From assembly GCA_021325475.1 (NCBI GenBank), contig JAJPHA010000122.1:1-64000 (forward strand): DNA of 64,000 bases, written 5' to 3'. Below the pieces are notes generated by a model. It searched no databases and had not been told where the DNA came from. It worked only from the letters and a program-made list of their open reading frames with translations. The translations under genes and the position numbers were made by a program. Origin of the DNA: Rhodanobacteraceae bacterium. Lineage in GTDB: Bacteria > Pseudomonadota > Gammaproteobacteria > Xanthomonadales > Rhodanobacteraceae. Of the stretch, positions 1-64,000 are shown in pieces (position 1 is the first letter of the stretch; every line of letters starts with the position of its first letter).

Positions 1-141
1 TCACCGCATCGCGCCAGCGCCTCCCGCTCGACCCCACCACCCGCCGCCGTCTTTTCCGCACGCGGCCACGAACCACGATTTCGTCCCTGAAGCGTTGCCG
101 TTCGCCGCGAATGCGGCGACGCGACGCGCTACAATTGCGTC
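1..141. other. Left-edge intergenic DNA
   Basis: No convincing coding region is seen here. The open frame running through it on the minus strand is a shadow of nudE. It ends in a TACAAT box just before the nudE start codon. Confidence 0.5.
130..135 (+). promoter_or_regulatory. Candidate -10 box of nudE (TACAAT)
   Basis: TACAAT lies exactly 6 nt before the nudE ATG, so transcription would begin at or next to the start codon and the mRNA would be leaderless. No good -35 hexamer is visible at 16-18 nt, and there is no Shine-Dalgarno sequence before the ATG. The same TACAAT-N6-ATG spacing occurs before yqgE and the WGR gene. Confidence 0.45.
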
Positions 142-702
142 ATGCGCAAACCGCCCATCGTTCACGGCACGCGACAGGCTGAAGGCAGCCATTTCCTGCG
201 CGTCGAGCTGGTCGATCTCGAATTCTCCAACGGCGAGCGCCGCACCTACGAACGCCTGAAGGGTTCCGGTCTCGGCGCGGTGATCATCGTGCCGATGCGC
301 GACGACGACACGGTGCTGCTGGTGCGCGAATACGGCGCGGGCATCGACCGCTACGAACTCGGCCTGCCGAAGGGGCGGTTGGACCAGGACGAAACAGTCG
401 AACAAGGCGCGAATCGCGAGCTCAAGGAGGAGATCGGCTACGGTGCGCGCGAGCTGCACATTCTCACCACCTTGTCGCTGTCGCCGGCGTACATGACCAG
501 CATGACCCACGTCGTGCTCGCGCGCGACCTGTATCCCGAGCGCCTGCCGGGCGACGAGCCGGAGGAGCTCGAGGTGGTCGAGTGGAAACTCTCGCGCCTG
601 CACGAGCTGATTGAACGGCCGGACGTGAGCGAGGGCCGCTCGATCGCGGCGCTGTTCATCGCCCGCGAATACCTCGCCGGCCGGTTCCGGCCGCAGCCGT
701 GA
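142..702 (+). CDS. nudE: NudE-like ADP-sugar/ADP-compound Nudix hydrolase
   Basis: A 186-residue Nudix hydrolase that by family would cleave ADP-ribose, NADH and diadenosine-type compounds to AMP plus a phosphorylated remainder in the cytoplasm. A perfect Nudix box runs from G78 to Y100: G, five residues, E84, seven residues, then RELKEEIGY, which carries the metal-binding glutamates. Length and the N-terminal beta-rich region fit the NudE/ADPRase group. The ATG at 142 follows a TACAAT box by 6 nt and has no Shine-Dalgarno sequence. The gene ends in a GTGA overlap with cysQ, so the two are probably co-transcribed; both act on adenine nucleotide by-products. Exact substrate preference is inferred. 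Confidence 0.85.
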   Translation: MRKPPIVHGTRQAEGSHFLRVELVDLEFSNGERRTYERLKGSGLGAVIIVPMRDDDTVLLVREYGAGIDRYELGLPKGRLDQDETVEQGANRELKEEIGYGARELHILTTLSLSPAYMTSMTHVVLARDLYPERLPGDEPEELEVVEWKLSRLHELIERPDVSEGRSIAALFIAREYLAGRFRPQP

Positions 703-1544
703 GCGGCGCCGCGCCCGATCTCGCGCGCCTGGCGCAGGAGTGCTGCGCGATCGCGCGCGCGGCCGGTACGGCGATCCTGCGCGTATACGCCGGCGAGTTC
801 GCGGTCGAACGCAAGGACGACGATTCGCCGCTCACCGCCGCGGACCTGGCGGCGCACCGCGCCATCCTCGACGGTCTGCGCGCGCTGACGCCGCACTGGC
901 CGGTGCTGTCGGAGGAATCGGCCGAGCAGGCGCCGTGGTCGGAGCGCCGCACCTGGCGGCGCTACTGGCTGGTCGATCCGCTCGACGGCACGCGCGAGTT
1001 CGTCAAGCGCAACGGCGAGTTCACCGTCAACATCGCCCTGATCGAGGACCACGCGCCGGCGCTCGGCGTGGTCTACGCGCCGGCGCTCGGCGAGCTGTAC
1101 CGCGCCTGGCGCGGCGGTCATGCGTATTTTTCCACCATGCCGCAAAGCACCGAAATCCCGTTGCGCACACGCCGCCGCGGCGATCCGCTGATCGTCGCCG
1201 GCAGCCGCTCGCACGGCGATGCGCGCACCGCGGCGGCGCTGGCACGGCTCGGCCGCCACGAACTGCTGCCGCTCGGCTCGTCACTCAAGTTCTGTCGCGC
1301 GGCACGCGGCGAAGTGGACCTGTACCTACGCTACGGCGCGACCAGCGAATGGGACACCGCGGCCGGCCAATGCGTGCTCGAGCAGGCCGGCGGCCGGGTG
1401 CTGACGCTCGACGGCGCCGCGCTCGCCTACAACACCAAGGCGTCGCTGATCAATCCGGACTTCCTCGCCTGCGGCGATCCCGCGGTGGACTGGACCGGCC
1501 TGATCGCCGGCACCGCGCACGCGCCGCCGCGCGCCGGCCATTGA
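699..1544 (+). CDS. cysQ: 3'(2'),5'-bisphosphate nucleotidase CysQ
   Basis: Inositol-monophosphatase-fold enzyme of 281 residues that removes the 3' phosphate of PAP/PAPS during sulfate assimilation. The metal-binding signature VDPLDGTREF lies near residue 92, followed by the CysQ-typical KRNGEFTVN. A glutamate-rich EESAEQ segment (the first metal-site motif) lies upstream, and the C-terminal SEWDTAAG matches the last family motif (WDxAAG). Translation starts at a GTG inside the nudE stop (GTGA overlap), implying coupling. One of the dispersed AT-rich motifs of this window lies within the gene near 1125-1135. Confidence 0.88.
   Translation: MSGAAPDLARLAQECCAIARAAGTAILRVYAGEFAVERKDDDSPLTAADLAAHRAILDGLRALTPHWPVLSEESAEQAPWSERRTWRRYWLVDPLDGTREFVKRNGEFTVNIALIEDHAPALGVVYAPALGELYRAWRGGHAYFSTMPQSTEIPLRTRRRGDPLIVAGSRSHGDARTAAALARLGRHELLPLGSSLKFCRAARGEVDLYLRYGATSEWDTAAGQCVLEQAGGRVLTLDGAALAYNTKASLINPDFLACGDPAVDWTGLIAGTAHAPPRAGH
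1125..1135 (-). repeat. Dispersed AT-rich motif (variant)
   Basis: Reads GTGGAAAAATA on the minus strand, inside cysQ, and sits next to a GCGGCAT segment that also flanks other copies. A weak member of the GTGGAAAATGC family described in the findings. Confidence 0.35.
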
Positions 1545-1588
1545 CCTGCATCGCCGGCCGCTTTTCAATCGCCGCATCCGCATCCGAC

Positions 1589-2401
1589 ATGTCCGACATC
1601 GACGAGCTGCTGCGCATCATGGCGAAATTGCGCGACCGCGAGCACGGCTGCCCGTGGGACGTGGCGCAGGACTTCGCCTCGATCGCGCCGTACACCATCG
1701 AGGAGGCCTATGAGGTCGCCGACGCCATCGACCGCGGCGATTTCGTCGCCCTGCGCGACGAGCTCGGTGATCTGCTGCTGTAGGTCGTGTTCCACGCGCG
1801 CCTGGCCGAGGAGGCCGGCGCGTTCACCTTCGCCGACGTGGTCGCGGCGATCTGCGCCAAGCTCGTCCGCCGGCATCCGCACGTGTTCCCCGACGCCGAA
1901 GGCAATTTGCAAAAAGTGGAAAATGCCGCAGCGCAGACCGCCGCCTGGGAGGCGCACAAGCGGCGCGAGCGCGCCGGCGACGATGACCCCAGCCTGCTCG
2001 CCGGCATTCCGCGCGGCCTGCCGGAATGGCTGCGCGCACTGAAACTGCAGAAGCGCGCGGCCAGCATCGGCTTCGACTGGAGCGAGCCCGGCCCGGTGCT
2101 GGACAAACTCGCCGAGGAACTCGCCGAGGTGCGCGCCGAACTCGCCGCCGGCGCGGACCCGGCGCGGCTGGAAGACGAGATCGGCGACGTGCTGTTCGTC
2201 GGCGTCAATCTCGCGCGCCTGACCGGCATCGACTATTCCGCCGCGCTGCGCCGGGCCAACGCCAAATTCGAACGCCGCTTCCGGCGCATGGAGCAACTCG
2301 CCGCCGCCGACGGCACCACCCTCGCCGGCAAGCCGCTGGCCGAGCAGGACGCCTATTGGAACCGCGCCAAGACGGAGGAAACCGGCGGCGCTAAACCTTG
2401 A
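1589..2401 (+). pseudogene. mazG: mazG nucleoside triphosphate pyrophosphohydrolase, interrupted by an in-frame TAG
   Basis: Two-domain MazG (all-alpha NTP pyrophosphohydrolase; hydrolyses NTPs to NMP and PPi, with a stringent-response role in E. coli). The frame opens with ATG at 1589; residues 1-64 carry the HGCPWD motif and the EExxE metal-binding helix (EEAYEV, DELGDLLL). The next codon, 1781-1783, is TAG where MazG proteins normally have Gln (LLLQVVFHAR). The same frame then continues without interruption to 2401, including the second MazG domain with EDEIGDVLF. The change is a single base, CAG to TAG. TAG is used as a normal stop elsewhere in the window (pyrB, gspG, gspM), so this is not a recoded genome. 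A recent nonsense mutation, a sequencing error, or suppression are all possible; a GTG at 1787 could restart the second part. Confidence 0.85.
1914..1930 (+). repeat. Dispersed AT-rich motif GTGGAAAATGC, mazG copy
   Basis: Core at 1916-1926. The 17-mer AAGTGGAAAATGCCGCA is identical to the copy at 38931-38947 on the other strand. It lies inside coding sequence and is preceded by TTTGCAAA. Confidence 0.6.
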
Positions 2402-2448
2402 GGCTCGCCGGCGCATCGAACCCGGCGGTCTGCCACGGAGCATCGATC

Positions 2449-3282
2449 ATGCGTGTCCTTCTGGGTTTCGGTCTGCTGCTGGTGTCGCTGAGCGCGTCGG
2501 CGGGCTACGAATGCCGGTACAGCGAGGAGCGCAAGCTCGACATCGACGCCGCCGGCTTGCGCACGCTGGCACTCAAGCTCGGTTCCAGCGATGCGCGCGT
2601 GCAGGGCGTGCCGGCATCGAATCGCATCGAGGTGCGCGGCAAGGCCTGCGCCTCGGCGCCGGACCGGCTGGCCGGGTTGACCATCGATCAGCACCGCGAC
2701 GGCGACACGGTGACCGTGACCACGCACCAGGCGGAGACGCAGACGTTTTCCTGGTTCGGCTCGAACTACGCCTATCTCGATCTCGAAGTGCGGCTGCCGG
2801 CGACGCTGGCGCTGCGCATCGAGGCCACTTCGGGCGACGCCGAGGTCGCCGACGTGGCGAGCCTGGATTTCGTCTCGCATTCGGGCGACCTTTCGCTGCA
2901 CCACGTCGCCGGCACGGTGGCCGCGGAGGTGCATTCCGGCGACATCCAGGCCGACGACGTCGGCAGTTTCGAGTTGCGCCGCTCCGGCTCCGGCGACGTG
3001 CGCGTGCGCAAGGTGCGCGGCGAAGTGAAAGTCGGTCACGTCGGCTCGGGCGATCTCGAATTCAGCGACGTCGGCGGCGGTGTTGAGATCGGCTCGGTCG
3101 GTTCGGGCGACGTCACCGTCGACCACGCCGCCGGCAGCGTGCGGATCGACGCGATCGGTTCCGGCGACGTCAGCGCCAGCGGCATCGGCGGCGATCTGGT
3201 GGTCCAATCCGCCGGCAGCGGCCGCATCCGGCATCACGGCGTGAAGGGGCGCGTCGAGGTGCCGAAGGATCACGACGATTGA
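2449..3282 (+). CDS. Secreted DUF4097/DUF2807-type beta-repeat protein
   Basis: 277-residue exported protein of unknown function. Residues 1-21 form a signal peptide (hydrophobic LLGFGLLLVSL, then SASA). From about residue 125 to the end there is a run of short beta repeats, each built around S-G-D followed by alternating hydrophobics (for example SGDAEVADV, SGDLSLHHV, GSGDVTVDH), as in the putative adhesin/polymer-binding DUF4097-DUF2807 families that fold into a beta-helix. ATG 2449 is chosen over an upstream in-frame start because it begins the signal peptide. It is 47 nt downstream of mazG and may be in the same transcript. Two GC-rich hairpins follow the stop. Confidence 0.65.
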   Translation: MRVLLGFGLLLVSLSASAGYECRYSEERKLDIDAAGLRTLALKLGSSDARVQGVPASNRIEVRGKACASAPDRLAGLTIDQHRDGDTVTVTTHQAETQTFSWFGSNYAYLDLEVRLPATLALRIEATSGDAEVADVASLDFVSHSGDLSLHHVAGTVAAEVHSGDIQADDVGSFELRRSGSGDVRVRKVRGEVKVGHVGSGDLEFSDVGGGVEIGSVGSGDVTVDHAAGSVRIDAIGSGDVSASGIGGDLVVQSAGSGRIRHHGVKGRVEVPKDHDD

Positions 3283-3292
3283 GGGGAACGCG

Positions 3293-3314
3293 CCTCTCCC
3301 GCGGGCGGGAGAGG
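3293..3314. terminator. GC-rich hairpin after the DUF4097-type gene
   Basis: CCTCTCCCGC pairs with GCGGGAGAGG across two bases, and a second stem (CGCGCC-GAA-GGCGCG, 3316-3330) follows at once. There is no T-tract, so it may be a repeat-type hairpin or a processing site instead of an intrinsic terminator. Confidence 0.4.
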
Positions 3315-3434
3315 TCGCGCCGAAGGCGCGGGTGGGGGTGGCAGGGAAGTGATCTCGTTCTTTTCTCCAAGCGCGTCCTGCGGTTTTCCGCTCGCGTCCG
3401 GCGCGCGGGTTACTTGCTGACCAGAGCAGAGCTT

Positions 3435-3457
3435 CCGCTCGGCCGCAGGCCGAGCGG
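3435..3457. repeat. Perfect inverted repeat CCGCTCGGCC, copy 1
   Basis: Ten-base arms around GCA. The same arms recur at 3819-3841 around CGC. Confidence 0.75.
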
Positions 3458-3460
3458 GTC

Positions 3461-3484
3461 ACTTCTTTGCTGGTGCAAAGAAGT
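3461..3484. repeat. Perfect inverted repeat ACTTCTTTGC
   Basis: Ten-base arms around TGGT, followed by AACC. Related in sequence to the repeat at 3744-3771. Confidence 0.75.
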
Positions 3485-3743
3485 AACCAAGAAACACCTC
3501 GAAAGCAGAGCATCCCCAGGAGGACCTGCACGAAGTTCTGCGAACAGATGAATGTTCCAGTACAACTCGGTCGCACCGGGTCGGACGGCTCTTCGCTTCG
3601 CTTGCGACGAAAGACCTGCATGCGAAGCGAGCGACGTTGCAGCCCGCGGCGGACGAGTTGTATACGGAGCCTTCATCCCTTCACAAAATTGTCGTGCAGT
3701 TCCTCCCGAGGGATGCTTTGCTCTGACGTGCTTTCTTTTGGTG

Positions 3744-3771
3744 ACTTTTCTTTGCACGAGCAAAGAAAAGT
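3744..3771. repeat. Perfect inverted repeat ACTTTTCTTTG
   Basis: Eleven-base arms around CACGAG. The flank TTACCC and the T-rich arm resemble the 3461-3484 element. Confidence 0.75.
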
Positions 3772-3818
3772 TACCCGCTGTCTGAAGGGCAGCGGAAGCT
3801 TTGGCTGTGGAAAGTAAC

Positions 3819-3841
3819 CCGCTCGGCCCGCGGCCGAGCGG
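3819..3841. repeat. Perfect inverted repeat CCGCTCGGCC, copy 2
   Basis: Same ten-base arms as 3435-3457, with loop CGC; a degraded third arm (GCGGCCGAGCG) lies just downstream. Confidence 0.75.
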
Positions 3842-3941
3842 AAGCTCTTGATTTGCAGAATCACCAAACCCCTGCGCGGCCGAGCGAAAGCCCCCGCTCG
3901 TTCGACTTCGCCAAAAAAACGCAACAGCGCGAGACACTCCG

Positions 3942-4736
3942 TCAGCGTCGGGCCGCGCCGAATTTCGCCAGCGCCTGCGCGTGCAGCGCCGGCGTCCCGG
4001 CGAGCACGCTCGTGGTGTCGAGGGTCAACTCGGCGCCGGCGAGATCGGTGAACACGCCGCCGGCCTCGCGCACGATCACGGCAAGCGCGGCGATGTCGAG
4101 GATGTTCACGTCCGATTCGATCACGAGGTCGAGGCAGCCGCGCGCGAGCAGGTGGTAGTGCAGGAAGTCGCCGTAGCCGCGGATGCGGCCGCTCGCGCGG
4201 ATCAGTTCGCCGAGCGCGTTCCAGCGCGCATCCCGGGTCAGGGTCTTGACGTTGCCGATGGAGATCGCGGTCTCGGCGCCGAATTCGCGCGTGTCGGCCA
4301 CGCGCAGCCGCTCGCCGTCGCGGAATGCGCCGCCGCCGGCGCGCGCCCAGCAGGTCTCGCCGAATTCCGGCGCACAGGACACGCCGAGCACGAGCGCGCC
4401 GCGATGCATCAGCGCGATCTGCGTGGAGAACATCGGGTAGCCGCGCACGAACGCTTTGGTGCCGTCGATCGGATCGATCAGCCAGAGCCAATCGCCCGCG
4501 CCCTCGCGCCCGCTCTCCTCGCCGTAGCGCGCATGCTCCGGGTACGCGCGCCGGAGTATACTTTTTATCACCGCCTCGGCCTCACGGTCGGCGACGGTCA
4601 CCGGCGTGTGGTCGGCCTTGGTCTCCACCGCAACGCCGGCGCGGTAGTGGCGACGGATCACTTCCGCCGCCGCCGCGGCGGCGTCGCGCGCGACCGCGAG
4701 CGCCTCGTCGAGAAATGTGGAAAATGCGGCATCCAT
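3942..4736 (-). CDS. hisN: Histidinol-phosphatase, inositol-monophosphatase family (HisN-like)
   Basis: 264-residue Mg-dependent phosphatase. It carries the family signature WLIDPIDGTKAF near residue 85, an upstream GEESG metal ligand segment, and a C-terminal DVNILDIAAL matching the (W/L)DxAA motif. The GDFLHYHLLARG segment resembles HisN enzymes, which dephosphorylate L-histidinol phosphate, more than SuhB or CysQ. An earlier GTG at 4745 exists, but ATG 4736 overlaps the gspN stop as TGATG, which supports translational coupling and is my chosen start. Position at the end of the gsp operon is unusual for a histidine gene. Substrate is inferred; a general inositol phosphatase remains possible. 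Confidence 0.75.
   Translation of the reverse strand: MDAAFSTFLDEALAVARDAAAAAAEVIRRHYRAGVAVETKADHTPVTVADREAEAVIKSILRRAYPEHARYGEESGREGAGDWLWLIDPIDGTKAFVRGYPMFSTQIALMHRGALVLGVSCAPEFGETCWARAGGGAFRDGERLRVADTREFGAETAISIGNVKTLTRDARWNALGELIRASGRIRGYGDFLHYHLLARGCLDLVIESDVNILDIAALAVIVREAGGVFTDLAGAELTLDTTSVLAGTPALHAQALAKFGAARR
4716..4732 (+). repeat. Dispersed AT-rich motif GTGGAAAATGC, hisN copy
   Basis: Core at 4717-4727, antisense to the first codons of hisN. The 17-mer TGTGGAAAATGCGGCAT is identical to 8226-8242, which lies over the start of gspK. Confidence 0.6.
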
Positions 4737-5500
4737 CACAGCCACGGAAACACCTGTCCGCGAATGACGAGATGCGAGCGGCCGTCCGCCTGCGGCTCGC
4801 CGATGTAGCGCAACGCCTCCTGCACGTGCGGATTGCCGTCGCGCGCGGCGAGCTCGGCATCCGCCACGAAGCCGCCGGCGCTGACGCGGAAGCGGCCGTG
4901 CAGCTCCAGCGGCCCGCCGAGGTCCCGCACCTCGCCGTCGATCGCGCCATCACTGGCGGTGGCGAAGCGCGCCTCGAGATCGCCGAACTCGGCCTGCGCC
5001 GCGCCGCTCACCGCGGCCGCCTGCCAGCGCAGGCTGCCCTCGGCCTGCTCGAGCCAGGCGCCGCGCAGATGCGCCTGCGCCAGCTCGCCCTGGATGTCGC
5101 CGTGCAGTTGCAGCGCCGGAATGTCGAGCACCGGCGCGGCCAGGCTCGCCGGCAGGCGGAACCGCGCCGCGCGCACGCGCACGTTGCCGTCGGCATCGCG
5201 CGTGACCTCGCCGGATGCCGTCACGGCATCGCCGACGAGATGCAGGTCCGCGACCAGCGTCCCCTGCAGCAGCGGCAGCGCGTGCAGGTCCCAGTCGAGT
5301 GCGCCGAGCTCCCGATCGAACACCCGCAGGTGCGCGGCGCGACCCTGCCAGACGCTGCCGCTCACGTCGTCCAGGCGGATCGCGCCGAGGCGATCGGCGA
5401 CCCAGCGATACGCCGTCGCCGCCGGCAGCGTGGCGACGCCGATGCCGGCGATGAGGAACACCACGAGCAGGAAGACCAGCGACCGACGCAATACGGACAT
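4736..5500 (-). CDS. gspN: Type II secretion system protein N
   Basis: 254-residue bitopic inner-membrane protein. An N-terminal transmembrane helix at about residues 5-30 is followed by a periplasmic domain rich in beta strands with repeated H-G and L-D-W patterns, as in the T2SSN family. Its role is accessory; in Xanthomonas XpsN interacts with the L-M platform and the secretin. It is the last gsp gene here, its stop overlaps the hisN ATG, and it lies 36 nt downstream of gspM across an AT-rich spacer containing TTATACACAATGTCGCA. Confidence 0.8.
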   Translation of the reverse strand: MSVLRRSLVFLLVVFLIAGIGVATLPAATAYRWVADRLGAIRLDDVSGSVWQGRAAHLRVFDRELGALDWDLHALPLLQGTLVADLHLVGDAVTASGEVTRDADGNVRVRAARFRLPASLAAPVLDIPALQLHGDIQGELAQAHLRGAWLEQAEGSLRWQAAAVSGAAQAEFGDLEARFATASDGAIDGEVRDLGGPLELHGRFRVSAGGFVADAELAARDGNPHVQEALRYIGEPQADGRSHLVIRGQVFPWL

Positions 5501-5536
5501 GGTATATTATTTTATTTATACACAATGTCGCACGCC

Positions 5537-6031
5537 CTACGGCGCGCGATCCTGCAGGGTCACCCGCGCGTTGACCAGACCGAGCCCTTCCACCTTGTCG
5601 GCGGAAAAGTCGCTCACTGTGATGCCGTAGTCACGCGTCAACCGCTCGAGCCAGTCGACCAGTGCATCGAAACTGGCGATCTCGAAACTCACCCGCACGC
5701 TGGCCGCACCCGTCGGCTCCACCCGCTTGAGCGCACCGGCAAGCCCGGCCGCGCGCGCGGTCGCATCCGCCAGCGCGAGCAGCGATTTGCCCTGCCGGTC
5801 GGCCTGGCTGCGCGTCCCCTGCGCGCGCAGTTCACGGGCCTCGCCCGCGGCCCGGCGCATCCAGGCGAGGTCCGCGCGCTGGCGCGCGACCCGCGCGACG
5901 AGCTCGGCGCGCGCGTGGCTCAGCGGATACCAGACGAAGGCCCAGCCGAGCAGCAGCGCGGCGAGCGCGGCGCCGCCGGCGAGCACATGCCGGTCGCGCA
6001 TCGACAGCCGCTCCCACCATGCGCGGATCAC
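5537..6031 (-). CDS. gspM: Type II secretion system protein M
   Basis: 164-residue inner-membrane platform protein with a short cytoplasmic N-terminus (R-A-W-W-E-R-L), one transmembrane helix at about residues 18-35, a coiled region and a ferredoxin-like C-terminal domain. It pairs with GspL in the assembly platform. The start is a GTG at 6031 overlapping the gspL stop as GTGA; an internal ATG near 6001 would cut into the transmembrane helix and is less likely. Length matches the family (about 160 residues). Stop codon is TAG. Confidence 0.82.
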   Translation of the reverse strand: MIRAWWERLSMRDRHVLAGGAALAALLLGWAFVWYPLSHARAELVARVARQRADLAWMRRAAGEARELRAQGTRSQADRQGKSLLALADATARAAGLAGALKRVEPTGAASVRVSFEIASFDALVDWLERLTRDYGITVSDFSADKVEGLGLVNARVTLQDRAP

Positions 6032-7230
6032 GGCGCCCCCCCGGCGATGCGCAGCCGGCCGTCCACGCCCTCGGCGCTGCTGGTGGCTGCGGTGACTTCG
6101 ACTTTCAGTCCCGGCAACGTGGTCATGCGTTCGCGCATCAGGTCGAGCGTCTGCACGTCCGGCGCGCGCAGCGCGAGCTCGAGCACGCCGTTGTGGTATT
6201 CGATGCCGCTCAGACTCGTGCGCGTGGTGCTGGCGAGCAACGGCGCGACCTCGGCGAGCCGCGGCAGCAGACCGCCGGCGCCGCCGCCGCGTTGTGCCGC
6301 GAGCGCGCTTTCCAGCAACTGGCGCGGATCGCCGGCGACCTGGTCCATCTGCGGGAACGCCTCGTGCAAGGCAGCGCGCGCCGCCGCCTCCAGCCGCGCG
6401 GACTGGCGCGCCAGACGCCAGCAATCGAGGCCGTAGTATACAAATAGCAAAAGCAGCGCCGCCGCCGCGAGCGCCGCGGCGCCGCGCCACAGACGCGCCG
6501 CCGGCGCCTGCCGGTGGCGTGGCGCGAACTCGCCCTGCAACAGATTCGGCTCTGGCTCGGCGAGCAGGCATTCGGCGAAGAAGGCGAGCGCGTCGCGCGG
6601 CCCGGCATGGTGGCGCACGCTCAGCCCCGGCAGGACCGGTGGCGAGGCGGCGGCGCGGAAATCGTGGAGCTCGAAGGCGAGCGCCTCGGCCCGGCCGGCG
6701 TTGATCACGTCGAGCCACTCGGCGAGCCCGGCGGGATCCGCGACGCCGGCCTGCGCCGGCGCGCTGCGCCACAGGGCACGGGCGTCCTCGAGCACGACGC
6801 TGCCCGTGCGCTCGTCGACCGGCAGCGCCTGGGTCTCGGCGTAGAGCGCATCGGCACGCACGCCAGCCGCGGCGAGCCGCGCCAGCCATTCGGTCAGCCG
6901 CGCGCGCGCCACCACCGCCACCGGCACGCGTTCGCCCGCGGCGCGTTCGGCGACGGCGAAGTGCAGCTCCTCCACCGGCGCGGCGAGCTGGTCCTCGAGC
7001 GCGAACGGCACGGCCTTGACGAACTGCGCGCGCGATACCGCCAGCCGCGGCGTATCGAGCAGCAGCACGTCCTCGGCCGGCGCCAGCGCGACCACGCGCT
7101 CGGCGCGCGCCAGCAGCGGCGCCGGCGGCGTGCCCGGCTGCGCGCCGGACAACACGCGCCCGGCGGCATCCTGCGCCAGCCAGGAACATTGGCCGTCCGC
7201 GTGCAGCCGGATCAGCAGACGCGCGGACAT
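6028..7230 (-). CDS. gspL: Type II secretion system protein L
   Basis: 400-residue platform protein. The N-terminal two thirds is the cytoplasmic actin-like domain that recruits the GspE ATPase (P-R-L-A-V-S-R-A-Q-F, then AVPFALEDQLA, a GspL hallmark). A transmembrane helix at about residues 254-275 leads to a periplasmic ferredoxin-like domain that dimerises with GspM. The gene overlaps gspM by 4 nt and is separated from gspK by 76 nt with no clear promoter. GspE itself is not encoded nearby, so its partner must lie outside the window. Confidence 0.85.
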   Translation of the reverse strand: MSARLLIRLHADGQCSWLAQDAAGRVLSGAQPGTPPAPLLARAERVVALAPAEDVLLLDTPRLAVSRAQFVKAVPFALEDQLAAPVEELHFAVAERAAGERVPVAVVARARLTEWLARLAAAGVRADALYAETQALPVDERTGSVVLEDARALWRSAPAQAGVADPAGLAEWLDVINAGRAEALAFELHDFRAAASPPVLPGLSVRHHAGPRDALAFFAECLLAEPEPNLLQGEFAPRHRQAPAARLWRGAAALAAAALLLLFVYYGLDCWRLARQSARLEAAARAALHEAFPQMDQVAGDPRQLLESALAAQRGGGAGGLLPRLAEVAPLLASTTRTSLSGIEYHNGVLELALRAPDVQTLDLMRERMTTLPGLKVEVTAATSSAEGVDGRLRIAGGAP

Positions 7231-7306
7231 GAACGGAGCCTCGGTATCATCGGCCGCATTGTAGCAGCGCGGCGAGGCCGGATCGGCCGCGCCCCGAGTC
7301 TTCGCC

Positions 7307-8242
7307 TCACTCGTCGCCGCGGCTGCGTTCGAGCACGTGCACGCCGGCGTTCGCGCCGCCGATGCGCCGCTCGATCAGGCGGAAGAACACGAACGGCAGG
7401 CCGTCGAGCGTGATCTCGCCGCGCGCCAGGAAGTAGCTGCTCTGCACGCCGTAGCAGTCGGCGCAGTCGAGCTTGAGGTCCGGCACCTGCGCGACCAGCT
7501 CCTGCGGAATCTGCCGGTAGCGCGCGTGGCCCTGCTGCCACAGCGCCTGCGCGGTCTGTTGCGTGACCGGATTCGCGCTCGACAGCGTCATCAGCACCGG
7601 CACGCTGGCGGTGTTGACATTGATGCGCGTGCCCGGCGGCAGCGCGCTCACGTGCGGCGCGAGCGCCGCGTACACTGCGCCGCTGACGCCGCGCACCAGG
7701 CGCAGTTCCGACACGTGCGCGAAGATGCGCCGCGCCGCGCGGTACGGCACCGGCTGCGCCAGGTACCCGTTGTCGCTCGCGCCGGCGGCGGGGCTCGCAT
7801 CCATCCAGTCGACGACGTTGTCGGCGAGCGCCGGATCGAGCTTGAGCGCGCGCAGCAACAGCACGAACTTGTCCTTCCACACCGCCGCGCGGGGATTGCT
7901 GGCGAGCGGCGCCAGATTGTTGAGATTGAAGCGGCCATCGAGATCGCGCATCGTCGCGGCGATCTCGCCGCCCGGCACCGGCGTGGGCGGCAGCGGAATC
8001 GCCCACGGATCGTCCGCGGTGTCGATGGCATCGCCGCTCGCCTGGTCCTGCAGCAGCACGTGCGCGGCATAGGCTTCCAGACCTTCGGCGTAGGCCTGCG
8101 CCTGCGCCGCGCGCAAGGCGTTGCGGGCGCGTGCGGCGGCGAGTTCGCCGCGAGTGAGGAGCGTCGCGATCAGCACCGTCGCCAGCGCCACGACCAGCAG
8201 CGCCACCAGCAGGGCGACGCCGCGTTGTGGAAAATGCGGCAT
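7307..8242 (-). CDS. gspK: Type II secretion minor pseudopilin K
   Basis: 311-residue pseudopilin that caps the pseudopilus tip with GspI and GspJ. The short leader (M-P-H-F-P-Q-R-G) is followed by a hydrophobic helix without Glu at +5, which is normal for GspK. The large alpha domain contains DLDGRFNLNNL and helix-hairpin-helix-like INVNTASVPVL segments typical of the family. The start codon itself lies inside a dispersed AT-rich motif (8226-8242). gspJ ends 5 nt upstream. Confidence 0.88.
   Translation of the reverse strand: MPHFPQRGVALLVALLVVALATVLIATLLTRGELAAARARNALRAAQAQAYAEGLEAYAAHVLLQDQASGDAIDTADDPWAIPLPPTPVPGGEIAATMRDLDGRFNLNNLAPLASNPRAAVWKDKFVLLLRALKLDPALADNVVDWMDASPAAGASDNGYLAQPVPYRAARRIFAHVSELRLVRGVSGAVYAALAPHVSALPPGTRINVNTASVPVLMTLSSANPVTQQTAQALWQQGHARYRQIPQELVAQVPDLKLDCADCYGVQSSYFLARGEITLDGLPFVFFRLIERRIGGANAGVHVLERSRGDE
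8226..8242 (+). repeat. Dispersed AT-rich motif GTGGAAAATGC, gspK copy
   Basis: Core at 8227-8237. The 17-mer matches 4716-4732 exactly and here encodes, on the other strand, the first codons of gspK, including its ATG. Confidence 0.6.
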
Positions 8243-8247
8243 TTTTC

Positions 8248-8874
8248 TCACGGCCCCGCGCCCGCCGCCGCGGCCGGCCAGGCCGCGACCAGCTCCACCG
8301 TGCCGCCGATCTCGCCGTGCGCGCGCGTCTGCCAGCGCCACTCGACGGCACGCGGCAGCGCCGCCGGATCGGCGCCCTGCGGCGGCCACGCCGGCAGCCA
8401 GCGGTTGTCCGGCGCGAGGTAGCGCAGGCGGAACTCGGCGGTCGGCACGGCGAGATCGACGAGCTCGGGCACCGTGTCCGGCGCGCGATCGAGCACCGCG
8501 TAGCGGCCGCGCCGCAACGTGCCGGCGTCGAAGGCATAGAACACGCGCTCCAGATTCGAGCGCGCCTCGGCCTGCGGGTTGGCGAAGCCGAGCCGGGTGA
8601 ACTCGATGCGATCGGCGCTGCCGAGCAGCGCCGGCAGGGTCTGCCCGCCGCCACCGAGCACCGGCCGCGCCACCGCCGCGCCGAGATCGCGATCGAGCGC
8701 CGCCACCGCGCGCACCAGATCGCGAAAGGCGTCTTCCTGCCGCGCCAGCTCCGCGCGCGTGCGCGTGAGCGCGTCGAGGCCGCCGTAGGCCAATGCCGCC
8801 ATCGTGGCGAACACCGCGAGCGCGACCAGGAGCTCGATCAGGCTGAAGCCGGACGCGGCGCGACGCGGCGTCAT
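8248..8874 (-). CDS. gspJ: Type II secretion minor pseudopilin J
   Basis: 208-residue pseudopilin with a 9-residue basic leader ending in Gly and the class III signal FSLIELLVALAVF (Glu at +5). The length and the later L-R-Y-L segment followed by a Trp-rich stretch fit GspJ, which sits at the pseudopilus tip with I and K. It overlaps gspI by 4 nt (ATGA), so the genes are coupled. Confidence 0.85.
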   Translation of the reverse strand: MTPRRAASGFSLIELLVALAVFATMAALAYGGLDALTRTRAELARQEDAFRDLVRAVAALDRDLGAAVARPVLGGGGQTLPALLGSADRIEFTRLGFANPQAEARSNLERVFYAFDAGTLRRGRYAVLDRAPDTVPELVDLAVPTAEFRLRYLAPDNRWLPAWPPQGADPAALPRAVEWRWQTRAHGEIGGTVELVAAWPAAAAGAGP

Positions 8875-9266
8875 GGCGAAAGCTCCCGACCGCCGAACCC
8901 GGTGAGCTCGGCCAGCGGCGCACTGCGATCGGCCTCGGCATAGACGCGCACCTCGATCCGGCGCAGCGTCGGCAGCGGCGTCGACTGCACCACGAGCTCG
9001 TAGCGCCAGTCGCGATCGGCGTAGCGGCGCCGGCCGTCGCTCTTGCCGAGCGGCGGGAACGGTGTCGCCAGGCGTGTCTGCGCGAGTACGTCGGCCGCCA
9101 ACCAGCCGGCATAGGTGCGCTCGCGCAGCGCGGCGAAATCGGCGACCTGGCTCGCGGCGGTGCGCGTCAGCGCGACCAGGGCGAGCGCCAGCACGGCGAG
9201 GCCGATCAGCACCTCGAGCAGGGTGAAGCCCGTCGCCGGCGGGCGCGCCGGACGCTCAGCGCGCAT
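8871..9266 (-). CDS. gspI: Type II secretion minor pseudopilin I
   Basis: 131-residue pseudopilin. A 13-residue leader (R-P-P-A-T-G) precedes the prepilin signal FTLLEVLIGLAVLALALVAL with Glu at +5. The size and the C-terminal W-R-Y-E-L-V segment are as in GspI, which nucleates the tip complex. It overlaps gspH by 11 nt and gspJ by 4 nt. Confidence 0.85.
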   Translation of the reverse strand: MRAERPARPPATGFTLLEVLIGLAVLALALVALTRTAASQVADFAALRERTYAGWLAADVLAQTRLATPFPPLGKSDGRRRYADRDWRYELVVQSTPLPTLRRIEVRVYAEADRSAPLAELTGFGGRELSP

Positions 9267-9768
9267 GCGCGTCCCCGGCGACCAGCGCGACCGTGCCGTC
9301 GGCGCTGCCGTCGAGGCGATAGCGCTGCGGCGCGTCGGCCAGGCGCAAGTCGAGACGAAACGGCGTCAGCTCGCCGGAGGCGAAGCACACGATCTGCGGC
9401 TTGTCCGGGAACGCCTCGGCGATCTCGACCGCGCGCCCGTCGCGCGAGAGTTCGGCGACGATCCCCGGCAGCCAGGTGCGCGGCCGCAGTTCGTCGCCGA
9501 CGATCGGCAGCCAATCGGCGCGCTCGAACCGGCTGAACCGGTAGCCCGCGTGGCGCAAGGCGAGGCCGATCGTGCGCCCGGTCAACTCGGCCTGCTCGCA
9601 GGCGTAGGCGATCAGCGCGCGCGTCTGCTCGGCCTCGCGCGCCAGACGGCGCGCGCCGATGCCGCCGACGGCGAGCGTCAGCGCGCCGGCGAGCACGGCG
9701 AGAATCACGACGACGACCAGGAGCTCGATCAGGGTGAAGCCGCTGCGGCGATGGCCGGATCGCGCCAT
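9256..9768 (-). CDS. gspH: Type II secretion minor pseudopilin H
   Basis: 170-residue pseudopilin with leader M-A-R-S-G-H-R-R-S-G and the signal FTLIELLVVVVILAVLAGAL (Glu at +5). It links the major pseudopilin GspG to the I-J-K tip. The start at 9768 is 2 nt after the gspG stop; the upstream in-frame extension is a shadow of gspG and has no leader features. Confidence 0.85.
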   Translation of the reverse strand: MARSGHRRSGFTLIELLVVVVILAVLAGALTLAVGGIGARRLAREAEQTRALIAYACEQAELTGRTIGLALRHAGYRFSRFERADWLPIVGDELRPRTWLPGIVAELSRDGRAVEIAEAFPDKPQIVCFASGELTPFRLDLRLADAPQRYRLDGSADGTVALVAGDAHAR

Positions 9769-9770
9769 CC

Positions 9771-10238
9771 CTACTCCCAATTGCCGATGTCCGCATCCTC
9801 GCCGTCGCCGCCGGGCTTGCCGTCGGCACCGTAGCTGAACACGTCGATCTCGCCGTGCATGCCCGGACGCAGATACAGGTACGGCCGGCCCCACGGGTCC
9901 TTCGGCAGCTTGTCGAGATAGCCGTGCCAGTTCGGCGCCTCCGGCGCGCCGCTCGGCTTGTGCACGAGCGCATCCAGTCCCTGCTCGGTGCTGGGATAAG
10001 TATAATTATCCAGTTTGTACGTGTTCAGCGCGGTGACGATCGCCTGGATGTCCTGGCGCGCGCGCACCTGGCGCGCCTCGCCGGGGTGCTGCATCACCTT
10101 CGGCACCACGATCGCGGCGAGAATGCCGAGGATGACCACCACCACCAGGATCTCGATCAGGGTGAAGCCACCCGAGGGCTGAGGGCCGAGGGCTGAGGGC
10201 CGAGGACCGGGAGCGGAAGGCGGGAGGGAGCGCGGCAT
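9771..10238 (-). CDS. gspG: Type II secretion major pseudopilin G
   Basis: 155-residue major pseudopilin. The prepilin site G-G-F-T-L-I-E-I is followed by a long hydrophobic helix. The globular domain carries the GspG signature [13 protein letters not shown] and the acidic calcium-binding end [20 protein letters not shown]. The leader is about 24 residues, well above the usual 6-10, because heptamer repeats (10176-10203) have become part of the reading frame and encode its Pro-rich middle. ATG 10238 is the nearest available start. It is the first gsp gene of the operon; bioA diverges 46 nt away. Stop codon is TAG. Confidence 0.88.
10176..10203. repeat. Heptamer array GGGCTGA/GGGCCGA (4 units)
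   Basis: Four consecutive 7-mers alternating GGGCTGA and GGGCCGA, lying within the leader-coding part of gspG. The same units occur at 28672-28699, 43297-43352 and 55196-55209. Confidence 0.8.
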
Positions 10239-10284
10239 CGGGGCGGCTTGTGCGAAGTGGCGATGGCGCCGATCATAGCAAAGC

Positions 10285-11661
10285 ATGAACGCACTCCCCC
10301 AAACGCCAGCGCCCGACACCGCCGCCTGGCGCGCGCGCGATCTCGCCGTGCTCTGGCATCCCTGCACGCAGATGCACGATCACGCCGAACGCGTGCCGCT
10401 CATCCCGATCGCGCGCGGCGAGGGCGCCTGGCTGATCGATCATGCCGGCCGCCGCTATCTCGACGCGATCAGTTCGTGGTGGACGAATCTGTTCGGCCAC
10501 GCCAATCCGCGCATCGCCGCCGCGGTCAAGGATCAGCTCGATCGCCTGGAGCACGTGATCTTCGCCGGCTTCAGCCACGAGCCCGGCATCCGTCTCGCCG
10601 AGGAACTGCTGCGCGTGGCGCCGCCCGGCCTGGCGCGCGTGTTCTACGCCGACAACGGCTCGAGCGCGATCGAGGTGGCGCTCAAGATGAGCTTCCACTA
10701 CTGGCGCAACGTCGGCCGCGCCGGCAAGACCCGCTTCGTCGCGCTGACCGGCAGCTACCACGGCGAAACCCTGGGTGCGCTCGGCGTCACCGACGTGCCG
10801 CTGTACCGCGCCACCTACGCGCCGCTGCTGCTGTCGCCGATCCTGGTGCGCTCGCCCGATTGTTACGAACGCGCGCCCGGCGTGTCCTGGCGCGAGCACT
10901 CGCTCGCCCGCCTCGCCGACATGCGCGCCGCGCTGGAGCGGCATGCGCACGAGGTGTGCGCGGTGATCGTCGAGCCGCTGGTGCAATGCGCCGGCGGCAT
11001 GCGCATGTACGATGCGGCCTATCTCACCGGCCTGCGCGCGCTGTGCGACGAATTCGGCGTGCATCTGATCGCCGACGAGATCGCGGTCGGCTTCGGCCGC
11101 ACCGGCACGCTGTTCGCCTGCGAGCAGGCGGCGATCACGCCGGATTTCCTGTGCCTGTCGAAGGGCCTGACCGGCGGCTTCCTGCCGCTGTCGGCGGTGC
11201 TGACCACGGCGGCGGTGTACGACGCCTTCTATGCCGAGTATGCGAGTGGCAAGGCGTTCCTGCATTCGCACAGCTATACCGGCAATCCGCTCGCCTGCCG
11301 CGCCGCGCTGGAGACGCTGGCGATCTTCCGCGACGAGCCGGTGCTCGCGCGCAATCGCGAACTCGCGGCACAGCTGGCCGCGCGACTGGCGCCGCTCGCC
11401 GCACATCCGCACGTCGCCGAGGTCCGCCAGACCGGCCTGATCGCGGCGATCGAGCTGGTGCGCGAGCGGACCCCGCGCACGCCGTTCCCGGCAGCCGAGC
11501 GCCGCGGCCTGCGCGCCTACCTGTATGCGCTCGCGCACGGCGTGCTGCTGCGTCCGCTCGGCGACGTGATCTACTGCATGCCGCCCTACGTCATCCGCCG
11601 CGACGAGATCGACCGGATGGTCGACGTCGCCGCCGCGGCGATCGATCATGCCGTGGCCTGA
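10285..11661 (+). CDS. bioA: Adenosylmethionine-8-amino-7-oxononanoate aminotransferase
   Basis: 458-residue class III PLP aminotransferase that makes 7,8-diaminononanoate (DAPA) from KAPA with SAM as amino donor, in biotin synthesis. The BioA substrate motif [15 protein letters not shown] lies near residue 53 and the PLP-phosphate loop is DNGSSAIE. The [11 protein letters not shown] aspartate motif precedes the Schiff-base lysine, about K293 (CLSKGLTGG). There is no clear Shine-Dalgarno before the ATG; CATAGC lies just upstream. rsmE follows 3 nt after the stop. No other bio genes are in the window. Confidence 0.92.
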
Positions 11662-11664
11662 GCG

Positions 11665-12396
11665 ATGCGCGTGCCCCGCATCCACATCGACGCGACGCTG
11701 CACGCGGGCAGCGAGGTGACCCTGCCGCTGCAAGCCGGCGAACACGTCGCCCGCGTGCTGCGCCTGCCGCGCGGCGCGCCGCTGATCCTGTTCAACGGCG
11801 ACGGCCGCGAATACGACGCGCGCCTGGCCGCGCTCGCCAAGCGCGCGGTCACCGCCGAGATCCTCGCCGTGCGCGAGGTGGACCGCGAGGCGCCGTTGCC
11901 GCTGACCCTGGCGCAGGGCATCGCGCGCGGCGAGAAGATGGACTGGATCCTGCAAAAGGCGACCGAGCTCGGCGTCGCCCGCATCGTGCCGCTGGTGACC
12001 GAACGCACCGAGGTGCGGCTCGACGACGACCGCGCCGACCGCCGCCGCGCGCATTGGCGCAGCGTGATTGCCGCGGCCTGCGAACAATGCGGACGCAACC
12101 GCCTGCCGACGGTCGAGGCGCCGCAGCCGCTGGACCGCTGGCTCGCCGGACTCGCCCCCGGCGCGCTGCGCCTGGCGCTGCTGCCCGACGGCGAGGCGGC
12201 ATTGCGGCAATTACCACAAATGGAAAATGGCGCAATCCTGGTGGTCGGCCCGGAAGGCGGCCTGTCCGCACACGACGCCGCGCTGCTGCGGCAAACCGGC
12301 TTCCGCGCCCTGCGCCTGGGCCCGCGCATCCTGCGCACCGAAACCGCCAGTCTCGCCGCGCTGGCGGCGCTGCAGGCGCTGTACGGGGATTGGTGA
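11665..12396 (+). CDS. rsmE: 16S rRNA (uracil-1498-N3)-methyltransferase
   Basis: 243-residue SPOUT methyltransferase that modifies U1498 of 16S rRNA in the 30S subunit. The SAM-binding knot motifs VGPEGGLS and LGPRILRTETA near the C-terminus are both present, and an N-terminal PUA-like domain precedes them. It starts 3 nt after bioA and is probably co-transcribed; this pairing is common in gammaproteobacteria. A variant of the dispersed AT-rich motif is in the coding region at 12220. Confidence 0.92.
   Translation: MRVPRIHIDATLHAGSEVTLPLQAGEHVARVLRLPRGAPLILFNGDGREYDARLAALAKRAVTAEILAVREVDREAPLPLTLAQGIARGEKMDWILQKATELGVARIVPLVTERTEVRLDDDRADRRRAHWRSVIAAACEQCGRNRLPTVEAPQPLDRWLAGLAPGALRLALLPDGEAALRQLPQMENGAILVVGPEGGLSAHDAALLRQTGFRALRLGPRILRTETASLAALAALQALYGDW
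12220..12230 (+). repeat. Dispersed AT-rich motif (variant), rsmE copy
   Basis: ATGGAAAATGG, preceded by TTACCACAA and followed by CGCAA; two changes from the core. Confidence 0.4.
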
Positions 12397-12401
12397 GCGC
12401 G

Positions 12402-12418
12402 GTCCGCAGCGCGCGGAC
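12402..12418. terminator. Weak hairpin between convergent rsmE and chpC
   Basis: GTCCGC pairs with GCGGAC around AGCGC in the 37-nt gap between two convergent genes. The stem is only 6 bp and lacks a T-tract; assigned mainly from its position. Confidence 0.25.
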
Positions 12419-12433
12419 GCGCGCCGCCGGTGG

Positions 12434-12904
12434 CTACGCCGCCAGCGCCTGGCTGACCAGTTGTTCGATCTGGCCGAGATTCGGGATCACGGCCTGATCG
12501 TCGCGCACCAGCACCTGGGCATGCACGCCGGGCGGATGCGCGCTTTCGTCGCCGGTCGGGATGAGCAGGTCCGGGGTGATCGTGGTCAGGCGCGGGAAGC
12601 CCTGCGCGAGCATGGCCAGGAACGGCATCTTGGCGTTGCCGCCGAGCGCCTTGAGCACCGCCACCTTGGCGTTGGTGTAGCTTTCCTGCCGGGCGCCGCC
12701 GGAGAGCATGGCGAAGGAGAACAGCGGCAAGCGCCAGCCGCGCCAGGACAATCGTCCGAGCAGCCACGGCGGCGCGTTGGCGATCTTTTCCGGCGTGGCG
12801 TAGGTGATGACCTCGGCCACGGTGGCGTTCGGCAGCAGCACCCGGCCGCCGGTGACCGGGATCATGACGCCGCGGATTTCGCGGCTGGTGGTGAGCTCGG
12901 CCAT
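12434..12904 (-). CDS. chpC: CheW-like protein ChpC of the Pil-Chp pathway
   Basis: 156-residue CheW-domain adaptor that by family couples a receptor to the ChpA kinase. It has the CheW pattern: a short N-terminal strand (RGVMIPVTGGRVLLPNATV), then W-L-L-G-R-L-S-W-R-G-W-R-L-P-L-F-S. It is the last gene of the pilG-to-chpC operon, 10 nt after chpB, in the same position as chpC of Pseudomonas aeruginosa. ChpC is dispensable for twitching in Pseudomonas; here the role is inferred from domain and position. Confidence 0.75.
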   Translation of the reverse strand: MAELTTSREIRGVMIPVTGGRVLLPNATVAEVITYATPEKIANAPPWLLGRLSWRGWRLPLFSFAMLSGGARQESYTNAKVAVLKALGGNAKMPFLAMLAQGFPRLTTITPDLLIPTGDESAHPPGVHAQVLVRDDQAVIPNLGQIEQLVSQALAA

Positions 12905-12914
12905 CGTCCTCTCC

Positions 12915-14771
12915 TCAACCCTTGCCGTAGTCGGCGGTCATTTTCTGGGCGAGCTGCTGCGGCGAGCCGACGAAACTGACGATGCCCGCCTCGCGCACGC
13001 CATCGACCATCGAGCTGATGACGCAGGTGTCCGGGTCCTGCGCCCAGACCACGCCGCCGCGGCTCTTCAGGTACTTGCTGCCCTCGATCGCATCGTGCGC
13101 CATGCCGGAGAAGATGATCGCGCCGGCGCCGCTGCCGAACTGATCGGCGACGTCGCGCAGCACCATGTCGATCGACGGCGAATACGCCGGCTTCTCCGGC
13201 AGGTGCGCGAGCGTGATCACGCCCTCGGCGTCCACCTGCAGCCGGTGCGTGGTCGGCACGATCAGCACCTCGCCGTGGCCGACGCGCTCGCCGTGGGTGG
13301 GATTGCGCACGGTGAGCGTGACCGCCTTGCGCAACTGCGCCGACATCAGCTCGAGGAATTCCTCGCCCATGTGCTGGGCGAGGATGAACAGCGCCGGGAA
13401 CCCGGCCGGCAAGGCGCCGAGGAAATCGCGCACCGCCTCGGGACCGCCGATCGAGGCGCCGAGCACGAACACGCGTTTCAGCACGGCCGGCGCCGCGCTC
13501 TTGGCTTTCGCCGGCGGACGGCTGCCGTCGAGCCAGGCTTCCTTCGCGTAATTGGGATTCTGGTAGGTCTGCGGCGCGACCGCCTCCTCCATCGGCACCA
13601 GTTCGAGATTGAGCGTGCCGGTGACGGGCAGCGTCGCCTGCTGCTTGGCGGTCGGCGCTTCCACTTCCGGGGCGAGATATTCCGCCGCGCTCATTTTCTC
13701 GACACCGAACTCGTCTGCGGCCGGCGCAGCGGCGTCGGCCGGCGCTTCCTCGACCGCTTCGAGATCCCACTCCGGCGGCAGCAGCGGCTCGGCCGCCGGC
13801 GGCGCGGCGGGCTTGCGTTCGGCCGGCTTGAACGTGCCGTCGGTCGCCTCCGGGACGGCCGCGGCGGCGACGTCGAGCTGATCGAAGATCGCCGGGAACT
13901 CCTCCTGCAACTGCTCGACCGCGCCGGGCGCGGGCGCGAGATCGGCGCTGCTGAGCTCGATGGTCTCCTCGACGCCCGCCGGTGCGGCCGGGGCCGCCGT
14001 CGGCACGTCGCCGAGATCGAAGTCCGCCGGCAGGCCGATGTCCGGTTCGGCGGCCGCGGCGGTCGGCGCGGCGTCCGCCGCGGCGAACAGGGCGTCGAGT
14101 TCGGCGGCGAAATCCGCATCCGTGCCCTGCGTCACCACGGCGGCCGGTGCAGCCGGTGCCGGCGGTTCGGCCGGCTGATCGAACTGCTTGATGAACTCGC
14201 CGAGCGCGGCGATATCGAGCTCGCCCGTTGCCACCGCCGGCTCCGGTTCGGGCGCGCGCAGTTCCGGTGGCACCGGCAATTCGACCGTCGGCGGCTCCGG
14301 CTTGCGCGGCGCGATGGGCGCGGGCGGCGCGCCGGGCCGTTCCGCCACCGGCACGGCCGCGGCCGATTTCTGCACCGGCGTAGGCACCGCCTCGGCCCCC
14401 GGCGGACGCGGCGGTTCGGCGACCTCCGGCCGGCTCAGGATCTTCGCCGCCAGATTGCGCGCCCAGCGCGCGTGATCCCAGCCGGACAACTGCTCGGTGA
14501 CCTGCGCGTCGTTGAACACGACGTGGTAGTCGCCGGCGTCGAGCACGTCGTAGACCTGGTCGATGTAATCGTCGCTGTCGGCGCCGAGATTGACGATCAC
14601 CACGCGGGCGCCGGAGCCCTCCAGCGCGTCGCGATCGATGTTCGCCGACGGCGCCTCGTAGACCACCGCCGCGCCGAGTTCCTTCAGCGCTTCGCGCAGA
14701 TGGCCGCCGTACTGGCTGCTGGGATACAGCAGCGCGACGCGCACGTCCTGTCCGGGCAGCACGTTAGGCAC
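12915..14771 (-). CDS. chpB: Chemotaxis methylesterase ChpB (CheB-type)
   Basis: 618-residue protein-glutamate methylesterase that would demethylate PilJ. Residues 1-120 look like a receiver-fold domain (R-V-A-L-L-Y at the start, V-I-V-N-L-G-A-D at strand 3) but without the usual phospho-acceptor context. A Pro/Ala/Glu-rich low-complexity linker spans roughly 120-430. The C-terminal CheB catalytic domain has G-A-S-I-G-G (nucleophile Ser near 438), A-Q-H-M (His near 465) and G-M-A-H-D-A (Asp near 560). It overlaps the chpA stop by 8 nt. The linker is much longer than in ordinary CheB, whose receiver and esterase are joined by a short hinge. Confidence 0.82.
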   Translation of the reverse strand: MPNVLPGQDVRVALLYPSSQYGGHLREALKELGAAVVYEAPSANIDRDALEGSGARVVIVNLGADSDDYIDQVYDVLDAGDYHVVFNDAQVTEQLSGWDHARWARNLAAKILSRPEVAEPPRPPGAEAVPTPVQKSAAAVPVAERPGAPPAPIAPRKPEPPTVELPVPPELRAPEPEPAVATGELDIAALGEFIKQFDQPAEPPAPAAPAAVVTQGTDADFAAELDALFAAADAAPTAAAAEPDIGLPADFDLGDVPTAAPAAPAGVEETIELSSADLAPAPGAVEQLQEEFPAIFDQLDVAAAAVPEATDGTFKPAERKPAAPPAAEPLLPPEWDLEAVEEAPADAAAPAADEFGVEKMSAAEYLAPEVEAPTAKQQATLPVTGTLNLELVPMEEAVAPQTYQNPNYAKEAWLDGSRPPAKAKSAAPAVLKRVFVLGASIGGPEAVRDFLGALPAGFPALFILAQHMGEEFLELMSAQLRKAVTLTVRNPTHGERVGHGEVLIVPTTHRLQVDAEGVITLAHLPEKPAYSPSIDMVLRDVADQFGSGAGAIIFSGMAHDAIEGSKYLKSRGGVVWAQDPDTCVISSMVDGVREAGIVSFVGSPQQLAQKMTADYGKG

Positions 14772-17700
14772 GGCTCAACCTCAGCGTTTCCTGGACGTTG
14801 CGCAACAGGTCGGCCTCCTGATACGGCTTGCCGAGGTAACGCTCCACGCCGATTTCCAGCGCGCGCTGGCGGTGCTTCTCGCCGGTGCGCGAGGTGATCA
14901 TGATGATCGGCACCTGTTTCAGGCGCGCATCGTTCTTCATGTAGGTGGCGAGCTCGTAGCCGTCCATGCGCGGCATCTCGACGTCGAGCAGCACCACGTC
15001 CGGCACCTTGTCCTGGAGTTTTTCCACCGCATCGAGACCGTCCTTCGCGGTGATCACCTCCATGTCGTTGCGCTCGAGCACGCGCGTGGTGACCTTGCGC
15101 ATGGTGATCGAGTCGTCGACCACCATCACCAGCGGCTGCGCGCGATGCTCGACCGCGGACGGCGCCAGCGGTGCCACCGGCGTCACCGCCTCCTCGCCCG
15201 CCGCGACGCGTTCGCGCAGCGCGGCGCTGCGCCGAACCAGCGGCGCGAGATCGAGAATCATCACCACCGAACCGTCGCCCATGATGGTGGCGCCGAAGAT
15301 GCCCGGCACCGAGCTGATCTGCGGGCCGACCGACTTGACCACGATTTCGCGCGAGCCGATGACGCCGTCGATGCGCACTGCGGCGCGCTGGTCGCCGGTA
15401 CGGGTCATCAGCAGCGGCAACTGGGTCTCGTCGCTCATGCGGGTCGGCGGCAGATTGAGCAACTGCGACAGTTCGTAGATCAGGAACTCCTCGCCGGCGT
15501 AGGTGTAGGTCGGGTTCGGCAGGTTCATGCGCCGCTCGAGATCGTCGCGGGCGATGCGCACCACGCCCTGCACCGAGGACATCGGCACGGCATAGGTCGC
15601 CTCGCCGAGACGCACCAGGATCGCCTGGGTCACCGCCAGGGTGAACGGCAGGCGGATCGTGAAGGTGGTGCCCTGGCCGCGCGTGGAATCGATCGTCAGC
15701 GAACCGCCGAGCTGCTTGATCTCGTTGTGCACCACGTCCATGCCGACGCCGCGGCCGGCGAGCTGGGTCACCTGCTCGGCGGTGGAGAAGCCGGTTTCGA
15801 GGATGAAGCCGTACAAGTCGCGGTCGGACAGTTGCGCGTCCGGTTTCAGCAGGCCGCGCTCGATCGCCTTGCGGCGGATCGCGTCGCGGTCGATGCCCTT
15901 GCCGTCGTCGGACACGCGCAGCACCACTTCGGTCGCCTCGCGGCTGACCTGGATCGTCACCGTGCCTTCCTGCGGCTTGCCGGCGACGAGACGTTCCTCC
16001 GGCGATTCGATGCCGTGGGCGAGCGCGTTGCGCAGCATGTGCTCGAACGGCGCCTTCATGCGCTCGAGCAGGTTGCGATCCATTTCGCCCTGCGCGCCTT
16101 CCACCTTCAACTGGGCGCGCTTGCCGAGTTCCTGCGCCGCCTGGCGCAGCGTGCGGCGCAGCGACGGCACCAGCGAATCGAACGGCACCATGCGCGTGCG
16201 CATGAGGCCTTCCTGCAGGTCCGAGCTGACGCGCGACTGCTGCAGCAGCAGCGTTTCCGACTGGCGGGTGAGGTCGTCGAGCAGGTTCTGGATCGAGACC
16301 AGGTCCGACACCGACTCGGCCAGTGCGCGCGAGAGCTGCTGCAACTGGCTGAAGCGATCGAGCTCGAGCGGGTCGAACGCGGTGTCGCCGACTTCGTGCT
16401 GTTCGCGCTGATAGCGGGCGATGATCTGCGCCTCGGTTTCGAGCTCGAGCTTGCGCAACTGTTCGCGCAGGCGGCTCACGGTCTGCTCGAACTCGACCAG
16501 GTTGAAGCGGAAGGTCGAGATCTGCTGCTCCAGACGCGAGCGGTAGATCGACACCTCGCCGGCGTAGTTGACCAGCGAGTCGAGCAGATCCGAACGCACG
16601 CGGATCATCTCCTGCGGCGCGCGCGCCTGGACCTCCTCCTCCTCGACCGCCGCCGGTCGCACCGCCGGACGCGGCGGCGGCTTCGGCGCGGGCGCGGGTG
16701 CCGCGTCCGGAGCCGGCGCCGGCTCCGGACGCGCTTCCGCCACCGGCGGCGCCGGCGCGACGGCCGGCGTCCTCGCGCCGGCCGCGGGCAGCTCGCCCGA
16801 GACCAGACCCTCGAAGCGGGCGATGGCGTGTTCCGGCATCGCGATCGCCTGGCGCCGCGCGACGCGCTGGATCAGGCCGTGCAGCCGATCGAAGCCGCGT
16901 TCCAGCGAATCGACGGTGAGGCGGTCCATCACCCGGCGGTTGTCGCTGATCGCCTCGAGCAGCGACTCCATGGCGTGGGACAGGTCACCGATCGGCGCCA
17001 GTCCGGCCATGCGCGCACCGCCCTTGAGCGTGTGCAGGTCGCGCTGCAGGCCGGTGATCAGATCGCGATCTTGCGGCGCCTCGCGCAACTTCGCCATCAG
17101 CGAATCGGAATGATCGAGGATGTCGGCACCCTCCTGCACGAAGATCTCGAGCAGGTCCTCGTCCAGATCGGGCAGGTCGAGCCTGCCGTCCGGTTGCGGA
17201 TCGTCCGGCAGCGGCGGCAGCTCCATCGCGACCGGCGCGGGCTCCGCCACCGGCATCGGCGACAGTTCGATGACTTCGACGACCGGCGCGGTGGGCGGCT
17301 CCGGCGCCATCGCGGCCGGCGGAGGTTCCGACACCGCCACCGGCGGAATCTCGATGACCTCGACGCTCGGCTCGGCGGCGGGCGTGGCCAGCGTGACGGC
17401 TTCGACGGCGGCGGGCTCGTGCGCCGGCTCGACCGCCGCCGGCTCGCCTTCGGCCTGCGCCAGATCCTCGAACGAGAGCAGTTCCGGCTCGACCGCGGCG
17501 GGCACGGCCGGTTCCGGCTCGGCGGACGCCGAGGCGACTTCGGCCGGCGTCGGCTCCGTCGCGGCGGGCGCCGCCTCCGCCGCCACCGCTTCCGCGGCAG
17601 GCTCGGCGGCGGGCGCTGTCTCGGCCTGTGCGTCGAGATCGCGCACCAGCGCGGCGGTGAGGTCTTCTTCCGCCGCCAGGACGATGGACTCGATCGGCGC

Positions 17701-20700
17701 CGCGACTTCTTCCGGCGCCGCGGTTTCCTCGATCGCCTCCGGCGGGGCGGCGACCGGCTCGGTCGTCGCTTCCGGCACCGGCGCGGCCGCCGTCGCGTGC
17801 GCCTCGTCCTCGGCGAGCGCGAACAGGGTGTGCATCATGTCGGGCTCGGGCAGGGTGTCGCGCAGTTGCGCGATGCGCGCGGCGAGCGCGTCGGAATCGG
17901 GCAAGCGGGGTTGCGGCGTCTCCAGCGCGGCGATCACTTCCCGTACCAGCGCCGCCGATTCGTTGAGCACCGCCACGCCGGCCGCGTCAGGCGCCTGCTG
18001 GCGCGCGCGCAGACGCTTGATGTAGCCCTCGAGCGGCGCGAGCACGTGGCTGATGACGGGGATGTCGACCATCGCGATCGCCCCGTTCAGGGTATGCACC
18101 GCGCGCAGCAGCGGCTCGCTGGCCGGCAGCGCCGGCGCCGTCTTCAATTCGGCGAGATAGCCGTCGATGGCGGCGAGGTGGGTGGCGACCTCGCTCTTGA
18201 GGATGTCGAACAGCACCGGGTCGATGCTCGGCAGCGGACCCGCCGCGAGCGCCGCTTGTTCGGCGCGGTCGCCGCCGGCATGCACCGCGACCTCCTCGGC
18301 CGGCGCGCTGAAGGCGCGCTCGATGTCCAGTTCGGCGCTCAGCTCCGGCGCGGGGGCGGCGGGCGCCGGCTCGGCGGCCACCGGCACCATGCGCCGGACG
18401 ATGCGCTTGACCTTCTTCATGCGCTGCGGCGCGCCGCTGCGCACCCAGGCTTCCTCGCCGGCGGCGAGCTTGTCGGCGACGTCCATGATCGCGGCGATGT
18501 TCGATTTCGGCGCGCCCTCGCCGCGCAGCGCGGCCAGGAGTTCCGGCAGCACGCCGATGGCGTTGTCCACCAGCGCCTGCACCGCCGGTCCCGGCGGAAT
18601 GGTCTTGTCGAGCACGCGGTTGAGCATGTTCTCGACCTTCCAACTGAACTCGCCGAGCGCGAGCGCGCCGACCAGCCGCCCGGAACCCTTGAGGGTGTGG
18701 AACGACCGCCGGATCGGTTTGAGCTTCTCGAAGTCGTGCACGTCCGCCTTCCAGGCCGGCAGGCAGCGGTGCAGATTGTCGATTTCGTCCTGCACTTCCT
18801 CGACGAAGACCTCGCGGATCTCCTCGTCGATGTCGTCGGAGGGCATCGCGCTGAAACTCGCGTCCGCCATCGGCGAGGCGGCATCGACGTCCGGCACTTC
18901 CTCCTCGATCTCCTCCTCCACCTCGACGTAGCGCACGTTCGCGGCCGGCGTGGCGGTGGCCTCGGTTTCGGCCAGACGCAGGCCGGCGAGATCCTGCGCC
19001 GGCGGTTCGTGCGGGCGCGCTTCGCCGACGATCAGATCCTCGAGACCGCGGCCGGGCGCGACCTCGACCTCGGGGCGCAGGTCCTGCGGCGCCGGCGCCT
19101 CGGCCGGCGGCGGCGCGGCCAGCTCTTCCGCCTGGCCGACGCGGGCGATGTATTCGTCGATGCTTTCCTCGGAGAGTTCGATGCTCGGCATCTCGAGGCG
19201 TTCGGCCGGCGCGGACTGCACCTCGAGCTTCAATCCCTCCTCGCCGCTGGCGGGCAGATCGCTGCTCCAGCGCGGGAACTCGCCCTCCTGGGCGTCTTCG
19301 GTGGCCACCGTCGGCGCCGCGCCGAACGCCATGGCCGGCGTCCGCTCGGGACTCGGCGCCGCCGGACCGGCGCGCTCGCCCGCACCCGGCGCGGGCGCGG
19401 CGCTGCCGGAGGGGCGCTCCGGTCGCGTCGGCGCGGACCCGGGTCCGCCGCCGCGGTCGTCCTCCGGCACCGGCCAGTAGCCGAGCGCGGTCAGGCTCTG
19501 GCGGGTGACGTCGAGGATCTTCTCGCGGCCGCCGCGCTGTTCGCGCGTGGCTTCCATGTAGTACTCGATCGAGGCCAGCGCGTCGGCGAGCTTGTCCATC
19601 TGCTCCACCGTGGGCACGCGCCGGTGGCGCAGCAGTTCCACCTCGACGAAGCGCACGATGCCGTTCATCAACTGCGCCGATTCGTTCAGATTCAGCATGC
19701 GCAGCGCGCCGGCGATTTCCTCGAGCAGGCGCGGGATCGGCTCGACGCGGGCGTGATCCCACGGCGATTCGATGAAGGCGACGATGTCCTGCTTGGCCTG
19801 GGTGATGTTGACCGCGGCCTCCTTCATCAGCGCATCGAGGATCTTGCGCACCTCGGCCTTCGGCAGTTCGAGCCCGGCCGTACCCTTCGCAGCCGTGTCC
19901 TCCGGCGTCTCCGCGCCGAGGCGGTCGATGTGATCGTCCAGCGACGATTCGACGTACAACAGCGCGCCGGCCACGTCGAGCAGCGCGCCTTCGTCGGCCG
20001 GGCGCGTCTTGTTGGCGATCTCCTCGATGATCTTGCGTTGTTCGAGCACGACCCGCCGCGGCACGCCGAGACCGAGCATGCCGAGGGTGTCGCCGACGCG
20101 GTCGAGGACGTCGGCCTGCACCATCAGCTCGGCCGGATCGCCGCCCTGCGCGCGCAGGAAGATGTCGAGCGCCTCCTTCACCCGCAGCAGGTCGTCCTTG
20201 ATCGCGCTCGACACGGTGTCGAGCAGGGCGCGGTTGTGGCCGGAGATCGAACCCTTGGCGTGTTCCAGTTCCTTCTCGCTCGGCAGCAGGGTGTCGAGCT
20301 TGTAGACTTGGCGGATTTCGCTGGCGCGCGCGCCCGCGCTGCCGGCATGCGCGATGTAGTAAAGAAGATTTTTTGTCAATTCCACCGGCGGCTGCGCGCG
20401 GAAGCCGGCTTCGCCCGCGTCGACGAGCCGCTTGATCTCGCGGTCGACCTTGCCGAACAGCAACTTGACCGCGGCGTTGGCCTCGATCGCGCCGGATTGC
20501 ACGCCTTCGAGCACGCCCGTGGCGATCCACCACAGGCGCCGCGCCTGGTCTTCGCTGCACGAGGACCGCAATCGATCGAGCACGCCGATCAGGCGCTCGA
20601 GCTGCGAAGCGTCGTCGCGTATCCAGCGCAGCAGCGCGAGCTGGAACGCGGTGCGCAGGCGCGCGGCCTCCGCCTTGAGTTCCATCTCCGGCAGGCTCGT

Positions 20701-21171
20701 CGCCGCGCCGGCCGCGGCCGCGGGCAACGGTGCGGACAAATCCGGCGAGAACAGCACCGATTCGCTGAGCAGCTTCTCGCCGCGCGTGGCGCGCAGGTCG
20801 TTGAGCAGCGGCAACAGCACGATCGGGATGTCCTTGTGCCCGCTCTGCAGACGTTCCAGGTAATCCGGCAACTGCACGATGCCGCGCATCAGCACGGCGT
20901 AGGTCTCGTCCTGCGGCTTGATCTGGCCGTCGAGCAGGGCGAGCGCGACGCGCTCCATTTCCTCGACCACCATCGCCGCGCCGTACAGTTCGACCATGCG
21001 CAAGGTGCCCTGCACCTGGTGCAGGTAGGTGGCGCAGAACCGCATCAGGCTGGAATCGGCCGGATCCTCGACATAGGCCTCCAGCGCCTGGCGCGCCTGT
21101 TTCAGGGTTTCGTCCAGTTCCTGCTTGACCCAGTTGAGGGTCGTGAAGTCAATGCCGTCTTGGAGTTTCAT
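14764..21171 (-). CDS. chpA: ChpA hybrid chemotaxis histidine kinase, multi-Hpt
   Basis: About 2135 residues; the CheA-type kinase of the type IV pilus chemosensory system. The N-terminal half contains a series of Hpt-like helical bundles: the first ones lack a good phospho-acceptor (L-H-Q-V-Q-G near 50), while three have H-T-L-(K/N)-G: near residues 825, 1026 and 1380. Long acidic Ala/Pro-rich linkers separate them. The kinase core follows from about 1520: dimerisation region, HATPase with N-box HMLRNALAHGIE (about 1713) and G-R-G-V-G-M-D-V-V (about 1808), then a CheW domain (about 1840-1975) and a C-terminal receiver with phospho-Asp near D2063 (LLDVEMPRMDG). P. aeruginosa ChpA is of similar size and layout. 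I chose ATG 21171; a TTG at 21183 would add four residues. Confidence 0.9.
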   Translation of the reverse strand: MKLQDGIDFTTLNWVKQELDETLKQARQALEAYVEDPADSSLMRFCATYLHQVQGTLRMVELYGAAMVVEEMERVALALLDGQIKPQDETYAVLMRGIVQLPDYLERLQSGHKDIPIVLLPLLNDLRATRGEKLLSESVLFSPDLSAPLPAAAAGAATSLPEMELKAEAARLRTAFQLALLRWIRDDASQLERLIGVLDRLRSSCSEDQARRLWWIATGVLEGVQSGAIEANAAVKLLFGKVDREIKRLVDAGEAGFRAQPPVELTKNLLYYIAHAGSAGARASEIRQVYKLDTLLPSEKELEHAKGSISGHNRALLDTVSSAIKDDLLRVKEALDIFLRAQGGDPAELMVQADVLDRVGDTLGMLGLGVPRRVVLEQRKIIEEIANKTRPADEGALLDVAGALLYVESSLDDHIDRLGAETPEDTAAKGTAGLELPKAEVRKILDALMKEAAVNITQAKQDIVAFIESPWDHARVEPIPRLLEEIAGALRMLNLNESAQLMNGIVRFVEVELLRHRRVPTVEQMDKLADALASIEYYMEATREQRGGREKILDVTRQSLTALGYWPVPEDDRGGGPGSAPTRPERPSGSAAPAPGAGERAGPAAPSPERTPAMAFGAAPTVATEDAQEGEFPRWSSDLPASGEEGLKLEVQSAPAERLEMPSIELSEESIDEYIARVGQAEELAAPPPAEAPAPQDLRPEVEVAPGRGLEDLIVGEARPHEPPAQDLAGLRLAETEATATPAANVRYVEVEEEIEEEVPDVDAASPMADASFSAMPSDDIDEEIREVFVEEVQDEIDNLHRCLPAWKADVHDFEKLKPIRRSFHTLKGSGRLVGALALGEFSWKVENMLNRVLDKTIPPGPAVQALVDNAIGVLPELLAALRGEGAPKSNIAAIMDVADKLAAGEEAWVRSGAPQRMKKVKRIVRRMVPVAAEPAPAAPAPELSAELDIERAFSAPAEEVAVHAGGDRAEQAALAAGPLPSIDPVLFDILKSEVATHLAAIDGYLAELKTAPALPASEPLLRAVHTLNGAIAMVDIPVISHVLAPLEGYIKRLRARQQAPDAAGVAVLNESAALVREVIAALETPQPRLPDSDALAARIAQLRDTLPEPDMMHTLFALAEDEAHATAAAPVPEATTEPVAAPPEAIEETAAPEEVAAPIESIVLAAEEDLTAALVRDLDAQAETAPAAEPAAEAVAAEAAPAATEPTPAEVASASAEPEPAVPAAVEPELLSFEDLAQAEGEPAAVEPAHEPAAVEAVTLATPAAEPSVEVIEIPPVAVSEPPPAAMAPEPPTAPVVEVIELSPMPVAEPAPVAMELPPLPDDPQPDGRLDLPDLDEDLLEIFVQEGADILDHSDSLMAKLREAPQDRDLITGLQRDLHTLKGGARMAGLAPIGDLSHAMESLLEAISDNRRVMDRLTVDSLERGFDRLHGLIQRVARRQAIAMPEHAIARFEGLVSGELPAAGARTPAVAPAPPVAEARPEPAPAPDAAPAPAPKPPPRPAVRPAAVEEEEVQARAPQEMIRVRSDLLDSLVNYAGEVSIYRSRLEQQISTFRFNLVEFEQTVSRLREQLRKLELETEAQIIARYQREQHEVGDTAFDPLELDRFSQLQQLSRALAESVSDLVSIQNLLDDLTRQSETLLLQQSRVSSDLQEGLMRTRMVPFDSLVPSLRRTLRQAAQELGKRAQLKVEGAQGEMDRNLLERMKAPFEHMLRNALAHGIESPEERLVAGKPQEGTVTIQVSREATEVVLRVSDDGKGIDRDAIRRKAIERGLLKPDAQLSDRDLYGFILETGFSTAEQVTQLAGRGVGMDVVHNEIKQLGGSLTIDSTRGQGTTFTIRLPFTLAVTQAILVRLGEATYAVPMSSVQGVVRIARDDLERRMNLPNPTYTYAGEEFLIYELSQLLNLPPTRMSDETQLPLLMTRTGDQRAAVRIDGVIGSREIVVKSVGPQISSVPGIFGATIMGDGSVVMILDLAPLVRRSAALRERVAAGEEAVTPVAPLAPSAVEHRAQPLVMVVDDSITMRKVTTRVLERNDMEVITAKDGLDAVEKLQDKVPDVVLLDVEMPRMDGYELATYMKNDARLKQVPIIMITSRTGEKHRQRALEIGVERYLGKPYQEADLLRNVQETLRLSRA

Positions 21172-21179
21172 GGCTGCTC

Positions 21180-22052
21180 TCAACCGTTACGCAGGAACGC
21201 CAGGACCTGGCGATGCTCCACCCGCCGCAACTTGGCGTGGGCGAAATTCGTCACCTCGCCCGCGCCGAGCACCAGCAAGCCGCCGGGCTTGAGCAGGTTG
21301 GCGAGCGCGCCGAGCAATTCGCGGCGCCGCTCGCGGGCGAAGTAGATCAACACGTTCTGGCAGAAGATCAAATCCAGCCGCTTCAGCGGCGCGCGCGCCG
21401 CATCGAGCAGGTTGAACTGGGCGAAGCCGACGCGCTTGCGCAAACTCTCGCGGATGCGGAAGCTGTCCTCGTCCAGTTCCTCGCAGTAGCGTTCGCGATA
21501 CTCCGGCGGAATCTCCTGCAATTTCTGGCGCGGGTAAAGCCCGGCGCGACCAACGGCCAAAGCCGGGAGACTGACGTCGGTGGCGGTCACGCCGAAGTAG
21601 GTCTTCGGCGATCCGGCGGCGCCGAGCCCCCGCTCGAGCACCATCGCCAGCGTGTAGGCTTCCTCGCCGCTGGCGCAGCCCACGCTCCAGGCGTGCAACG
21701 CGCCTTGCGTGGCCTGGCGCGCCGCCTGCGGCAGCCAGTCCTCGGCGATCAGCTCGAACGACGGCGGATGCCGGAAGAAATGGGTCTCGTGCACGGTGAG
21801 CCGATCGACCAGCGTGGTCCACTCGATCGCGCCCTCCGGCACCTTCTGCAACTCGCGGAAATAGTCCTCGAAGCTGGCGTGTCCGGTTTCGCGCATGCGC
21901 GCCCGCACGCTGGTCACGAGGAACGCCTTGCGCGCCAGCGGCACGACCACTCCCGTGCGCTTCTCGAGCAGACTCGCCCAGCGCTCGAATTCGCTGTCGT
22001 CCATGCCCGGCATGGGCGAAAGCGGTGAGAACTTCCCGGTGGCAATCACCAT
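21180..22052 (-). CDS. pilK: PilK, CheR-type chemotaxis methyltransferase
   Basis: 290-residue SAM-dependent methyltransferase that methylates receptor glutamates of PilJ. CheR features: N-terminal helical domain, TVHETHFFRHP, the SAM motif WSVGCASGEEAYTLA and D-L-I-F-C-Q-N-V-L-I-Y-F near the C-terminus. Start is uncertain: ATG 22052 has a GGGGGTGG stretch upstream and is preferred, but ATG 22013 and one at 22085 are in frame. It lies between pilJ and chpA as in Pseudomonas. An unassigned 154-nt gap separates it from pilJ. Confidence 0.82.
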   Translation of the reverse strand: MVIATGKFSPLSPMPGMDDSEFERWASLLEKRTGVVVPLARKAFLVTSVRARMRETGHASFEDYFRELQKVPEGAIEWTTLVDRLTVHETHFFRHPPSFELIAEDWLPQAARQATQGALHAWSVGCASGEEAYTLAMVLERGLGAAGSPKTYFGVTATDVSLPALAVGRAGLYPRQKLQEIPPEYRERYCEELDEDSFRIRESLRKRVGFAQFNLLDAARAPLKRLDLIFCQNVLIYFARERRRELLGALANLLKPGGLLVLGAGEVTNFAHAKLRRVEHRQVLAFLRNG

Positions 22053-22206
22053 GCTCGATATCCACCCCCGCCAGACGCTCATCATGCCGCAATCGCTTGC
22101 GCCGCGCCTGTGTCCCCCCGCTCGTGTGCTGCACCCGCGTACCCATATCGATGCCGGCCGTCAGGCCCAGTCCGGATTGCCGCCGCCGGTGCCGTCCGCG
22201 TTCGCC

Positions 22207-24243
22207 TCAAGCCGGCAGCTTGAAGTCGGCGACCGAACGCCGCAGGTCGGCGGCGAGCTGCGCCAGGTTGCCGATCGACTCGGCGGTCTGGCTGGCGCCG
22301 ACCGAGGTCTGCGTGGTGATTTCCTGAATCACGTTCATCGTCGCCGAGATGTTGGTCGCCGCCGCCGACTGCTGGCGCGCCGCCTCGGAGATGTTCTGAA
22401 TCAGGTCGGCCAGGTCGTTCGACACCTTTTCGATCTCGCCCAGCGCCAGGCCCGCGTCCTCGGCCAGACGCGCGCCGGCCACCACTTCCGCGGTGGTCTG
22501 CTCCATCGAGGTCACCGCCTCGTTGGTGTCGGCCTGAATCGTCTGCACCAGCGTTTCGATACGCCGCGTCGCGCCCGAGGCGCGTTCGGCCAGGCGCTGC
22601 ACTTCGTCGGCGACCACCGCGAAGCCGCGGCCCGCCTCGCCGGCCGACGCCGCCTGGATCGCCGCGTTCAAGGCGAGAATGTTGGTCTGCTCGGCGATGT
22701 CGTTGATCAGTTCGACGATCGAGCCGATTTCCTGCGAGGATTCGCCCAGGCGCTTGATGCGCTTGGAGGTCTCCTGGATCTGGTCGCGGATCGAGTCCAT
22801 GCCCTGGATCGTCTGGCGCACGATGCCGGCGCCCTTCGAGGCGATCTGCACCGAGCGCTGCGCGACGTCCGCCGATTCGGCCGAGTTCTTCGACACCTCG
22901 TCGATCGAGACCGCGATCTCGTTGATCGCGGCCGAGGCCGAGGTGATCTGCTGCGCCTGATGCTCGGCGGCCTCGGCGAGATGCATGGCGGTCGCCTGGG
23001 TTTCCTGGGCCGAGGTGGACACGTGCATGGCGGTCTCGTTGATCGTGGTCACCAGCGAGCGCAGCGCCTCGACCGCGAAGTTGACCGAGTCCGCAATCGC
23101 CCCGGTGATGTCCTCGGTGACCGTGGCGCGCACGGTGAGGTCGCCTTCCGCGAGCGAACCCATCTCGTCGAGCAGGCGCAGAATCGCCTCCTGGTTGCGC
23201 TGATTCAGTTCCGCGGTGACCTGGTAGCGCTTGCGCTGGGCGCGGATCTGGCTCGCCACCAGCAGGATCACCAGCGCGATCGCGACCACGCCGGAAATGC
23301 CGCCGAACCAGATGTTCGGGAACAGCCGCTTGCCTTGCAGGTCGTTGATCGCCTTGGCCACCGGTTCGGCCTTGAGCAGCATGGTGGCGCTGTCCAGCGA
23401 GGTCTGGTCGGCGGCCTGCTTCACGTCCTGCAGGGCCGAGGCGGAGTCGAGCAGCTTCTTCACGGCGTCGCCGACCAGTTCACCCCACTGGCGATTGATG
23501 TCGGCGAGAATCTCCTTGGCCGCGGCATTGTCCATGGCGCGGATGTTGAGATCGGGATTGCCGGCGATCAGGCCGGCGAGCACCGCGCCGTAGAACTGGG
23601 CGTCGCGCTGCAGGCCGTCGGCCGCGGATTGCGCTTCCTCGCCGCCCTGCAGGATCGACTGCACACGGCGCTGCATGCGGTCGGCGAGCAGCATCTCGCG
23701 CGAGGAGATCATCACCTGGCTCGCCGAGCCGTTCTTCTCGGTGAGGATCTTGACCACTTCCTCCATGCGCGAGTTGAGCACCGGCATCTTGCTGTTGAAA
23801 TCGGCCGCCACGTTCGCGGTGTTGAGCACCTGCTCCTTGCTGTCGAGGATCTTGGTGGCGTTGGTATTGAGCGGCGCCCAGGCCTTGTCGAGCTCGGCGA
23901 TCTGCGGACCCGCGCCGGACTTGGCGTAGCCCTGCATGCCGGTGGTGGGATCGCCGTTCTTCAGCTTGTTGAGCAGATCGTCGATCGAATTGCGCGTCTG
24001 CTCCAGGCTCTTGAAGGCGTCGATGTTGCCGCCGGCGGCGTCGTTGGCGACCTTCGACAACTGCTGCGACAGCACCTGGATCTTGGTGACCAACGCCGCG
24101 GCGAGTGCGTCCTGCCGGGCGTTGTAGGTCAGCCAGACGAAGTTCACCGCCGCGAACAGGATCGCGACGATCAGCAGCACGACCAGCAACGTGTTCGTAC
24201 CCGTTCGTTCCTTGCCGCCGATGGCACCCGTCGTAACGCTCAT
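22207..24243 (-). CDS. pilJ: PilJ, methyl-accepting chemoreceptor of the Pil-Chp system
   Basis: 678-residue receptor. A first transmembrane helix at about 19-40, a periplasmic domain of two PilJ-type helical modules to about 325, a second transmembrane helix near 330-350, HAMP, and a long cytoplasmic coiled coil. The conserved signalling tip reads [20 protein letters not shown], followed by the usual [12 protein letters not shown]. In Pseudomonas PilJ senses pilus tension/PilA and surface contact and signals to ChpA. The start at 24243 is set by a strong AAGGGG Shine-Dalgarno; the longer upstream frame overlaps pilI. Confidence 0.9.
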
Positions 24244-24286
24244 ATGCTCACCCCTTGAATACGTCTGAGTAGTAGCCGGCGATCCG

Positions 24287-24841
24287 TCACGCCGCCGCCT
24301 GCATGAAATCCGGACTGCGCACCAGCGCACTCATGCTGAACTGACCCCAGTGGACGTCGCCCAGCGGATATTTCTCGCCGACGAAGCGGCCGTAGCGCTC
24401 GTCGTCCTCGCCCACCGCCTCGGCGCGCTGTTCCTCGGAAAAATTGCGCTGGCCGAGCACCTCGTCGACGAGCAGGCCGACGCTGCCGCCCTGCTGCCGC
24501 ACCAGCAGCACGCGGCTGCTATCGGTCAGTTGCGTGCGCTCGCCTTCAAGGTACTGCTTGAGATCGATCACCGGCACCAGATTGCCGCGCACGTTGGCCA
24601 CGCCGAGCAGCCACGGGCGCGTGCCCGGCACCACCGTGAGCACCGGCAGGGTGAGGATTTCGTTCACCTCGTTGATGCTGCTCACGAGGTAACGCGCGCC
24701 GATGCGGAAACCGATGCCGCGCCACAACCCCGGCGCCTCGATCTGCTCCGGCAGACCCGCCGTGTGCGCGAGGCTGCGCCGCTCGTAGTCGGCCAGCGCC
24801 TCGAACGGCGACAGCTGCGGCAAGTCGAGCACGGAGGCCAT
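24287..24841 (-). CDS. pilI: PilI, CheW-type adaptor
   Basis: 184-residue CheW-domain protein linking PilJ to ChpA. The CheW core contains [17 protein letters not shown], then [19 protein letters not shown] and V-G-L-L-V-D-E-V, all standard docking features. It lies 6 nt after pilH and 43 nt before pilJ in the pilG operon. Length matches PilI. Confidence 0.88.
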
Positions 24842-24847
24842 GGAGGG

Positions 24848-25213
24848 TCAGCTCACCAGCAGTTTCTGGATGCGCTCGAGCAGCTCGCGCTCCCCGACCG
24901 GCTTGGTAAGAAAATCCTTCGCGCCCTGACGCAGGCCCCACACCCGATCGGTCTCCATCGACTTGGTCGTGATGATGAGAATCGGAATCGACGAGGTGTC
25001 GGCGTCGCGGCTCAGGGTCCGCGTCGCCTGGAAGCCGTTCATCCCCGGCATGATCACGTCCATGATGACGAGGTCCGGACGCTCGCGCTTGGCCAGCGCG
25101 ATGCCGTCCTCGGCGCTGGCGGCGCTGCTGACGCGATGCCCGTTCTTCTCCAGCAGCGTGGTGAACACGCGGACATCGGTGGGCGAATCGTCGATGATCA
25201 GAATGTGTGCCAT
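24848..25213 (-). CDS. pilH: PilH, CheY-like response regulator
   Basis: 121-residue stand-alone receiver. Acid pocket DDSP at the N-terminus, phospho-acceptor Asp in VIMDVIMPGMNG, conserved Thr in I-I-T-T-K-S, and Lys in L-T-K-P. In P. aeruginosa PilH controls retraction through PilT and acts as a phosphate sink. Second gene of the operon, 31 nt after pilG. Confidence 0.88.
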   Translation of the reverse strand: MAHILIIDDSPTDVRVFTTLLEKNGHRVSSAASAEDGIALAKRERPDLVIMDVIMPGMNGFQATRTLSRDADTSSIPILIITTKSMETDRVWGLRQGAKDFLTKPVGERELLERIQKLLVS

Positions 25214-25244
25214 CTGTTTCCCCTTGTGTGCCGCGGATGGCCCC

Positions 25245-25646
25245 TCACTTGTGGCCGACGTGCCGTCGGATCGCGCCGAGCAGTTCCTCGCGCGTGAACG
25301 GTTTGGTCAGGTACTGCTCCGAGCCGACGATGCGGCCCCGCGCCTTGTCGAACAAGCCGTCCTTCGACGACAGCATGATCACCGGCGTGGACTTGAACAT
25401 CTGGTTGTTCTTGATCAGCGCGCAGGTCTGGTAGCCGTCCAGCCGCGGCATCATGATGTCGACGAAAATGATGTTCGGCTGCTGGTCGGAGATCTTGGCA
25501 AGCGCCTCGAAGCCGTCGGTCGCGGTGATCACCTCGCAACCTTCCTTCTTGAGCAGGGTCTCGGCGGTCCGGCGGATGGTCTTGGAATCGTCGATGACCA
25601 TGACCTTCAAGCCGGCCAGGCTGCCATCTTTCGTTGTCGGTTCCAC
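25245..25646 (-). CDS. pilG: PilG, CheY-like response regulator
   Basis: 133-residue receiver protein with an N-terminal extension typical of PilG. It has DDSKTIRR, phospho-acceptor in F-V-D-I-M-M-P-R-L-D-G, M-L-S-S-K and L-T-K-P-F. PilG promotes pilus extension through PilB and, in Pseudomonas, interacts with the adenylate cyclase pathway. First gene of the pilG-chpC operon; a candidate sigma70 promoter lies about 115 nt upstream and gshB diverges beyond it, the same neighbourhood as in P. aeruginosa. Confidence 0.9.
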   Translation of the reverse strand: MEPTTKDGSLAGLKVMVIDDSKTIRRTAETLLKKEGCEVITATDGFEALAKISDQQPNIIFVDIMMPRLDGYQTCALIKNNQMFKSTPVIMLSSKDGLFDKARGRIVGSEQYLTKPFTREELLGAIRRHVGHK

Positions 25647-25993
25647 GTACTACCCCCTACCCAATCGGAATGCCAAGTGCCCGCGCCAGCGCGAACACGC
25701 CTGCGGCTCGCGCGCGGCGCGCCGGGCGCCCGCGGCCAGCGTTTGCTTCCCATCCGGGCTGTTTAACCAACACTTAGCAAATCTGTCAAGTAAATCCGCT
25801 AACTGGGCATCTTTGCTCGGAAAACGCGTCGACGCAACCGGGCAGCCGAGCGCCCGCCCCGGCCGGAATTTCGCCTCGGGGTGGTAGTATAGCCCCGTCG
25901 CGGCCGCCTCGCCTTGCCGATCATGCGTTCAATCGTCAGCACATCTCGTGCCAAGTTCGCAGCGCCAACTCCGCGCAGCAACGGGGCGAGGCG
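25647..25993. other. Divergent intergenic region between pilG and gshB
   Basis: 347 nt without a gene. It holds a relatively AT-rich segment (about 25741-25810) with a minus-strand TTGACA-17-TTAAAC promoter candidate for the pil-chp operon. A TAGTAT box at 25885-25890 may serve gshB, though without a recognisable -35. No operator palindrome was identified. Confidence 0.5.
25761..25789 (-). promoter_or_regulatory. Candidate sigma70 promoter of the pilG-chpC operon
   Basis: Perfect -35 TTGACA (25789-25784), 17-nt spacer, then weak -10 TTAAAC (25766-25761), in the only AT-rich stretch upstream of pilG. It would give a leader of about 110 nt. Confidence 0.5.
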
Positions 25994-26941
25994 ATGGCGC
26001 TGACGGTCGCGGTGCTGATGGACCCGATCGAGTCCATCCACGTCGCCAAGGATTCCACCTTCGCCATGCTGCTCGAAGCGCAGCGGCGCGGCCATCGCCT
26101 GCTGTACCTCACCCAGGGCGGCCTGGCCGTGCGCGGCGCGGCGCCGTGGGCATACGCCGCGGCCCTCGCCGTGCGCGACGATCCGGCCGACTGGTTCCGG
26201 CTCGAGGCGCCGGCATGGATCGAACTCGGCCGGGTCGACGTGATCCTGGCGCGCAAGGATCCGCCGTTCGACGCGCAGTTCCTCTACGACACCATGGTGC
26301 TGGAGCTGGCACAGGCCGGCGGCGCGCTGGTGGTCAACGATCCGCGCGGCCTGCGCGACGCCAACGAGAAGCTGGTCACGCTGCATTTTCCGCAATGTAT
26401 ACCGCCGACCGTGGTCGCCCGCGACGCCGCCGAGATCAAGCGCTTCGTCGCCGAGCACGGCGAGGTGGTGATCAAGCCGCTCGACGGCATGGGCGGACGC
26501 TCGATCTTCAAGAGCGGTCGCGGCGACCCAAACCTGAACGTGATCCTGGAAACGCTGACCGACGGCGGCCGCTGCTTCGCCGTGGCGCAACGCTACCTGC
26601 CGGAGATCCGCGACGGCGACAAGCGCATCCTCTTGATCGACGGCGAGCCGGTGCCCTACGTGCTGGCGCGCCTGCCGCAGGGCGACGATTTCCGCGGCAA
26701 CCTGGCGCGCGGCGGCAAGGGCGTGGCGCGGCCGATCAGCGAGCGCGAGCGCTGGATCGCGGCGCAGGTCGCACCGGAGCTGCGCCGCCGCGGCATGCTG
26801 TTCGTCGGTCTCGACGTCATCGGCGACTGGTTGACCGAGGTCAACGTCACCTCGCCGACCTGCATCCGCGAGCTCGACGCGCAGTGCGGACTCAACATCG
26901 CCGGGACCCTGTTCGACGCGATCGAGGCGCGCCGTCGATGA
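25994..26941 (+). CDS. gshB: Glutathione synthetase
   Basis: 315-residue ATP-grasp ligase that joins gamma-glutamylcysteine and glycine. The N-terminal MDPIESI...KDSTFAML signature, the ATP-grasp stretch VIKPLDGMGGRSIF, and the metal/substrate-binding D-V-I-G-D-W-L-T-E-V-N-V-T-S-P-T near the C-terminus match proteobacterial GshB. ATG follows a GGGGCGAGG Shine-Dalgarno. It overlaps the tonB-like gene (ATGA). A GTATAC-plus-GCATTTTCCGC element lies in the coding region at 26383-26402. Confidence 0.93.
   Translation: MALTVAVLMDPIESIHVAKDSTFAMLLEAQRRGHRLLYLTQGGLAVRGAAPWAYAAALAVRDDPADWFRLEAPAWIELGRVDVILARKDPPFDAQFLYDTMVLELAQAGGALVVNDPRGLRDANEKLVTLHFPQCIPPTVVARDAAEIKRFVAEHGEVVIKPLDGMGGRSIFKSGRGDPNLNVILETLTDGGRCFAVAQRYLPEIRDGDKRILLIDGEPVPYVLARLPQGDDFRGNLARGGKGVARPISERERWIAAQVAPELRRRGMLFVGLDVIGDWLTEVNVTSPTCIRELDAQCGLNIAGTLFDAIEARRR
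26383..26402 (-). repeat. Dispersed AT-rich motif plus GTATAC, gshB copy
   Basis: On the minus strand, GTATAC is followed by ATTGCGGAAAATGC; one change from the core GTGGAAAATGC. One of four loci where GTATAC lies within a few bases of the core. Confidence 0.5.
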
Positions 26942-27798
26942 GCGCGGCCGGCCGCCCCGTGGGCAGCGGCGACCGTCTCGGCGTGACCCTGCTGTTCTCC
27001 GTCATCGCCCACGGCGTGCTCGCGCTCGGCCTCACCTTCGAATTCGAGAAACCGGCGCCGCGCCTGCCGGCGCTCGATGTCATCCTGGTGCAATCGGCCT
27101 CCGGCGAAAAACCCGACAAGGCCGATTTCCTCGCCCAGGCGCACAACGCCGGCGGCGGCGAGGCCGAACGCGCGGTGCGGCCGAGCGAGCTCGTCTCGAG
27201 CCCGGTGTCCAAGCCGGACGCCGGCATCGCGCCGCGGCCGCTGCGCGCCGCCGCGCCGAAACCGCAGCCGCCGAGCGAGCGTGCGCTGCTCACGCAGCAG
27301 CACGCCGACTTCGCCGTGCGCACCGACAAGGAAACGCCGGAGCAACCGCCGCTGCCGCAACCGACCGGGCGCGAGCTGATCGAGAAGAAGCTCGAGATGG
27401 CGCGGCTCGCCGCCGAGATCCAGCAGGAGACCCAGGCCTACGCCAAGCGGCCGAAGAAGAAATACATCTCCGCCAACACCAAGGAATACGCCTACGCGGC
27501 GTACATGGCGGCGTGGGTCGCGCGCATCGAGCGCATCGGCAATCTCAACTATCCCGACGAGGCGCGCCGCCAGCAGGTGCACGGCGAGCTGGTGCTCACC
27601 GTGGCGCTGCGCCGCGACGGCTCGGTGAAGAGCGTGGACGTGATCGAGCCGAGCGGGCACCGCATCCTCGACGACGCCGCGATCCGCATCGTCCACCTCG
27701 CCGCGCCGTTCCCGCCGATCCCGCCCGGCGACATCGACGAGCTCTACATCACCCGCACCTGGCAGTTCCTGCCGGGCGACATCCTGCGCAATCGCTGA
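26938..27798 (+). CDS. TonB-like energy transducer
   Basis: 286-residue periplasm-spanning protein. One N-terminal transmembrane helix (about residues 15-33), a long Pro/Lys-rich linker, and a C-terminal TonB domain (about 205-286) with I-G-N-L-N-Y-P-D-E-A-R-R followed by GELVLTVALRRDGSV and SGHRILDDAAIR. By family it would transmit proton-motive force from ExbB/ExbD to outer-membrane receptors; neither exb gene is nearby. In P. aeruginosa the gene at this same locus (tonB3, next to gshB and pilG) affects twitching motility, so a link to pili is plausible but inferred. ATG overlaps the gshB stop. Confidence 0.82.
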   Translation: MSAAGRPVGSGDRLGVTLLFSVIAHGVLALGLTFEFEKPAPRLPALDVILVQSASGEKPDKADFLAQAHNAGGGEAERAVRPSELVSSPVSKPDAGIAPRPLRAAAPKPQPPSERALLTQQHADFAVRTDKETPEQPPLPQPTGRELIEKKLEMARLAAEIQQETQAYAKRPKKKYISANTKEYAYAAYMAAWVARIERIGNLNYPDEARRQQVHGELVLTVALRRDGSVKSVDVIEPSGHRILDDAAIRIVHLAAPFPPIPPGDIDELYITRTWQFLPGDILRNR

Positions 27799-27826
27799 CC
27801 GGCAGGCCGGGGCGCCAGCCCTCGGG

Positions 27827-27832
27827 TACAAT
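27827..27832 (+). promoter_or_regulatory. Candidate -10 box of yqgE (TACAAT)
   Basis: TACAAT ends 6 nt before the yqgE ATG, the same spacing as at nudE and the WGR gene, suggesting a leaderless transcript. No Shine-Dalgarno sequence and no good -35 are visible. Confidence 0.4.
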
Positions 27833-27838
27833 GCCGGC

Positions 27839-28402
27839 ATGCTGTCGCTCAACAGCCTCACCAACCACCTGCTGATCGCGATGCCGAGCCTGCGCGATCC
27901 CACCTTCCGGCGCGGCGTGGCCTACGTGTGCCAGCACAGCGAGGAAGGCGCGATGGGGCTTCTGATCAACCGCCTGTCGGAATACCGCCTCGGCGACGTG
28001 CTGGCGCAGATGAACATCCAGCCCGAACGCAGCCACATCGGCGACGCGCCGGTGTTGATCGGCGGCCCGGTGCAGCCGGAACGCGGCTTCGTGCTGCACT
28101 CGCCCCCCGGCGACTGGGAATCCTCGTTCAAGATCTCCGAACGCATCTGCGTCACCACCTCGCGCGACGTGCTGGTGGCGATGGCCGCCGGTCGCGGCCC
28201 GCAGGCGGCGCTGGTCGCGCTCGGCTACGCCGGCTGGAGTTCGGGTCAGCTCGAGAACGAGCTGCGCGAGAACGCCTGGCTGACCGTTCCGGCCGACGAG
28301 CACATCCTGTTCGCGACCCCGCTGGAGCAACGCTGGGAGGCGGCCGCGGCACTGGTCGGCGTGGACATCGCCAACCTGACGGACTACGCCGGCCATGCGT
28401 GA
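27839..28402 (+). CDS. yqgE: YqgE/AlgH family protein
   Basis: 187-residue cytoplasmic protein of unknown biochemical function, widely conserved in proteobacteria. It has the family's opening L-T-N-H-L-L-I-A-M-P and F-R-R-G-V-A-Y-V-C-Q-H, the G-G-P-V segment and the Y-A-G-W-S-S-G-Q-L-E-N-E-L motif. Neighbours (tonB-like before, ruvX after) match the Pseudomonas order. In Pseudomonas the homologue was named AlgH for an effect on alginate; a role here cannot be deduced. Confidence 0.88.
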   Translation: MLSLNSLTNHLLIAMPSLRDPTFRRGVAYVCQHSEEGAMGLLINRLSEYRLGDVLAQMNIQPERSHIGDAPVLIGGPVQPERGFVLHSPPGDWESSFKISERICVTTSRDVLVAMAAGRGPQAALVALGYAGWSSGQLENELRENAWLTVPADEHILFATPLEQRWEAAAALVGVDIANLTDYAGHA

Positions 28403-28470
28403 GCCGCGCCGTGTGCGGTACGCGGTGCGAAGCCCGGCGACTCCCGATTTTCGCCTGCAAACGTTCTTAG

Positions 28471-28590
28471 GGAAGGTCTGATCAAATCCCCATGTCGCTG
28501 TCTTCGGCCGTGGCACCGCACCTCCACAACCCCCATCAAACCCTTGCGCGGCAAGGGTTTGATCGCCCCCTTGACTCAAGGGGGCTTGAC
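28471..28590. repeat. 120-bp dispersed hairpin repeat, copy 1
   Basis: Matches 58644-58763 over about 120 bp with roughly a dozen differences and one indel in my hand alignment; TCTTCGGCCGTGGCACCGCA is identical. It contains a perfect 13-bp stem (28535-28547 with 28551-28563, loop GCG) and a second stem around CCCCCTT/AAGGGGG. It lies between yqgE and ruvX. Confidence 0.8.
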
Positions 28591-28644
28591 GAGCGGAAGC
28601 TGTGTCCTCCACGTATTCAGAGATTCCTCGGGTAAGTAAATTTC

Positions 28645-29130
28645 ATGCCGCAAGTCGATAGCGTGCAAACCTCAGCCCTCGGCCCGCAGCCCTCCGCCCT
28701 CGCCGTGTTGGGCTTCGATTACGGCACACGCCGGATCGGCGTGGCCGTCGGCAGCGCCCTGAGCGGGGCGCGCGCGCTGGCGATCGTCGCCAACGGCCCG
28801 CGCGGCCCGGATTGGGCGCACCTCGACACGCTGCTGCGCGCCTGGCGCCCGCAGCTCCTGCTGGTCGGCCTGCCGCTCGCGCTCGACGGCGCCGAGCAGC
28901 CGGCCAGCCGCGCCGCGCGCGCGTTCGCCGCCGCGCTCGCGCAGCGCTACGGGTTGCCGGCCGAGCTCGTCGACGAACGCTTCAGTTCGCGCGAGGCGGC
29001 CGGGCGCTTCGCCGCCCAACGCAAGCGCGGCGAGGCCCGGCGCAAGCACGCCGAGTCGCTGGACGCGCTCGCCGCGCAGATCATCGTCGAGAGCTGGCTC
29101 GCGCAGACGCCACGGGACACCACGCCATGA
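28645..29130 (+). CDS. ruvX: Putative pre-16S rRNA nuclease RuvX/YqgF
   Basis: 161-residue RNase H-fold protein needed for 16S 5'-end maturation in E. coli. Fold motifs: L-G-F-D-Y-G-T-R-R-I-G-V-A-V-G (catalytic Asp near residue 25), LLLVGLPLALDG, V-D-E-R-F-S-S and D-A-L-A-A-Q-I-I. The first 20 residues are unusual: they are encoded by a heptamer array (28672-28699, giving [10 protein letters not shown]), so the native start may once have been nearer the first strand. It overlaps pyrB by 4 nt (ATGA). Confidence 0.85.
   Translation: MPQVDSVQTSALGPQPSALAVLGFDYGTRRIGVAVGSALSGARALAIVANGPRGPDWAHLDTLLRAWRPQLLLVGLPLALDGAEQPASRAARAFAAALAQRYGLPAELVDERFSSREAAGRFAAQRKRGEARRKHAESLDALAAQIIVESWLAQTPRDTTP
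28672..28699. repeat. Heptamer array TCAGCCC/TCGGCCC within ruvX
   Basis: Four 7-mers, the complement of the GGGCTGA/GGGCCGA family, two of them diverged (GCAGCCC, TCCGCCC). They form part of the ruvX reading frame. Confidence 0.7.
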
Positions 29131-30128
29131 ACGCCAGCGCGTTGCCGGGCGAAGACGCGGCGCCGCCGGCGGTGCGCCTGCAACTCGACGCCGACGGCCG
29201 CCTGCGCCATCTGCTCACCCTCGAGGGTCTGTCGCGGACGCAGCTGCTGGATCTCCTCGAGCGCGCCGAAGCGCTGCGCGCGGCGAGCGACAACGGTGCG
29301 AAGCCGCTCGACCTGCTGCACGGACGCACCGTGGTGAACCTGTTCTTCGAACCGTCCACCCGCACGCGCACCTCGTTCGACCTCGCCGCGCAACGGCTCG
29401 GCGCGACGGTGATCAACTTCGACATCGCCAGCTCCTCCACGGTCAAGGGCGAATCGCTGATCGACACCGTGCACACGCTGGAGGCGATGCGCTGCGACGC
29501 CTTCGTCGTGCGCCACCGCGAAGCCGGCACGCCGGCCCGGATCGCTGCGCGACTGCGCAGCGCCGCCGCGGTGCTCAACGCCGGCGACGGCAATCACGCC
29601 CATCCGACGCAGGGGCTGCTGGATGCGCTCACGCTGCGCCGCCACCGGCCGGATTTCACGCGCCTGCGCGTGGTGATCTGCGGCGACATCCGCCATTCGC
29701 GCGTGGCGCGTTCGGATGCGCAGGCGCTCGTCGCACTCGGAGCCGGCGAGGTCCGGCTGTGCGCGCCGCCGGAACTCGCGCCGGATGCGGAGGAACTGCC
29801 GATGTGCCGGCGGTTCCACGATTTCGACGAGGCGATCGCCGGCGCGGACGTCGTCATCATGCTGCGGCTGCAGAAGGAACGCATGCACAGCGCGGCGATT
29901 CCGTCGGAGGCGGACTACTTCCAGCGCTACGGCCTGTCCGCCGCGCGCCTGGCGCGCGCGCATCCCGACTGCCTGGTGATGCACCCCGGTCCGATCAACC
30001 GCGGCGTGGAGATCGCCTCGGCCGTGGCCGACGGCCCGCAATCGCTGATCCTCGAGCAGGTCGCCAACGGCGTGTTCGTGCGCATGGCGGTGCTCGCCGA
30101 GCTGCTCGCCCCGCGCCGCGCGCCATAG
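29127..30128 (+). CDS. pyrB: Aspartate carbamoyltransferase catalytic chain
   Basis: 333-residue enzyme of pyrimidine synthesis. The carbamoyl-phosphate loop FFEPSTRTRTSF lies near residues 70-85, followed by H-P-T-Q-G-L-L-D and the C-terminal MHPGPINRGVEI aspartate-binding stretch. No pyrI or inactive pyrC' gene follows, unlike in E. coli and Pseudomonas respectively, and pyrR is absent between ruvX and pyrB. Stop codon is TAG, evidence that TAG is read as stop in this organism. Confidence 0.93.
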   Translation: MNASALPGEDAAPPAVRLQLDADGRLRHLLTLEGLSRTQLLDLLERAEALRAASDNGAKPLDLLHGRTVVNLFFEPSTRTRTSFDLAAQRLGATVINFDIASSSTVKGESLIDTVHTLEAMRCDAFVVRHREAGTPARIAARLRSAAAVLNAGDGNHAHPTQGLLDALTLRRHRPDFTRLRVVICGDIRHSRVARSDAQALVALGAGEVRLCAPPELAPDAEELPMCRRFHDFDEAIAGADVVIMLRLQKERMHSAAIPSEADYFQRYGLSAARLARAHPDCLVMHPGPINRGVEIASAVADGPQSLILEQVANGVFVRMAVLAELLAPRRAP

Positions 30129-30188
30129 CCGGCGCCGCCGAGTACAATGGCGGCGACGCCATCCGTCGTCGCCTGCCGGGGAAATGTC

Positions 30189-31889
30189 ATGCGCCGATTG
30201 CATCAGTACGCCCTGCTCGGGCTGGGCGCGGCTCTGCTCGCCGCCTGCAGCAAGCCGCAGAACAACGACCTCCCGCTCGCGTTCGCGCCGGCGGATACGC
30301 CTTACGTCTACGCCAATCTGGAACCGACGCCGCAGGCGGTGACCGAGCAATGGTCCCGGCACATGCAGGAGGCGATCCCCGAGTTCGTCGCCCTGTACGA
30401 TGGCGTGCTCGATGAGCTCGACAAGAAGTCGACGCCGGAGAGCGCGCGGACGGTGAAGATCGCGCGCGCCTTCCTCGACGAGCTCAAGACCCACGACACC
30501 TGGGACAAGCTGCGCCAGATCGGCCTGAAACCGGATGCCCGGGTCGCGCTGTACGGCGTCGGCCTGGTCCCGGTGCTGCGCATGGAGCTCGGCGACGCGG
30601 CGGCGTTCAAGGCCGAAGTCGCCCATCTGGAACAGACGCTCGGCGAGAAGCTGCCGGTGGCCAGGACCGGGTCGCAGGAATACTGGCAGCTCGGCAACGA
30701 CCAGCTCGCCTGCGCGATCGCGATCGAAGGCAATCACCTGGTCGTCACCGTGCTGCCGCCGAATGCCTCCGACGCGCTCAAGCAGACGCTGCTCGGACTC
30801 ACGCGGCCGGCGCAGAGCCTGGCCGCGACGGGCGCGCTGACCGAGCTCGCGAAGCAGCACGGCTACACGCCGCACGGCGAAGGCTTCATCGACTTCGTGC
30901 GCCTGACCGAACGCCTGAGCAAGGCGCCGGAAGGCAGCGACGCGGAATTCGCGAAGGCGCTCGGCCTGCCGCTCGCCAACGACATGGACGCGGCGTGCAG
31001 GAGCGAATTCCTCGACCTCGCGCACACGTTCCCGCGCTTCGTGTTCGGCGCCGACGAGCTCACCCCGCAGCGCGTCGGCGTGAGCATCGAGCTCGAGATC
31101 GAGCCGAAGCTGGCGCAGGAGATCGCCGATGCGTTCGGCGCCGCGCCCGGCACCGGCGCGCCGGGCCAGGGCATGGTCGACGTCAGCCTGTCGCTGCCGC
31201 TCCTCAAGCTCAAGCAATTCTGGATCCATCAGGCCGACAAGGTCGCGGCCAAGCCGTTCGCCTGTCCCCATCTCAAGGGATTGAACGACAGCTACCGCCA
31301 GTCGAAGGCGAAGGTGGACGTGACCATTCCGCCGCCGGCGAGCGATCTGACCGGCGTGCACTTCACCCTCGACAAGATCGAGCTCGACGCCCATGCCCCC
31401 GCCGGCGGCATCCCGGACGTGGCCGGCAAGCTGCTCCTCGCCTCGACCAATCCGATGGCCGCACTCGGCATGGCGCAGCTCGCGGCGCCGCAGCTCAAGG
31501 ACCTCAAGCTCGCGCCGGACGGCAAGCCGGTCGCGCTGCCCGCCGGCCTCGTGCCGGCCAAGACGCCGCCGCTGTTCGCGGCGATGTCGGACAAGGCCAT
31601 TGCGCTCGCCGCCGGGGCCGGCGAGGACGCCACGCTCGGCGCCTATCTCGCCGCGCCCGCGGCGCACGATGCCATGTTCCTGCGCATGTCCTTCAGCGGC
31701 CGCCTCTACGGCCTGATCGCGCAATCGGCCGGCCGCATGCAGGCGGCGCTGCCGCCCGAACAGCAAGCCCGGTTCGAGCAGCAGAAGCGCCTGTTCGCGC
31801 TGTACGAGAAGTGGCTGCGGCGCGGCGATTTCACCCTCACCGCGACCCAGGGCGGCATCGTCCTGCACGAAGTGGTGGAGCAGAACTGA
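30189..31889 (+). CDS. Lipoprotein of unknown function
   Basis: 566-residue protein I do not recognise. A lipoprotein signal peptide with lipobox L-A-A-C (Cys20) is clear; the residue after Cys is Ser, so transport to the outer membrane is expected. The mature part is alpha/beta with repeated segments and few cysteines and no catalytic motif I can name. Two portions (about 110-180 and 370-470) have similar L-G-D/A-A-F-K-A type helices, so an internal duplication is possible. ATG 30189 is preceded by GGGGAAA and, further up, a TACAAT box (30143-30148). It stands alone between pyrB and convergent genes. Confidence 0.6.
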   Translation: MRRLHQYALLGLGAALLAACSKPQNNDLPLAFAPADTPYVYANLEPTPQAVTEQWSRHMQEAIPEFVALYDGVLDELDKKSTPESARTVKIARAFLDELKTHDTWDKLRQIGLKPDARVALYGVGLVPVLRMELGDAAAFKAEVAHLEQTLGEKLPVARTGSQEYWQLGNDQLACAIAIEGNHLVVTVLPPNASDALKQTLLGLTRPAQSLAATGALTELAKQHGYTPHGEGFIDFVRLTERLSKAPEGSDAEFAKALGLPLANDMDAACRSEFLDLAHTFPRFVFGADELTPQRVGVSIELEIEPKLAQEIADAFGAAPGTGAPGQGMVDVSLSLPLLKLKQFWIHQADKVAAKPFACPHLKGLNDSYRQSKAKVDVTIPPPASDLTGVHFTLDKIELDAHAPAGGIPDVAGKLLLASTNPMAALGMAQLAAPQLKDLKLAPDGKPVALPAGLVPAKTPPLFAAMSDKAIALAAGAGEDATLGAYLAAPAAHDAMFLRMSFSGRLYGLIAQSAGRMQAALPPEQQARFEQQKRLFALYEKWLRRGDFTLTATQGGIVLHEVVEQN

Positions 31890-31892
31890 GCG

Positions 31893-32720
31893 TCAGCCCA
31901 CGCACAGCAGCCGGCCGCGGAAACCCGCGCCGGCGGCATCGGTGTCGAGCGCCCGGAGGATGCGCCGGCCGCGCGCGGCGATGCGCGCGGCGACGATCGC
32001 CTCCGGCAGCACGTGCAGTTCCGCGGCGACGCGGCTGCGGTGCACGCGCCGGCGCAACGGTGCGAGCAGGCGATTCGGCGCGAGCCGGTACAACCAGCCG
32101 CGCCAGTCGCGCGTATGGCCGCTCGCGATCTGGAACACGGCGAGGCCATCGCCGGCGAGCACGCGCAGGAATTCGTCGATGTAGGCGAGTTGCAGCGCGG
32201 CCGGCATGTGCTGCAGGGTGATCACCGAATAGACCAGATCGACGCTGGCGTCGGCGAGGAAGGCCAGCTCCGGTCGCGCGTGCTCGACGAAGTGCACGTT
32301 GGTCAGGTGCGCGTTCCAGCGCCGCGCGTGCTCGATCATGCTGGGCGAGATGTCGACACCGATCACCTCGGCATAGCGCGTGGCGAGCGCGCGGCTCAGC
32401 CGACCCGCGCCGCAGCCGAAATCGAGCGCGACGCGCCGCGCGCGCGGTCGCGCCAATCCTGCGCACAAGGCATCGAGTCCGGCGATCTCCGCCTCGCCCG
32501 CGGCGAAGAATTCGTCGACGTCCCAGCGTCCGCCGCGCTTGTCCGGACGCGACAGGATCGCCCACAACGGATCGTCTTCGCCGAGCGCGCGCCAGGTCGC
32601 GTGCAGGCGCGCGAGATCGCCGGAATCGGCCGGCGGCGAGGCAACCTCGTGCGCGCGCGCCGCGTCCGGTTGCGCTGCTGCCGATGGCGCGCGTGCCGCG
32701 TCCCGGTTCCCGCCCCTCAC
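31893..32720 (-). CDS. Class I SAM-dependent methyltransferase
   Basis: 275-residue Rossmann-fold methyltransferase. Motif I is ALDFGCGAGRLSRAL near residue 95, the acidic end of strand 2 is VIGVDIS, and motif IV is V-D-L-V-Y-S-V-I-T-L-Q-H-M. The C-terminal quarter (Trp/Arg-rich, R-D-W-R-G-W-L-Y-R-L) resembles small-molecule or glycan methyltransferases; substrate unknown. It starts at a GTG that overlaps the pilU stop (GTGA), so it is probably expressed with pilT/pilU; whether it modifies pili is speculation. Its stop lies 3 nt from the convergent lipoprotein gene. Confidence 0.72.
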   Translation of the reverse strand: MRGGNRDAARAPSAAAQPDAARAHEVASPPADSGDLARLHATWRALGEDDPLWAILSRPDKRGGRWDVDEFFAAGEAEIAGLDALCAGLARPRARRVALDFGCGAGRLSRALATRYAEVIGVDISPSMIEHARRWNAHLTNVHFVEHARPELAFLADASVDLVYSVITLQHMPAALQLAYIDEFLRVLAGDGLAVFQIASGHTRDWRGWLYRLAPNRLLAPLRRRVHRSRVAAELHVLPEAIVAARIAARGRRILRALDTDAAGAGFRGRLLCVG

Positions 32721-33844
32721 GACTCGACCAGTTCGACGCCGTCCATGCCCTGCGACAGCGTGTGCGCATCGCCGCCCTGGGCGAGCTTGATCTTCAGGCG
32801 CACCTCGTTGGCCGAGTCGGCGTGCCGCAGCGCGTCCTCGTAGGAGATCTCGCCGGCCTGGTAGAGCTCGAACAGGCTCTGGTCGAAGGTCTTCATGCCG
32901 AGGTTGGTGGATTCCTTCATCACGTCCTTGAGCTTGTGGATCTCGCCCTTGCGGATGTAGTCCTGCACCAGCGGCGTGCCGAGCAGCACCTCGACCGCGA
33001 CGCGGCGCGCCTTGCCGTCCGGCGTCGGGATCAGTTGCTGCGCGACCACGCCCTTCAGGTTCAGCGACAGGTCCATGAACAACTGCTCGCGCCGATCCTC
33101 CGGGAAGAAATGGATGATGCGGTCCATCGCCTGGTTGGCGTTGTTGGCGTGCAGCGTGCACAAGCACAGGTGGCCGGTCTCGGAGAAGTTGATCGCGTGC
33201 TCCATGGTCTCGCGCGTGCGCACCTCGCCGATCATGATCACGTCCGGCGCCTGACGCAGCGTGTTCTTGAGCGCGTTCTCCCAACTGTCGGTGTCGATGC
33301 CGAGCTCACGCTGGGTGATGATGCAGCCCTCGTGCTTGTGCACGTATTCGATCGGATCCTCGATGGTGATGATGTGGCCGGTCGAGTTCTGGTTGCGGTA
33401 GCCGATCATCGCCGCGAGCGAAGTGGATTTGCCGGTGCCGGTGGCGCCGACGAAGATGATGATGCCGCGCTTGGTCATCGCCAGGGTCTTGATGATCGGC
33501 GGCAGGTTCAGCTCCTCGATCGTCGGGATGCGCGTCTCGATCCGGCGCAGCACCATGCCGACGTTGTTGCGCTGGTAGAAGCACGACACGCGGAAACGGC
33601 CGACGCCGGACACGCCGATGGCGAACTGGCATTCGTGGGTCTTCTCGAACTCCTCGCGCTGCGAGGGCGTCATCACGTTGAGCACCATGTCGCGCGACTG
33701 CTGCGGCGTGAGCGGGCTCTGCGTGATCGGCGCGATGCGGCCGTGCACCTTGATCGACGGCGGCACGCCGGCCGTGATGAACAGGTCGGACGCCTTCTTG
33801 TGCACCATCAACTTGAGGAACGAGGTGAAATCCACACTGCTCAT
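32717..33844 (-). CDS. pilU: PilU, type IV pilus retraction ATPase
   Basis: 375-residue hexameric secretion-superfamily ATPase that assists PilT in pilus retraction. Walker A is GATGTGKSTSLA, the Asp box is T-I-E-D-P-I-E-Y, Walker B is VIMIGEVRTRETM, and the His box is C-L-C-T-L-H-A-N-N. The PilT-specific AIRNLIRE motif is replaced by V-Q-D-Y-I-R-K-G-E-I, and the long C-terminal tail is typical of PilU. Downstream of pilT by 100 nt, with a heptamer-like array between them. Confidence 0.92.
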   Translation of the reverse strand: MSSVDFTSFLKLMVHKKASDLFITAGVPPSIKVHGRIAPITQSPLTPQQSRDMVLNVMTPSQREEFEKTHECQFAIGVSGVGRFRVSCFYQRNNVGMVLRRIETRIPTIEELNLPPIIKTLAMTKRGIIIFVGATGTGKSTSLAAMIGYRNQNSTGHIITIEDPIEYVHKHEGCIITQRELGIDTDSWENALKNTLRQAPDVIMIGEVRTRETMEHAINFSETGHLCLCTLHANNANQAMDRIIHFFPEDRREQLFMDLSLNLKGVVAQQLIPTPDGKARRVAVEVLLGTPLVQDYIRKGEIHKLKDVMKESTNLGMKTFDQSLFELYQAGEISYEDALRHADSANEVRLKIKLAQGGDAHTLSQGMDGVELVES

Positions 33845-33921
33845 GGCACTCTCCGCTGGCGGGAACGCGGCCCGGCAAGGGGATCGGAGCGGCTCGCGGC
33901 GCCCTCGACGATCCCGCTGGC

Positions 33922-33942
33922 CGATTCCCGAATTCCGATTCC
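33922..33942. repeat. Heptamer array CGATTCC/CGAATTC before pilU
   Basis: Three 7-mers of the GATTCCC family at the 3' edge of pilT, running up to its stop codon. Confidence 0.6.
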
Positions 33943-33944
33943 CG

Positions 33945-34982
33945 TTACTTGAAGATCTCCTTGTTCTTGGCGTACTGGATCGCCTGCTGGCGGGTGACCA
34001 GACCGCGCTTGACCAGGTCTTGCAAGCATTGATCCAGGGTCTGCATGCCGTACTGCGCGCCGGTCTGGATCGCCGAGTACATCTGCGCCACCTTGTCCTC
34101 GCGGATCAGGTTGCGGATCGCCGGGATGCCGACCATGATCTCGTGCGCGGCGATGCGCCCGCCGCCGACCTTCTTCAGCAGCGATTGCGAGATCACCGCG
34201 CGCAGCGATTCCGACAGCATCGAGCGCACCATCGGCTTCTCGCCGGCCGGGAACACGTCGATGATGCGGTCGATGGTCTTGGCCGCGGAACTGGTGTGCA
34301 GGGTGGCGAACACCAGGTGGCCGGTCTCGGCGGCGGTAAGCGCGAGGCGGATGGTCTCGATGTCGCGCATCTCGCCGACCAGGATGTAGTCCGGGTCCTC
34401 GCGCAGCGCCGAACGCAGCGCTTCGTTGAAGCCGTGCGTGTCGCGGTGCACCTCGCGCTGGTTGATCAAGCATTTCTGCGAGGTGTGCACGAACTCGATC
34501 GGATCCTCGATGGTGAGGATGTGCGCATACTCGTTCTTGTTGACGTGGTCGACCATCGCCGCGAGCGTGGTCGACTTGCCGGAGCCGGTCGGCCCGGTGA
34601 CCAGGATCAGGCCCTGCGGCTGCGAGATCAGTTCCTTGAACACCTTGGGCGCGGCGAGATCCTCGAGCGTCAGCACCTCGGAGGGAATGGTGCGGAACAC
34701 CGCGCCGGCGCCGCGGTTCTGGTTGAAGGCGTTGACGCGGAAGCGCGCCAGGCCGGGAATCTCGAACGAGAAGTCGACCTCGAGGAATTCCTCGTAATCG
34801 CGCCGCTGCTTGTCCGACATGATGTCGTACACCAGCGCGTGCACCTGCTTGTGGTCGAGCGCGGGGATGTTGATGCGGCGCACGTCGCCGTCGACCCGGA
34901 TCATCGGCGGCAGGCCGGCCGACAGGTGCAGGTCGGAGGCCTTGTTCTTGACCGAAAACGCCAGCAGCTCGGCGATGTCCAT
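33945..34982 (-). CDS. pilT: PilT, type IV pilus retraction ATPase
   Basis: 345-residue retraction motor. Walker A GPTGSGKSTTLA, T-I-E-D-P-I-E-F, Walker B Y-I-L-V-G-E-M-R-D and H-box F-A-T-L-H-T-S-S are present, and the diagnostic AIRNLIRE motif lies near residue 290. It drives twitching and, in naturally competent bacteria, DNA uptake. Divergent from yggS as in Pseudomonas, with a palindromic TATAGCGCTATA between them. Confidence 0.95.
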   Translation of the reverse strand: MDIAELLAFSVKNKASDLHLSAGLPPMIRVDGDVRRINIPALDHKQVHALVYDIMSDKQRRDYEEFLEVDFSFEIPGLARFRVNAFNQNRGAGAVFRTIPSEVLTLEDLAAPKVFKELISQPQGLILVTGPTGSGKSTTLAAMVDHVNKNEYAHILTIEDPIEFVHTSQKCLINQREVHRDTHGFNEALRSALREDPDYILVGEMRDIETIRLALTAAETGHLVFATLHTSSAAKTIDRIIDVFPAGEKPMVRSMLSESLRAVISQSLLKKVGGGRIAAHEIMVGIPAIRNLIREDKVAQMYSAIQTGAQYGMQTLDQCLQDLVKRGLVTRQQAIQYAKNKEIFK

Positions 34983-35039
34983 GCGGGTTCCTCGTCAGAC
35001 GTCGGCGCGAATTGGCCACGCGCGTGCTTTCCGGCGCAG

Positions 35040-35051
35040 TATAGCGCTATA
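35040..35051. promoter_or_regulatory. Palindromic TATAGCGCTATA between pilT and yggS
   Basis: Perfect 12-bp palindrome in the divergent 110-nt gap. On the minus strand it extends to TATACT, which may be the pilT -10 box. It could equally be a regulator site; no convincing -35 was seen. Confidence 0.4.
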
Positions 35052-35092
35052 ACTTCAGCCCGGCGTAGCCGCCCGGCACCCCGATCGTACCG

Positions 35093-35782
35093 ATGGATTA
35101 CACCGCCCTTTGCCAACGCATTGCGCAAGCCGCCGCACGCGCCGGGCGCGACGTGCGCCTGCTCGCGGTGTCGAAGAGCCAGCCCGCCGCGGCGATCCGC
35201 GCGCTGGCCGCGCGCGGCCAGCGCGCGTTCGGCGAGAACTACGTCCAGGAGGCGCTCGCCAAGCAGCGCGAGCTCGCCGATCTCGCGCTCGAATGGCACA
35301 TGATCGGCCCGCTGCAGTCGAACAAGTGCCGCGAGGTGGCGCGGCATTTCGCCTGGCTGCAGAGTCTCGACCGCGACAAGCTGATCGAACCGCTGGCCCG
35401 CGCCCGGCCGGACCACCTGCCGCCACTCAACGTGCTGATCGAGGTGAACATCGACGCCGAGGCCAGCAAGTCGGGTTGCGCGCCGCAGGCCGTGGCGGCG
35501 CTCGCCGCGCGCATCGTGGCGACGCCGCGACTCGCGCTCCGCGGCCTGATGGCGATTCCCGCGGCCGACGCCGACGCCGCGCGGCGACGCGACGCGTTCC
35601 GGCGCATGCGCAATCTGTACGATGCGCTGAAATCCACTTATCCACAAGTGGACACGTTGTCAATGGGCATGTCCGACGATTTCGAACTCGCCATCGCCGA
35701 AGGCGCGACCCTGGTGCGCATCGGCACCGCGTTGTTCGGGCCGCGGCAGCGCCGGGAATCGGCAATCGGCCATCGGGAATAG
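35093..35782 (+). CDS. yggS: PLP homeostasis protein, YggS family
   Basis: 229-residue alanine-racemase-fold protein that binds PLP and buffers its level. PLP lysine lies in L-L-A-V-S-K-S-Q (about K26); the family motifs FGENYVQEAL and W-H-M-I-G-P-L-Q-S-N-K are intact, and the C-terminal LSMGMSDDFELAI and T-L-V-R-I-G-T-A-L-F-G follow. The last ten residues and the stop codon are formed by a heptamer array (35754-35781). Head of the yggS-proC-yggT block conserved in proteobacteria. Confidence 0.92.
   Translation: MDYTALCQRIAQAAARAGRDVRLLAVSKSQPAAAIRALAARGQRAFGENYVQEALAKQRELADLALEWHMIGPLQSNKCREVARHFAWLQSLDRDKLIEPLARARPDHLPPLNVLIEVNIDAEASKSGCAPQAVAALAARIVATPRLALRGLMAIPAADADAARRRDAFRRMRNLYDALKSTYPQVDTLSMGMSDDFELAIAEGATLVRIGTALFGPRQRRESAIGHRE
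35754..35781. repeat. Heptamer array GGGAATC/GGCAATC at the yggS 3' end
   Basis: Four 7-mers (GGGAATC, GGCAATC, GGCCATC, GGGAATA) encoding the yggS C-terminus. Confidence 0.7.
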
Positions 35783-35889
35783 GCATCGGCGATCGGAGTC
35801 CGGCAGCCCGACGACGCCCATGCGCGGCCGATAACCACTACAATTGCGAGCCCCACCGGTGCAGAGGTTCCTTCACGCGAACGCGGTCG

Positions 35890-36750
35890 ATGCGCATGCC
35901 GGCGATTCCCGATTCCCGATTCCCGATTCCCGAGCCCACCATCGCCTTCATCGGCGGCGGCAACATGGCGCGCAGCCTGATCGGCGGCCTGCTGCGCCAC
36001 GGCGCCGCGCCGGGGGGCATCGCCGTGGCCGAACCGGACGCCGCGCTGCGCGAGGCGTTGCGGCGCGAGCTCGGCGTCGCCACGCACGCCGCGAACGCGG
36101 CGGCGGCGAGCGACGCCGAGGTGCTGGTGCTCGCGGTCAAGCCGCAGGTGCTGCGCGGCGTCTGCACCGAGCTGCGCGAGTCCGCGCAGGCGCGTCGTCC
36201 GCTGATCGTGTCGGTCGCCGCCGGCGTGCGCATCGAGCAGATCGACCGCTGGCTCGGCGGCGGCCTCGCCGTGGTGCGGGCGATGCCGAACACTCCCGCG
36301 CTGATCGGCGCCGGCGCCACCGCGCTGTATGCGAACGCGCAGGTGGATGCGGCGCAGCGCGCGCTGGCCGAACGCCTGCTTGGCGCGGTCGGTCTCGTGG
36401 TGTGGCTCGACGACGAGGCGCTGATGGACACGGTCACCGCACTGTCCGGCTCCGGCCCGGCGTATTTCTTCGCCCTGGTCGAGGCGCTGGAAGACGCCGC
36501 CGTGGCGCAGGGCCTGCCGCGCGCCATCGCCCGCGCGCTCGCCGCGCAGACCTGTCTCGGCGCCGGCCGCATGCTGCGCGAGGGCGACGCCGCGCCGGCG
36601 GAACTGCGCCGCCGCGTCACCTCGCCCGGCGGCACCACCCAGGCGGCGCTCGACCGTCTGGCCGCCGACGACTTCGCCGCGATCGTCGCCCGCGCCCTGG
36701 CCGCGGCGACGCGCCGCGGCCAGGAACTCGCGGCGCAACACGAGGAGTGA
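35890..36750 (+). CDS. proC: Pyrroline-5-carboxylate reductase
   Basis: 286-residue NAD(P)H-dependent reductase, the last step of proline synthesis. The Rossmann motif IAFIGGGNMARSLIGGL and the C-terminal signature SGSGPAYFF, then R-R-R-V-T-S-P-G-G-T-T, are clear. The first 15 residues are encoded by a perfect array of four GATTCCC heptamers and look like a recent extension before the first beta strand. Start chosen at ATG 35890; an ATG six bases on is also possible. A TACAAT box is at 35839-35844. Confidence 0.92.
   Translation: MRMPAIPDSRFPIPEPTIAFIGGGNMARSLIGGLLRHGAAPGGIAVAEPDAALREALRRELGVATHAANAAAASDAEVLVLAVKPQVLRGVCTELRESAQARRPLIVSVAAGVRIEQIDRWLGGGLAVVRAMPNTPALIGAGATALYANAQVDAAQRALAERLLGAVGLVVWLDDEALMDTVTALSGSGPAYFFALVEALEDAAVAQGLPRAIARALAAQTCLGAGRMLREGDAAPAELRRRVTSPGGTTQAALDRLAADDFAAIVARALAAATRRGQELAAQHEE
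35904..35931. repeat. Perfect heptamer array (GATTCCC)x4 in proC
   Basis: Four identical tandem units in the first codons of proC, read as Ile-Pro-Asp-Ser-Arg-Phe-Pro because 7 is not a multiple of 3. Confidence 0.9.
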
Positions 36751-36751
36751 C

Positions 36752-37321
36752 ATGCCCTACCTGCAAAACGCCGGCGCGTTCCTCGTCACCAGCCTGTTCG
36801 GCTTCGCCATCTGCGTGTTTCTGCTGCGCACGCTGCTGATCGCGATCGGTGCGCCGTTCAACCAGCCGATCTGCCGCTTCGTCTACCTGCTCACCAACCC
36901 GGTGATCATGCCGCTGCGCAACGTGATGCCGCGCTGGCGACGCGTCGAATTCGCCTCGCTGCTCGTGGCCTGGGCGTTGTGCGCGCTCGAACTGCTGCTG
37001 CTGGTCGCGCTGTTCGGCGCGGCGGCGAGCGCGGCCGCGCTGCTCGTGCGCGCGCTGGTCGATACGCTCGACTGGCTGATCCTGATCGAACTCGTCGCGA
37101 TCCTGGCGTACTGCGTGCTGAGCTTCGTTCCGAGCCTGCGCTACGACGACAACTTCCGTCTGCTCGCGCGCCTCACCGAACCGGTGGCGCGGCCGTTCCG
37201 GCGCCTGGTTCCGCCGCTCGGCGGGCTCGATTTCTCCTGCTGGTTCGCCTCGCTCGCCCTCGTGCTGGCGCGGTTGCTGCTGATCGCGCCGCTCGCCGAC
37301 TGGGCGGCGCGGCTCGGCTGA
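36752..37321 (+). CDS. yggT: YggT family membrane protein
   Basis: 189-residue integral membrane protein with two YGGT repeats, each with two hydrophobic helices (about residues 10-30, 65-95, 105-130 and 160-185) and a following conserved arginine-rich P-(L/F)-R-(N/R)-(V/L) segment. Homologues have been linked to osmotic stress and membrane protein assembly; the exact role is unknown. Starts 2 nt after proC. Confidence 0.88.
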   Translation: MPYLQNAGAFLVTSLFGFAICVFLLRTLLIAIGAPFNQPICRFVYLLTNPVIMPLRNVMPRWRRVEFASLLVAWALCALELLLLVALFGAAASAAALLVRALVDTLDWLILIELVAILAYCVLSFVPSLRYDDNFRLLARLTEPVARPFRRLVPPLGGLDFSCWFASLALVLARLLLIAPLADWAARLG

Positions 37322-37374
37322 GCGGCGGGCAGCACGCAGGTGTAGAATCACCGCACCGGCGCAGCGGAGGCCGC

Positions 37375-37833
37375 ATGCGCATTGCCCACAGACTCGCCGT
37401 CGTCGTTCTCGCCATCGCCCTGCTGCTGGTACTGCTGCTGGTGCCGCGGCACGGACACGGCCAGAGCGAGCAGCGCTTCGACGACTGCATCGTGCGCGCC
37501 AGCGCCCTGCCCACGCAGCAACTGCTCGCGGCGACGGCACGCCAGTACGGCATCGAGCGCTCGCCGCGGCGCGGCCTGCTCAACGTCTCGGTGGAAGGTC
37601 TCGGCGATCCGCCGCGCACGCTCAACGCCGACGTCAGCGCCGAGGTGAGCGATCTCACCGGCCATCGCCAGCCGATCGCGTTGCGCGAAACCAGCGAGAA
37701 CGGCGACATCGACTATCTCGGCGAATTCCGCCTGACCGGTTCCGGCACGTACCTGTTCACGGTGCACGTCGCGCTACCCGGTCGCGCGCGCCCGCACGTG
37801 ATGAAATTCAGCCAGGAGTACGTGATCGAATGA
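37375..37833 (+). CDS. DUF4426-like exported protein
   Basis: 152-residue protein with an N-terminal hydrophobic anchor/signal (residues 8-24) and a small beta-rich periplasmic domain. It contains A-T-A-R-Q-Y-G-I-E-R-S-P-R-R-G-L-L-N-V-S-V and a C-terminal Y-L-F-T-V-H-V-A-L-P strand. Content and position after yggT match the DUF4426 proteins of this locus in Pseudomonas; no metX/metW follows here. TAGAAT at 37343-37348 and a GGAGG Shine-Dalgarno precede the ATG. Function unknown. Confidence 0.68.
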   Translation: MRIAHRLAVVVLAIALLLVLLLVPRHGHGQSEQRFDDCIVRASALPTQQLLAATARQYGIERSPRRGLLNVSVEGLGDPPRTLNADVSAEVSDLTGHRQPIALRETSENGDIDYLGEFRLTGSGTYLFTVHVALPGRARPHVMKFSQEYVIE

Positions 37834-37880
37834 CGCGCGGAGCCGCAGGGTTCCGGCGCGCCGCGCGTCACTCCGAAATG

Positions 37881-37886
37881 TATACT
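37881..37886 (+). promoter_or_regulatory. TATACT box before the secreted protein at 37914
   Basis: A near-consensus -10 box (TATACT) inside GTATACTTTT, 27 nt before the ATG. It is one of the GTATAC sites in the window; no clear -35. Confidence 0.3.
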
Positions 37887-37913
37887 TTTCCTCACCTCCC
37901 AGGAGGGTTGCGC

Positions 37914-38492
37914 ATGTCTGTGCGTCTGCTGCCGTTGGTACTGTTCCTGGTCGCGTCCGCGGGACGGGCCGAAGGCCACGAATTCACCCAGCGCGGTACG
38001 CTCGCGGTGGCGGGCGGACCGGCGCGTGCGGCCGAGCTCAGCGTGGCGTGCGCGCCGCAACCGAACGGCGGCGCGCTAAGCATCGAGCTCGGCGTGCCCG
38101 AGGCGAACACGCGCAGGGATTTCGATTACGACGATTTCGAGGGGCCGGATGCCGCCGCCGCCGACCAGGCGCTGAGCGAGCTTGTCTGGACCGGCGCGAC
38201 CGGCCGCGTCGCGATCCGGCATGCCGCCGCGGGCTGGTACGCGCCGGAGCCGCCCGGTTCCTTCCGCTTCGGCATCGAGCAGCCATCGCACCGGCGCGCC
38301 GAGCCGGCGCGCCTGCTCGCCGCGATCCGCGACGGCGCCGGCACCCTGGTGTGGACGCAGACCGCGCTCGCCGATCCGCAGCGCCGGCTGGTCGCCACGT
38401 TCGCGCTCGACGCCGCCGCGGTCGCGCGCCTGCACGACACGGTCGCCCAATGCCTGCCGCAGAATCTGCCGATGCGGCCGCGGTCGCCGTGA
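37914..38492 (+). CDS. Secreted hypothetical protein
   Basis: 192-residue protein I do not recognise. A signal peptide (residues 1-20, LLPLVLFLVASAGRA) is followed by a mature domain with two cysteines that could pair (about 42 and 183). A strong AGGAGGG Shine-Dalgarno (37901-37907) fixes the start. It lies downstream of the DUF4426-like gene on the same strand but with its own TATACT box. Confidence 0.55.
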   Translation: MSVRLLPLVLFLVASAGRAEGHEFTQRGTLAVAGGPARAAELSVACAPQPNGGALSIELGVPEANTRRDFDYDDFEGPDAAAADQALSELVWTGATGRVAIRHAAAGWYAPEPPGSFRFGIEQPSHRRAEPARLLAAIRDGAGTLVWTQTALADPQRRLVATFALDAAAVARLHDTVAQCLPQNLPMRPRSP

Positions 38493-38531
38493 GTCATCCC
38501 GGCGCGCGATCGCGCCACGCGCGCGAACACC

Positions 38532-39329
38532 CTACCCGCGCCGCGCCGCCCAGCGGCGGATGATGGCGTGCAGCGCATCCAGCCCGTCGAACAGCGCCGC
38601 CGGTCCGGGTTGCAGGATGATCGACGATTTGATTTCGTGCAGCTCGCCGTCGCGCACCGCCGGGATGGCGTCCCAGCCCGGCCGCGCGGCGACCCGCTCC
38701 GGCCGGAACTTCTTGCCGCACCAGGAGCCGAACACGAGGTCCGGCGCGCGCCGCACCACCTCTGCCGGATCGGCGACGATGCGATCCTTCGCCAGCGGCC
38801 GCGCGGCGAGCTCGGGAAAGATGTCGTCGCCGCCGGCGTGGCGGATCAACTCGGCCACCCAGCGGATGCCGGAGATCATCGGCGCGTCCCATTCCTCGAA
38901 GTAGACGCGCGGCCGGCGCGGCAGGTGCGATGCGGCATTTTCCACTTGTGCAATATGCTGCTCGGCGCGGCGCGCCAGCGCCGCGGCGGCATCGGCGGCG
39001 CCGACCAGCGCGCCGAGCCGGCGGATGTAGTCGAGGATGCCGGCGACGGAACGGTGGTTGCTGATCCAGACCTCGACGCCGGCGGCGATCAGCTCGCGCG
39101 CGATGTCGGCCTGGATGTCGGAGAAGCCGATCACGAAATCCGGCTGCAGCGTGAGGATCGCCGCGATCCGGGCGCTGGTGAAGGCGCTGACCTTGGGCTT
39201 TTCCCGGCGCGCCTGCGGCGGCCGCACGGTGAAGCCGGAGATGCCGACGATGCGGTCCTGCGCGCCGATCGCGTACAGGACCTCGGTTGGCTCCTCGGTC
39301 AGGCAGACGATCCGCCGTGGGCCGCTCAC
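38532..39329 (-). CDS. BtuF/FecB-like substrate-binding protein without a signal peptide
   Basis: 265-residue protein of the periplasmic-binding-protein fold used by cobalamin and iron-chelate ABC importers. The opening R-R-I-V-C-L-T-E-E-P-T-E-V-L-Y-A-I-G-A is the usual strand/helix, and the domain linker E-R-V-A-A-R-P-G-W-D-A-I-P-A-V-R-D-G is typical. Yet the first codon is a GTG in the pdxH stop (GTGA overlap), and the fold begins at residue 5, leaving no export signal. No btuCD genes are nearby. It may act in the cytoplasm or rely on another start; cobalamin binding is only a family guess. Contains an AT-rich motif copy at 38931-38947. Confidence 0.7.
   Translation of the reverse strand: MSGPRRIVCLTEEPTEVLYAIGAQDRIVGISGFTVRPPQARREKPKVSAFTSARIAAILTLQPDFVIGFSDIQADIARELIAAGVEVWISNHRSVAGILDYIRRLGALVGAADAAAALARRAEQHIAQVENAASHLPRRPRVYFEEWDAPMISGIRWVAELIRHAGGDDIFPELAARPLAKDRIVADPAEVVRRAPDLVFGSWCGKKFRPERVAARPGWDAIPAVRDGELHEIKSSIILQPGPAALFDGLDALHAIIRRWAARRG
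38931..38947 (-). repeat. Dispersed AT-rich motif GTGGAAAATGC, BtuF-like gene copy
   Basis: Core at 38935-38945. Minus-strand 17-mer identical to 1914-1930, preceded by ATATTGCAC. Confidence 0.6.
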
Positions 39330-39925
39330 GGGTAGAGCAGCCGCCGGGTCCACACGCCGTCGCGGCAGTCGTAGCGCACGCGCTCGTGCAGGCGGAACGG
39401 CTGGCCGTACCAGAACTCGAGCAGGTCCGGCACCAGCCGATAGCCGCCCCAGTGCGGCGGCCGCGGCACCGGCTGGCCGGCGAACCGGCGCTCGTACTCG
39501 GCCACGCGCGCCTCGAGCGTGGCGCGGTCGGGCAGCGTCTGTGATTGCAGCGAGGCCCAGGCGCCGATCTGGCTCTCGCGCGGGCGCGTGGCGAAGTAGG
39601 CGTCGGACTCGGCCGCGCTCACCGCCTCGACCGCACCCTCGACGCGCACCTGCACGCCGTGATGCAGCATTTTCCACAAGATGCACAATGCCGCATCGCG
39701 ACGCTGCCGGAGCTGCGCCGCCTTGGCGCTGTCGTAGTTGGTGTAGAACACGAAGCCGCGCTCGTCGGCCTCCTTGAGCAGCACGATCCGCGCCGAGACG
39801 CGCCCGCCGGCGTCTGCCGTGGCCAGCGTCATCGCGGTCGGCTCCGGCTCGCCGGTCTGCAGCGCCGCATCGAACAGGCGGCGGAACGTGGCGATCGCTT
39901 CCTGATAGAGTGCCGTCGCGGTCAT
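39326..39925 (-). CDS. pdxH: Pyridoxamine 5'-phosphate oxidase
   Basis: 199-residue FMN enzyme that makes PLP from PNP/PMP. FMN-binding A-R-I-V-L-L-K and F-Y-T-N-Y-D-S-A-K-A, substrate loop R-E-S-Q-I-G-A-W-A-S, W-G-G-Y and the C-terminal W-T-R-R-L-L-Y-P are all present. ATG 39925 gives the usual length; a GTG 36 nt upstream is in frame but adds an atypical tail and runs into the divergent gene. Its coding region contains AT-rich motif 39667-39677. Confidence 0.93.
   Translation of the reverse strand: MTATALYQEAIATFRRLFDAALQTGEPEPTAMTLATADAGGRVSARIVLLKEADERGFVFYTNYDSAKAAQLRQRRDAALCILWKMLHHGVQVRVEGAVEAVSAAESDAYFATRPRESQIGAWASLQSQTLPDRATLEARVAEYERRFAGQPVPRPPHWGGYRLVPDLLEFWYGQPFRLHERVRYDCRDGVWTRRLLYP
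39667..39677 (-). repeat. Dispersed AT-rich motif GTGGAAAATGC, pdxH copy
   Basis: Exact 11-mer core on the minus strand, preceded by GCATTGTGCATCTT and followed by TGCATC. It is read in a different codon phase (W-K-M) from the copies in mazG and the BtuF-like gene (V-E-N). Confidence 0.6.
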
Positions 39926-39941
39926 CGGGAGATCCGGATTC

Positions 39942-40787
39942 GTGGCGCGCGATGCTACCACGCCGAACGGTCATGCCGCGGCCGCGATCGCGGCCGTGCT
40001 CGCGCTCGCCGATCGGCCGCCGCGCGCCTGGCTGATCGGCATCTCCGGCGTGCAGGGCAGCGGCAAGAGCACGCTCGCCGCGCAGGTCGCCGGCGCGGCG
40101 CGGCGCCGGGGCGAGGCCGTGCTCGTGCTGTCGCTCGACGATTTCTATTTCGGTCGGCGCGAACGCCGGCGCCTCGCCCACACCGTGCATCCGCTGCTCG
40201 CCACGCGCGGCGTGCCCGGCACCCACGATCTCGCCCTGCTGCTGCGCACGCTCGCGGCGCTGCGCCGCGCGAGTCCGGCGCGACCGGCGCGCGTGCCGCG
40301 CTTCGACAAGGGCCGCGACACGCGGGCGCCGCCGTCGCGCTGGCGCCGCGTCACGCGCCCGCCGCGGCTGGTCCTGCTCGAAGGCTGGTGCGTCGGCGTG
40401 CCGCCGCAACCCGCCGCGGCGCTGCGCCGTCCGTGCAACGCGCTCGAACGCCGTGCGGACCGCGACGGATGCTGGCGCCATCACGTCAATGCCCAGCTCG
40501 CCGGCGCCTACGCCGCGCTCTGGCGTCGCCTCGATCGGCTGGTGCTGCTGCAAGCGCCGAGCTACCGCGTGGTGGCGCGCTGGCGCGGCGAAGCGGAGCG
40601 GGCGCTGCGACGCCGCGGCGCGCCGCGCGCACTGTCGCCGGCGGCGCTGCGGCGATTCCTGATGCACTACGAACGCCTGAGCCGGCACGCGCTGCGCACC
40701 CTGCCCCGGCGCGCGGATCTCCGTCTCGTGCTGGACGGCCGACGGCGCCTGCGGCGCATCGTCGGCGGTGAAGCCTGCCCACCCTGA
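39942..40787 (+). CDS. P-loop kinase, glycerate 3-kinase-like
   Basis: 281-residue ATP-binding protein with Walker A GVQGSGKST near residue 41, the following S-L-D-D-F-Y of nucleoside/glycerate kinases, and L-E-G-W-C-V-G at strand 3. Most like plant-type D-glycerate 3-kinase and its yeast relative; it would phosphorylate D-glycerate, but substrate is inferred. The Arg-rich C-terminal helix (R-F-L-M-H-Y-E-R-L) matches that group. GTG start, 16 nt from the divergent pdxH start. Confidence 0.72.
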   Translation: MARDATTPNGHAAAAIAAVLALADRPPRAWLIGISGVQGSGKSTLAAQVAGAARRRGEAVLVLSLDDFYFGRRERRRLAHTVHPLLATRGVPGTHDLALLLRTLAALRRASPARPARVPRFDKGRDTRAPPSRWRRVTRPPRLVLLEGWCVGVPPQPAAALRRPCNALERRADRDGCWRHHVNAQLAGAYAALWRRLDRLVLLQAPSYRVVARWRGEAERALRRRGAPRALSPAALRRFLMHYERLSRHALRTLPRRADLRLVLDGRRRLRRIVGGEACPP

Positions 40788-40808
40788 AGCTCGACCGGCG
40801 CGGTGCGC

Positions 40809-41015
40809 TCAATCGACCAGGAAACTCAGGCGCAGGTTCACGCGCCACTCGGCGATGCTGCCGTCGTCGTCGGTGACCACCTTGATCTCGTTGATCCACG
40901 CGCCCTTGATGTTCTTCACCGTGCGCGCGGCTTTCCTCAGGCCGCCGGCGACGGCGTCCTCGATGCCCTTGGTCGACGACGCGCTGATCTCGATGACTTT
41001 CGCTACCGTGGTCAT
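40809..41015 (-). CDS. Dodecin, flavin-storage protein
   Basis: 68-residue dodecin: a single beta-alpha-beta-beta unit that assembles as a dodecamer binding flavins (FMN/riboflavin). Full-length family match: KVIEISASSTKGIEDAV, A-W-I-N-E-I-K-V (the flavin-stacking Trp) and the final W-R-V-N-L-R-L-S-F. Single gene; about 45 nt after the exosortase on the same strand. Confidence 0.93.
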   Translation of the reverse strand: MTTVAKVIEISASSTKGIEDAVAGGLRKAARTVKNIKGAWINEIKVVTDDDGSIAEWRVNLRLSFLVD

Positions 41016-41060
41016 GTCGCCCTCCCGTGATGAACCGCCGGCAGTGTAGCGCAGCGCCGC

Positions 41061-41555
41061 TCAGCGCGCCGGCTGCGGCGCGCGCGGCAGCCAGCGCAGC
41101 CAGATCAGCCAGACGACGAGCGCGTCGAGGACGATCAGCGCCTGCCACAAGTACAAATGGAACCACTCGAACCACACCGGCGCGTGCTCGTGCAGGTAGA
41201 ACAGGCTGATGATGCGTACCAGGTTCAGCGTCTGGATCGCGACGAAGCCGAGCATCATGCCGACGAGCCGGTGCTTCCACGGCGCCGGAAACGCCAGCAC
41301 CGCCGAGACCAGGATCAGCACCGCCTCGACGCCGTTGCAACCGGCGACGATCTCGATGCCGCTGCCGGTGGCGGCGTTGAGGATGTCGTTCTGGCGCGCA
41401 ATCACGCCATGGTCGAAGCACTGCATGAGCCACGCGCTGACGTGCGCCACCGCCGCGGTGAACGGCAGGATCACGTGCGTCTGCACCGGTTGCAGCAGCT
41501 CGGCGGTGAACAGCACGATGAGGCAGACGAGGAACGTGGCGACGAAGCGGAGCAC
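41061..41555 (-). CDS. Exosortase (XrtH-like)
   Basis: 164-residue multi-pass membrane transpeptidase-like protein that processes C-terminal sorting signals. Exosortase catalytic residues are visible: Cys in V-A-G-C-N-G-V-E-A, Arg in L-N-L-V-R-I-I-S and His in W-F-E-W-F-H-L-Y-L-W-Q. Compact size and sequence resemble XrtH, which handles IPTLxxWG-CTERM proteins. No such substrate or exopolysaccharide cluster is in this window. A GTGAGCG heptamer array lies just upstream of its start. Confidence 0.8.
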   Translation of the reverse strand: MLRFVATFLVCLIVLFTAELLQPVQTHVILPFTAAVAHVSAWLMQCFDHGVIARQNDILNAATGSGIEIVAGCNGVEAVLILVSAVLAFPAPWKHRLVGMMLGFVAIQTLNLVRIISLFYLHEHAPVWFEWFHLYLWQALIVLDALVVWLIWLRWLPRAPQPAR

Positions 41556-41561
41556 GGTGCG

Positions 41562-41596
41562 ATGAGCGGTGAGCGGTGAGCGGTGAGCGGTGAGCG
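41562..41596. repeat. Heptamer array GTGAGCG (5 units)
   Basis: ATGAGCG followed by four GTGAGCG units, between the exosortase start and aroK. Confidence 0.9.
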
Positions 41597-41663
41597 GACG
41601 AGAGCGTACGGCCTGTGGCGCGCATCAGGCAAATCGGCGCGCCGATGCGGCGGGTGTTCCTGC

Positions 41664-41669
41664 TAGCAT
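41664..41669 (+). promoter_or_regulatory. Candidate extended -10 of aroK
   Basis: TGC-TAGCAT, nine nt before the aroK ATG, with no Shine-Dalgarno between; a near-leaderless start. Confidence 0.3.
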
Positions 41670-41678
41670 TCCGCCCCG

Positions 41679-42230
41679 ATGAACCCCGCCCCCAACCTGT
41701 TCTTCATCGGTCCGATGGGTGCCGGCAAGACCACCATCGGCCGGCGCGTGGCCGCGGCGCTCGGCCTGCCGTTCTTCGATCTCGACCACGAGATCGAGGC
41801 GCGCAGCGGCGCCGCCATCCCGCTGATCTTCGAGCTCGAGGGCGAGGCGGGTTTCCGGCGGCGCGAAGCCGCCGTGCTCGCCGAATTCGCCGCGCGCAGC
41901 GGCATCGTGCTCGCCACCGGCGGCGGCGCCGTGCTGCGCGCGGAGAATCGTCGCCATCTGCGCGAACGCGGCTTCGTCGTCTACCTCGAAACCACCGTCG
42001 AGCAGCAGCTCGCGCGACTGGCGCGCGATCGCACGCGGCCGCTGCTCGCCGCGCCCGACCGGCACGAGCGCCTGCGCGCGCTCGCCGCCGAGCGCGAACC
42101 GCTGTACCGCGCACTCGCCGATCTCACCGTGCCGGCGTCCGCGCCGCGCAGCTCGGCGAAGGTCGCCGCGCGCCTGGCGGAGGAGCTCGCGCGGGTGTGG
42201 CGCCGCAGCGCACCGGGGGCCGCGGCGTGA
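41679..42230 (+). CDS. aroK: Shikimate kinase
   Basis: 183-residue kinase of the shikimate pathway. Walker [13 protein letters not shown], shikimate-binding F-F-D-L-D-H-E-I-E, and L-A-T-G-G-G-A-V are clear; the LID Arg (R-D-R-T-R-P-L-L) is present. It overlaps aroB (GTGA), the standard aroKB pair. Confidence 0.95.
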
Positions 42231-43303
42231 GCGCGCCGCTCGAAATCGCCGTCGCCCTCGGCGCGCGGCGCTATCCGATCCGCATCGGCGCCGGCCTGCT
42301 CGACCAACCGGCGAGCTGGCGCGACGCGATCGGCGGGCCGCAGGCGCTGGTGGTGAGCAACGCCGCGGTGGCGCCGCACTATCTGCCGCGCGTCTGCGCG
42401 GCGCTGCGCGACGTCGCCTGTGCCACCGTGATCCTGCCCGACGGCGAGGCGCACAAGACGCTCGATTCCGCCGTGCGCGTGTTCGACGCGCTCGCGGCGA
42501 TGCCGGCCAACCGCGACGCCACGGTGATCGCGCTCGGCGGCGGCGTGATCGGCGACATCGCCGGCTTCGCCGCGGCCTGCTGGATGCGCGGCATCGCCTG
42601 CGTGCAGGTGCCGACCACGCTGCTCGCCATGGTCGATTCCTCGGTCGGCGGCAAGACCGGCGTCAACCTGCCGCAGGGCAAGAACCTGATCGGCGCCTTC
42701 CACCAGCCGCGCGCGGTGGTGATCGACACCGACACGCTGGCCACGCTGCCCGCGCGCGAATTGCGCGCCGGCTTCGCCGAAGTCGTCAAGTACGGCGCGA
42801 TCGGCGACGCCACGTTCTTCGCCTGGCTCGAGGCGCACGCCGAGGCGCTGCTCGCGCGCGACGCGGCTCTGCTCGCGCAGGCGATCGCGACGAGCTGCCG
42901 GCACAAGGCGGCGATCGTGGCGCGCGACGAAACTGAGCAGGGCGAGCGCGCGCTGCTCAACTTCGGCCACACCTTCGGTCACGCGCTCGAAACCTGCGCC
43001 GGTTACGGCACGCTGCGGCACGGCGAGGCAGTGGCGATCGGCATGTGTCTCGCCGCGCGCCTCTCGGCCGCGCTCGGCCGCGCGCCGGCGGCGGACGCCG
43101 AGCGCCTCGCCGCCCTGCTCCGCCGCTTCGGACTGCCGACCGAGCCGCCCGCCGGCATCGCCGCCGACGCCTTGCTCTCGACCATGCGGATCGACAAGAA
43201 GAATCGCGCCGGGCGCCTGCGGCTGATCCTCTGGCGCGGCGTCGGGCGCGCCGAGATCGCCGACGGCGTGGACGCGGCCGCGGTGCGGGACGTCTTGGGC
43301 TGA
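42227..43303 (+). CDS. aroB: 3-Dehydroquinate synthase
   Basis: 358-residue NAD-dependent cyclase making 3-dehydroquinate from DAHP. The NAD loop [28 protein letters not shown] and metal site L-N-F-G-H-T-F-G-H are intact. GTG start overlapping the aroK stop. The stop TGA is itself part of the first GGGCTGA heptamer of a long array (43297-43352). Confidence 0.95.
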
Positions 43304-43352
43304 GGGCTGAGGGCTGAGGGCCGAGGGCTGAGGGCCGAGGGCCGAGGGCTGA
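43297..43352. repeat. Heptamer array GGGCTGA/GGGCCGA (8 units)
   Basis: Eight consecutive units, three T-type then mixed; the first unit supplies the aroB stop codon. Confidence 0.9.
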
Positions 43353-43363
43353 GCGGCTCGTCC

Positions 43364-43391
43364 CGCTCACCGCTCACCGCTCACCGTTCAC
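43364..43391. repeat. Heptamer array CGCTCAC (4 units)
   Basis: Three CGCTCAC and one CGTTCAC, the complement of the GTGAGCG family at 41562-41596; only 11 nt from the GGGCTGA array. Confidence 0.9.
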
Positions 43392-43423
43392 CACTCCCCG
43401 AACCCGATCCCCACCCCCATTGC

Positions 43424-43429
43424 TACAAT
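43424..43429 (+). promoter_or_regulatory. Extended -10 (TGC-TACAAT) of the WGR gene
   Basis: TACAAT with an upstream TG, 6 nt before the ATG. Third instance of the TACAAT-N6-ATG layout; no Shine-Dalgarno. Confidence 0.45.
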
Positions 43430-43435
43430 CCGCCC

Positions 43436-43702
43436 ATGCGCATCTTCATGCAGACCAAGCCGGTGGCGGGCGAGGCACCGCGCTACTACCAGATCCTGCT
43501 GCAGCAGGATCTGCTCGGCGGCTGGACGCTGACGCGCGAATGGGGCCAGCCGGGCGGACGCACCTCGTCCAAGCGCGAAGTGTTCCTCGAACGCGACGAT
43601 GCACTGGCCGCGTTCGAGCACGCGCGCGACGCCCAGCTCAGGCGCGGCTATCACGTGATGTTCAGCCAGGGCCTGGAAGCGAGCTATGGCAACGCGAGCT
43701 GA
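43436..43702 (+). CDS. Small WGR-domain protein
   Basis: 88-residue protein that is essentially one WGR domain (P-R-Y-Y-Q-I-L-L-Q-Q-D-L-L-G-G-W-T-L-T-R-E-W-G). WGR domains bind nucleic acid in PARPs; small bacterial members are of unknown function. It overlaps the SPOR-type gene by 17 nt in another frame, so the two are likely coupled. Leaderless-type start. Confidence 0.72.
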   Translation: MRIFMQTKPVAGEAPRYYQILLQQDLLGGWTLTREWGQPGGRTSSKREVFLERDDALAAFEHARDAQLRRGYHVMFSQGLEASYGNAS

Positions 43703-44471
43703 TGCCGGCGCGCGGACCTCGCGCCGCTGCGCCGGTGCGCTGCTCGTCGCCCTGACCGCGGTCGCGGCCGGCGCGGCCGAGCCGCCGGGCTACGGCAAGG
43801 TGGAGACGTTCGAGCCGGGGAAAAAATATACCTGTATACCAACCGCGGACCGCAAGGGCTGGAGCTGCGCCGAGACCGGCAAGGCGCCGCCGGCGCAGAG
43901 CGCCGCGCCGCCGCCCGCTGCGACGCCGGCCCCGGCGCCGCCGCCCGCCACGCCGGCCGCCGCGCCCGCGCCACCGGCCGCCCGTACCGGCGAACTGCCG
44001 AGTTATCTGACCAACGCCGCGGCGGCGAGCCGCGCGCCGGCGGCGCCCTCGTCGCACGCGCCGGTCGCGCCCCCCGCGCCGATCCCGGCCAGGTCCGCTC
44101 CTCAGCCGGCCACGACCCGAACCGTGGCGGCCCCGCCGCCGACCGCGGCATCCGCGCCGGCGCGTGCGTCCGCCGGCGGCGATTTTCTCGATCTGCCCGG
44201 CGAGCAATTCGTGATCGAACTGGCGCACGCCGAGCGCGCGGACGGCCTCGCCACGGCGCGCGCGGCGTTCGCGCCGTCGCGTGGAAAAGTATACGAATTG
44301 CATCTGCGCCAGAACGACGCCGACCGCTGGCTGCTGGTGTGGGGCGGCTTCGACAGCCTCGAGGCGGCCCGCGCGGCACGCGCCGAGCTCGCGTCCGGCG
44401 GCGCGCTCGCGCCCGGCTGGCCGCGTCGCGTCGCGCCGCTGCAGGCGGAATTGCGGCGGACGCAGGAATAA
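43686..44471 (+). CDS. Exported SPOR-type protein
   Basis: 261-residue protein with an N-terminal signal (hydrophobic ALLVALTAVAAGAA), a short conserved segment (G-Y-G-K-V-E-T-F-E-P-G-K-K-Y-T-C-I-P), a long Ala/Pro linker (about 70-165) and a C-terminal SPOR-like domain (F-V-I-E-L-A-H-A-E, L-L-V-W-G-G-F-D-S-L-E-A-A). SPOR domains bind denuded glycan strands at the division site. Position between aroB and hemE resembles damX-type genes after aroB. Two AT-rich elements lie in the coding region: ATATAC/GTATAC near 43826 and GTGGAAAAGTATAC at 44281. Confidence 0.68.
   Translation: MATRADAGARTSRRCAGALLVALTAVAAGAAEPPGYGKVETFEPGKKYTCIPTADRKGWSCAETGKAPPAQSAAPPPAATPAPAPPPATPAAAPAPPAARTGELPSYLTNAAAASRAPAAPSSHAPVAPPAPIPARSAPQPATTRTVAAPPPTAASAPARASAGGDFLDLPGEQFVIELAHAERADGLATARAAFAPSRGKVYELHLRQNDADRWLLVWGGFDSLEAARAARAELASGGALAPGWPRRVAPLQAELRRTQE
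44281..44294 (+). repeat. AT-rich motif fused to GTATAC
   Basis: GTGGAAAA directly followed by GTATAC and then GAATTGCATC; shows the two motif parts together. Confidence 0.45.
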
Positions 44472-44477
44472 TCCGAC

Positions 44478-45545
44478 ATGGCCGAACACCGTTTCCTGCG
44501 CGCGCTGCGGCGCCAACCGGTCGATTGCACGCCGGTGTGGATCATGCGCCAGGCCGGGCGCTATCTGCCGGAATACCGCGCCACCCGCGCGCGCGCCGGC
44601 AGCTTCGTCAAGCTGTGCAAGACCCCCGAGCTCGCCTGCGAGGTGACGCTGCAACCCATCGCGCGCTATCCGCTGGATGCCGCGATCCTGTTCTCCGACA
44701 TCCTCACCATCCCGGATGCGATGGGCCTCGGCCTGTCGGTCGAGGACGGCGTCGGCCCGCGGCTCGCGCATCCGCTGCGCACGCGCGCGGACATCGAGCG
44801 CCTCGGCGTGCCCGATCCGGAGACCGAGCTGCGCTACGTGATCGACGCGGTGCGCCTGATCCGCCGCGAACTGCGCGAGCGCGTGCCGCTGATCGGTTTC
44901 GCCGGCAGCCCGTGGACGCTGGCCTGCTACATGATCGAGGGCGAAGGCGGGGCGAGCTTCGCCCGCGCCAAGGCGCTGGCCTGGGACGAGCCGGCGACGA
45001 TGCACCGGCTGCTCGAGGTGGTCGCGCGCGCGGTGGCCGCCTACCTCGCCGCCCAGGCCGCGGCCGGCGCGCAGGCGCTGATGGTGTTCGACACCTGGGG
45101 CGGGCTGCTCGCGCCGGCGATGTTCCGCGAGTTCAGCCTGCGCTATCTGGCGCAGATCGCCCGGAGTATACAAAGTCACAATGTCGCATCGCGCGTGCCG
45201 CTGATCCTGTTCAGCAAGGGCGCGAACGCGCATCTCGAGGCGCTGGCCGACACCGGCTGCGCGGCGCTCGGCCTCGACTGGACGATTTCCCTCGGCGCGG
45301 CGCGCGCGCGCGTCGGCGCGCGCGTGGCGTTGCAGGGCAATCTCGATCCCGCGGTGCTCCACGCCCGGCCGGAGACGATCCGTGCCGAGGTGCAGGCGGC
45401 GCTCGCCGACTTCGGCCCGCATCCCGGCCATGTGTTCAACCTCGGCCACGGCATCACCCCCGACGTCGATCCGGATCGGCTCGCCGTGCTGATCGACGCG
45501 GTGCACGAGTCGAGCGCAACCGCGACCGTGCGCGCGCCGTCCTGA
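44478..45545 (+). CDS. hemE: Uroporphyrinogen decarboxylase
   Basis: 355-residue haem enzyme converting uroporphyrinogen III to coproporphyrinogen III. Signature [13 protein letters not shown] near residue 23, [11 protein letters not shown] and [16 protein letters not shown] are intact. A GTATACAAAGTCACAATGTCGCAT element lies in the gene at 45166-45189. Monocistronic or with the SPOR gene 6 nt upstream. Confidence 0.95.
45166..45189 (+). repeat. AT-rich element GTATAC-AAAGT-CACAATG, hemE
   Basis: GTATAC followed by AAAGTCACAATGTCGCAT, a diverged relative of AAGTGGAAAATGCCGCA; shares CACAATGTCGCA with 5519-5532. Confidence 0.4.
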
Positions 45546-45586
45546 GCCGTGGGGCGAACGTCGCCGTCGTGAGCGCGGCCTTCGCC

Positions 45587-46600
45587 CTACGCCGGCTGCG
45601 GCGCCGCCGGCGCCGGCGCGGCGTAGGGCGCGATGCCGCGGGCGATGTAGTTGCGATCGACGCCGCGCAGGATGTTCTCGACGATGGCGATCGCCGGTGG
45701 CGAGTCGAACACCGCCGAATGGATGCTCCCGGCGGTATCGAGATACGGCGTGATGTCGAAGTCGAACACGTTGTCCCAGACGTTGGCGCGGTCGGCGAGC
45801 CCGCTGCGGCCGAGCCGGCGCGTGCCGAAGTGCTTGAGGCCGGCCGACATGCCGAGCACGGCGTCGAGTCCGGTATACAACGCGGCGATGCGGTAGCACA
45901 GATTCGCCATCAGGCTGCCGTCGCCGTCCGCCGGCTGGTCGCGCTGGAACAGGTCGTTGTCGACGTCGGCGGCGACCATCACGAACTGGTTGATCAGGCT
46001 GACGAGCTGCGGATCGTTCAGCCGCTTCGACGCCGCGACCAGCGCCTCCTGCATCACGTAATTGCCCATGCTGTGCGCGATCACCGAGATCTTCGCGCGA
46101 CACAACTGCGCCGGATCGTCACTCGCCGCGGCGAGGCGCTGCTTCTTCACCAGGTAATCGTCGAGATCGACGAACAACTGGGCGAGATCCGGCGCGCAGG
46201 CGCGCGCCTCCTCGCGGTCCGGCAGGTAGCCGGCCACGCTGCCCTTCGACGGCCACGAGTACAACACGGTCTGGCCGAGACGGGCAGCCTCGACGAGGCC
46301 GCGCTTCACCTTGAGGTAGTCCTGCACCGAATCGGCCCAGCTCACGTTGTAGCCGTGCACGAACAGGCAGAGGTGGCATTGCGCCTCGTGCTCGGCGTCG
46401 GGCAGCAGCGGAAAGCCGTCGGCGATCTGCCTGAGCTGCTGCACGAAGGCGGCGCGCGTGACGCGGGTCCACGCCGACAAGCGCGTGAGCGTGACCGGAT
46501 CCGCATCGGCGCCGGCGGTGTAGAAGGCGAGCGATGCGAGCTCGCCGCCGAGCGCGTCGCCATCGCGGCTGCGGTTGCTGATCATCAGATACGGTTGCAT
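45587..46600 (-). CDS. DUF900-type alpha/beta hydrolase
   Basis: 337-residue alpha/beta-hydrolase-fold protein. Oxyanion strand L-C-L-F-V-H-G-Y-N-V-S-W, then S-W-P-S-K-G and nucleophile elbow I-A-H-S-M-G-N (Ser near residue 182), as in DUF900 esterases. Acid and His positions are less clear. No signal peptide; ATG 46600 is preferred over longer frames. Substrate unknown. Convergent with hemE. Confidence 0.72.
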   Translation of the reverse strand: MQPYLMISNRSRDGDALGGELASLAFYTAGADADPVTLTRLSAWTRVTRAAFVQQLRQIADGFPLLPDAEHEAQCHLCLFVHGYNVSWADSVQDYLKVKRGLVEAARLGQTVLYSWPSKGSVAGYLPDREEARACAPDLAQLFVDLDDYLVKKQRLAAASDDPAQLCRAKISVIAHSMGNYVMQEALVAASKRLNDPQLVSLINQFVMVAADVDNDLFQRDQPADGDGSLMANLCYRIAALYTGLDAVLGMSAGLKHFGTRRLGRSGLADRANVWDNVFDFDITPYLDTAGSIHSAVFDSPPAIAIVENILRGVDRNYIARGIAPYAAPAPAAPQPA

Positions 46601-46637
46601 GCGCCTGTCCGCCGCGTCGCTCCGCCCGCGCGCCACC

Positions 46638-49600
46638 CTACGCCGAATCGCCGACGCCGACAAACGCCTCCGGCAGGATCCGCCGCAGGCAGTGCGCCAG
46701 GGTCTCGCCGTCGAGCGGCTTGCGCAGGAAGGCATCCATGCCGGCGGCGCGACACAACGCCTCCTCGTCGCCGACCGAGCGCGCGCTGATGCCGACCAGC
46801 GGCAGCCGCGGCCGACCGTCCCGCGCCTCGCGGTCGCGCAGCAGGCGCGCGAGCGCCAGACCGTCCACGCCCGGCAGATCGAGGTCGATCAACGCGGCAT
46901 CGAACGCGGCGAGCGCGGTTTCGGCGAGCGCGGCCAGACCATCGCCGACGCGGCGCACTTCGTGGCCTTGCGCGCGCAGCAGGCCGGCGATCACCGCGGC
47001 GACGGTGGCATCGTCCTCCACCAGCAGGATGCGCGCCGGCCGCGGCGCATCCGCGCTCGACGCCGGTCGCGGCGCGGTCGCGGCCTCGGCCGCGCGATCC
47101 GCGTCGATCGCCGGCAACGGCAAGGTCACCCGGAAGGTGCTGCCCAAGCCGAGCTGGCTGTCGAGCGCGATCGTGCCGCCCATGCGCGCGACGAGCTCGC
47201 GGCAGATGGCGAGGCCGAGCCCGCTGCCGCCGCGGCGCGGCGCCCCGGCGCCCTGCGCGAAGCGCCGGAACAGTTGCGCCTGCATCGCCTCGGACAGGCC
47301 CGGTCCGCTGTCACGGACGCGCAGTTCCGCCGCGCCGCCGGCGCCGCGCGCGAGTTCCAGCGCCACCGCACCGCGCTCGGTGAACTTGATCGCGTTGTTC
47401 ACCAGGTTGAGCACCACCTGCTGGACGCGCACCGCGTCGCCGCGCACGTGACGCGGCGCGTCGGCGGCCAGGCGCAGATCGAAGGCGAGACCCTTCGCCG
47501 CGGCGAGCGGCGATTCCAGCGCCGCGACCTCGCGCAGCAGCGCGTGCAGATCGAACGGCGCGTCCTCGAGTTCGAGCTTGCCGGCCTCGATGCGGGCGAG
47601 ATCGAGCGAGTCGTTGACCAGCCGCAGCAGCACGCGGCCGGAATTGCGGATCGCCTCGGCGTAGCCGCGCTGGGTGGCGTCGAGCGGCGTGCGCAGCAGC
47701 AGTTCGGTCATGCCGAGCACGCCGGTCATCGGCGTGCGGATCTCGTGGCCCATCGTCGCCAGGAATTCCGATTTCGCCGCGCTCGCCGCCTCGGCGAAAC
47801 GGCGCTGCTGCTCGGCCAGCTCGAAGGCGTGGCGGCGGCGCAGGCGCGCGCGCCAACCGTGCAGCGCAAGCCACACCGCGAGCAGCGCCAGCGTCGCGTA
47901 TGCCGCATAGGCCGGCGGCGTGGCCCACGGCGGTGGCGGCAGCACCAGGCGCAGCGGTGCGGCCGGTTCGCTCCACGTGCCGCCGGCGTTGGTCGCGCGC
48001 AGGCGCAGCCGATACGCGCCGGCCGGCAACTGGGCGAACTCGCGCTCGCCGCGATTGCCGGTATCGACCCAATCGGCATCCAGCGGCGCGAGCAGCCACC
48101 GATAGCGATTGGCGACCGGATTCGCATAGGACAGCGCGCGCGCCGTCAGGCGCAGATCGCGATCGTTCCAGCGCAAGGCGAGCGGCGCGGCCGCCGGATC
48201 GAGTTCGAGCTCGCGGCCGTCGCGCCGCACGGTCACGCGATCGAGCACCAGCGGCGGCGGCGCGAGCTCTCCCGTCACGCGCGCCGGCTGGAAGCCGACG
48301 ATGCCGCCGAGGGTGGCGCCGAACAGGCTGCCGTCGGTGCGCCGGGCGAACGCGAACCGGCTGAACTCGGCGCTCGCCAGACCGTCGCCGGCGTCGAACA
48401 CGCGGATCGCGCGCGTCGCCGGATCGACCCGCCACAGACCGCGCGCGCTGCCGATCCACAGCCGGCCGGCGTCGTCCACGGCGATGCTGCCGACGGTCTG
48501 CGCCGGCCAGCCTTCGGCGGCGCCGAGGCGCTCGAGGCGCTCGGCCACGCCGTCGCGGAGACGGTAGTGTTCCAGCGCGCCGAGCACGTGCAGCCACAGG
48601 GTGCCGTCGGCGGCGAACGCGAGCGCGTGCACGCGCTGCGCCGGCACGCCGGGAAGCGCGCGGAACCGCCCTGCCGCGGCGTCGAAGCGGTCCACGCCCG
48701 CGGCGCTCGCGACATACAACGCGCCGTCCGGCGCGCGCGCCATCTGCTGCAGATCGACGCTGCGCAGCGTGCCGGCGGCCTCGTCGAAGCGCTCGATGCG
48801 ATGCGTGCGCCGATCGATGCGGTGCATGCCGCCGCCGACCGCCAGCGCCCACACCGTGTCATCGTCGCCGCGCAGCAGTTGCCGCACGCCGCGGGCGAGC
48901 GCGTCGGGGCGCCGTGGGTCGAGCGGCAGATCGTCGAATTTTCCACTTTGCAAATCGTATACACGCACCCCGCGACCGTGTCCGACCCAGAGCTGCCCGC
49001 CGCCGTCGTCCAGCACCGCCTGCAAGCCCTTGTCCGGCACCGGCCAGCGCGCGGCATGGCGCTCGACCCGGCCGGTTTCGGGATCGAGCCGGTCGATGCC
49101 GCCGTCGCGGTTCACCGCCCATAGCCGGCCGGCAGCGTCGACGTCCAGCCCTTGCACGGTGTTCGCGCTGAGGCTCAGCGGATCCGCCGGATCGTGGCGG
49201 TACAACGCGAAATTGCGCCAGTACGGCGGCAACCGGACCAGGCCGCCGTCGCGCAGCGCGAACCAGACGCCGCCTTCGTGATCGCGCAAGGCATCGAACA
49301 CGGCGTTGGCGGGCAGACCGCCGGGCAGCGCGGCATGTTCGCGATACGCCGCGATGCGGCCGTCCGCGCCGCGGCGCGCCAGACCGCCGCGCGTGCCGAT
49401 CCAGAGCTCGCCGTCCTCGTCGCGCAGCAGCGCGTACACCGCCGGATCCGGCAACTCGCTCGCGGCGAGGCGACTCGCGTGCAGGGCGGCGTCGATGCGC
49501 AGCACGCCGAGGCGCGTGCCGGCCAGCACGCCGTCGTCGTCGGCGATCAGGGCGAGCGCGTTGACCGGCGCGCCGGGAACGGCGAGCGCGGCGAGATCGA

Positions 49601-50234
49601 CATGGCGCAGGCGCCCGTCCGGTTCAAGGACGTCGATGCCCGCATCGGTGCCGATCCAGATCCGCCCGCGCGCATCGCCGATGAGCGCCAGCACATTGTC
49701 CGAAACCAGGCTGTCGGCACGCGCCGGATCGTGGCGCCAATGGCGGAACGTGCCGGACGCGGGATCCAGCCGATCCACGCCGCCGCCATAGCCGCCGGCG
49801 AAGATCGCACCGTCGGCGCCCTCGGTGATCGCCCAGATGTCGTTGCTGCCGAGGCGATGCGCTTCGTCGCCGTCGCGGCGATAGTGCACGAAGGTTTGCC
49901 GCCGCGGGTCCAGCAGATTGAGACCGGCATCCTCGCCGCCGCACCAGAGGCGGTCTTCGCGGTCGACGTAGAGTGCGCTGACGTCGTTGCCGGCGATCGA
50001 GCCCGGATCGGCCGGATCATGGCGCCAGACGCGAAAGCCGACGCCGTCGTAGCGGGCGAGCCCGTCCTCGGTGCCGATCCAGAGAAAACCGCGGCGATCC
50101 TCGGCGAGCTTGCGCACCTCGCTCGACGGCAGGCCGTCGGCGGCGCTCAGGGTACGGAAATACGGCGTCGCCGCCAGCGCGCCCGTGTCCGGCGCGGTGG
50201 CGCTCGCGACGGCGATCAGCAGACCCATCCACAT
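46638..50234 (-). CDS. Hybrid sensor histidine kinase with beta-propeller sensor
   Basis: 1198 residues. Signal peptide/N-anchor, then about 14 two-component-regulator propeller repeats (each like L-W-I-G-T-x-x-G-L-x-R) forming two seven-bladed propellers to about residue 640, a Y_Y_Y domain, a transmembrane helix near 770, a HisKA with phospho-His in M-G-H-E-I-R-T-P-M (about 830), a HATPase (N-box NLVNNAIKFT, G-S-G-L-G-L-A-I) and a C-terminal receiver with Asp near 1115 (A-L-I-D-L-D-L-P). It would sense a periplasmic ligand. No DNA-binding domain and no adjacent regulator. Start ATG 50234 has GGGGA upstream. An AT-rich motif plus GTATAC is in the gene at 48936-48962. Confidence 0.88.
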   Translation of the reverse strand: MWMGLLIAVASATAPDTGALAATPYFRTLSAADGLPSSEVRKLAEDRRGFLWIGTEDGLARYDGVGFRVWRHDPADPGSIAGNDVSALYVDREDRLWCGGEDAGLNLLDPRRQTFVHYRRDGDEAHRLGSNDIWAITEGADGAIFAGGYGGGVDRLDPASGTFRHWRHDPARADSLVSDNVLALIGDARGRIWIGTDAGIDVLEPDGRLRHVDLAALAVPGAPVNALALIADDDGVLAGTRLGVLRIDAALHASRLAASELPDPAVYALLRDEDGELWIGTRGGLARRGADGRIAAYREHAALPGGLPANAVFDALRDHEGGVWFALRDGGLVRLPPYWRNFALYRHDPADPLSLSANTVQGLDVDAAGRLWAVNRDGGIDRLDPETGRVERHAARWPVPDKGLQAVLDDGGGQLWVGHGRGVRVYDLQSGKFDDLPLDPRRPDALARGVRQLLRGDDDTVWALAVGGGMHRIDRRTHRIERFDEAAGTLRSVDLQQMARAPDGALYVASAAGVDRFDAAAGRFRALPGVPAQRVHALAFAADGTLWLHVLGALEHYRLRDGVAERLERLGAAEGWPAQTVGSIAVDDAGRLWIGSARGLWRVDPATRAIRVFDAGDGLASAEFSRFAFARRTDGSLFGATLGGIVGFQPARVTGELAPPPLVLDRVTVRRDGRELELDPAAAPLALRWNDRDLRLTARALSYANPVANRYRWLLAPLDADWVDTGNRGEREFAQLPAGAYRLRLRATNAGGTWSEPAAPLRLVLPPPPWATPPAYAAYATLALLAVWLALHGWRARLRRRHAFELAEQQRRFAEAASAAKSEFLATMGHEIRTPMTGVLGMTELLLRTPLDATQRGYAEAIRNSGRVLLRLVNDSLDLARIEAGKLELEDAPFDLHALLREVAALESPLAAAKGLAFDLRLAADAPRHVRGDAVRVQQVVLNLVNNAIKFTERGAVALELARGAGGAAELRVRDSGPGLSEAMQAQLFRRFAQGAGAPRRGGSGLGLAICRELVARMGGTIALDSQLGLGSTFRVTLPLPAIDADRAAEAATAPRPASSADAPRPARILLVEDDATVAAVIAGLLRAQGHEVRRVGDGLAALAETALAAFDAALIDLDLPGVDGLALARLLRDREARDGRPRLPLVGISARSVGDEEALCRAAGMDAFLRKPLDGETLAHCLRRILPEAFVGVGDSA
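48936..48962 (-). repeat. AT-rich motif plus GTATAC, kinase gene
   Basis: Minus strand: GTATAC, GATTTGCAAA, then GTGGAAAATTC. Clear two-part copy. Confidence 0.5.
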
Positions 50235-50377
50235 GGGCAGTCCCCGGTTTTCCCGCGCCGATGATGCCAGAAATCGCCACCGGCCAAGCCCGCTGCAAGC
50301 GATCCGCGCGCCGCCCGGTCCGCTGACGCGCCGTGGCGTCGAGCGATATGGCATATTTGCCTTGACCGGAGCATCGC

Positions 50378-50998
50378 ATGAACCGTTGCGCTCTCGTTTT
50401 CGCCGCTGCCGCCCTCGCCGTTGCGCCCGGCGCACGCGCCGGCGCGACCGAATACCGCTTCGACCCGGTGCACACGCAGATCTTCTTCTCGGTGAGCCAT
50501 CTCGGCTACAGCCAGTCGACCGGGCGCCTGCACGTCAAGGGCGGCTACCTGCGGTTCGATCCGGACGACTGGCCGGCGTCCGCGGTGGAGGCGGTGATCG
50601 ACATGACCTCGCTCGACATGGGCGATGCGGCGTGGAACGACAAGCTGCGCTCGCATGAATTCTTCGCGACCGGCAAATTCCCCGAGGCGCGCTTCGTCTC
50701 GCGCGCGGTGGAGCAGACCGGGCCCAAGCGCGGCGTCGTCCACGGCACGCTCACCCTGCTCGGCGTGAGCCGTCCGCTCGACCTTGCCGTCACCTTCAAC
50801 CGCGCCGCCGCCGATCCGTTCACGCTGCGCTACATGATCGGCTTCTCGGCCACGGCCACGCTCAGGCGCAAGGACTTCGGCATGACCCGCTACGCCGCGG
50901 AAATCGGCGACGAGGTCAGCATCCGCATCGAGGCCGAAGGCGTGCGCGACCGCGCCGCCGGCGCGGCAACCGGACCCGACGACCACGGAGTGCCGTGA
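50378..50998 (+). CDS. YceI family periplasmic protein
   Basis: 206-residue secreted lipocalin-like beta-barrel that binds isoprenoid lipids. Signal peptide (residues 1-20), F-D-P-V-H-T-Q-I-F-F-S-V-S-H-L-G, and the C-terminal I-G-F-S-A-T-A-T-L-R-R-K-D-F-G-M are typical. First of a yceI-cytochrome b561-yceI run; in E. coli yceI is paired with the b561-type yceJ. Confidence 0.9.
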   Translation: MNRCALVFAAAALAVAPGARAGATEYRFDPVHTQIFFSVSHLGYSQSTGRLHVKGGYLRFDPDDWPASAVEAVIDMTSLDMGDAAWNDKLRSHEFFATGKFPEARFVSRAVEQTGPKRGVVHGTLTLLGVSRPLDLAVTFNRAAADPFTLRYMIGFSATATLRRKDFGMTRYAAEIGDEVSIRIEAEGVRDRAAGAATGPDDHGVP

Positions 50999-50999
50999 C

Positions 51000-51572
51000 A
51001 TGCTGAAGAGCGACGCGCGGCAATGGGGCAGTGTGGCGAAATTCTTCCACTGGACGATCGTGCTGCTGATCCTGGCGCAGGGCGCGCTCGGCCTCGTCAT
51101 GGTCGAGCTGCCGAAGCGCCCGGACGTGATCCCGGTCTACGATTTCCACAAGTCGCTGGGACTGACCGTGTTGGCGCTGGCGCTGCTGCGTCTGGCCTGG
51201 CGCGCGCTCGATCCGCGTCCGGCCGATCCGCCCGGCATGCCGCGCTGGCAGGCGCGCGCCGCGCGCGCCGGTCACGCCGTACTGTACGCGCTGCTGTTCG
51301 CGGTGCCGCTGTCGGGCTGGTGGTTCGATTCGGTCGCCGCGCTGCGGCCGCTGTACTGGTTCGGGCTCATCGAGATTCCGCACCTCGGCGGCGCGAATCC
51401 GGCGCTCAAGGAATTCGCGGCGGAAACCCACGAGACCCTGTTCTGGGTGCTGGTCGCCGTGGCCGCCGGCCACGCCGCGGTGGCGCTGGTCCATCATTTC
51501 CATCAGCGCGACGAGGTGCTCAGGCGCATGTGGCCGGCCGCGTTGCAGCGCCGTGGCGCCGCGAAGGTCTGA
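51000..51572 (+). CDS. Cytochrome b561-type membrane protein
   Basis: 190-residue four-helix cytochrome. Haem-ligand histidines in the F-F-H-W, Y-D-F-H-K-S, A-G-H-A-V-L-Y and E-T-H-E-T helices are visible. It would transfer electrons across the inner membrane, for example to or from quinone. Starts 1 nt after the first yceI gene; likely works with it, as in yceJ-yceI operons. Confidence 0.88.
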   Translation: MLKSDARQWGSVAKFFHWTIVLLILAQGALGLVMVELPKRPDVIPVYDFHKSLGLTVLALALLRLAWRALDPRPADPPGMPRWQARAARAGHAVLYALLFAVPLSGWWFDSVAALRPLYWFGLIEIPHLGGANPALKEFAAETHETLFWVLVAVAAGHAAVALVHHFHQRDEVLRRMWPAALQRRGAAKV

Positions 51573-51680
51573 GCGCGCCAGCGCGGTCGGAGATGCATTC
51601 CTGACGATCCGCAGGTGTCGCGCCAGGACCGGCCGTTTGTGCGTATGCTTGAATCATCCGTTCCACCACCGGAGGTACCC

Positions 51681-52241
51681 ATGTCGGGTTCGATCCGCAG
51701 ATTGCCGTTGTGGTTGCTGGCGCTCGGCGCGATCTCGCTGCCGGCCTACGCGCGCGACTGGCAGGTCGATGCCGCGCACAGCACGCTCACCTTCCGCGGC
51801 ACCTACCAGAACGGTCCGTTCGAGGGCCGGTTCGCGCGCTTCGAGGCCGCGATCCGCTACGACGAGGCGGATCTCGCCCAGGCGAAGTTCGACGTGACGG
51901 TCGACGTCGGCAGCGTCGATACGCAGAGCAGCGAGCGCGACGACACGCTGCGCACCGCGGATTTCTTCGACACCGCGCGCTTTCCGCAGGCGCGTTTCGT
52001 CACCAGCGAATTCACCCGCACCGCCGACGGCGGCGTCGAGGCCAAGGGCAGTCTCACCATCCGCGACCGGACCCGGCCGGTGACGCTCAAGGTGAAATTC
52101 GCGGTGAGCGGCGGCGCCACCACGCTCGATGTCGACACCGTGCTCAACCGCCTCGACTTCGGCCTCGGCGCCGGCAGCGACTGGGCCGACATCGGCCGCG
52201 ACGTTCGCGTGCACGGCCATCTGGTGCTGCTGCCGAAGTAG
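51681..52241 (+). CDS. YceI family periplasmic protein, second copy
   Basis: 186-residue paralogue of the gene at 50378, with a signal peptide (L-P-L-W-L-L-A-L-G) and W-Q-V-D-A-A-H-S-T-L-T-F-R-G, D-F-G-L-G-A-G-S-D-W. Only distantly similar to the first copy. A GGAGG Shine-Dalgarno (51671-51675) sets the start; 108 nt after the cytochrome. Confidence 0.88.
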   Translation: MSGSIRRLPLWLLALGAISLPAYARDWQVDAAHSTLTFRGTYQNGPFEGRFARFEAAIRYDEADLAQAKFDVTVDVGSVDTQSSERDDTLRTADFFDTARFPQARFVTSEFTRTADGGVEAKGSLTIRDRTRPVTLKVKFAVSGGATTLDVDTVLNRLDFGLGAGSDWADIGRDVRVHGHLVLLPK

Positions 52242-52328
52242 CCGATCGCCCCTGACGCCCGGCGCGAAACCTGCGATCATGCGCCGCCCGCCGCACCGGG
52301 TGGCCCCCCGATTCGCAAGGAAAACGCC

Positions 52329-53933
52329 ATGTCCGAAGCCTCCGCCATCCGCCGCGAAGTCGGCCCGTTCGCCCTGATGCTGACCGGGCTCGGCTCGATC
52401 ATCGGCTCGGGCTGGCTGTTCGGCGCCTGGCGCGCCGCCGGCCTGGCCGGGCCGGACGCGATCTGGGCCTGGGTGATCGGCGCCGCGGTGATCACCACCA
52501 TCGCGCTCACCTACGCCGAGCTCGGCGCGATGTTTCCGGAATCCGGCGGCATGGTCCGCTACAGCCAATACTCGCACGGCGCGCTGGTCGGCTTCGTCGG
52601 CGCCTGGGCGAACTGGATCGCGATCGTCTCGGTGATTCCGGTCGAGGCCGAGGCGTCGGTGCAGTACATGGCGTCGTGGCCGTGGCGGTGGGCGCAGGAG
52701 CTCTACGTGCACCTGCCCGACGGCCGCGGCGAGCTGACGCCGCCCGGTCTCGCCATCGCCGCGGCGCTGGTGCTCGTATACTTTTTGCTGAACTTCTGGA
52801 GCGTGAAACTGTTCGCCCGCTCGAATACCGCGATCACGCTGTTCAAGCTGGTGGTGCCGGCACTGACCGCGCTCGCCCTGATCGCCAGCGGATTCCATCC
52901 CGGCAACTTCGGCGTCGGCATCGACGGCGGCGCGCACACGATCGACTTCGCCGCGGTGCTGACCGCGGTCGCCACCGCCGGCATCGTGTTCAGCTTCAAC
53001 GGTTTCCAGAGCCCGGTGAACCTGGCCGGCGAGGCACGCGATCCGGGCCGCAGCATCCCGCTCGCGATCTTCGGCGCGATCGTGCTCGCCACCGTCGTCT
53101 ATCTGCTGCTGCAGATCGCCTATCTCGGCGCGGTGCCGAGCGAACTGCTCGCGCGCGCCGGCTGGCGCGGCCTCGACTTCCGTTCGCCGTTCGCGGAACT
53201 GGCGTTGCTGCTCAACCTCCACTGGCTGGCGCTGCTGCTGTACGCCGATGCATTCGTCAGTCCGAGCGGCACCGGCATCACCTACACCGCGACCACGGCG
53301 CGCATGCTCTACGGCATGCAGAAGAACGGCACCATGCCGGCGGTGTTCGGCACGGTGCACCCGCGCTTCGGCGTGCCGCGCGCGGCGATGTGGTTCGACC
53401 TCGTCGTCGCCTACCTGTTCCTGTTTTTCTTCCGCGGCTGGGGCACGCTGGCCGCGGTGATCTCGGTGGCCACGATCATCTCCTATCTCACCGGGCCGGT
53501 CAGCGCCATGACCTTGCGCCGCACCGCGGCCGAGCTGCATCGGCCGCTGCGCCTGCCGGGCCTGCCGATCTTCGCCTGCCTCGCCTTCGTGTTTTCCACC
53601 GAGCTGCTGTACTGGGCGAAGTGGCCGCTGACCGGCGAGATCCTCCTGCTGATCGTGGTCGCGCTGCCGGTATACTTTTACTATCAGGCGCGCGCCGGCT
53701 GGCGCGATTTCGCGCGCCAACTGCGCGGCGCCTGGTGGCTGATCGGCTACCTGCCGGCGATCGCGCTCGTCTCCTGGCTCGGCAGCGCGCGCTTCGGCGG
53801 ACGTGATTGGCTGGCCTACGGCTGGGATCTGGCGGTGGTCGCGGTGCTCGGGCTCGTGTTCTATTTCTGGGGTTTGCGCTGCGGCTGGCGCACGCCGGAC
53901 GTCGAGGCGCTGGCCCGCCCGCCGTCGGCGTGA
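52329..53933 (+). CDS. APC-family amino-acid permease
   Basis: 534-residue transporter with about 12-13 transmembrane helices. Helix 1 motif G-L-G-S-I-I-G-S-G-W-L-F and the helix 6 stretch F-S-F-N-G-F-Q-S-P match the amino acid-polyamine-organocation superfamily. Substrate not assignable; no associated decarboxylase or lyase. Two GTATACTTTT stretches encode Val-Tyr-Phe in membrane helices. Confidence 0.85.
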   Translation: MSEASAIRREVGPFALMLTGLGSIIGSGWLFGAWRAAGLAGPDAIWAWVIGAAVITTIALTYAELGAMFPESGGMVRYSQYSHGALVGFVGAWANWIAIVSVIPVEAEASVQYMASWPWRWAQELYVHLPDGRGELTPPGLAIAAALVLVYFLLNFWSVKLFARSNTAITLFKLVVPALTALALIASGFHPGNFGVGIDGGAHTIDFAAVLTAVATAGIVFSFNGFQSPVNLAGEARDPGRSIPLAIFGAIVLATVVYLLLQIAYLGAVPSELLARAGWRGLDFRSPFAELALLLNLHWLALLLYADAFVSPSGTGITYTATTARMLYGMQKNGTMPAVFGTVHPRFGVPRAAMWFDLVVAYLFLFFFRGWGTLAAVISVATIISYLTGPVSAMTLRRTAAELHRPLRLPGLPIFACLAFVFSTELLYWAKWPLTGEILLLIVVALPVYFYYQARAGWRDFARQLRGAWWLIGYLPAIALVSWLGSARFGGRDWLAYGWDLAVVAVLGLVFYFWGLRCGWRTPDVEALARPPSA

Positions 53934-53999
53934 GCTTTAGGGCTTGCTAACGGCGCTCGTGATCGAATCGGCGGGTCGCATGCGTTCGTGGGGGCTGCC

Positions 54000-54887
54000 A
54001 TGCCGCGCCCGTTCCTGTCGAGCCTGCTCATCGGCGTCCTCGCGCTGGCGATGTCCGCGGCGCATGCGGCGGCGCCGGACGACTGGGACGCCGCGCTGAC
54101 GCGGGCGCGGGCCGCGCGGCTCGCGGACGACCCCGCAACCGCATCGCGCGCGGGGCCGGAAAGCCCGCTGTCGTTCCACTACCTCGATCTGATCGTCAGC
54201 GACGCCAGGGAAACGGTCACCGCGCCCGCGCGCTGGGACCGCGACGACTGGCGCAGCTTCGCCCTGATCGGCGGCGGCCTGGTGCTGACCATGGCCGTCC
54301 TGGACAAGCCGATCAAGGACGCCGCGCAACGCAATCGCTCGAGTTCCTCCGATCGCTTCTTCCGCGACGTGCAGAAATTCGGCACCAAGCAGTACGGCCT
54401 GCCGGTGCTGCTCGGCTTCTACGGCTACGGCGCGATCGCCGACGATTACGAGGCCAAGACCGTGGCGCTGGACGGCTTCTCCGCCAGCGTCATCAGCGCG
54501 CTGGTCACCTCGGCGGTCAAGGGCGTCGCCGGCCGCGCGCGTCCGAATACCGGCCAGGGTCCGCACCACTTCGCGCCGTTCGGCGGCGACACTTCGTTTC
54601 CGTCGGGACACGCCACCGGCGCGTTCGCGTTCGCCTCGGTCATCGCCGCGCACTACGACAACGTCTGGGTGGATACGACGGCGTACACGATCGCCTCGCT
54701 GGTCGGCGCGGCGCGCATCCAGCTCAACGCGCACTGGGCCTCCGACGTCGTCGCCGGCGGCCTGATCGGCGGCCTGATCGGACATCACCTGGTCGAATTC
54801 AACCGCCGCTGGCGCAGCGAACACGCGGCCTTGGCGCCGACCATCGGCACGGACGGACGGCAATTGCTCGTGACCTGGTACTTCTGA
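54000..54887 (+). CDS. PAP2-family phosphatase
   Basis: 295-residue exported or membrane-attached acid phosphatase-like protein. Signal peptide (residues 1-25), then the three PAP2 motifs: K-G-V-A-G-R-A-R-P, F-P-S-G-H-A and A-R-I-Q-L-N-A-H-W-A-S-D. Likely acts on lipid phosphates. ATG 54000 begins the signal peptide; a GTG at 53988 adds four residues. Confidence 0.85.
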   Translation: MPRPFLSSLLIGVLALAMSAAHAAAPDDWDAALTRARAARLADDPATASRAGPESPLSFHYLDLIVSDARETVTAPARWDRDDWRSFALIGGGLVLTMAVLDKPIKDAAQRNRSSSSDRFFRDVQKFGTKQYGLPVLLGFYGYGAIADDYEAKTVALDGFSASVISALVTSAVKGVAGRARPNTGQGPHHFAPFGGDTSFPSGHATGAFAFASVIAAHYDNVWVDTTAYTIASLVGAARIQLNAHWASDVVAGGLIGGLIGHHLVEFNRRWRSEHAALAPTIGTDGRQLLVTWYF

Positions 54888-54903
54888 ACCGACCGGCGGC
54901 CGC

Positions 54904-55131
54904 TCACGTCGCCAGAAACCGGCGCACCGCCGCAGCGTCGAACGGCCAGGCCAGTTCGCGGCCGGAAGCCTCCTCGCGCAGCACCGGCACGCGCGCGCCA
55001 TAGCGCGCCTCGAGCGCGGCATCGTCGTCGATGAAGCGGCTGGCGAACGCCGGCGCGCGCGCCTGCGCCAGCACCTCGAGCGCGAGATCGCACAGGTGGC
55101 AGTCGTCGCGCTGGTACAAGGTCAGGTGCAT
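54904..55131 (-). CDS. Glutaredoxin-like protein (DUF836)
   Basis: 75-residue thioredoxin-fold protein with a C-H-L-C redox site near residue 11 and V-P-V-L-R (cis-Pro) near 48. Short DUF836 relatives of glutaredoxin; function unknown. Convergent with the PAP2 gene. A heptamer array lies upstream of its start. Confidence 0.85.
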   Translation of the reverse strand: MHLTLYQRDDCHLCDLALEVLAQARAPAFASRFIDDDAALEARYGARVPVLREEASGRELAWPFDAAAVRRFLAT

Positions 55132-55134
55132 TTG

Positions 55135-55209
55135 GGGGAATGGGGAATGGGGAGTGGGAAATGGTCAGCGGTGAGCGGAAAAAGCTGGGCAGCCCTCGGC
55201 CCTCAGCCC
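55135..55209. repeat. Mixed heptamer array GGGGAAT / GGTGAGC / TCGGCCC
   Basis: Units GGGGAAT x2, GGGGAGT, GGGAAAT, GGTCAGC, GGTGAGC, then after about 20 nt TCGGCCC and TCAGCCC. Shows all three heptamer families mixed in one place. Confidence 0.75.
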
Positions 55210-55330
55210 TACACAACATCGAGCGGGCACGAGCCTAAGCCACCCCCGCCGCATGTCAAGCGAACCCCGCCGCCACCGCTCGGCCGCGCGCTGAGAGTAG
55301 AATTCCACCTCCTCGTCCGCATCGCCCGCC

Positions 55331-56713
55331 ATGGCCGTCAGCGTTTTCGACCTGTTCAAGATCGGCATCGGCCCGTCGTCCTCGCACACGGTCGGACCGA
55401 TGCGCGCGGCGGCGCGGTTCGTCAGTCATTGGCTGGAGGAACGCGGCATTTTATACAAAGTCGCGCGGCTGCGCGCCGAGCTGTTCGGCTCGCTCGCCCA
55501 CACCGGTCGCGGCCACGGCACCGACAAGGCGGTGCTGTGCGGCTTCGAGGGCGAGTGGCCCGACCGGATCGATCCCGATTCCATTCCGGCGCGGCTCGAG
55601 CGCATCCGCGATAGCAAACGTCTGCGCGTGCTCGGCAAGCACGAGATCGCGTTCGACGAAAAGACCGATCTCGTCTTCAACAAGCGCCAGAAGCTGCCCT
55701 ACCACAGCAACGGCATGCGCTTCACCGCGTTCGCCACCGACGGCGAGGTGCTCGCGACGCGCGACTACTACTCCGTCGGCGGCGGCTTCGTGGTCAACCA
55801 CGACGAGGCCGCCGAAGACCGCATCGTGCCCGACACCACGCCGTTGCCGTACCCGTTCCATTCCGGCGACGAACTGCTCCGGCTGTGCGCGGATTCCGGC
55901 AAGACCATCGCCGGGATCATGCTGGAAAACGAGAAGGCCTGGCGCAGCGAGGCGGAAATCCGTGAGGGGCTGCTCACCATCTGGAAGGCGATGCAGGATT
56001 GCGTCGCCCGCGGCATTCGCGACGGCGGCGTGCTGCCGGGCGGGCTCAAGGTGCAGCGGCGCGCGCCGACGATGTACCGCGAACTGTGCGAGCGCCCCGA
56101 GGCGTCGTTGCGCGATCCGCTGACGATCCTCGACTGGGTGAATCTGTACGCGCTCGCGGTCAACGAGGAGAACGCCGCCGGCGGCCGTGTCGTCACCGCG
56201 CCGACCAACGGCGCCGCCGGCATCATCCCGGCCGTGCTGCACTACTATCATCGCTTCGTGCCCGGCGCGAACGACGACGGCGTGATCGCGTTCCTGCTCA
56301 CCGCCGGCGCGATCGGCATCCTGTACAAGGAAAATGCCTCGATCTCGGGCGCCGAGGTCGGTTGCCAGGGCGAAGTCGGCGTGGCCTGCTCGATGGCCGC
56401 CGGCGGCCTCACCGCGGCGCTCGGCGGCACGATCTACCAGGTCGAGAACGCCGCCGAGATCGGCATGGAGCACAATCTCGGCCTGACCTGCGATCCGATC
56501 GGCGGCCTGGTGCAGATCCCCTGTATCGAGCGCAACGCGATGGGCGCGGTCAAGGCGATCAACGCCCAGCGCATGGCCATGCGCGGCGACGGCAAGCATC
56601 GCGTCAGTCTCGACAAGGTGATCAAGACCATGCGCGACACCGGCCGCGACATGCAGGACAAGTACAAGGAAACCAGCCGCGGCGGCCTCGCCGTCAACGT
56701 GATCGAGTGCTGA
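55331..56713 (+). CDS. sdaA: L-serine ammonia-lyase, iron-sulfur type
   Basis: 460-residue single-chain L-serine dehydratase (serine to pyruvate and ammonia). Start [22 protein letters not shown]; [4Fe-4S] ligands in [10 protein letters not shown] and in the later [13 protein letters not shown], plus [11 protein letters not shown] at the end. Both the beta and alpha domains are present. A TAGAAT box lies about 30 nt before the ATG. The final 91 bp are repeated 193 bp downstream. Confidence 0.95.
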
Positions 56714-56716
56714 GCC
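56626..56716. repeat. Duplicated 3' end of sdaA, original copy
   Basis: 91 bp ending just after the sdaA stop; 90 of 91 bases match 56819-56909 (C/T difference in the Arg codon of S-R-G-G). Confidence 0.93.
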
Positions 56717-56777
56717 GGTGTCGCTTCCGTCCCTGCATGGTATCCGCTCGCCCTCCTGGCTCGCCCTCCGGCGCCGC

Positions 56778-56803
56778 GCGCGATGCGCGTCAACGCATCG
56801 CGC
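56778..56803. terminator. Perfect hairpin in the sdaA duplication spacer
   Basis: GCGCGATGCG / CGCATCGCGC, 6-nt loop, no T-tract. Possible terminator of sdaA. Confidence 0.35.
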
Positions 56804-56818
56804 CAGCGCGTCGCCGTC

Positions 56819-56909
56819 GACCATGCGCGACACCGGCCGCGACATGCAGGACAAGTACAAGGAAACCAGCCGTGGCGGCCTCGCCGTCAACGTGATCGAG
56901 TGCTGAGCC
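56819..56909. repeat. Duplicated 3' end of sdaA, downstream copy
   Basis: Encodes the last 27 residues of SdaA plus stop, detached from the gene. See 56626-56716. Confidence 0.93.
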
Positions 56910-56926
56910 AAGGCTGCGCCTGCCGG

Positions 56927-56932
56927 TATAAT
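56927..56932 (+). promoter_or_regulatory. TATAAT -10 box of prfC
   Basis: Perfect -10; an imperfect -35 (CTGAGC at 18-nt spacing) overlaps the end of the sdaA repeat copy. Leader about 100 nt. Confidence 0.5.
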
Positions 56933-57039
56933 CGCACGCCGCTTTTCCCCATCCGTTGGCACCCGGCATAGCTTGCGCTGCAAACCTCCTGCGACGCAGA
57001 CGCTGCGCCTCACGGCCGGGCGCTCGGAAGACATCCGCA

Positions 57040-58638
<1,599 letters not shown>

Positions 58639-58643
58639 CCTAC

Positions 58644-58763
58644 GGAAGGTCTGACGAAATCGCCACGTTCCTGTCTTCGGCCGTGGCACCGCACCTCGAC
58701 AACCCCCATCAAACCCTTGCGCAGCACGGGTTCGATCGTCCCCTCGACTCAGGGGGCTTGAAG
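58644..58763. repeat. 120-bp dispersed hairpin repeat, copy 2
   Basis: See 28471-28590. Here the first stem has two mismatches and the second is shortened. Lies just after prfC, between convergent genes. Confidence 0.8.
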
Positions 58764-58803
58764 AACCCTTCGTTGGCTCGGATTCCGTTGGTTGCGCGGC
58801 GGC

Positions 58804-59319
58804 TCAACCGTCGTTGCCGCGCGAGTTGAATATCTCGTCGGGCAGGAAGCGGCCGCGGAAGATCTCGTCCGGCCGCGCTTGGCTGCCGGCGACGGCGCGC
58901 TCGTTGAATCCGGCGAAGATGCGGTCCGGCGGCGACACCTGCGCCTGCGGCGCGCTCGGCGCGTGCCGGTGCGCCAGGCTCCAGACGCCGATCGCAACCA
59001 CCAGCGCGGCGGCCGCGGCGGCGGCCAGGCGACCGCGCCGCATGCCGTGCGTCGCGCGGCGCAGCCGCGGTGCATGTCCCGCGCCGTCGCTGCGCAACGC
59101 GGCGGCGAGCTCGCGGCCGAGCGCCGCCGAGGCCGGCTCGAGCGCGCGCGCGAAGCGGACCAGATCGCCGGACAGCGGCGCGCGCGCGAGCGCCACCAGC
59201 GTGACTTCCTCCTGCGGCACGGCGGAACCCTCGGCGACGCGCAACACGGCCTCGGCGTCCGGCAGCGCGGCCTGAGCCGCTTCGCTTCGATACAGTTGGC
59301 GCAAACTCGGTTTACTCAT
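58804..59319 (-). CDS. Membrane protein paired with a sigma factor (anti-sigma candidate)
   Basis: 171-residue protein I cannot assign to a family. Cytoplasmic helical N-terminus, a single transmembrane helix (about 100-118, A-A-A-A-A-A-L-V-V-A-I-G-V-W-S-L) and a short tail with three P-D-x-I-F motifs. Its ATG lies inside the end of the sigma gene (8-nt overlap). By position an anti-sigma factor; no zinc-binding H-x-x-x-C-x-x-C is seen. Confidence 0.6.
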   Translation of the reverse strand: MSKPSLRQLYRSEAAQAALPDAEAVLRVAEGSAVPQEEVTLVALARAPLSGDLVRFARALEPASAALGRELAAALRSDGAGHAPRLRRATHGMRRGRLAAAAAAALVVAIGVWSLAHRHAPSAPQAQVSPPDRIFAGFNERAVAGSQARPDEIFRGRFLPDEIFNSRGNDG

Positions 59320-59863
59320 CGAACTCTCCCAACCCCAGTGCCGCCAAGCGCTCACGCAGCGTCTGTAAGCCGCGTTCGAGCAACTTGCGCACCGCTTCCT
59401 CGGAAGCGCCGCTGAACTGCCCGATCTCGCGCAGGCTGAAGCCCTGCAGGTGCAGCGCCACCACCTCGCGCCGCCGCTGCGGCAACTCCGCCAGACACGC
59501 CGCGAGACGGCCCACCCGCTCGCTCGCCACCGCCCGGCGTTCCGGGCCGGCCGTCGGCTCCACCAGCGCGGTGACGTCCTCCTCGCCTTCGCTCGGCAGC
59601 GCCTCCGCCGGCCGGGCGCGGGCGGCGCGGATGGCGTCGATCACGCTCGACAGCACCGTTCTCTGGATATAAGACGTATGAAAGGCGGCGTTCCGGTCAC
59701 GTTCCAGCGCCTTCCACAGGCGGATGCGCACTTCCTGCTCGATGTCGGCCGGGTCGATGCCGTACTGGGCCAGCCCGTGACTTTCGATCAGGCCGCGGAC
59801 CTTCGCGCCATAGTCGGCCAGCAGCCGGGCGAGGCGCGCCCGCAGGACCGGATCGAAGCTCAT
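59312..59863 (-). CDS. RNA polymerase sigma factor, ECF-like
   Basis: 183-residue sigma70-family factor with regions 2 (D-I-E-Q-E-V-R-I-R-L-W-K-A-L) and 4 (L-P-Q-R-R-R-E-V-V-A-L-H-L-Q-G-F-S-L-R-E-I) and no region 3. First gene of a two-gene unit with the membrane partner. Targets unknown. Confidence 0.85.
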   Translation of the reverse strand: MSFDPVLRARLARLLADYGAKVRGLIESHGLAQYGIDPADIEQEVRIRLWKALERDRNAAFHTSYIQRTVLSSVIDAIRAARARPAEALPSEGEEDVTALVEPTAGPERRAVASERVGRLAACLAELPQRRREVVALHLQGFSLREIGQFSGASEEAVRKLLERGLQTLRERLAALGLGEFDE

Positions 59864-59903
59864 GGCACAGCACCGCGCCCGAGCGCGGTCGCGGCAGCGG
59901 CCG

Positions 59904-60332
59904 TCACCCCGAAATGTACCGCTGCAGATACTCGAGCTGCTCGGCCTGGTCGTCGATCACCGCCTTGACCAGATCGCCGATCGAGACCACGCCGAGGATC
60001 TGGCCGTTCTCGACCACCGGCAGATGGCGCACACGCTGGTCGGTGACGAGCTTCATGCAGTGATTGACGCTGTCGCCCGGCGCCACGGTGAGCACCGGCG
60101 CGGACATGATGTCGCGGACCGGCGTATCGGCCGAGGAACGGCCCATCAGGATCACCTTGCGCGCGTAGTCGCGTTCGGAAACGATGCCGACCAGCTTGCC
60201 GGCCTCCATCACCAGCAGCGCGCCGACGTGCTTCTCGGCCATCATGCGGATCGCCTCGAGCACCGGCTTGTGCGGTTCGATCGCGTAAATGGCGCCGCCC
60301 TTGCCTTCCAGCAGATGCCTGACCAGCCGCAT
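59904..60332 (-). CDS. CBS-pair domain protein
   Basis: 142-residue cytoplasmic protein consisting of two CBS domains (about 8-62 and 75-130) that usually bind adenine nucleotides (S-E-R-D-Y-A-R-K, T-D-x-R-V-R-H-L-P-V-V). Stand-alone sensor or regulator; partner unknown. Confidence 0.88.
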   Translation of the reverse strand: MRLVRHLLEGKGGAIYAIEPHKPVLEAIRMMAEKHVGALLVMEAGKLVGIVSERDYARKVILMGRSSADTPVRDIMSAPVLTVAPGDSVNHCMKLVTDQRVRHLPVVENGQILGVVSIGDLVKAVIDDQAEQLEYLQRYISG

Positions 60333-60373
60333 ACCGCCTCCTTTGCCCGCCGCCGCGGACCACGTACACCATT

Positions 60374-61333
60374 CTAGCGCGGCGCGGCGGCGGCGTGCGC
60401 GCCGGCGCGCGGCGCGTGATGTTCGTCGATCAGGTACAGCGGTCGCTGCTTCGCCTCGAGGTACAACCGGCTCAGGTATTCGCCGATCATGCCGAGCGCC
60501 ATCAACTGCACGCCGCCCAGGAACAGGATCACCACCATCAGCGTCGGATAGCCGCGCACCGGATCACCGAACAGCGCCGCCTTGCCGAACACCCAGACGG
60601 CGTAGAGGAACGCGAGCAGCGCCGTGGCGATGCCGACGTAGCTCGCGATCTTGAGCGGCACGCCGGAGAACGAGGTGACGCCTTCGAGCGCGAAATTCCA
60701 CAGCCGCCAGTAACTGAACTTGCTGGCGCCGGCGTGGCGCGGGTCACGGTGGTAGACGATCGCGGTCTGCCGGTATCCGACCCAGGCGAACAGACCCTTC
60801 ATGAAGCGCTGGCGCTCGCGTACCTGCTTGAGCGCCGCCAGCGCGCGCGCGCTGAGCAGCCGGAAGTCGCCGGTGTCGCGCGGCACCGGGGTCGGACTCA
60901 AGCGCGCCATCACGCGGTAGAACAGGGCGGCGGTCGCGCGCTTGAGGCGACTCTCGCCGGCGCGGCTGGCGCGCGTGCCGTAGACGACGTCGAAACCCTC
61001 GCGCCAGACGCGCACGAACTGCGGAATCAGCTCCGGCGGATCCTGCAGATCCGCATCGATCACCACCACCGCGTCGGCATCGGCGTGATCGAGCCCGGCG
61101 GTGAGCGCCAGTTCCTTGCCGAAATTGCGGCTCAGACGCAGGCCGCCCACGCGCGCGTCCGCTTCGCGCAGGGCAGAGATCACCGCCCAGGTGTCGTCGC
61201 GGCTGCCGTCGTCGACGTACAGCACCTCGCAGGTGAGATCCAGCGCATCGAACACCGCGGCCAGGCGTGCGTGGAAGGCGCGCAGGCCTTCGCCCTCGTT
61301 GTAGGCGGGCACGACGACGGTCAGAGTCTGCAT
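60374..61333 (-). CDS. GT2 glycosyltransferase, GtrB/DPM1-like
   Basis: 319-residue membrane glycosyltransferase. N-terminal GT-A domain with V-V-V-P-A-Y-N-E-G-E, Y-V-D-D-G-S-R-D-D and the metal D-A-D-L-Q-D-P-P-E, then two C-terminal transmembrane helices (about 230-255 and 265-290). Likely transfers a sugar to undecaprenyl phosphate. No flippase or polymer cluster nearby. Confidence 0.88.
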   Translation of the reverse strand: MQTLTVVVPAYNEGEGLRAFHARLAAVFDALDLTCEVLYVDDGSRDDTWAVISALREADARVGGLRLSRNFGKELALTAGLDHADADAVVVIDADLQDPPELIPQFVRVWREGFDVVYGTRASRAGESRLKRATAALFYRVMARLSPTPVPRDTGDFRLLSARALAALKQVRERQRFMKGLFAWVGYRQTAIVYHRDPRHAGASKFSYWRLWNFALEGVTSFSGVPLKIASYVGIATALLAFLYAVWVFGKAALFGDPVRGYPTLMVVILFLGGVQLMALGMIGEYLSRLYLEAKQRPLYLIDEHHAPRAGAHAAAAPR

Positions 61334-61405
61334 GGACGATCGCGGCGATGGGGTCGCGGCATGCTAGCCGAAGCGCCTGCCGAAACGAAGCGATCCGCGC
61401 CGCGC

Positions 61406-62128
61406 TCAGCGCGGCAAATAGGCGGGGCCGCCCAACTGGCGCACCTGACGCTCGATCCAGTCGGCGCGGCGCAGCACGTATGCCGACGGCCGGTCGGCGT
61501 GCAGCTTGCGCGGATTCGGCAGCACCGCGGCGAGCAGCGCGGCCTCGTGCGCCGAAAGCGCTGCCGGCGGTTTGCGGAAGAATTCGCGCGCCGCGGCGTC
61601 CGCACCGTAGATGCCATCGCCGAATTCGGCGATGTTGAGATACACCTCGAGGATGCGCCGCTTCGGCCAGGTGAGCTCGAGCAGCACGGTGAAATAGGCT
61701 TCCAGGCCCTTGCGCAGGAAGCTGCGGCCGCCCCACAGGAACAGGTTCTTCGCGGTCTGCTGCGAGATCGTGCTGGCGCCGCGCAGGCGTTCGCCTTCGT
61801 CGGCGTCCTCGAGCGCGCTCTCGATCGCCTGCACGTCGAAGCCGTGATGGTTCGGAAACTTCTGATCCTCGGCGGCGACGAGCGCGATCGGCAGCTCCGG
61901 CGACACCTGGCTCCAGGGGACCCAATGATACTTTGTGGAAAAATTCCGCTCGCCCGACCGCGCCGCGGCGAGGCGGCGCTCGAGCATGAATGCGCTGGTC
62001 GGCGGCGGCACGAAGCGCAACAGCAGCACCGCAAGCCAGGTCAGCGCGAGCCAGCACCCCACCGCCAGCGCGAGCGCGCGCCACGCCCGCCGCCACCCTC
62101 GCCTGCGCGGCGCGGAGGATGCGGCCAT
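61406..62128 (-). CDS. mtgA: Monofunctional peptidoglycan transglycosylase
   Basis: 240-residue membrane-anchored GT51 enzyme polymerising lipid II. TM helix near 17-40; E-D-Q-K-F-P-N-H-H-G-F-D, G-A-S-T-I-S-Q-Q-T-A-K-N-L-F-L-W, and R-K-G-L-E-A-Y-F-T-V-L-L-E are the GT51 motifs. A GATACTTTGTGGAAAAATT element is in the gene at 61927-61945. Confidence 0.94.
   Translation of the reverse strand: MAASSAPRRRGWRRAWRALALAVGCWLALTWLAVLLLRFVPPPTSAFMLERRLAAARSGERNFSTKYHWVPWSQVSPELPIALVAAEDQKFPNHHGFDVQAIESALEDADEGERLRGASTISQQTAKNLFLWGGRSFLRKGLEAYFTVLLELTWPKRRILEVYLNIAEFGDGIYGADAAAREFFRKPPAALSAHEAALLAAVLPNPRKLHADRPSAYVLRRADWIERQVRQLGGPAYLPR
61927..61945 (+). repeat. AT-rich motif with GATAC, mtgA
   Basis: GATACTTT then GTGGAAAAATT and CCGC; a two-part copy with one change in each part. 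Confidence 0.4.
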
Positions 62129-62153
62129 GCTCAGCGTCGCCGGATCGCCGCCG

Positions 62154-64000
62154 TCATGCCGTGGCCGTGCGCGCGGTCCACGCCTGCGCCGGCTGCGGCC
62201 GCGCGTACAGGAAGCCCTGACCGAATTCGCAGCCGAGCTCGAGCAGCACCGTGTGCTGGCTCTCGGTCTCGATGCCTTCGGCGATGACCTGCATGCCGAG
62301 CGCGCCGGCCAGCGCCAGGATCGCACGCACCACCGCGGCGCTGCCAGCGGCCTCGTCCGGCACCAGCGCGGCGATGAAGGAGCGGTCGATCTTGAGCGCC
62401 TGCACCGGATACTGGTGCAGATAGGACAGCGACGAATAGCCGGTGCCGAAATCGTCGAGCGACACGGCGAGCCCCTCGCGGCGCAACGCCTCGAGCACGC
62501 GCTTGGCGGCCGGCGGGTTGTCGATCAGCATGCGCTCGGTGACCTCCAGGCGCACGCAGTCGGGCCGGATGCCGTGCCGGCGCAACAGCGCCAGCAGCTT
62601 CTCGTCGAGCGCCTCGGAGCGGAAATGGCGGCCGGACAGGTTGATGCCGATGAAGCCGCCGCCGCGCAGCAGCGGCGGCGCCATTTCGAACACGCGCTCG
62701 AACATGCGCCAGTCGATCTGCTCGGCCGCACCGCTGTCCTCGGCCACGCTCAGGAAATCCGCCGGCAGCAGCAGGCCGCGTTCGGGATGCTGCCAGCGCA
62801 GCAGCGCCTCGTGGCCGATCACGGCGCGATCGCGCAGGCGCACGATCGGCTGGAAATACGGCACGAACTCGTCGCGCGCGATGGCGCGGCGCAGATCGCT
62901 TTCCAGTTCCAGCAACTGCATGGCTTCCTGGTGCAGGTGCTCGTCGAACACCGCGTAGCGGTGCCGTCCCTCGGCCTTGGCGCGGTACATCGCCACGTCG
63001 GCGTCGCGCAGCAACTCCTCGGCCTTGCGATAGCGCGAGGCAGCCACGGCGATGCCGATGCTGGTCGAGGTGAACACTTCCTTGCCGCCGAGCCGGATCG
63101 GCGCGTTCAGCGAATCGATGATGCGCTGCGCCTGGGCGCAGGCGTCGTCGGTGTCCTCGATGTCGTTGAGCAGGATGGCGAACTCGTCGCCGCCGAGCCG
63201 CGCCACCAGATCGCGCGACTCCAGGCAGGCCGCGATGCGGCCGCCGACCTCGTTCAGCAGCTCATCGCCGACCAGATGTCCGACCGAGTCGTTGACCACC
63301 TTGAAGCGATCGAGATCGAGGAACAGCACGGCGAAGCGCCGGCGCGGATCGCGCTGGAACGCGGCCAGCGCCTGACCCAGCCGCTCGAGCAGGAAATTCC
63401 GGTTCGGCAGACCGGTCAGCGCATCGTGCAGGGTTTCGTGCTTGAGCTGGCGCTCCATGCGTTCGCGCACCAGGATGTGCTCGCGCAGCTCGCGGTTCGC
63501 CGCGGCGAGTTCGCTGGTGCGCTCGATCACGCGCTGCTCGAGTTCGGCATAGGCGCGCTTGAGCGATTCGGCGTTGCGCTTGCGCTCCAGCGCATTGGCG
63601 ATGTGATAGGAAACGAAGGTCAGCAGCTCCTGATCGCGCGGCGTGTAGCGGTGCTCGTCGGAATGGCTCTGCACCGCGAGCACGCCGACCGTGCGGTCGC
63701 CGCAGATCAACGGTACGCCGAGCCAGCTGCGCGAGCGCGTGCCGATCGGCTCGGCCGCGCCGCTGGCGTAGAGCCGTTCCAGCCCGGCACGATCGGCGAG
63801 CAGGGCGCTGCCGGTGCGCAGCACGTACTCGGTCAGGCCGCGGCCGAGCTTGCGGGTGACACGTTTCTCGTCGCGCTCGTCCACCGAATACGGGAACGTC
63901 AGATGTTCGCGGTCCTCGCTCAGCAGGGCGATGTAGAAATTGCGTGCGTACAGCAGGCCGCCCACGGCGCGGTGCACGGCGGCGTAGAACTCCTCGAGGC
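62154..64000 (-). CDS. GAF-GGDEF-EAL cyclic-di-GMP enzyme (N-terminus outside window)
   Basis: The visible part is over 610 residues and runs off the right edge in frame. GAF sensor (about the first 115 visible residues), a coiled coil, GGDEF domain with intact L-G-G-D-E-F, and an EAL domain with E-A-L-L-R-W, I-N-L-S-G-R, D-D-F-G-T-G and E-G-I-E-T-E. Both activities may be functional; the I-site Arg (R-x-x-D before GGDEF) is not in place (E-S-R-D). Would tune c-di-GMP, which in relatives affects pili and biofilm. Confidence 0.9.
   Translation of the reverse strand, partial: LEEFYAAVHRAVGGLLYARNFYIALLSEDREHLTFPYSVDERDEKRVTRKLGRGLTEYVLRTGSALLADRAGLERLYASGAAEPIGTRSRSWLGVPLICGDRTVGVLAVQSHSDEHRYTPRDQELLTFVSYHIANALERKRNAESLKRAYAELEQRVIERTSELAAANRELREHILVRERMERQLKHETLHDALTGLPNRNFLLERLGQALAAFQRDPRRRFAVLFLDLDRFKVVNDSVGHLVGDELLNEVGGRIAACLESRDLVARLGGDEFAILLNDIEDTDDACAQAQRIIDSLNAPIRLGGKEVFTSTSIGIAVAASRYRKAEELLRDADVAMYRAKAEGRHRYAVFDEHLHQEAMQLLELESDLRRAIARDEFVPYFQPIVRLRDRAVIGHEALLRWQHPERGLLLPADFLSVAEDSGAAEQIDWRMFERVFEMAPPLLRGGGFIGINLSGRHFRSEALDEKLLALLRRHGIRPDCVRLEVTERMLIDNPPAAKRVLEALRREGLAVSLDDFGTGYSSLSYLHQYPVQALKIDRSFIAALVPDEAAGSAAVVRAILALAGALGMQVIAEGIETESQHTVLLELGCEFGQGFLYARPQPAQAWTARTATA

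Follow-up and report, generated by a model that had tools for sequence, protein, structure and literature searches.

A mazG-family gene at the start of a contig in this draft genome is interrupted by a single in-frame TAG at a codon that is Gln in every relative examined. Our favoured reading, to which we give a probability of about 0.6, is that a conserved Gln codon of an ordinary chromosomal mazG was recently turned into a stop, in this lineage or strain, by a sporadic nonsense substitution. With standard decoding, translation would end after 64 residues, within the first MazG domain; the organism would then have no full-length MazG, and mazG would be a pseudogene of recent origin or else a null allele that is still segregating. 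The TAG is a true feature of the given sequence, and an ordinary one that fits the description of in-frame stops in a published survey (PMC7918605). From the sequence comparisons below we infer that the base is probably genuine, the event recent and MazG activity lost.

The mazG frame and codon 65 in relatives

The window analysed here, the whole stretch of 64,000 bases (G000:C12:1-64000), starts at base 1 of contig C12, and its features around mazG are given in Table 1. The mazG frame comprises 271 codons including the terminal TGA, and codon 65 is its sole internal stop. Read through at that codon, the product scored 331.9 bits against NCBIfam NF007113 (nucleoside triphosphate pyrophosphohydrolase; cut-off 208) and 287.3 bits against TIGR00444 mazG (cut-off 148.3); frame and profile scores bear out the view, taken in an earlier note on this DNA, of a 271-codon mazG intact on both sides of a single TAG. 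Residues 1-264 match the two-domain MazG of E. coli solved as 3CRA and 3CRC (3cra_A, E = 1.7e-79; 3crc_A, E = 9.5e-79; for 3CRC, PMC10014863). As in the solved protein, two MazG domains are present and the conserved acidic residues are kept; the difference is that the frame here is cut by TAG, where members of the family have an uninterrupted one. E38, E39, E42, E58 and D61 in the first domain, and E176, E177, E180, E197 and D200 in the second, were invariant in a nine-sequence alignment, and we take these ten residues to be metal ligands. In E. coli MazG, activity resides in the second domain. The earlier note had spoken of a C-terminal catalytic domain, a term to be used with caution, as conserved acidic residues occur in both domains and the Mg-binding residues described for M. 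tuberculosis MazG lie in the first (PMC10014863).

Table 1. Features of the mazG region, in coordinates of the window
Feature	Position	Strand	Basis
mazG-family gene (nucleoside triphosphate pyrophosphohydrolase) with one in-frame TAG	1589..2401	+	Frame and family profile matches
In-frame TAG, codon 65, Gln in every relative examined	1781..1783	+	Codon comparison
5' part, 64 codons, the standard-code product; first half of MazG domain 1	1589..1780	+	
Open frame from GTG, 204 aa; remainder of domain 1 and domain 2; possible restart product	1787..2401	+	
MazG domain 1 (PF03819), interrupted by TAG	1667..1888	+	Profile match
MazG domain 2 (PF03819), stop-free	2099..2278	+	Profile match
cysQ (3'(2'),5'-bisphosphate nucleotidase), open, upstream neighbour of mazG	699..1544	+	
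nudE (ADP compounds hydrolase), open, overlapping the cysQ start	142..702	+	

Downstream of mazG, an intergenic region of the window (3427-3865) contains inverted repeats with 37-nt arms that are 95% complementary (3428-3464 and 3812-3848), and within it a GC-rich palindrome occurs twice (3435-3457 and 3819-3841); this may be a dispersed repeat element.

A MazG match was found in 77 of 79 relatives searched, and 49 of the 77 were fetched for comparison at codon 65, the other 28 being left out. The codon specified Gln in all 49 (40 CAG, 9 CAA; 22 and 7, respectively, in the first 29 relatives, 18 and 2 in the further 20) and in 80 of 80 genome_contigs loci (68 CAG, 12 CAA), these being the best 80 of 588 confirmed; six sequences were common to both sets. 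TAG at codon 65 was absent from the 49 relatives and the 80 loci, in keeping with the earlier suggestion that the stop had replaced a conserved Gln usually encoded by CAG. Eight relatives flagged "1 TGA", "1 TAA" or "1 TAG" were all fetched; codon 65 was Gln in each, and their alignments contained stops only at the C-terminal end (query positions 266-267). Querying viral_contigs with the exact sequence surrounding the TAG yielded no match. The congener nearest in MazG was G004 (79% identical), and the nearest of the best 80 genome_contigs loci belonged to two "Proteobacteria" MAGs, followed by one Rhodanobacteraceae and one Lysobacteraceae MAG. A disabling change thus sits at a conserved site of an otherwise open frame, as expected of a pseudogene, and no second MazG copy was found in the 2,896,902-base genome (138 contigs).

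The two congeners without a MazG match, G008 and G011, also had no good matches to cysQ and nudE (1.0e-17 and 2.3e-5, respectively, in G011; none and 3.4e-7 in G008). The joint lack of good matches to all three genes could reflect either loss of the block or a gap in the assembly.

The genetic code and other interrupted genes

TAG terminates 10 of the 56 genes predicted in the window. Among 218 training frames from 470,630 bases of the genome, the terminators were TGA in 168, TAG in 31 and TAA in 19, where the TAG count may include one or both of the interrupted frames described below. The earlier note had called the code standard and had named pyrB, gspG and gspM as genes ending in TAG; all three were confirmed to do so, with gspM matching below its family cut-off (26.1 versus 60 bits). 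RF1 was recovered in two pieces, covering profile positions 6-244 on contig C30 (307.9 bits) and 215-358 on contig C2 (219.4 bits) of a 361-position profile; each piece singly is below the cut-off of 423.25, the two having been scored separately. The ends of the two contigs share 107 identical bases across which the frame runs on, and by sequence RF1 is present and split over a contig break, where recoding would call for its loss. As to the amber suppressor tRNA for which the earlier note had suggested a search, none of the 41 tRNAs found and typed reads UAG, in a set that includes tRNA-Gln CUG and is incomplete, with no Ile tRNA and no Ala-TGC.

Genome-wide amber recoding was considered and is not supported, as RF1 is present, TAG is an ordinary terminator and clear interruptions number only two in the 1,343,187 bases scanned; neither many TAGs at one ancestral residue nor an avoidance of TAG as terminator was found. 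A standard code is therefore supported but not proven, and the earlier claim holds as far as the TAG terminators and RF1 go.

Other interrupted genes were sought by scoring stops on the coding signal in the 30 codons flanking each stop on either side and in the first 12 after it, over 1,343,187 bases (46% of the genome; 470,630 + 264,818 + 607,739), with the top rows judged by eye (12, 14 and 26 rows for the three parts, respectively; lower rows were left out). In the 470,630-base part, the mazG stop came second for coding signal on both sides among 3,492 in-frame stops flanked in each direction by 30 or more open codons. Ranked first was a TAG at G000:C119:31069 (L276) in an MFS-type transporter (family name assigned by eye), at a site where all 11 fetched relatives have Tyr (8 TAC, 3 TAT). 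By eye, these two were the only clear lone interruptions in the 1,343,187 bases, both of them TAG; there was no clear case among the top 14 rows of the 264,818-base part or the top 26 rows of the 607,739-base part, nor among the top 14 rows from 210,602 bases of the relative G002. By eye, the remaining high-scoring rows resemble normal junctions between genes or stretches read in the wrong frame. Since 64.5% of simulated stops placed in genes scored at least 0.3, and 78.3% at least 0.2, some cases may have been missed. The occurrence of TAG in both cases is unremarkable because 63.9% of the single-base changes that can turn a codon of these genes into a stop produce TAG, with a chance of about 0.4 of TAG in two of two cases. 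Gln and Tyr codons reach TAG through different base changes, as is expected of scattered events.

Elsewhere in the genome, short similar open stretches separated by TAGs, partly about 375 to 390 bases apart, were seen at about 2748-6765 on the minus strand of L187 (G000:C14); they probably represent a long repetitive gene read on its wrong strand.

Constraint around the stop and the case for recent loss

Between this mazG and L004, pN/pS was 0.109/0.400 before the stop and 0.149/0.587 after it, compared with 0.068/0.545 and 0.107/0.580, respectively, between L004 and L005; pN of pairs including the interrupted gene exceeded that of pairs among L004, L005 and L006. Judged from these substitutions, the gene is constrained on both sides of the stop, somewhat less so than in the comparison of L004 with L005. 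At 157 columns otherwise invariant in the genus, the interrupted MazG has eight private changes (3 of 45 before the stop, 5 of 112 after it), compared with 0 to 3 in each of 13 congeners; when all 29 others are considered it has two, and theirs range from 0 to 4. Trees of MazG and CysQ were compared for 12 congeners with both genes (G006 was dropped). The end branch of this lineage was 0.315 (14.0% of the tree) in MazG and 0.244 (10.4%) in CysQ; the lineage is also long in the CysQ tree, where another congener is longer still, and support for its position was 0 and 39. Private changes, pN and branch length may therefore give, at most, a mild hint of an earlier relaxation of constraint.

A recent nonsense substitution is favoured because a single break interrupts an otherwise open coding frame, because both domains keep their conserved acidic residues, and because the substitution pattern is constrained on both sides of the stop. 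It is favoured further because TAG is an ordinary terminator in a genome with RF1 and no UAG-reading tRNA among 41, and because two clear interruptions, at a Gln and a Tyr codon, are what scattered nonsense changes would give. The genome also carries a stop-free TIGR00042 house-cleaning pyrophosphatase, which we take to be of the RdgB type. In a study of mycobacteria, mazG-null strains were viable, with mutation frequencies raised in stationary phase and on exposure to oxidative stress, and in mazG-null M. smegmatis CG-to-TA changes rose 26-fold from exponential to stationary phase (PMC3855555). Because such a pyrophosphatase is present and mazG-null mycobacteria are viable, MazG loss looks bearable, and by analogy it may be tolerated in this organism.

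The survey of Belinky et al. (2021) describes in-frame stops in bacterial genes as widespread and mostly short-lived, on the scale of polymorphism, and works through a TAG/CAG family as an example (PMC7918605). The mazG stop resembles the cases described there as an in-frame TAG at a CAG-type site of a conserved gene with a purifying-type pattern, and differs from them in that the TAG was found in one genome only and in none of the relatives examined (PMC7918605).

Alternative readings and significance

It is rather unlikely, though well worth weighing, that mazG is intact in the organism and that the draft assembly shows a T at 1781 because the base was miscalled or comes from a minority strain. 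The assembly consists of 138 contigs with 1.96% contamination, a contig end is 1.8 kb away from the TAG, and the gene is otherwise unbroken, an absence of further decay that is equally expected from error; the transporter TAG at C119:31069 is likewise a lone stop in a conserved frame. Against this, only two clear lone interruptions were found in 1,343,187 bases. If both were errors, a hand estimate (assuming that about 2.7% of single-base coding changes give a stop and that about 65% of stops are detected) puts the base error rate at about 1 in 10,000, which is high for a deep short-read assembly but not for a shallow one. Of the three options offered in the earlier note, recent inactivation fits best and assembly error keeps this lesser probability, while the third, readthrough, finds little support in RF1, the tRNAs and the Tyr-site TAG.

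For functional readthrough, the TAG would act as a down-regulator, with some full-length MazG made through near-cognate decoding (for example by tRNA-Gln CUG) or by an unassembled suppressor. The constrained pattern on both sides of the stop is consistent with this, although most of that history may predate the TAG, and the survey, with its TAG/CAG family as example, makes the case that readthrough occurs, for short times, at many in-frame stops of bacteria (PMC7918605). The incompleteness of the tRNA set (no Ile tRNA or Ala-TGC among the 41) likewise leaves room for a suppressor. With RF1 present, no UAG-reading tRNA among the 41, TAG in none of the relatives examined and the sole other clear lone TAG replacing Tyr rather than Gln, we consider readthrough improbable; nor can it be argued from conservation of the stop, because the TAG occurs in one genome only.

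Restart at the GTG at 1787-1789, which begins, as the earlier note had observed, six bases after the T of the TAG and hence three bases past that codon, would yield a protein of 204 residues that includes the second MazG domain and has partial activity. This frame scores above the NCBIfam cut-off (214.0 versus 208 bits) and keeps the second domain, but residues 1-66 of the first domain would be lost and, by eye, no good Shine-Dalgarno sequence precedes the GTG, which is weak evidence because ATG 1589 also has none. V67 is an invariant family residue in the nine-sequence alignment, so GTG 1787 is not an acquired start. A C-terminal domain made alone in this way, as had been proposed, could be produced, yet it has little in its favour and we think it very improbable. 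Most improbable of all, to our minds, is low-level natural amber suppression in the lineage, through a suppressor tRNA missing from the assembly or through efficient near-cognate decoding, with mazG and the C119 transporter carrying tolerated TAGs at reduced product levels; if it were true, lowered MazG would raise the CG-to-TA rate, a change of the same kind as the CAG-to-TAG step, given that MazG in mycobacteria is described as an antimutator that counters CG-to-TA changes (PMC3855555).

For annotation, the point is that full-length MazG is probably not made, or else that base 1781 is doubtful; otherwise the stop matters little. If a recent nonsense substitution is indeed what the TAG represents, and the base is real and fixed, it would be a one-step mazG null of natural origin, within a lineage in which MazG matches are near-general among the relatives searched, and, if real, it would be useful for understanding the role of MazG outside the organisms already studied.
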